Shown here: one piece after another, positions 1-20,722 of the stretch | How positions within the stretch are numbered: position 1 is the stretch's first letter | Layout of the letters: the number at the start of each line of letters is the position of its first letter | Virus record (IMG/VR): IMGVR_UViG_3300023174_000743 | Location: 1 to 20,722 of that record | DNA from: a virus | DNA length: 20,722 bases | Reading direction: 5' to 3' (one strand) | Position numbers and translations under genes: made by a program | The notes under the pieces: model-generated | The model's database searches: none | What the model saw: the letters and a program-made list of their open reading frames with translations, nothing else | What the model was told of the DNA's origin: nothing

Positions 1-932
1 TTCAATTAGCAAATAACAATACAACAGACGCAGTTGATATTGGTTTCTTTGGACAATACAATCAGGGCGTATCAAACGTTCACTCTGGATTGTATCGTGA
101 CTCATCCGATGATACATGGAAGTTGTTTAGAGGCTATAACATTGAACCACAGACAAAGATTTTTACATCGAATAATGGATTCGCATGGGCAAACTTGTCG
201 ATTGGTGCGCTTACAGCCGCAAACAGTATTAACATTGGAACGGGGCAAACATATAAGATCAATGGCGTTGACATTTTAAGCGCAACAACATTAGGGTCTT
301 CAGTCGTTAACACATCAATCACATCAACTGGTACAATTACTTCAGGCACATGGTCTGGTTCTTTTGGTGCAGTTAGCGGTGCAAACTTAACTTCATTAAA
401 CGCAAACAACATTGCAACAGGAACAGTAGCGCCAGCAAGACTTGCTTCAGGCACAGCAGACGCTACGACATTCTTACGTGGTGACAGTACTTGGGCTTCT
501 GCGGCTGTTTCAATTACAAATAACATTGCAACAGATGCAACATTCTATCCAATATTCACTAGCGTGACAACAGGATCAATTGTTGGTGCAAATACATCAT
601 CTACAAAATTAACGTTCAATCCAAGTTCTGGATTATTAACGTCAACTGATTACAATTCATCTTCTGATGTAACACTAAAAGAAAACTTTACGGAGATTGT
701 AAATCCATTAGACATTATATCTCAGCTTGATGGCTTTGGATTTAGTTGGAAAGATACAAAAGAAAAATCTTATGGGCTGTCAGCGCAACAAGTTGAAACA
801 GTACTTCCTGAAATCGTTAGGGTTCGTCCTGACGGCACAAAGGGTATTAATTATTTGAATTTGATTGCCTTTTTGGTAGAAGGAATTAAAGATTTAAAAG
901 AAGAAGTTCGCCAACTTAAGTCTTATAAATAA
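1..932 (+). CDS. Tail fibre protein with C-terminal S74 (endosialidase-type) chaperone domain, 5' partial
   Basis: The frame is open from base 3 of the window with no start in view, so this is the C-terminal part (about 309 codons) of a longer fibre. A TTG at 90 is in frame but is not needed as a start. The visible middle is the Gly/Ser/Thr/Ala-rich beta repeat sequence usual in phage fibres, including GTADATTFLRGDSTW. The last ~90 residues match the peptidase S74 chaperone family: SSSDVTLKEN, then FGFSWKD, YGLSAQQVE, INYLNLIAFLVEGIKDLK and a short terminal coiled coil. Family members trimerise the fibre and then cut themselves off before the Ser of the Ser-Asp dyad; here that would be Ser at 663-665 and Asp at 666-668. 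It is the first of three adjacent fibre-like genes. Family assignment is firm. Receptor and host are unknown. Confidence 0.9.
   Translation, partial: QLANNNTTDAVDIGFFGQYNQGVSNVHSGLYRDSSDDTWKLFRGYNIEPQTKIFTSNNGFAWANLSIGALTAANSINIGTGQTYKINGVDILSATTLGSSVVNTSITSTGTITSGTWSGSFGAVSGANLTSLNANNIATGTVAPARLASGTADATTFLRGDSTWASAAVSITNNIATDATFYPIFTSVTTGSIVGANTSSTKLTFNPSSGLLTSTDYNSSSDVTLKENFTEIVNPLDIISQLDGFGFSWKDTKEKSYGLSAQQVETVLPEIVRVRPDGTKGINYLNLIAFLVEGIKDLKEEVRQLKSYK
924..931 (+). promoter_or_regulatory. T4-type late promoter box TATAAATA
   Basis: Exact TATAAATA, 26 bp before the ATG at 958. It overlaps the TAA stop (930-932) of the preceding fibre gene. T4 late promoters use TATAAATA at about -10, and cyanophage late promoters use NATAAATA. 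The position before a structural gene supports function, but the start of transcription is not shown. Confidence 0.7.
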
Positions 933-957
933 GACAAGTTGACACAAAGGATAAAAA

Positions 958-1647
958 ATGGCAATTAAAGTCGGTAGTTGTACAGTCATTGATGACACAA
1001 GAAATCTAGCAAATGTATGTTCGATTTCATTAGTGTCTGGCGGGCAAGGAACAACAGGACAAGTTTTAAAATCTCAAGGCACAGGACAACCTTCAACTTG
1101 GGGTGCAGTTGATGCTATTACCAATTATGCATATGAGAGTCGTGGCAGTTTAAGGGGCACAACTCCAACAGATGGCTCACAAGCGTATGTGGGTGGATTA
1201 GGATATTTTGTATTTGAATTATCATCAACAGAACCAGATGACGATGAGACTGCATTTCGGACAGCGACAGGCGCATGGATTCTTTCTGCGCCTACATGGG
1301 ACTTTACTAAAACATACACAGAATTCGAAAGAGTAGGCAGAAACTATACAGTATTAGTTGACAATACTATAGGTTCAGTTCAGGGATGTCCAGTATGTAT
1401 GAATGCGAACATTCCTGGTGCATCAGCGGGAGATTTTTATCAAGTACAAGCATATTGCGGATGTCCATATTTTGGAGAAGTTCGTGCTAGATACAATGAA
1501 GCAACAGGATGCGTACTAATTATTGGATCAGTTCCATGCATATGTTCATCAATCTCTGTATCTTGTGGATACGGATATGTCTGTGTTTGCAATATTGGCA
1601 ATTTCACTTGCGTATGCAAATGGAATGTATATGTCCAAAAAGTATAA
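958..1647 (+). CDS. Tail fibre-like protein with cysteine-rich C-terminus
   Basis: 229 aa, with an AAAGGA ribosome site 5-6 nt before the ATG. The N-terminal third carries the common fibre motif GGQGTTGQVLKSQGTGQPSTWG (only its general G-x-x-G-Q-V-L pattern is diagnostic). A middle segment at about residues 75-120 (YFVFELSSTEPDDDETAF, then GAWIL) resembles small beta domains of phage tailspikes. From about residue 142 onward the composition changes: 12 of the protein's 14 cysteines lie in the last ~88 residues, many as C-x-C pairs (GCPVC, YCGCP, CIC, CVC). It sits between the S74 fibre and the giant Cys-rich protein and shares the latter's bias, so the two may act together in one distal fibre structure. 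No enzymatic motif was seen. The role as an accessory fibre or adhesin is inferred from context. Confidence 0.7.
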   Translation: MAIKVGSCTVIDDTRNLANVCSISLVSGGQGTTGQVLKSQGTGQPSTWGAVDAITNYAYESRGSLRGTTPTDGSQAYVGGLGYFVFELSSTEPDDDETAFRTATGAWILSAPTWDFTKTYTEFERVGRNYTVLVDNTIGSVQGCPVCMNANIPGASAGDFYQVQAYCGCPYFGEVRARYNEATGCVLIIGSVPCICSSISVSCGYGYVCVCNIGNFTCVCKWNVYVQKV

Positions 1648-1650
1648 ATA
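1643..1650 (+). promoter_or_regulatory. T4-type late promoter box TATAAATA
   Basis: Exact TATAAATA, 33 bp before the ATG at 1684, again containing the TAA stop (1645-1647) of the upstream gene. It would drive the Cys-rich fibre gene and probably the assembly gene at 4978, which has no box of its own. Confidence 0.7.
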
Positions 1651-1683
1651 TAATTAATAAGATAAGCAAAAAAGGGGAAAACC

Positions 1684-4600
1684 ATGCCATTAGTGCGAGG
1701 AATTAGATTACTAAACTCACTTGAAACAGGAAACGTTTCGGGTGCATGTTTAGAAACAATAGTAACATGTCCTGCAAGAGCCGCTGATTTTGTCAGCATC
1801 TTGCAGTCTCCGGGATTCGCCTGTTTAGCCGCATCTTCAAACACATCGACATTCGCTGTAACACGTTCGAATACTGCATTAAATACATTAGCACAAACAA
1901 CAGTTGGTGCATGTATTTACTATTCAACACCTGCGTTTGCTAATAACTTTGCACAATCTGGTGCCGCATTTGATAACTTACTCACAAGTAACGATACACT
2001 CAAACACTTTTCAAATTCTGCTTTAACAATGTCCTGTGCATTTGCAACAGGATCAACATTTTTAACTTGTGCGGCCGCATCAAACACAAACTTGGCAAGA
2101 ATGTTTACTTGTCCAATTACGGCATGTTGTATTTTTGCAAGTTCTGCGGCTATGGCTAGTTTAGCCGGAAATGCAAACATTGTATCTTATCTGTTTAATG
2201 ATACTACTGCGGCCGCATGTTTCAGTGCATATGGTGGTGCAACAGCAGTATGTAATGCATTTGGTGGAACTGCATACATTGATTACATATTACAGGCTGG
2301 CAAAACTTGTGCGGCTTTTGCTTGTTCTGCTATCGGACCATATGCATTTACAAATGCACTTTCTGCAAATTGTTTCATTAAAAATGCATGTGCGCTTTGC
2401 GTTCTTGTTAACTTGCCAGCATGTTGTGCGCTAGGAACAAGTTGTACATTCACTTGTTTTGCCGCATCAACTTATGGCATTCCTTGTGCAACAACAGAAT
2501 ATCTTGCAGGAAATACATCATTCATTACTCAAATATTCTCATTAAATTCTTGCGCTCAATTAGGTGCTTTAGTTTATAACAATTCGTTCATCTCTTGCTA
2601 TTATAAGTCAACAACACCATTCAGTAACAAATTTAATTGTTTCTGGAATAATCAAGACAATACAACATGTGGTGGAAGATATTGCTGTCCAGAAGCATCA
2701 GCATCTCCTTGGAATTCTTCTTGGTGCTATGGAACTGTCGGTTCTACATTTGGTGTAAGAACTCCGTGCATGGAATGTTTTATGACAGCACAGGAATCAG
2801 CTTATTACTACAATGCATATGTTAATTTATCTGGTGCTCTGTCTTCATCAAATAACGGCAACTTTATGATGCTTGGTGGTGGATATCAATTGCAAGGGCA
2901 AGGTACAATCCCAATGTGTGCATGTTGTGATGGTGTTAATTATTGTAACACAATTAATGGTGCGCCAGATCATACAACGGCAAAAACATCAGGATTCTTC
3001 GTGTGCTGTCCTGCAATGTTATATTCAAACACTAATGGATGTACTTGGTTCAGATTACCTGGATTCTGTATTCCAAATACTGCATTCACATCTTTATGTT
3101 GTGATGGCTTCAGCTATAATGCATGTACTGCTGGCCAGTGCGGTAAAGTTGAAATTCAATGGGGTTTAGGATCATTCACATGTGAATGTGGAATCTGGAC
3201 TGGATTTAGAATTAGCAATCTTTGCTGTAAGAGTCATGCTGTTTTTGGTTATGCATGTACTTGTGTGTTAGCTAATAACACACCTGGCGCTTGGACAGTA
3301 TGTGTGGGTAAACCACATCCATTTGCGCTATTGACTTTCTGCTGTGGATTCTTCTCAGGTATTGGTGGAGATTGCATAACAACCAACTTTAGTGTCACTT
3401 CGCCATATTCAGGCCTGGCTGGATGCTATACTAATGCACCATCGACTTGTTGTTATTATGGATATATGCTTCCAAGATACATCATAGGTAAAATTACAGG
3501 CGGAACAGATTCTTGTGCATTTCAAATAAATTCTTGTTCAGCATGTTGCTGTAACTGTACTTCATGCTATAACATTTGTAACTGGATATGTGGAACTTGT
3601 TTCTGTAATGGTTGCTTATCTAGAGATTGTGAAAGACCTATTGACAATCCATTCTGTTACATGTTTGATAGATTTGCTTGTTGTTCCATATACAAATCAT
3701 ATAATCCAACAATGAATTTTATGACATGTGTTTGGGGATGCACAACAAACATAAGATCATGGCTATGGCAACTTGCAGTAGGTGAAACTGTTCAGGCATA
3801 CTATGGAGAGAATGTTACAACGCATAGTACATGTACTGTTTTAGAGTGGAATGCCGGATCACCCAGAAAATGTGATTTAACTGGTGGTGCCAATCAATTA
3901 CTTCAGATAGGTTGTGCGCCACTTGGCGGTGCAGTTCCTATAGGAAATACTATTTTATTTCTTAGCACGCCATATGTAGAATCTCCAGATAAAAGTTCTT
4001 ATAACTTCTATTCATTTAGTGCGGCTTGTGGCGCTTGTTGCGAATTGTCATCAATTTGTAATAATTTCACTTGGGGCTCAAGCATTACTTGTCCAGATTC
4101 ATATTGTAGCTCCGGTACAGGCGTTAGAGATTTTAACTGCGTTTGCAACGGTTATTATGTAGATTTTAACAATCCTGCATGTAATAATGCTGTTAGACTA
4201 GGATTTACTAGTAGAATAAGTTGTGCAAATACTTTTGTTAGTATTATACCGTGTTTTGGTAGTTGCGGTACCTACGGAGCAAGTACTAGATTTAATTATC
4301 CAAATCAAGCATTATGTGCCCAAGAAATTTATGGATGTAAAACATGTATGTCTACTGCTTATCCAAGTTGCCCTGAAAAATGTTTTGATTATTGTAACAT
4401 AGGATGGCATACATACAACTGTGGTGGCGGTGGTAGTCCGTTTACATGTGGTAGTACCCCAAGGGGTGGTATTACGTGCGGCATCCAACAGGGTTGTTTT
4501 GGAAGTTTTCCTGGACAAGTTTTGTTCGCATTTTGCGATTCATTCATGTTCACACAAGGCATGTGTGGCGGAGTATGTTGTATTCGTTTAACTGGTTGGC

Positions 4601-4959
4601 CTTGTCCACTAGTTTATAGTGGTGGCTGTTGTTGGAATTGGGGTTCTAGTCCTTGTACTCCTTGTACTAGTTCAGGACATTCGAGATGTTTATTTTATCT
4701 TGGATGCTGTCCTAGTGCGGGTAGATGTGGATATTCAGGAGCATCTTATGGATGGATGGAAACCTGCCCACAGGCTAGTTTCTCAGTCATATGTGCATTT
4801 GCGTGTGCGTATGCAGGTAGAAATCCATGTCTTGTTTGTACTGCAAATGGTATGCCAAGTGTGACAGTTGGTCAGATCATGTGTGGTAGCGGATTCTATG
4901 CAAATGGACAAGTGTACACCACATGTGCATTTAAACTAAGATTTGTGGACATGTTCTAA
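1684..4959 (+). CDS. Giant cysteine-rich tail fibre/adhesin-like protein
   Basis: 1091 aa, with a late promoter box 33 bp upstream and an AGGGG ribosome site before the ATG. By hand count it has about 118 cysteines (near 11 %), against about 4 in the 629-aa sheath in the same window. Residues 1 to about 300 show degenerate Ala/Ser/Asn/Thr repeats of the SNTALNTLA kind known from phage fibre shafts. The remainder is rich in Gly, Tyr, Trp, Asn and Cys, with many CC and C-x-C pairs and a peak at about residues 609-650 that includes ACCCNC. No signal peptide, membrane span or catalytic motif was seen. It is followed by a tail-fibre assembly gene, which supports a distal fibre or receptor-binding role. 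Disulfide cross-linking or metal binding would be possible uses of the cysteines; neither is shown. The reading frame is clearly real, but no named family was recognised for the Cys-rich body. Confidence 0.8.
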   Translation: MPLVRGIRLLNSLETGNVSGACLETIVTCPARAADFVSILQSPGFACLAASSNTSTFAVTRSNTALNTLAQTTVGACIYYSTPAFANNFAQSGAAFDNLLTSNDTLKHFSNSALTMSCAFATGSTFLTCAAASNTNLARMFTCPITACCIFASSAAMASLAGNANIVSYLFNDTTAAACFSAYGGATAVCNAFGGTAYIDYILQAGKTCAAFACSAIGPYAFTNALSANCFIKNACALCVLVNLPACCALGTSCTFTCFAASTYGIPCATTEYLAGNTSFITQIFSLNSCAQLGALVYNNSFISCYYKSTTPFSNKFNCFWNNQDNTTCGGRYCCPEASASPWNSSWCYGTVGSTFGVRTPCMECFMTAQESAYYYNAYVNLSGALSSSNNGNFMMLGGGYQLQGQGTIPMCACCDGVNYCNTINGAPDHTTAKTSGFFVCCPAMLYSNTNGCTWFRLPGFCIPNTAFTSLCCDGFSYNACTAGQCGKVEIQWGLGSFTCECGIWTGFRISNLCCKSHAVFGYACTCVLANNTPGAWTVCVGKPHPFALLTFCCGFFSGIGGDCITTNFSVTSPYSGLAGCYTNAPSTCCYYGYMLPRYIIGKITGGTDSCAFQINSCSACCCNCTSCYNICNWICGTCFCNGCLSRDCERPIDNPFCYMFDRFACCSIYKSYNPTMNFMTCVWGCTTNIRSWLWQLAVGETVQAYYGENVTTHSTCTVLEWNAGSPRKCDLTGGANQLLQIGCAPLGGAVPIGNTILFLSTPYVESPDKSSYNFYSFSAACGACCELSSICNNFTWGSSITCPDSYCSSGTGVRDFNCVCNGYYVDFNNPACNNAVRLGFTSRISCANTFVSIIPCFGSCGTYGASTRFNYPNQALCAQEIYGCKTCMSTAYPSCPEKCFDYCNIGWHTYNCGGGGSPFTCGSTPRGGITCGIQQGCFGSFPGQVLFAFCDSFMFTQGMCGGVCCIRLTGWPCPLVYSGGCCWNWGSSPCTPCTSSGHSRCLFYLGCCPSAGRCGYSGASYGWMETCPQASFSVICAFACAYAGRNPCLVCTANGMPSVTVGQIMCGSGFYANGQVYTTCAFKLRFVDMF

Positions 4960-4977
4960 CATTTAAAAAAGAAAAAA

Positions 4978-5409
4978 ATGAAACTTGTCATATCGAATAA
5001 CCGTGTAGTTGCAACTTTAAAGGATGAATATATAGGACCACATGAGTGGATCCTACCTCCATCCGACTTTGATGAGTCTAGAGCATTAGAATATACTGTA
5101 GATGATGCGGGTAATTTTAGTTTACCTGCATCTCCTACAGTATTGGAAGTTCTAGAGCAAGCTGTCCAAAAAAGATTAGATGATTTTGCTAAAACTAAAA
5201 AGTATAGCGATATCGGAAATGCGACAACATATATAAGTTCATCAGTAACAAAATATAAGAATGAGGGTACATATGCATCTACTGCTAGAGATAGCACATG
5301 GATTGCATTTTACCAAATCATCAATGATGCAAATGATGGTAAGAGACAACAAATCAAAGAATTTTCTGAGATTGAGTCTGAATTACCAACACTTACTTGG
5401 CCAACATAA
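4978..5409 (+). CDS. Tail fibre assembly protein, DUF4376-like
   Basis: 143 aa. The C-terminal ~80 residues follow the pattern of the DUF4376-type domain found in phage tail-fibre assembly proteins: a VQKRLDDFAKTKKY helix, an YISSSV-KYKNEGTYASTARDSTWIAFYQI segment (Ala-Arg-Asp then Trp), and the ending PTLTWP. The N-terminal part, with NNRVVATLKDEY and WILPPSDFDE, is like the small beta module that precedes the domain. It lies 18 bp after the Cys-rich fibre gene, with only a weak A-rich ribosome site and no late box, so it is probably co-transcribed. By analogy with tail-fibre chaperones it may help fold, or cap, the fibre encoded just upstream. The family match is from memory of the pattern; the partnership is inferred from adjacency. 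Confidence 0.75.
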   Translation: MKLVISNNRVVATLKDEYIGPHEWILPPSDFDESRALEYTVDDAGNFSLPASPTVLEVLEQAVQKRLDDFAKTKKYSDIGNATTYISSSVTKYKNEGTYASTARDSTWIAFYQIINDANDGKRQQIKEFSEIESELPTLTWPT

Positions 5410-5424
5410 AAATATCAAAAAAAC

Positions 5425-5453
5425 TTGACAAATTGAGTTATATATAGTATAGT
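5425..5453 (+). promoter_or_regulatory. Sigma70-type promoter for the glycosyltransferase-carbamoyltransferase operon
   Basis: TTGACA at 5425-5430, a 17-bp spacer, and TATAGT at 5448-5453. This is a consensus -35 with optimal spacing. It lies in the only gap before the GT9 gene, and no NATAAATA box is present there. This suggests expression by unmodified host RNA polymerase, early in infection. Confidence 0.8.
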
Positions 5454-5475
5454 GTTTGATGTGAAGCGACACTAT
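5449..5475. repeat. Inverted repeat overlapping the -10 and start of the early promoter
   Basis: ATAGTGT (5449-5455) and ACACTAT (5469-5475) are perfect 7-bp inverted arms 13 bp apart. The left arm overlaps the -10 element. This could be an operator for a repressor or a 5'-UTR stem-loop. The sequence alone does not separate the two, and chance is possible. Confidence 0.4.
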
Positions 5476-5501
5476 TCATCTTGAAAGGATTATGAAATAA
5501 T

Positions 5502-6440
5502 ATGAAAAAAATAATTTATATTGACGGTGGTGCCGGAAGAGCGATTGCGGCACTACCAGCACTTGAAAAATTAGTTAAAAACAAAAGACCTGAAGATGAC
5601 ATAAAAATTATTGTCATGGGTTGGGACAATTTATATTGGGGCAATCAACTGCTTCAAGACATTACATTTAGCGCAGATACAAAAGGTATCTTTGATCTAG
5701 TCTTAAAAGACGCAGACAAATACATCAGTCCAGAACCATACAAACTTCCAGAGTACTATAATCAAAAAGTATCTCTAGCCGAAGCGTTCGACATTGAAAT
5801 CAATGGCACACATGACCATTCTGATTTACCTCCACTCAAGTTATACACTAGCAAAGCAGAAGAAAAGAATGCGGCTAATTTACTTGCAGACGTAAAGATG
5901 CAACAGAAAAAAGACAAAACGCTTATCATTCAACCCTATGGTAGAAGTGCAAGAGTTGATCGTGCTGACATTATCGATGATTCTTCTAGAGGTCTTGATT
6001 CACATGCATACTTGCGTTTAGTCAGAAAACTCTCAACAAAGTATAATCTTATTTTGTTTGCAGAAAAACCATTTCACCAGCCAGATGATAACTTCACATT
6101 CAAGCCTGAGATGGATTTGAGAATGTGGTCTGCTGTCATTGAAGCGGCTGATTATTTTGTTGGATGTGATTCTGTTGGTCAGCACATGGCAAGAGCATTT
6201 GAAAAGCCAGGAACTGTTTTCATTGGATCGACATTTGCAAAGAACGTATCTTATCCTGAGTGGTTTAATATTTACGAAAGACAAGGAATTGAAAAGAAAT
6301 ATTCTCCAATTCGTATTTCGGGATTAGACTCACATCTAGCGGATAGATATAATGACAAGTGCATGGACTTGTCCGATAAAGACGTAGACGAATTGTTTAT
6401 GTCAATTGTTAAAGATATAGAAAAAAAGGTAGGAAAATAA
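5502..6440 (+). CDS. Glycosyltransferase family 9-like (ADP-heptose:LPS heptosyltransferase-like)
   Basis: 312 aa. The N-terminal GGAGRAIAALPALEKL (residues 9-24) matches the Gly-rich loop and helix that open GT9 heptosyltransferases. The C-terminal half has the family's donor-site signature, ADYFVGCDSVGQHMARAF then GTVFIGST (about residues 217-244), corresponding to the usual D-S-G/V-x-x-H-x-A pattern. GT9 enzymes transfer heptose from an ADP-activated donor to lipopolysaccharide core or protein. The gene is first in an early operon, 1 bp ahead of the carbamoyltransferase. The AAAGGA ribosome site (5484-5489) lies 12 nt before this ATG and only 2 nt before another ATG that opens a two-codon frame (ATG AAA TAA, 5492-5500). 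The nearby HldD-like epimerase fits an ADP-heptose donor. The acceptor is unknown. Confidence 0.8.
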   Translation: MKKIIYIDGGAGRAIAALPALEKLVKNKRPEDDIKIIVMGWDNLYWGNQLLQDITFSADTKGIFDLVLKDADKYISPEPYKLPEYYNQKVSLAEAFDIEINGTHDHSDLPPLKLYTSKAEEKNAANLLADVKMQQKKDKTLIIQPYGRSARVDRADIIDDSSRGLDSHAYLRLVRKLSTKYNLILFAEKPFHQPDDNFTFKPEMDLRMWSAVIEAADYFVGCDSVGQHMARAFEKPGTVFIGSTFAKNVSYPEWFNIYERQGIEKKYSPIRISGLDSHLADRYNDKCMDLSDKDVDELFMSIVKDIEKKVGK

Positions 6441-6441
6441 T

Positions 6442-8250
6442 ATGAGTTATAATATTTTAGGTATCAATCCTGGTCATAATGGTTCTGCGGCTTTAGTTGC
6501 AGATGGTGAAGTTGTGTACTATGTTGAAGAAGAAAGATTGAGCCGTTCTAAGTATGATGGTAATCCATTCAGAGGCATGTTAGACATTATCAACAAATGG
6601 GAAATTCATGAATTGATTATTGCTGGCACTGGACAAGAAGAACATAAACTTCCTTGGACAGGTGAAGATGCATATACTGCACTTGTTCGCAAGTTCTATC
6701 CTAAAGTAAAAGTTACTAAACTTGGGCATGAACATCATTTGGGACATGCCGCATCTGCATTTTATAATTCTGGTTTTGACAAAGCAATTGCAATTATTGT
6801 AGATGGTGCTGGTTCTTTGAAACAAGAAAAGCTAGATGAAGAAGGTAAAAATATTGCAGAAGGATATGAGACAGAATCAATTTGGGTGTGTGAATATCCA
6901 ACTAAATTCTCGCCAATGCTTAAAGTATATGGTAGCAATGCTGGAAACAAAGTACGTTCCAATATTTTTGACTTTGATGGTGGTGCAACAACTATCACAA
7001 AAACATATGAAGCAGTATCTCAGTACTTAGGATTTGGTTTCATTGAAGCTGGTAAGACTATGGGACTTGCACCATATGGAAAGAAAGATGATTCTATTCC
7101 AAATTTATTCAATGGTAATAGAGGGTCTAAGGATGTGTTTTTGCCAATGTATCCAGCTGGAGCATTCATCGATGAAGCAAGATTTCCTCAACTCGCAAGA
7201 ACCCGTGATCCTAAAGAATGGCATAATGATCCCGAAAAATTAACTGACATTGAAAAGAATCTTGCATGGCAAATTCAGCAAGATACACAAAAACTTGTTG
7301 GTGATTACATTGAAGGTGCAGTTGCCGCACTCAAAGATGAAATTCAGAATATTGTTATTGCAGGTGGTTATGGTTTGAATTGCGTTGCAAACTATTACTT
7401 CAAGAAACGTTTTCCACATCTAAACATTTACGTTGAACCTATTGCACATGATGCAGGAACGTCAATTGGTGTTGCTAAACTTGCGTGGCACAATAATCCT
7501 GATAACAAAAATTTTAGAAGTAGTCCGCAAAAAAGCATTTACTATGGACCAGAGTATTCAACAGAAGTACTTGAAGATATTTTAACTCAAGTGAAAGCTG
7601 AAAATTTTATTGAAGTGACTCCTACTACAAAAGAAGAAATCGCACAATTGATTGCTGACAGAAACATTGTTTCAATCTTTCAAGGCCGCTCAGAAGCTGG
7701 TCCTCGTGCATTGGGTAATCGTTCTATTCTTTATGATGCAAGAGACCCTGAGGGTAAAGACAAGGTTAACATTGTCAAAGGCAGGGAATGGTTTAGACCA
7801 TTTGCAGGGTCTTGTTTGCTAGAAGATGCAAACGATTGGTTTGACATGGCTGGACTTGAAGAGTCTCCATTTATGATGTATGCAGTTAATGTTGCGGCAG
7901 ACAAAGTAAGTGAGATTCCTTGTGTTACACACGTTGATGATACATGTCGTGTACAAACTGTATCTGAAGAGAATAACAAGCATTTCTATGAATTGATTAA
8001 AGCATATAAAGACATTACTGGTGTTCCAGTTATATTTAACACTTCATTCAATCTTGCTGGTGAGCCTTTAGTTGAAACACTACAAGATGCTTTAGGCACA
8101 CTATTCCGATCTAAATTGAAATATTTGTATCTTCCTGAGTTGAATGTTTTAGTTAAAAAATTAATTGCTGATCCTAATTCAACCGAAACAAAAAAACTTA
8201 TAGTTGAAGTTCCAGAAACAGTTTTAGAAACATCAAAAACTGAAGAGTAA
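6442..8250 (+). CDS. Carbamoyltransferase, NodU/CmcH/TobZ family
   Basis: 602 aa, full length for the family. The N-terminal ASKHA-type domain begins MSYNILGINPGHNGSAAL and carries VEEERLSR. HEHHLGHAAS (about residues 96-105) gives the histidines that bind metal in TobZ-type enzymes, and VDGAG follows at 120-124. The C-terminal YrdC-like/transfer region has GRSEAGPRALGNRSIL (415-430), EWFRPFAGS near residue 450, and FNTSFNLAGEP near 535. These enzymes use carbamoyl phosphate and ATP to O-carbamoylate sugars or small molecules. The gene starts 1 bp after the GT9 gene and ends directly at a terminator, so the pair forms one operon. A reasonable inference is carbamoylation of a glycan made or attached by the neighbouring sugar enzymes. 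A nucleobase or other small-molecule target is not excluded. Confidence 0.93.
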   Translation: MSYNILGINPGHNGSAALVADGEVVYYVEEERLSRSKYDGNPFRGMLDIINKWEIHELIIAGTGQEEHKLPWTGEDAYTALVRKFYPKVKVTKLGHEHHLGHAASAFYNSGFDKAIAIIVDGAGSLKQEKLDEEGKNIAEGYETESIWVCEYPTKFSPMLKVYGSNAGNKVRSNIFDFDGGATTITKTYEAVSQYLGFGFIEAGKTMGLAPYGKKDDSIPNLFNGNRGSKDVFLPMYPAGAFIDEARFPQLARTRDPKEWHNDPEKLTDIEKNLAWQIQQDTQKLVGDYIEGAVAALKDEIQNIVIAGGYGLNCVANYYFKKRFPHLNIYVEPIAHDAGTSIGVAKLAWHNNPDNKNFRSSPQKSIYYGPEYSTEVLEDILTQVKAENFIEVTPTTKEEIAQLIADRNIVSIFQGRSEAGPRALGNRSILYDARDPEGKDKVNIVKGREWFRPFAGSCLLEDANDWFDMAGLEESPFMMYAVNVAADKVSEIPCVTHVDDTCRVQTVSEENNKHFYELIKAYKDITGVPVIFNTSFNLAGEPLVETLQDALGTLFRSKLKYLYLPELNVLVKKLIADPNSTETKKLIVEVPETVLETSKTEE

Positions 8251-8276
8251 AAAAAAGCACCGAAAGGTGCTTTTTT
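8251..8276. terminator. Bidirectional Rho-independent terminator
   Basis: AAAAAAGCACC, GAAA loop, GGTGCTTTTTT: a perfect 11-bp stem with a tetraloop and A/T runs on both sides. The rightward stop codon (8248-8250) abuts it on the left, and the leftward stop (8278-8280) is 1 bp away on the right, so one element serves both converging operons. Confidence 0.93.
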
Positions 8277-8277
8277 G

Positions 8278-9003
8278 TTATGGGAGAGAATTTGCAAAAT
8301 CTAATAGAGATTCAAATGTTTTTGTTTTATTCTTTAATTCTTTATTTGCAAATGTGTCTAGTTTAGTCTCTGCATCTTGATAACCTGGAGATTTAATTAG
8401 AATGGGTTTTGCGTGTACAGAGTCACCAGCTTTTAGATTGTATAACTTGTTACCTGCAAAGTAACCACCTTTGAATGCGACTTTCATTTCATTCTCTGCA
8501 CGTTTCATCATGCCATTATTTGGCATTGCAAATAAATCTTCTTTCATGTTAGATGTTGAATATAACAATCCATCAATCGTAAAGATTCCAGCTTGCCCAA
8601 AATAATTCATTAACTGTTGAACATTAGAATCTACCGCTTGAGTAGTTAACTTGCCTTGGCTGATTAAAGGCTCATTGAAGAATATAACAAGTTTATATCC
8701 TTTTAAACGAATTGTACGAATTGCATCTAACGCACCAGGAAGCATTTCAATATCAGATGCGCTAAGAATTGGTTTAGAATCATTTAAAAACACACCTCTG
8801 TCCATACCAATCGTTTCTTTAGGGAAGAAGGTTGGCCAACCTGCGGGTGATTGAGGCTGTTGCATCATGCCTTGCTGTTGAGGCGGTTGTTGTCCGTATG
8901 GCGAACTATAATTTGGTGTTCCATACTGTTGCGGCTGTGGCATAGTAGGTAATGGTGGTTGTCCACCAACGTTCATGCTTCTGTCTATTGAAAATCTTCC
9001 CAT
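8278..9003 (-). CDS. HAD-like protein related to GmhB heptose-bisphosphate phosphatase, apparently catalytically dead
   Basis: 241 aa; the GGAG ribosome site supports this start. Residues 1 to about 55 are a Pro/Gln/Gly/Met-rich low-complexity extension. From about residue 64 the order follows GmhB-type HAD phosphatases: GMDRGVFLND (66-75), DIEMLPGALDAI (84-95), GYKLVIFFNEP (102-112), NNGMMKRAE (162-170), and GGYFAGNKLYNL (179-190). Compared with the family FLDRDGVIN, V-T-N-Q, R-K-P and V-G-D-x-x-x-D motifs, the general-acid Asp appears to be Gly70, the motif II Thr is Phe109, the motif III Lys is Met160, and both motif IV acids are Asn (185, 189). Only the nucleophile position, Asp68, is kept. 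The protein probably cannot dephosphorylate. It may be a sugar-phosphate binding, regulatory or structural derivative. It is last in the leftward operon behind the epimerase. The alignment is by eye. Confidence 0.7.
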   Translation of the reverse strand: MGRFSIDRSMNVGGQPPLPTMPQPQQYGTPNYSSPYGQQPPQQQGMMQQPQSPAGWPTFFPKETIGMDRGVFLNDSKPILSASDIEMLPGALDAIRTIRLKGYKLVIFFNEPLISQGKLTTQAVDSNVQQLMNYFGQAGIFTIDGLLYSTSNMKEDLFAMPNNGMMKRAENEMKVAFKGGYFAGNKLYNLKAGDSVHAKPILIKSPGYQDAETKLDTFANKELKNKTKTFESLLDFANSLP

Positions 9004-9012
9004 TATTAACTC

Positions 9013-9930
9013 CTATGCAATTTGATAATATTCATTTATACTTCTGAATTTTGTTTGAATTCCGACTTCTCTCAACTTAGTTAAATCTGCACAAGTCCAA
9101 TGCTGATACTTATCTCCATACTCTTTGGGGAAAGGTATAACTTCAATTCTAGCATTCTCTCTGTGTGCAATAATTTCTGCGACCCTAGCAAAAGATTCTG
9201 CATGACCAGTGCCTATGTTAAAAATACCGCTACTCATTTTATTGAATGCTAAATCTAACTTTGCTTGAACAACATCATCGACACACACAAAGTCTCTAAA
9301 CATGCTTTCTGAACCAGAAAAGATTCTTATCTTTCCAGTTTCTCTTGCTTGCTTAGTAAACTTAGTAATTGGACTTGCTTGGTCGCCTTTGTGCAATTCA
9401 TTGTTGCCATATACGTTAAAGTATCTAAGTCCCTGAATATTAAATTCATATTTGTCAAAGTATTCCGATGTTATTAGTTTAGTTATTTTTTTATCAAACA
9501 AATATTTAGTGAATGCATATGGCGTCTGAGGTTGCATCGGCGCATCTTCTAGTACAGCATAATTATGAGGTATCTGTCCATAAACACTTGCGCTAGATGC
9601 ATATTGTAATGGTATCTTATGCTCAAATGCTTTTTGTAAAATTTTACATGAAAAATCAAAGTTTCTTTTCATCAATAAAGTTCCATTCAGTTCTCTAGTA
9701 GAAGAAATTGCACCTTCATGGAAAATAAACTTGACACTATCCCAATCAGAAAATGTATCAAAAAATGAATCAGCATCATAATAGGTGCTAAACGTTGTGC
9801 CGTTTAGATTCATCATTTTATTGCCGTCAGCCAAATCATCGACAACTACGATTTCTGTGATGCCTCTTGCGTTTAATGATTTGATTAAGTTTGAACCTAT
9901 AAATCCAAATCCTCCGGTGACAAGTATCAT
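9013..9930 (-). CDS. hldD: ADP-L-glycero-D-manno-heptose 6-epimerase-like NAD(P)-dependent epimerase
   Basis: 305 aa, near the bacterial HldD length of about 310. It is a short-chain dehydrogenase/epimerase with the Rossmann motif TGGFGFIGSN at residues 5-14 and acidic VVVDDLADG at 28-36. HldD-specific stretches follow: FIFHEGAISST (69-78), YASSASVYG (110-118), the catalytic Tyr138-x-x-x-Lys142 in TPYAFTK, GLRYFNVYG, HKGDQASP, FRDFV-VDDV, GIFNIGTGHAESF and IPFPKEY. HldD interconverts ADP-D-glycero- and ADP-L-glycero-manno-heptose, the donor for lipopolysaccharide heptosyltransferases. It is the middle gene of the leftward early operon; its ATG overlaps the cupin stop by 1 bp (TAATG). With the GT9 gene across the terminator it points to a phage heptose pathway. 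Active-site residues look intact. A related nucleotide-sugar substrate cannot be excluded. Confidence 0.88.
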   Translation of the reverse strand: MILVTGGFGFIGSNLIKSLNARGITEIVVVDDLADGNKMMNLNGTTFSTYYDADSFFDTFSDWDSVKFIFHEGAISSTRELNGTLLMKRNFDFSCKILQKAFEHKIPLQYASSASVYGQIPHNYAVLEDAPMQPQTPYAFTKYLFDKKITKLITSEYFDKYEFNIQGLRYFNVYGNNELHKGDQASPITKFTKQARETGKIRIFSGSESMFRDFVCVDDVVQAKLDLAFNKMSSGIFNIGTGHAESFARVAEIIAHRENARIEVIPFPKEYGDKYQHWTCADLTKLREVGIQTKFRSINEYYQIA

Positions 9931-10310
9931 TATTGTCCCTTGTTCTGCTGACTGTCTCCAGGCAGAACACGATAATTGTCTTGAACACTATCTGGTGTGG
10001 AAACTTCTATGATTGTGCCTTCTTCTAGGCAAATAACTTGATGTGGTTGTAGAGGACGATTGCGCCAAACTTCTCCAGCTTTTAACGTTACGTCATGTAT
10101 ACTTGCGTCTTTAGTCTCGATAAATTTAATCATAAATAAACCATCTAACACATACCAAGATTCATCTTTTTCAGCATGAAAGTGCATACTGAATTTTGCG
10201 CCTTTGTTGAACTTCATCAGTTTGCCGCAATACTTATCGTTGGTAGCCCAAATTAATTCATGTCCCCAACCTTTTTTCACAAAACCTTCTAGTCTTTCCA
10301 TATTATTCAC
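9930..10310 (-). CDS. Single-domain cupin, sugar-phosphate isomerase-like
   Basis: 126 aa, with a GAGGTG ribosome site 6 nt before the ATG and a sigma70 promoter just upstream. Cupin motif 1 is present as G-x5-H-x-H-x4-E-x6-G, in GAKFSMHFHAEKDESWYV and the following LDG. Motif 2 is GEVWRNRPLQPHQV with the conserved Pro and His. The opening KKGWGHELIWATNDKYCGK resembles type II mannose-6-phosphate isomerase and WbuC-like cupins that act on nucleotide-sugar or sugar-phosphate substrates. The metal ligands (two His and one Glu of motif 1, one His of motif 2) are visible. It is first in the operon with the heptose epimerase, so isomerisation or epimerisation of a heptose or mannose intermediate is plausible. 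The exact substrate cannot be read from the sequence. Confidence 0.8.
   Translation of the reverse strand: MNNMERLEGFVKKGWGHELIWATNDKYCGKLMKFNKGAKFSMHFHAEKDESWYVLDGLFMIKFIETKDASIHDVTLKAGEVWRNRPLQPHQVICLEEGTIIEVSTPDSVQDNYRVLPGDSQQNKGQ
10131..10138 (+). promoter_or_regulatory. Possible late promoter box CATAAATA inside the cupin gene, antisense
   Basis: CATAAATA on the rightward strand within the leftward cupin gene, 278 bp before gene 13. If used late, it would run antisense through the start of the cupin gene and across its promoter. A single AT-rich octamer inside a coding region may be chance. Confidence 0.25.
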
Positions 10311-10322
10311 CTCGCTTATAAC

Positions 10323-10351
10323 ATTATACTTTATTTAGCAGACAAAATCAA
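10323..10351 (-). promoter_or_regulatory. Sigma70-type promoter for the leftward cupin-epimerase-HAD operon
   Basis: Reading leftward: TTGATT (complement of 10346-10351), a 17-bp spacer, then a perfect TATAAT (complement of 10323-10328), ending 12 bp before the cupin start codon. This suggests transcription by host polymerase early in infection. It is divergent from the late box at 10380. Confidence 0.78.
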
Positions 10352-10379
10352 GCAAACGTAAAATGCAATATTTGGTAAT

Positions 10380-10387
10380 GATAAATA
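10380..10387 (+). promoter_or_regulatory. Late promoter box GATAAATA before gene 13
   Basis: GATAAATA fits the NATAAATA form and lies 29 bp before the gene 13 ATG, in the 106-bp divergent gap. It heads the long late block of neck, packaging and tail genes. Confidence 0.65.
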
Positions 10388-10416
10388 GAGTAAAGACATT
10401 TTAAGGGGCACATTAA

Positions 10417-11166
10417 ATGAGTACAAGCAAACCAGCATCCAGAGATGAGTTTAGAGAATTCTGCCTCAGACGATTGGGTGCGCCTCTGTTAGAAATAAAC
10501 GTAGATAACGATCAAGTTGAAGACTGCATAGAAATTGCACTTTCATATTATTACGATTATCACTATGACGCAACAGAAAAAGTCTATCTAGCACATCAAG
10601 TTACACAAACAGACATTGATAACAAGTATCTTTCAATAGATGATTCTGTCATTGGTGTAATCAATATTCTTCCATTAGGCAATAGTTATTCCACAAACAA
10701 TCTATTCAATCTAAGATATCAGATTGCATTGAACGATTTGTTTGCTTTCAACACAGGTCCTTTTGCACCATACTACATGGCATTGCAGAACGTTGCTTTA
10801 GCAGAAGAGTTATTTGTTGGTAAACAAGCGATTCGTTTTCAACGTCACTCAAATAAACTATATGTTGACATTGCTTGGGGTGAAAAAGTTGTTCTTGGCG
10901 AATACATCATTATCGAAGCGTATCAAAAAATTGATCCAGACACATACACAGATATGTATAACGACAGATGGCTTCAAAAATATACTACAGCATTAATTAA
11001 AAAACAATGGGGTGAAAACTTGAAAAAGTTTGAAGGTATTTCAATGCCAGGTGGAGTTTCTTTTAACGGACAGAAAATTTGGGACGAAGCGGTAGATGAA
11101 TTACAGACAATGGAATCAGAAATGATTAGTTCATACTCGTTGCCTGTTACTGATATGCTAGGTTAA
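10417..11166 (+). CDS. 13: Neck protein gp13 (T4-like)
   Basis: 249 aa (T4 gp13 is about 309), with an AAGGGG ribosome site. The N-terminal REFCLRRLGAPLLEINV and QVEDCIEIALSYYYDYHY are typical of T4-like neck proteins, as are C-terminal ALIKKQWGENLKKFEGI, MPGGVSFNGQKIWDEA and the final acidic helix. In T4, gp13 and gp14 form the neck ring joining the filled head to the tail and to fibre attachment points. Gene 14 follows after 2 bp, and the order 13-14-15-16-17-18-19-20 is kept. It is the first gene after the late box at 10380. Identification rests on sequence pattern and strict synteny together. Confidence 0.88.
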   Translation: MSTSKPASRDEFREFCLRRLGAPLLEINVDNDQVEDCIEIALSYYYDYHYDATEKVYLAHQVTQTDIDNKYLSIDDSVIGVINILPLGNSYSTNNLFNLRYQIALNDLFAFNTGPFAPYYMALQNVALAEELFVGKQAIRFQRHSNKLYVDIAWGEKVVLGEYIIIEAYQKIDPDTYTDMYNDRWLQKYTTALIKKQWGENLKKFEGISMPGGVSFNGQKIWDEAVDELQTMESEMISSYSLPVTDMLG

Positions 11167-11168
11167 CC

Positions 11169-11984
11169 ATGGCACGTAATCGTTATTTTAATCAATATGC
11201 TTTTGTAAAACAAGAGCAAAAACTAATTCATGATTTAGTATCTGAGGCTATAAAAATTTATGGTGTTGATGGATATTACATTCCAAGAACACAAGTCAAT
11301 TTAGATAAAATTTATGGTGAAGATGAATTAGTGAAATATGTAGACGCATTGTCTATGGAAATGTACGTCAAGAGTTTTGACGGCTTCCAAGGGCAAGAAG
11401 ATTTCTTATCTAAGTTTGGTCTTCAGATTGATGAATCGATTACGTTTCTTGTTGCACAGCACAGATTCATTGAATCACTTAAGCCATTAATTAATACTGA
11501 GTACGGATACAACATTCGAAATGAAGATGACGGATATCTTATAGATACGCAGTCTTATGACTACACAGATATTTTAAGACCGAGAGAAGGAGACTTAATT
11601 TGGATTCCTTTGCTTGGTTATATGTATGAAATTAAATTTACAGAGAACATTGAAAACTTCTATCAGTTAGGTGACATATACACGTTTGAAATGCGTTGCG
11701 ATAGATTCGAATACTCCAGCGAAAAACTTGATACTGGTGTTGCAGAAATCGATGTACTCGAAGACACATACAGTCTTTCTACTGATAACATTGAAAAACT
11801 ATTAGATGAAGTAGATAACAGTATTTTTGCTTTAGAAGATGGTACTAGAATTCTTGCAGAAGGAGACGCAGTTATACCATTTGAAGTTGCCGCAGATAAC
11901 GAAGTAATTGGACAGAAAATCATTGAAGGTGATGTTCTCGACTTCTCTGAACAAAATCCATTTGCACTTACAAGGACTTATTAA
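11169..11984 (+). CDS. 14: Neck protein gp14 (T4-like)
   Basis: 271 aa, close to T4 gp14 (256). Diagnostic segments are MARNRYFNQYAFVKQEQKL at the N-terminus, DGYYIPRTQVNLDKIYGED, and the central LRPREGDLIWIPLLGYMYE followed by IENFYQLGDIYTFEMRC and FEYSSEKLDTG. The C-terminal ~80 residues are very acidic. In T4 the protein works with gp13 to close the head and prepare the tail-joining surface. Spacing is 2 bp from gene 13 and 2 bp to gene 15, so translation is probably coupled; the ribosome site before this ATG is weak, which also fits coupling. Confidence 0.9.
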   Translation: MARNRYFNQYAFVKQEQKLIHDLVSEAIKIYGVDGYYIPRTQVNLDKIYGEDELVKYVDALSMEMYVKSFDGFQGQEDFLSKFGLQIDESITFLVAQHRFIESLKPLINTEYGYNIRNEDDGYLIDTQSYDYTDILRPREGDLIWIPLLGYMYEIKFTENIENFYQLGDIYTFEMRCDRFEYSSEKLDTGVAEIDVLEDTYSLSTDNIEKLLDEVDNSIFALEDGTRILAEGDAVIPFEVAADNEVIGQKIIEGDVLDFSEQNPFALTRTY

Positions 11985-11986
11985 CT

Positions 11987-12727
11987 ATGATGTTCGGTCA
12001 CGATTTTTACCATGGCACGTTAAGGCGCTATGTCGTTATGTTTGGAAACTTGTTTAATGAAATTCAAGTCGAAAGATATGATGCAGACGGAATTAAACAA
12101 CAAACAATCAGCGTTCCTATTGAATATTCGCCTAAACAAAAATTTGTTCAGCGTGTGTTAAATGATCCAACTTTGAATCGTCCACTTTCTGTTAGCCTTC
12201 CTAGAATGGGATTTGAGTTCACAAGCATTAATTATGCACCACAAAGAAAATTGAATAGCGCACATAAGATTGTAAAAGGACTCAATACTGGAGGTAATGA
12301 TTTTAATTATACCTACACGCCAGTTCCATACGATATCAACTTCTCTTTATATGCATTAGTTAGATATGCAGAAGATGGTACGCAGATTGTCGAACAGATT
12401 ATTCCATTCTTTACACCAGACTGGATTGTTACAATGAAACTTGTTCCTGAATTAGGAATTAATATGGATATACCAATTGAATTAAATAGCGTAACTGTTG
12501 ATGATTCATATGAAGGCGACTTTGATGGACGTAGAGTTCTTTCATGGCAGATGGATTTTACGATTAAAGGATATCTATTTGGACCTAGCAGAAAGTTCAA
12601 ATATATTTCGAATGCAGATGTTAACACTTCATTAACAGATGGGATTAATTCTAACATCATAAATATACAGTCATTTAGTGGTGATTCCGAATTTAACGTT
12701 AATGAAACAATTACAAATAATACATGA
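11987..12727 (+). CDS. 15: Tail sheath stabiliser / tail terminator gp15 (T4-like)
   Basis: 246 aa (T4 gp15 is 272). The family features are an N-terminal GHDFYHGTLRRYVVMFGNLF, the middle PRMGFEFTSINYAPQRKLN, YTPVPYDINFSLYALVRYAE, and PFFTPDWIVTMKLVPELG, ending near GYLFGPSRKFKYI. The hexamer caps the end of the contractile tail and mates it to the neck. T4 gene 3 is related in fold, but the position between 14 and 16 argues for 15. The stop overlaps the gene 16 start (ATGA at 12724-12727). Confidence 0.9.
   Translation: MMFGHDFYHGTLRRYVVMFGNLFNEIQVERYDADGIKQQTISVPIEYSPKQKFVQRVLNDPTLNRPLSVSLPRMGFEFTSINYAPQRKLNSAHKIVKGLNTGGNDFNYTYTPVPYDINFSLYALVRYAEDGTQIVEQIIPFFTPDWIVTMKLVPELGINMDIPIELNSVTVDDSYEGDFDGRRVLSWQMDFTIKGYLFGPSRKFKYISNADVNTSLTDGINSNIINIQSFSGDSEFNVNETITNNT
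12658..12665 (+). promoter_or_regulatory. Possible internal late promoter box CATAAATA before gene 16
   Basis: CATAAATA in the 3' end of gene 15, 58 bp before the gene 16 ATG. It could give extra terminase transcription, but it lies in coding sequence and may be chance. Confidence 0.35.
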
Positions 12728-13149
12728 AAAAATCTGTTAATGATAAATTGAATGACATTTTTGATGTGCAAGGTAAGATTGTTGAACAAGCATCGGTACC
12801 TGTAGTAGTAGAACAATCAAAAGAAACTACTGGCGCACCAAATGATGAATCTATTGATGCTGACTATGAATATGCGAGAGAGAATCTCAAGTTGTTCATT
12901 GAGCAAGGCAAAGTCGCTATGGAAAACATTATCTTCTTAGCAAAAGAGGGTGAGTCTCCAAGGGCATACGAAGTTGTTGGTCAGTTAATTAAAACGTTAT
13001 CAGACACGAATAAAGATTTGTTGGACTTAGGTAAAAAAGTAAAAGATTTGAAAAGTAAAAAAGACGATACGCAACAACCACAGCACGTAACGAATGCATT
13101 GTTTGTTGGTAGCACAGCAGAACTACAAAAATTAATTGGTAAGAGATGA
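12724..13149 (+). CDS. 16: Terminase small subunit gp16 (T4-like)
   Basis: 141 aa (T4 gp16 is 164). The central helical part, YEYARENLKLFIEQGKVAME and ARAYEVV-like PRAYEVVGQLIKTLSDTN with a following DLLDLGKKVKDLKSKK, matches the T4-type DNA-packaging small subunit, which forms a ring and controls the large subunit's ATPase and nuclease. The N-terminal ~45 residues are acidic and low in hydrophobics; the C-terminus is short (ALFVGSTAELQKLIGKR). Four-base ATGA overlaps link it to gene 15 before and gene 17 after, so stoichiometry is probably set by coupled translation. Confidence 0.87.
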   Translation: MKKSVNDKLNDIFDVQGKIVEQASVPVVVEQSKETTGAPNDESIDADYEYARENLKLFIEQGKVAMENIIFLAKEGESPRAYEVVGQLIKTLSDTNKDLLDLGKKVKDLKSKKDDTQQPQHVTNALFVGSTAELQKLIGKR

Positions 13150-14774
13150 CAGCGAAATCCTATCTAGGGAATTCTCTTTTAAAAGCATCTGGTGTTCCTC
13201 TCAATTTCACAAAAGAAGAAATTGAAGAATACTTGAAATGTGCTGACGATCCTATATACTTCATTGAAAGTTATTGTAAGATTGTCACGCTAGATCACGG
13301 GCTTCAGCCATTTAAACTCTATGATTGTCAAAAGAACAAAGTAAAGATTATCCATGAGAATCGTAAAGTTATTCTTATGGAAGGTCGACAACAAGGTAAG
13401 ACAACAACTTCAGCCGCTTATATTCTTTGGTATACATTGTTTCAGGGAAGCAAAACTGTAGCGATTTTAGCAAACAAAGCGACTGCGGCTAGAGAAGTTT
13501 TGTATCGTTATCAAATCATGTATGAAAATCTTCCTACATGGCTTCAGCAAGGTGTCACTACATGGAACAAGGGTGACATTGCTTTAGAGAATGGTTCTAT
13601 TGTATTCACAGCCGCAACAAGCGCATCAGGTATTCGTGGTAAGTCAGTTAACTTGCTGTACGTTGACGAAGCCGCAATCATACCGAACAATGTAGCAGAA
13701 CAATTCTTTACCTCAGTTTATCCTACGATTTCTGCTGGTGAAACAACAAAGATTCTGCTAAGTTCTACCCCACTAGGATATAACCACTTCTGGAAGTTCT
13801 GGAATGACGCAGAGAACGATAGAAACGGGTTCGTCAATCTATTCATTCCGTATTGGGAGATTCCTGGACGTGATGAAAAATGGGCATCCGAACAGCGCAG
13901 ATTGCTTGGTGAGTTGAAATTCAATCAAGAGGTTCTTTGTAACTTCTTAGGTTCTAGTCTCACACTCATTGCATCTGACGCTATTGCACAAATGTCTGCT
14001 AAACCTATCATCTATCAGAAAGATGGACTTGACATTTATGAGAAGGTAGAGAAGGATCACGCATACTGTATCATTGCAGACACCGCTAAAGGTGTTGGCG
14101 GTGACTATTCAGCATTTCAAATTATTGATATAGCCGAGATGCCATACAAGATTGTTGGTAAGTACAGAAATAATCAAATCAGTCCACTTTTGTATCCATC
14201 AGTATTGTATAGAGTCGGCAAAGAATACAATGAAGCATACATTCTAATCGAAATTAACTCTTCAGAACAAGTTGCAGAGATTCTTTATGGTGAGTATGAA
14301 TATGAAAATATCATCTCTGTTAGCAGAACACCTCAAGGACAAGTTGTTAATGGGGGATTTGGTGGAGGAAAAACTCAACTCGGAGTTATTACCGACAAGA
14401 AAGTTAAACGCATTGGGTGTTCTAACTTCAAGTCTTTGGTTGAAGAGAAAAAACTTATTATTACAGATGCTGATACTATAGCAGAAATTTCAACGTTCAT
14501 TGAAAAGAGAAACAGTTACTCTGCTGATGAAGGATATCACGATGACTTGGTTATGCCTTTAGTGCTATTTTCATGGTTAACAACAAACTCATATTTTAAA
14601 GACTTGACAAATATTAATATTAGAAAAGAATTATATGATGCACGTATTAAAATGATTGAAGAAGAGGTCACTCCATTCGGTTTTATAAATACAGGTGAAG
14701 AAGAAAATCAATTGGTTGATGTGAGTGGACAGGTTTGGCAGATAGAAAATTATCACAAATCTGATTTTTTATAA
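13146..14774 (+). CDS. 17: Terminase large subunit gp17 (T4-like)
   Basis: 542 aa (T4 gp17 is 610). The N-terminal ATPase has a Walker A variant GRQQGKTTT (residues 80-88), Walker B LLYVDEA (170-176, Asp174-Glu175) and coupling motif SST (206-208). The C-terminal RNase H-like nuclease has acidic residues at Asp312 in IIADTAKG, Asp320 in GGDYSAF, Glu369 in ILIEIN, and Asp466/467 in YHDDLVMP, corresponding to the T4 nuclease triad. It pumps DNA into the prohead through the portal and makes the headful cut. The start overlaps gene 16 by ATGA, and the stop is embedded in a late promoter box for gene 18. All catalytic motifs are intact. Confidence 0.97.
   Translation: MTAKSYLGNSLLKASGVPLNFTKEEIEEYLKCADDPIYFIESYCKIVTLDHGLQPFKLYDCQKNKVKIIHENRKVILMEGRQQGKTTTSAAYILWYTLFQGSKTVAILANKATAAREVLYRYQIMYENLPTWLQQGVTTWNKGDIALENGSIVFTAATSASGIRGKSVNLLYVDEAAIIPNNVAEQFFTSVYPTISAGETTKILLSSTPLGYNHFWKFWNDAENDRNGFVNLFIPYWEIPGRDEKWASEQRRLLGELKFNQEVLCNFLGSSLTLIASDAIAQMSAKPIIYQKDGLDIYEKVEKDHAYCIIADTAKGVGGDYSAFQIIDIAEMPYKIVGKYRNNQISPLLYPSVLYRVGKEYNEAYILIEINSSEQVAEILYGEYEYENIISVSRTPQGQVVNGGFGGGKTQLGVITDKKVKRIGCSNFKSLVEEKKLIITDADTIAEISTFIEKRNSYSADEGYHDDLVMPLVLFSWLTTNSYFKDLTNINIRKELYDARIKMIEEEVTPFGFINTGEEENQLVDVSGQVWQIENYHKSDFL
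14684..14691 (+). promoter_or_regulatory. Late promoter box TATAAATA within the 3' end of gene 17
   Basis: Exact TATAAATA, 86 bp before a second exact copy at 14770 and 135 bp before the sheath ATG. The pair may act as tandem late promoters for the very abundant sheath protein. It lies in coding sequence, so chance remains possible. Confidence 0.45.
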
Positions 14775-14777
14775 ATA
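14770..14777 (+). promoter_or_regulatory. Late promoter box TATAAATA before the sheath gene
   Basis: Exact TATAAATA containing the gene 17 TAA stop (14772-14774), 49 bp before the gene 18 ATG. A strong AAGGAG ribosome site follows, fitting high expression of the sheath. Confidence 0.75.
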
Positions 14778-14826
14778 AATTAAACAAACCTAACAACAAA
14801 AACATCATTATAACAAGGAGAATTCA

Positions 14827-16716
14827 ATGGCTATAAGTCTAATTTCACCAGGAATCAAGATCACCGAACAAGATTTGGTATCTTCCTCACAGTCGGTATC
14901 TACAACATCTGGCGCATTTGCTGGTCAATTCCGTTGGGGTCCTATCGACAAAGCAGTACAAGTTGCAAACGAAACTGATTTAGTTGGTAAATTTGGTAAA
15001 CCAAATGCAACTAACATCGTTGACTTTTTATCAGCCGCTAACTTTTTAGGTTACTCTGGTTCATTGTTCGTTGTTCGTAGCGCAAACACAGCTTTAAATT
15101 CTACAGCAGAAGCAACAACTGGTTCAGGTACAGCAGGTACTGGTACATCAATTAAAAATGATGACGGATACATTAACACAGCATCTTTTAACGTTGGTCC
15201 ATGGGCGGCTCGTTATTCTGGTGCATTAGGAAATGCACTTAAAGTTTCTTTGTGCCCAAGTTCAAATGCGTACTCTAACACATTGACAGGCACATATACA
15301 GTAACAGCAGGTTCTACAACAGTTACTGGTTCTGGTACTGCCGCAAACACAGAAATGCAAGTTGGCGACATTATTGTATTGGGTGGTCGTGCAACTAAAG
15401 TTACAGCAATTGCTAACGCACTATCATTGACAATTGAATCTGCACACTTAACTGGTGCTTCAGCAGTAACAGGAACACGCCGTTGGGAATACTTTGGTGA
15501 GTTTAATTCTGCACCAGGAACATCCGGATCCGCTTCATCAGTTAGTGGTGCAAATGATGAATTGCACGTAGTTATTGCCGACAGAACTGGTGCTATCACA
15601 GGAACAGCAGGAACAGTTTTAGAAAAATATGCTTATCTCTCTAAAGGTTCTGATGCTAAATCAGATAATGGTGGAAGCAATTACTACAAAAGCGCAATCA
15701 ATGACCGTTCAGATTATATTTGGTGGACTGCTCACGATGCCGCTGGTACTAATTGGGGTAACACAGTATCCAATACAACATTCACCGCAGTCAATACGCC
15801 TAAAGCGTACTCATTAGCTGGTGGTTCTGATGGTAATGCAATTACAGATGGCGATAGAGCATCATCTTATGTTTTACTTGCAAATAAGCAAGAAATCCCT
15901 GCATCTATTATTGTAGCTGGACAAGCAACTGCTACAGTAGCAAACAGAATTATTTCTGATGTTGCTGAAGTTAGAAAAGACGTTATTGTAACAATTTCTC
16001 CACTAAGAGCAAACGTTGTTAACAATGCTGGTTCTGAAGCATCTGCTATCAGCACATGGGCAGATACAGTTACACGTTCTACATACGCAATTGCAGACAG
16101 CGGTTGGAAATATCAATACGACAAATACAATGATACATATGTTTATGTTCCATTGAATCCTGATACAGCAGGTTGCATGGCACGTAACGATTTGAATCGT
16201 GAACCATGGTTATCTCCAGCAGGTTTCCAAAATGGTCGTGTTCAAAACTTAGTTCGTTTAGCATACAACCCACAACAAGCTGACAGAGACACATTGTACA
16301 AAGCGTCAATTAATCCAGTTATCACACAAGTTGGTCGTGGTACAGTATTGTTTGGTGACAAGACATTTACATTGAAAAATACTTCAATGAATCGTGTTAA
16401 CGTTCGTAGATTGTTTATCGAATTACAGAAGACAATCGGGCAAGCCGCAGACAATGTATTGTTTGACCAAAATGATGCAACAACAAGAAGTGGTTTTGTA
16501 AGTCTAGTTATTCCTTACTTGAGAAGCGTTCAGTCTAGAAGAGGTATTACAGCATTCAGAGTTGTTTGTGACGAATCAAACAATCCAGAAGATGTAGTAA
16601 ATTCTAACGAATTCGTTTGCGATATTTTCGTACAACCAATCCGTTCTGTTAACTTCATTCAACTTAACTTTGTCTCTGTAAGAGGTACTGCTACATTTAA
16701 TACAATTGCCGCATAA
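14827..16716 (+). CDS. 18: Contractile tail sheath protein gp18 (T4-like)
   Basis: 629 aa (T4 gp18 is 659). The N-terminal LISPGIKITEQDL and GAFAGQFRWGPIDKA, and the C-terminal RRLFIELQKTIGQAADNVLF, ITAFRVVCDESNNP and DIFVQPIRSVNFIQLNFV, are classic sheath handshake and core-domain segments. Residues about 153-218 (TYTVTAGSTTVTGSG, MQVGDIIVLGG, LSLTIESAHL) look like an inserted beta module exposed on the sheath surface. The protein wraps the tube and contracts on infection. It has its own late box and an AAGGAG ribosome site, consistent with roughly a hundred copies per virion being needed. Only about 4 cysteines are present, which shows that the cysteine bias of the fibre genes is not genome-wide. 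Confidence 0.96.
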   Translation: MAISLISPGIKITEQDLVSSSQSVSTTSGAFAGQFRWGPIDKAVQVANETDLVGKFGKPNATNIVDFLSAANFLGYSGSLFVVRSANTALNSTAEATTGSGTAGTGTSIKNDDGYINTASFNVGPWAARYSGALGNALKVSLCPSSNAYSNTLTGTYTVTAGSTTVTGSGTAANTEMQVGDIIVLGGRATKVTAIANALSLTIESAHLTGASAVTGTRRWEYFGEFNSAPGTSGSASSVSGANDELHVVIADRTGAITGTAGTVLEKYAYLSKGSDAKSDNGGSNYYKSAINDRSDYIWWTAHDAAGTNWGNTVSNTTFTAVNTPKAYSLAGGSDGNAITDGDRASSYVLLANKQEIPASIIVAGQATATVANRIISDVAEVRKDVIVTISPLRANVVNNAGSEASAISTWADTVTRSTYAIADSGWKYQYDKYNDTYVYVPLNPDTAGCMARNDLNREPWLSPAGFQNGRVQNLVRLAYNPQQADRDTLYKASINPVITQVGRGTVLFGDKTFTLKNTSMNRVNVRRLFIELQKTIGQAADNVLFDQNDATTRSGFVSLVIPYLRSVQSRRGITAFRVVCDESNNPEDVVNSNEFVCDIFVQPIRSVNFIQLNFVSVRGTATFNTIAA

Positions 16717-16719
16717 ATA
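16712..16719 (+). promoter_or_regulatory. Late promoter box CATAAATA before the first tail-tube gene
   Basis: CATAAATA contains the TAA stop of gene 18 (16714-16716) and lies 25 bp before the next ATG, which has an AAGGAG ribosome site. Confidence 0.65.
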
Positions 16720-16744
16720 ATAGAGAATATATAAGGAGAATTAT

Positions 16745-17287
16745 ATGGCAATTACAACAATTCAAAATTTGAAGGACGTTCTTAATACGGGCGCCCGTTC
16801 AAATTTATTCAGAGTTACATTAAATGGATTTTTCAGCGCAAACAACGCTGTTACTGCCGATGAAGATTTTACTTACTTGTGCAAAGCCGCTCAACTTCCA
16901 GGCTCCACAATAGGTATTATCGAAGTTCCATTTGCGGCAGGCAGACGATTCAAGACGGCTGGAGATAGAACATTTGCTGACTGGACAACAACAGTTATCA
17001 ATGACTCCAATCATACGATTAGAGAAGCGTTAGAAAGTTTACAGCAAGTATATGGTACAACGGACTACAACTCAACAACATCTAAAACATTTACTGGTGG
17101 AAGTGCAACAGAATTTTCTACTATTTTAGTTGAACAGCTTAATCAATCGGGCGATCCGGTGTATTCATATACGCTAGAAAACTGCTGGCCTAGTGATATC
17201 AGTACTATTGACTTATCGTATGACTCTACAGATACACTCGAAGAGTTTACTGTAACTTGGTCTTACGACTACTTTACATTTGAATAA
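16745..17287 (+). CDS. 19: Tail tube protein gp19, first copy
   Basis: 180 aa (T4 gp19 is 163). Family hallmarks are ARSNLFRVTLNGF, YLCKAAQLPGSTIGIIEVPF, GRRFKTAGDRTFADWTTTV, ND-x6-IREALE and the C-terminal SDISTIDLSYDSTDTLEEFT followed by TWSYDYF. Hexamers stack into the inner tube through which DNA passes. It is followed after 10 bp by a second gp19 paralogue. This copy ends right after the core fold, as in T4, so it is the better candidate for the main tube subunit. It has its own late box and strong ribosome site. Confidence 0.93.
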   Translation: MAITTIQNLKDVLNTGARSNLFRVTLNGFFSANNAVTADEDFTYLCKAAQLPGSTIGIIEVPFAAGRRFKTAGDRTFADWTTTVINDSNHTIREALESLQQVYGTTDYNSTTSKTFTGGSATEFSTILVEQLNQSGDPVYSYTLENCWPSDISTIDLSYDSTDTLEEFTVTWSYDYFTFE

Positions 17288-17297
17288 GGAATAAAAA

Positions 17298-17933
17298 ATG
17301 GCAACCGCAAATACCGCAAATACTAATTTTTTCAATATTAATACATTTAGAGAAAAACTAAACGGTGGATCAAAAGCAAATTTATTTCAAATTTTAATTG
17401 AACCAGAAGATGCTATAACTGGTGTTGATTTGTCTGATACTTCTATTCTATGTAAATCCGGTGCTATTCCAGCATTTACATTGGGTATAATTGAAGTTCC
17501 ATTCAGAGGAAGACGCATTAAAATTCCTGGTGACAGAACATATGCAGATTGGACGGCAACATTTGTTAATGATGACTCACAAAATATTCGTAAATCTTTT
17601 GACAACTGGATGAAATACATTGTTGATCCTGATGGCGAGAATTCATTAACTAAAAGAGCGGCAACAGATTCATATCGTTGCAAGATTACAGTTCAGCAAT
17701 TAAGACCTGATGGTACTATTGCTAGAGTGTATGAATTGTATGATGCATTTCCGACTGATGTTTCTGCTATTGACTTGTCGTATGATACTACAGACGCAGT
17801 TCAGGAATTTACTGTTACATTCCAATATCACTATTTGGATGTTGGTGGTACTTCTGCCGCTGGTACTGATGCCAAAAGCCCTGATGCTGGTGTATCTAGC
17901 GAGTCTTCTGCAAAGAAAAAAGAAAAGGCTTAA
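17298..17933 (+). CDS. 19: Tail tube protein gp19, second copy with charged C-terminal extension
   Basis: 211 aa. The same core motifs as its neighbour are present: SKANLFQILIEP, LCKSGAIPAFTLGIIEVPF, GRRIKIPGDRTYADWTATF, VNDDSQNIRKSF, and PTDVSAIDLSYDTTDAVQEF followed by TFQYHYL. Outside these blocks the two copies differ considerably, so this is an old duplication rather than a recent one. It carries an extra ~28-residue tail rich in Ala, Ser, Asp and Lys, ending KKKEKA. It may form part of the tube, a specialised end ring, or a separate tube-initiation or baseplate-proximal layer. It has an AAGGA ribosome site, no late box directly upstream, and a strong terminator after it, so it is probably transcribed with the first copy. 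Confidence 0.9.
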   Translation: MATANTANTNFFNINTFREKLNGGSKANLFQILIEPEDAITGVDLSDTSILCKSGAIPAFTLGIIEVPFRGRRIKIPGDRTYADWTATFVNDDSQNIRKSFDNWMKYIVDPDGENSLTKRAATDSYRCKITVQQLRPDGTIARVYELYDAFPTDVSAIDLSYDTTDAVQEFTVTFQYHYLDVGGTSAAGTDAKSPDAGVSSESSAKKKEKA

Positions 17934-17943
17934 ATAATGAATT

Positions 17944-17968
17944 TTACGCAACATAAATAATTGCGTAA
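17944..17968. promoter_or_regulatory. Inverted repeat with a late promoter box CATAAATA as its loop
   Basis: TTACGCAA (17944-17951) and TTGCGTAA (17961-17968) are perfect 8-bp arms. The 9-bp loop is CATAAATAA, which contains the late box CATAAATA at 17952-17959 on the rightward strand. The box lies 67 bp before the gene 20 ATG but upstream of a strong terminator. It could be a regulated promoter, part of a double terminator for gene 19, or both. Confidence 0.5.
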
Positions 17969-17980
17969 TAGTTGTCAAAC

Positions 17981-18012
17981 AATGGGGGCTATTACGCCCC
18001 CATTTCTTTTTT
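17981..18012 (+). terminator. Rho-independent terminator between the tail-tube and portal genes
   Basis: AATGGGGGC (17981-17989), loop TATTAC, GCCCCCATT (17996-18004), then a T-rich run TTCTTTTTT. The GC-rich stem and the following T tract are canonical. It would end the gene 18-19-19 transcripts and separate gene 20. Confidence 0.88.
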
Positions 18013-18026
18013 AGAGAGACTCAAAT

Positions 18027-19694
18027 ATGGCCTTCAAACTTTTTGGATATCAGATCGGTAAAGAAGAAACCGAATCTGAACAATTAAAATCTTTTGCCCC
18101 ACCTGCTGACGAAGATGGTTCCGTTCCGATTTCTGGCGGTGGAATCTATGGCACCTACATGGATCTTGAAGGGCAAATAAGATCAGATTCTGACTTAATT
18201 AAAAAATATCGTGAAATGGCTCTTCAACCAGAATGCGATGCGGCTATTGAAGATATTGTCAATGAATCATTAGTATTTGACAAAGATGATTATCCAGTTC
18301 AAATTATTCTAGATAAACTAGAACAGCCAGAATCTATCAAAAATAAAATTCGTGAAGAATTCTACTATGTGATGAAACTATTAGACTTCAACAATCAAGG
18401 GTATGATATCTTTCGTAGATGGTACATTGATGGTAGACTTTACTATCACATGATGATTGATGAAAAGAATCCTAGACAAGGATTAAAAGAAGTTCGCTAC
18501 ATTGATCCACGTAAAATTCGTAAAGTTCGTGAAGCTAAGAAAGCACAAAAGAATCCTGCAACAGGAAATGTAAATACTACAACTCAATACAATGAGTATT
18601 TTATTTACTCGGATAAAGGATTTGCTAATGATGGTAATCAAGGTGTAAAAATTGCCGCAGATTCAATTTCATATACGCATTCTGGAATAACAGATAAAGA
18701 TGGTAAAGTAATTATCTCGCACATGCACAAAGCAATCAAACCGCTTAATCAATTGCGTATGCTTGAAGATGCAACAGTTATCTATCGTATTGCAAGAGCG
18801 CCAGAACGTAGAATCTTCTACATTGACGTTGGTAACTTGCCTAAGATGAAAGCCGAACAGTACTTGCGTGAAATCATGCAGAAGTACAAGAACAAATTAG
18901 TGTATGATGCAACTACTGGCGAGATTCGTGATGACAGACGTTATCAAACAATGCTTGAAGATTTTTGGTTGCCACGTAGAGAAGGTGGTAAAGGTACTGA
19001 GATTACCACACTACAAGGTGGACAAAACTTAGGCGAGATTGAAGACGTATTATATTTTCAAAAGAAAATGTTTAAGTCGTTGAATGTTCCAGTTTCACGT
19101 TTAGAGTCTGATAATGGATTCTCTTTAGGACGTGCTTCTGAGATTACTAGAGATGAATTGAAGTTTGGCAAATTTATTGCTAGATTACGTTTACGATTTT
19201 CTCATTTATTTGATAAGTTATTGGAAACACAATTACTTCTCAAAGGCGTTTGTACTCGTAAAGAGTGGGAACAGATGCAAGAAGAAATTAGTTATGATTA
19301 TCAATCAGATGCACATTTTACAGAATTAAAGAACGTTGAAATTATGAAAGAACGTTTGGGTATTCTTTCTGATATTGACAATTACGTTGGCAAGTATTTT
19401 TCAGTTGAGTATGTACGTAAAAATATTCTTCAACAATCTGAAGATGATATCAAAGAAATTGATGAACAGATGGCAGAAGAATCAGCTAATCAAGAAGAAG
19501 CACCAGTTGAAGAAGCACCAGTTGCTGAAACTCCTCCAGCACCTGCAACTCATAAACTTGAAGTTAGCGTAAAGAAAGAAGAAACCGAAACTAGAACAAT
19601 TGACGATGCAGATCAAAGAGAGTTAGCAAAATCAATGACAGCATTTTTTGGCACATTAGTTGAAGAGGCTAAAGGTGACAAAGAAGGAAAATAA
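18027..19694 (+). CDS. 20: Portal protein gp20 (T4-like)
   Basis: 555 aa (T4 gp20 is 524). Typical segments are MAFKLFGYQIGK, IYGTYMDLEGQIRSDSDLIK, YREMALQPECDAAIEDIVNE, FRRWYIDGRLYYHMMID, VRYIDPRKIRKVREAKK, the core YRIARAPERRIFYIDVGNLP, LEDFWLPRREGGKGTEITT, and QKKMFKSLNVPVSRLESD. The dodecamer is the head vertex channel for DNA entry, and binds the terminase and the neck. The C-terminal ~75 residues are an acidic, Pro/Glu-rich extension with a tandem EEAPV repeat. The next gene starts inside its last codons. The expected following T4 genes (67, 68, 21-23) are not present here; a collagen-like fibre gene follows instead. Confidence 0.95.
   Translation: MAFKLFGYQIGKEETESEQLKSFAPPADEDGSVPISGGGIYGTYMDLEGQIRSDSDLIKKYREMALQPECDAAIEDIVNESLVFDKDDYPVQIILDKLEQPESIKNKIREEFYYVMKLLDFNNQGYDIFRRWYIDGRLYYHMMIDEKNPRQGLKEVRYIDPRKIRKVREAKKAQKNPATGNVNTTTQYNEYFIYSDKGFANDGNQGVKIAADSISYTHSGITDKDGKVIISHMHKAIKPLNQLRMLEDATVIYRIARAPERRIFYIDVGNLPKMKAEQYLREIMQKYKNKLVYDATTGEIRDDRRYQTMLEDFWLPRREGGKGTEITTLQGGQNLGEIEDVLYFQKKMFKSLNVPVSRLESDNGFSLGRASEITRDELKFGKFIARLRLRFSHLFDKLLETQLLLKGVCTRKEWEQMQEEISYDYQSDAHFTELKNVEIMKERLGILSDIDNYVGKYFSVEYVRKNILQQSEDDIKEIDEQMAEESANQEEAPVEEAPVAETPPAPATHKLEVSVKKEETETRTIDDADQRELAKSMTAFFGTLVEEAKGDKEGK
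19494..19523 (+). repeat. Two perfect 15-bp tandem repeats in the gene 20 tail
   Basis: GAAGAAGCACCAGTT occurs twice head to tail and encodes EEAPV-EEAPV in the disordered C-terminal extension of the portal. Its perfect identity suggests recent slippage. Confidence 0.85.
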
Positions 19695-20722
19695 TAATGC
19701 TTTAAACGATGCTGTCGCAATTGCAACGTCTGTTGCATATACTAAAAAAGAAATACAGAAATTAAAATCTTTTTTAGAAGAAAAAACAAAACAGCCAATC
19801 GTTGAGTACATACAAGGACCGGCAGGCACACAAGGCTTGCGAGGTCCTATTGGTGCTACAGGCGCACAAGGCGAACGTGGACCGCAAGGTTTACCTGGCG
19901 AGATGGGACCACAAGGGTCAAAAGGTGAAGTTGGTCCACAAGGTAATATGGGACTTGAAGGTCCACGTGGACTGAAAGGTGACAAGGGAGACAAAGGCGA
20001 CACTGGCGCTATCGGACCACAAGGCGAACAAGGCATACAAGGTATTGCTGGTGAGCGTGGCGAGAAAGGCGAGAAAGGCGATAGGGGTGCAGATGGACAA
20101 AATGGTCTGGACGGAAGAGATGGACAAGATGGCGCAACTGGTCCTGTTGGACCAGCGGGAGTACAGGGTCTTCAAGGCGAACGAGGTCCTAAAGGAGACA
20201 AAGGCGATAGAGGACAAGACGGAAGAGATGGACCTCAAGGACCAGCAGGACCCGCAGGTGAAATCGGACCGCAAGGCGTTCAAGGTCTTCCAGGTAAGGA
20301 TGGTAAAGACGCAGACATAAAAGCAATTGAACAATCTATCAATCAATTTAAAGAAGTTTTACAGAAAGATGTAACTCAGTACAAAGCAAAAGTAAATACG
20401 ATTCTATCGGATCGTGGTGGTGGTTCACATGGTGGTGGTGAAGTCAATCTACGTAGACTTGATGATGTTGACACAACTAATCTTATTGATGGATATGTTT
20501 TATCATTTAATGAAACTACACAAAAATTTGAATTTGTAGCACAGTCTGGTGGCGGTGGTGGTACAGTAGATAATATCGCTAGAACAAGAGCGACCAATGC
20601 ATGGAATACTGCAAACTCAGCATACACTCAAGCCAACAGCGCATATACACAATCTAACAATGCATATGTTCAAGCTAATACAGCAACCACACTAGCGCAA
20701 GCCGCATACAATCAAGCCAATA
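19675..20722 (+). CDS. Collagen-like tail fibre protein, 3' partial, GTG start
   Basis: At least 349 codons, running off the window. The frame has a TAG at 19657, then GTG at 19675 with GAAGAGG six bases before it. There is no in-frame ATG until deep inside the collagen region, so GTG is the likely start; it overlaps the gene 20 end by 20 bp. Residues 1-47 are helical and polar (AVAIATSVAYTKKEIQKLKS). Residues 48-212 are 55 uninterrupted Gly-X-Y triplets rich in GPQ, GEK, GDK, GDR and GRDG, a collagen-like triple helix. Then come a helix, a Gly-rich link, and the fibre motif LRRLDDVDTTNLIDGYVLSF, then TQKFEFVA. The visible end is an Ala/Asn/Gln repeat (AYTQANSAYTQ). It is probably a trimeric virion fibre, either a neck/whisker-like or a tail fibre; which one is unknown. 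Confidence 0.88.
   Translation, partial: MTKKENNNALNDAVAIATSVAYTKKEIQKLKSFLEEKTKQPIVEYIQGPAGTQGLRGPIGATGAQGERGPQGLPGEMGPQGSKGEVGPQGNMGLEGPRGLKGDKGDKGDTGAIGPQGEQGIQGIAGERGEKGEKGDRGADGQNGLDGRDGQDGATGPVGPAGVQGLQGERGPKGDKGDRGQDGRDGPQGPAGPAGEIGPQGVQGLPGKDGKDADIKAIEQSINQFKEVLQKDVTQYKAKVNTILSDRGGGSHGGGEVNLRRLDDVDTTNLIDGYVLSFNETTQKFEFVAQSGGGGGTVDNIARTRATNAWNTANSAYTQANSAYTQSNNAYVQANTATTLAQAAYNQAN
19816..20310 (+). repeat. Collagen-type Gly-X-Y repeat, 55 triplets
   Basis: A glycine codon falls at every third codon across 165 codons without a break. Third-base use at Gly varies (GGA, GGC, GGT), so the repeat is kept at the protein level rather than being a recent DNA expansion. Local GC is clearly above that of the flanking sequence. 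Confidence 0.95.

Follow-up and report, generated by a model that had tools for sequence, protein, structure and literature searches.

The stretch of viral DNA analysed here (the window; 20,722 nt, positions 1 to 20,722 of IMG/VR record IMGVR_UViG_3300023174_000743) carries a fibre block in which one gene, on the plus strand at 1684-4959, is open over 1091 codons and encodes 118 Cys residues, or 10.8% of the protein (93 TGT and 25 TGC codons). The enrichment runs along the whole protein, and the densest 50-residue bin, at residues 601-650 (3484-3633), contains 13 Cys. The gene is preceded by a T4-type late promoter motif, TATAAATA, at 1643-1650, 34 nt upstream, with AAAGGGGAAAACC-ATG at the start. 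Directly upstream lies a partner fibre gene (958-1647, plus strand) with its own copy of TATAAATA at 924-931; its 229-residue product contains 14 Cys (6.1%), mostly in the C-terminal half, while its ordinary homologues lack them. The other 16 genes of the window that we tabulated, leaving out this partner, have 0-1.6% Cys (0.64% in the sheath, with tube, portal and terminase also normal), so that chance composition is excluded. Downstream, at 4978-5409 (plus strand), is a small gene for a Cys-free protein of 143 residues that is DUF4376/tail-fibre-assembly-like and probably a fibre chaperone. At 90-932 (plus strand) is the C-terminal part of a fibre or baseplate-wedge protein with a Peptidase_S74 self-cleaving chaperone (PF13884, E 2.7e-12; phrog_8215, E 3e-40). 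Beside the fibre block, at 5502-10310, are a GT9-like protein, a carbamoyltransferase-like protein and, on the minus strand, a sugar epimerase-like and cupin-like set, possibly involved in surface sugar modification; ORFs of the same sizes recur in the Cys-rich contigs described below. A collagen-like G-x-y repeat protein (GPQGLPGEMGPQG...) at 19702-20722 (plus strand) runs off the end of the contig.

The observation made in the initial annotation, that a real late gene of a fibre block encodes about 118 Cys in 1091 residues, is confirmed, as is the position of the densest stretch. Three corrections are needed, however. The Cys enrichment of the preceding gene had been overlooked. The following gene had been called DUF4376-like, but Pfam does not call it DUF4376 by itself; rather, its first 51 residues are homologous (BLASTP E 1e-11) to a protein of a related contig, L043, which does score as DUF4376 (PF14301, 4.9e-12) and matches phrog_1807, a tail fiber protein. 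Finally, clusters of CC and CxC had been described, but CxC is below expectation after local shuffling (7 observed, 13.7 expected) and CxxC is at expectation (12 observed, 13.5 expected). Although CC pairs and the dense stretch at residues 601-650 could be read as clusters that bind Zn or Fe-S and stabilise the fibre, the absence of CxxC enrichment, the rarity of His (7 in 1091 residues, 0.6%) and the lack of any metal-site domain in searches of Pfam and PHROGs speak against metal sites, and we consider a metal-binding protein very unlikely.

Relatives of the Cys-rich protein

Direct searches with the window protein found nothing in PDB, Pfam, PHROGs, INPHARED phages or IMG/VR, a PDB profile search gave one unconvincing hit to a type II antifreeze protein (E 0.066), and a search of the genome collection with conserved peptides returned no Cys-rich homologue. 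The protein is nevertheless not an orphan. Searching with the partner gene led to uncultivated viral contigs with the same gene order, and a scan with their alignment added one more; together these carry six long homologues of 1373-1397 residues with 9.8-10.6% Cys (L002, L003, L005, L006, L007 and L040). A DNA pattern for the shared start, with its Cys at residue 22, found an uncultivated viral contig (L053, completed as L061) encoding a homologue of 1138 residues with 9.5% Cys that is 55% identical over the full length. A 607-residue protein with 11% Cys (L011), also on an uncultivated viral contig, shares the N-terminus (E about 2e-11). The window protein and the long group are 23-29% identical, with clear homology over residues 1-560 (E down to 1e-53) and a conserved C-terminal end at residues 1051-1091 (4834-4956; GSGFYANG...CAFKLRFVDMF), which aligns with the long homologues and L061. 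The motif TATAAATA also stands before the Cys genes of six relatives, and a CATAAATA variant stands before that of L061. Neither the window protein nor its long homologues matched a Pfam or PHROG profile. The full-length and long homologues, the high synonymous exchange with Cys kept, the conserved promoter and gene order, and the normal Cys content of the other genes exclude a frameshifted, recoded or chance ORF, for which we found no support. We likewise dropped the ideas of recoding and of a diversity-generating retroelement, because Cys content is normal elsewhere in the window and the enrichment extends along the whole protein.

The N-terminus places the protein in a larger and ordinary fibre family. 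A DNA pattern for the start MPxxRxxRxxN found contigs whose proteins begin MPMVRAMRLLNAIEAG (the MP(M/V)VRxxRLxNA family) and have 0-0.9% Cys, some of them in Tepidimonas and Rhodoferax bins. Profile comparison (hhalign) joins residues 1-92 (1684-1959) of the Cys-rich group to the low-Cys family with probability 97.6 and E 3.5e-12. A homologue of the partner gene (the A6 family) is present in 15 of 15 of these contigs, which were found by N-terminal motif alone and include that of L011, and it lies directly upstream of the fibre gene in those that were read. A small assembly-type gene (MKLIIQNNR...; MKLIIQNNRIAGTATD...) follows downstream in many, one copy of which matches DUF4376 and tail-fibre PHROGs, as described above for L043. 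The window therefore holds a known kind of three-gene fibre module. In L011, however, the partner homologue (3345-3677 of that contig) is reduced to 110 residues without Cys, although the fibre beside it has 11% Cys, and thus shared enrichment of the partner is not general. A tree of the N-terminus needs only one change for the Cys-rich state, with modest support (75/74); a single origin is not excluded and not proven.

The bodies of the low-Cys proteins, which do not align with that of the window protein, are STAMxAVAxS repeats or Asp-box blades (STNNGVTW). The low-Cys L036 matches phrog_7809, a tail fiber protein (E 3.8e-15). An AlphaFold model of the low-Cys L045 shows helical repeats over residues 1-108 and four-stranded blades beyond, well predicted to about residue 320 (pLDDT 80-90 over about 170-320), and this predicted beta-propeller body has fold matches to Kelch, sortilin and GH74 propellers in PDB and to phage BNR and tail-fibre proteins in BFVD. 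The Cys-rich L011 keeps Asp-box blades (three motifs against 0.05 expected; blade iE 2e-6 and 3e-5 without bias correction). In contrast, the blade profile gave no hit in the window protein, and its single Asp-box-like motif, SNTNGCTW at residues 448-455 (3025-3048), is not significant alone (1 found against 0.12 expected, p about 0.12). The AlphaFold model of the window protein has helices at the N-terminus, as does that of L045, but is worthless beyond it (mean pLDDT 28.6), and no Cys pair was seen in space.

Origin and conservation of the cysteines

Ser and Thr together make up about 27% of the Asp-box low-Cys relatives L037, L045 and L050, but 18.6% of the window protein, so Cys rose largely at their expense. 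In L011, the same turn of three Asp-boxes carries a Cys (NCGASW, NCGATW and NCGVTW). To determine whether Cys are kept, we did not rely on raw conservation in the variable region (0.70), because pairwise alignment of non-homologous reversed sequences gives a Cys identity of 0.62 there through alignment bias. We counted instead only ungapped columns, binned by the identity of their neighbours with Cys left out. Within the long group, Cys identity was 0.84 against 0.61 for other residues at 50-70% flank identity, and 0.89 against 0.75 at 70-90%, while between the window pair and the long group, the two diverged clades, it was 0.48 against about 0.24. In matched blocks Cys is conserved at or above the level of Gly, Pro and aromatic residues. 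Cys was kept at 684 of 917 sites, and at 214 of these TGT and TGC had been exchanged. Individual Cys positions are therefore under purifying selection, and a second fraction floats. Of the two outcomes named beforehand as refuting the initial interpretation, an unconserved scatter of Cys and a match to a characterised Cys-rich fibre family, neither was found.

These data do not show which Cys, if any, are paired. Cys are not lost in sequence-near pairs, and near differences tended instead to compensate, with 17 of 48 near pairs changing in the same direction against about 24 expected over seven sequence pairs that are not independent, and 5 complementary columns within 30 residues against 2.2 expected (p 0.06). 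Columns 108 and 118 of the alignment (about residues 108-118 of the long homologues) are exactly complementary across six sequences, either position having Cys but never both. This would fit a partner Cys that accepts either mate, but it is not significant. Three of the nine complete homologues have an odd number of Cys (145, 137 and 67), so that at least one free or inter-chain Cys exists in those, and the Cys-free partner of L011 indicates that cross-linking to the partner is not a general explanation. A search for thioredoxin-family genes on the related contigs, which are partial, was negative.

It is conceivable that the thiols are mostly free, with Cys serving as a small, weakly polar, well-packing residue in place of Ser, Thr or Ala in a repetitive beta scaffold. 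Cys is replaced by, and replaces, Asn, Ser, Thr, Ala and Gly, Ser and Thr are depleted where Cys rises, nearby Cys are not lost together, and assembly takes place in a reducing cytoplasm. On the other hand, free exposed thiols in oxic water would oxidise, Cys is more conserved than expected of an exchangeable small residue, and Cys-to-Ser is not the dominant exchange. We regard this alternative as unlikely, although it cannot be excluded.

Interpretation of the fibre module

We suggest, with only modest confidence, that the gene encodes the distal receptor-binding part of a tail fibre of a T4-like contractile phage, made late from a TATAAATA promoter together with its fibre partner and a small chaperone-type protein. 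In this view, the N-terminal 92 or so residues form the helical-repeat domain common to the family, which presumably attaches the protein to its partner, and the long body is a chain of beta-rich receptor-binding domains in which, in this branch, much of the Ser/Thr-rich surface and core of an ordinary scaffold has been replaced by Cys. The protein would most likely fold reduced in the cytoplasm and oxidise after lysis into a densely disulfide-stapled, rigid and degradation-resistant adhesin. The gene, its late promoter motif, the module, the homology of the N-terminus and selection on Cys are demonstrated by our analysis, while the position at the tip, the propeller nature of this body and the disulfides are inferred from sequence and precedent. 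The initial interpretation is partly supported: a fibre adhesin remains the best reading and post-lysis cross-linking has a direct precedent, but metal binding, offered as the alternative, is not supported. The statement that no named family could be recognised holds for the Cys-rich body, whereas the N-terminus and gene order place the protein in the widespread three-gene module, which had not been noticed.

A redox-active adhesin, in which exposed Cys form mixed disulfides with, or are reduced by, thiols of the host surface so that attachment is covalent or the fibre changes shape on contact, is possible but unlikely. The extreme Cys density at the presumed receptor-facing part would be consistent with it, and in phage Milano disulfides must be reduced before contraction, with a host-surface reductant among the authors' suggestions. 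However, nothing in the sequence singles out exposed catalytic Cys, CxxC is at chance level, and the most conserved Cys blocks look structural. An extended form of this idea, also unlikely, is a redox-maturing adhesin that is synthesised reduced and flexible, is locked by dozens of disulfides on release, and exchanges thiols with the host surface on attachment, so that redox chemistry acts as a switch for assembly and adsorption and a hypervariable body is held by a conserved Cys frame.

Phage tail fibres are trimmed by selection on the host surface, and Cys is normally rare in them. A whole branch with 10-11% Cys, under selection, next to relatives with almost none, gives a natural comparison of what dense Cys does for an adhesin. 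The window protein is conserved, unrecorded in the libraries searched, and the most Cys-dense large phage virion-type protein that we know of. If the disulfides are real, it would be by far the densest disulfide protein known to us in a tailed phage, made without a secretory pathway, and would offer a scaffold in which a fixed Cys frame carries a fast-changing surface. The terminase and sheath are at most about 50% and 45% identical, respectively, to those of Methylophilales, Synechococcus, Pelagibacter and Ochrobactrum phages, and that the contigs are aquatic is our reading of the virus group alone.

Comparison with other systems places these features in context. The low-Cys fibre family (IMG/VR contigs, and Tepidimonas and Rhodoferax MAGs) shares the homologous N-terminus, a partner-gene homologue and often a similar assembly-type gene downstream, but has 0-0.9% Cys against 10.8% here, and different bodies. 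Asp-box (BNR) beta-propeller fibres, such as the BNR repeat protein of Synechococcus phage S-CBWM1 (a BFVD hit), have the predicted fold of the low-Cys relative L045 and, by motif, of the Cys-rich relative L011, although the window protein itself shows no significant Asp-box repeats. Giardia variant-specific surface proteins are also large surface proteins with roughly a tenth Cys, but they are built on CxxC motifs and made in a secretory pathway, whereas CxxC is not enriched here and no homology was seen. The closest precedent for the proposed disulfides is Agrobacterium phage Milano and its relative 7-7-1 (PMC10811340, PMC10491603, PMC12796354), in which structural proteins with 2.1-2.6% Cys (2.1-2.4% in Milano) form disulfide networks although they are made in bacterial cytoplasm, and Milano loses its mechanical and thermal robustness in DTT. 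The enrichment in Milano is modest and spread over capsid, neck, sheath and baseplate, with mainly inter-subunit bonds, whereas in the window it is confined to two adjacent fibre genes, one of which, at about 11% Cys, is about five times denser.
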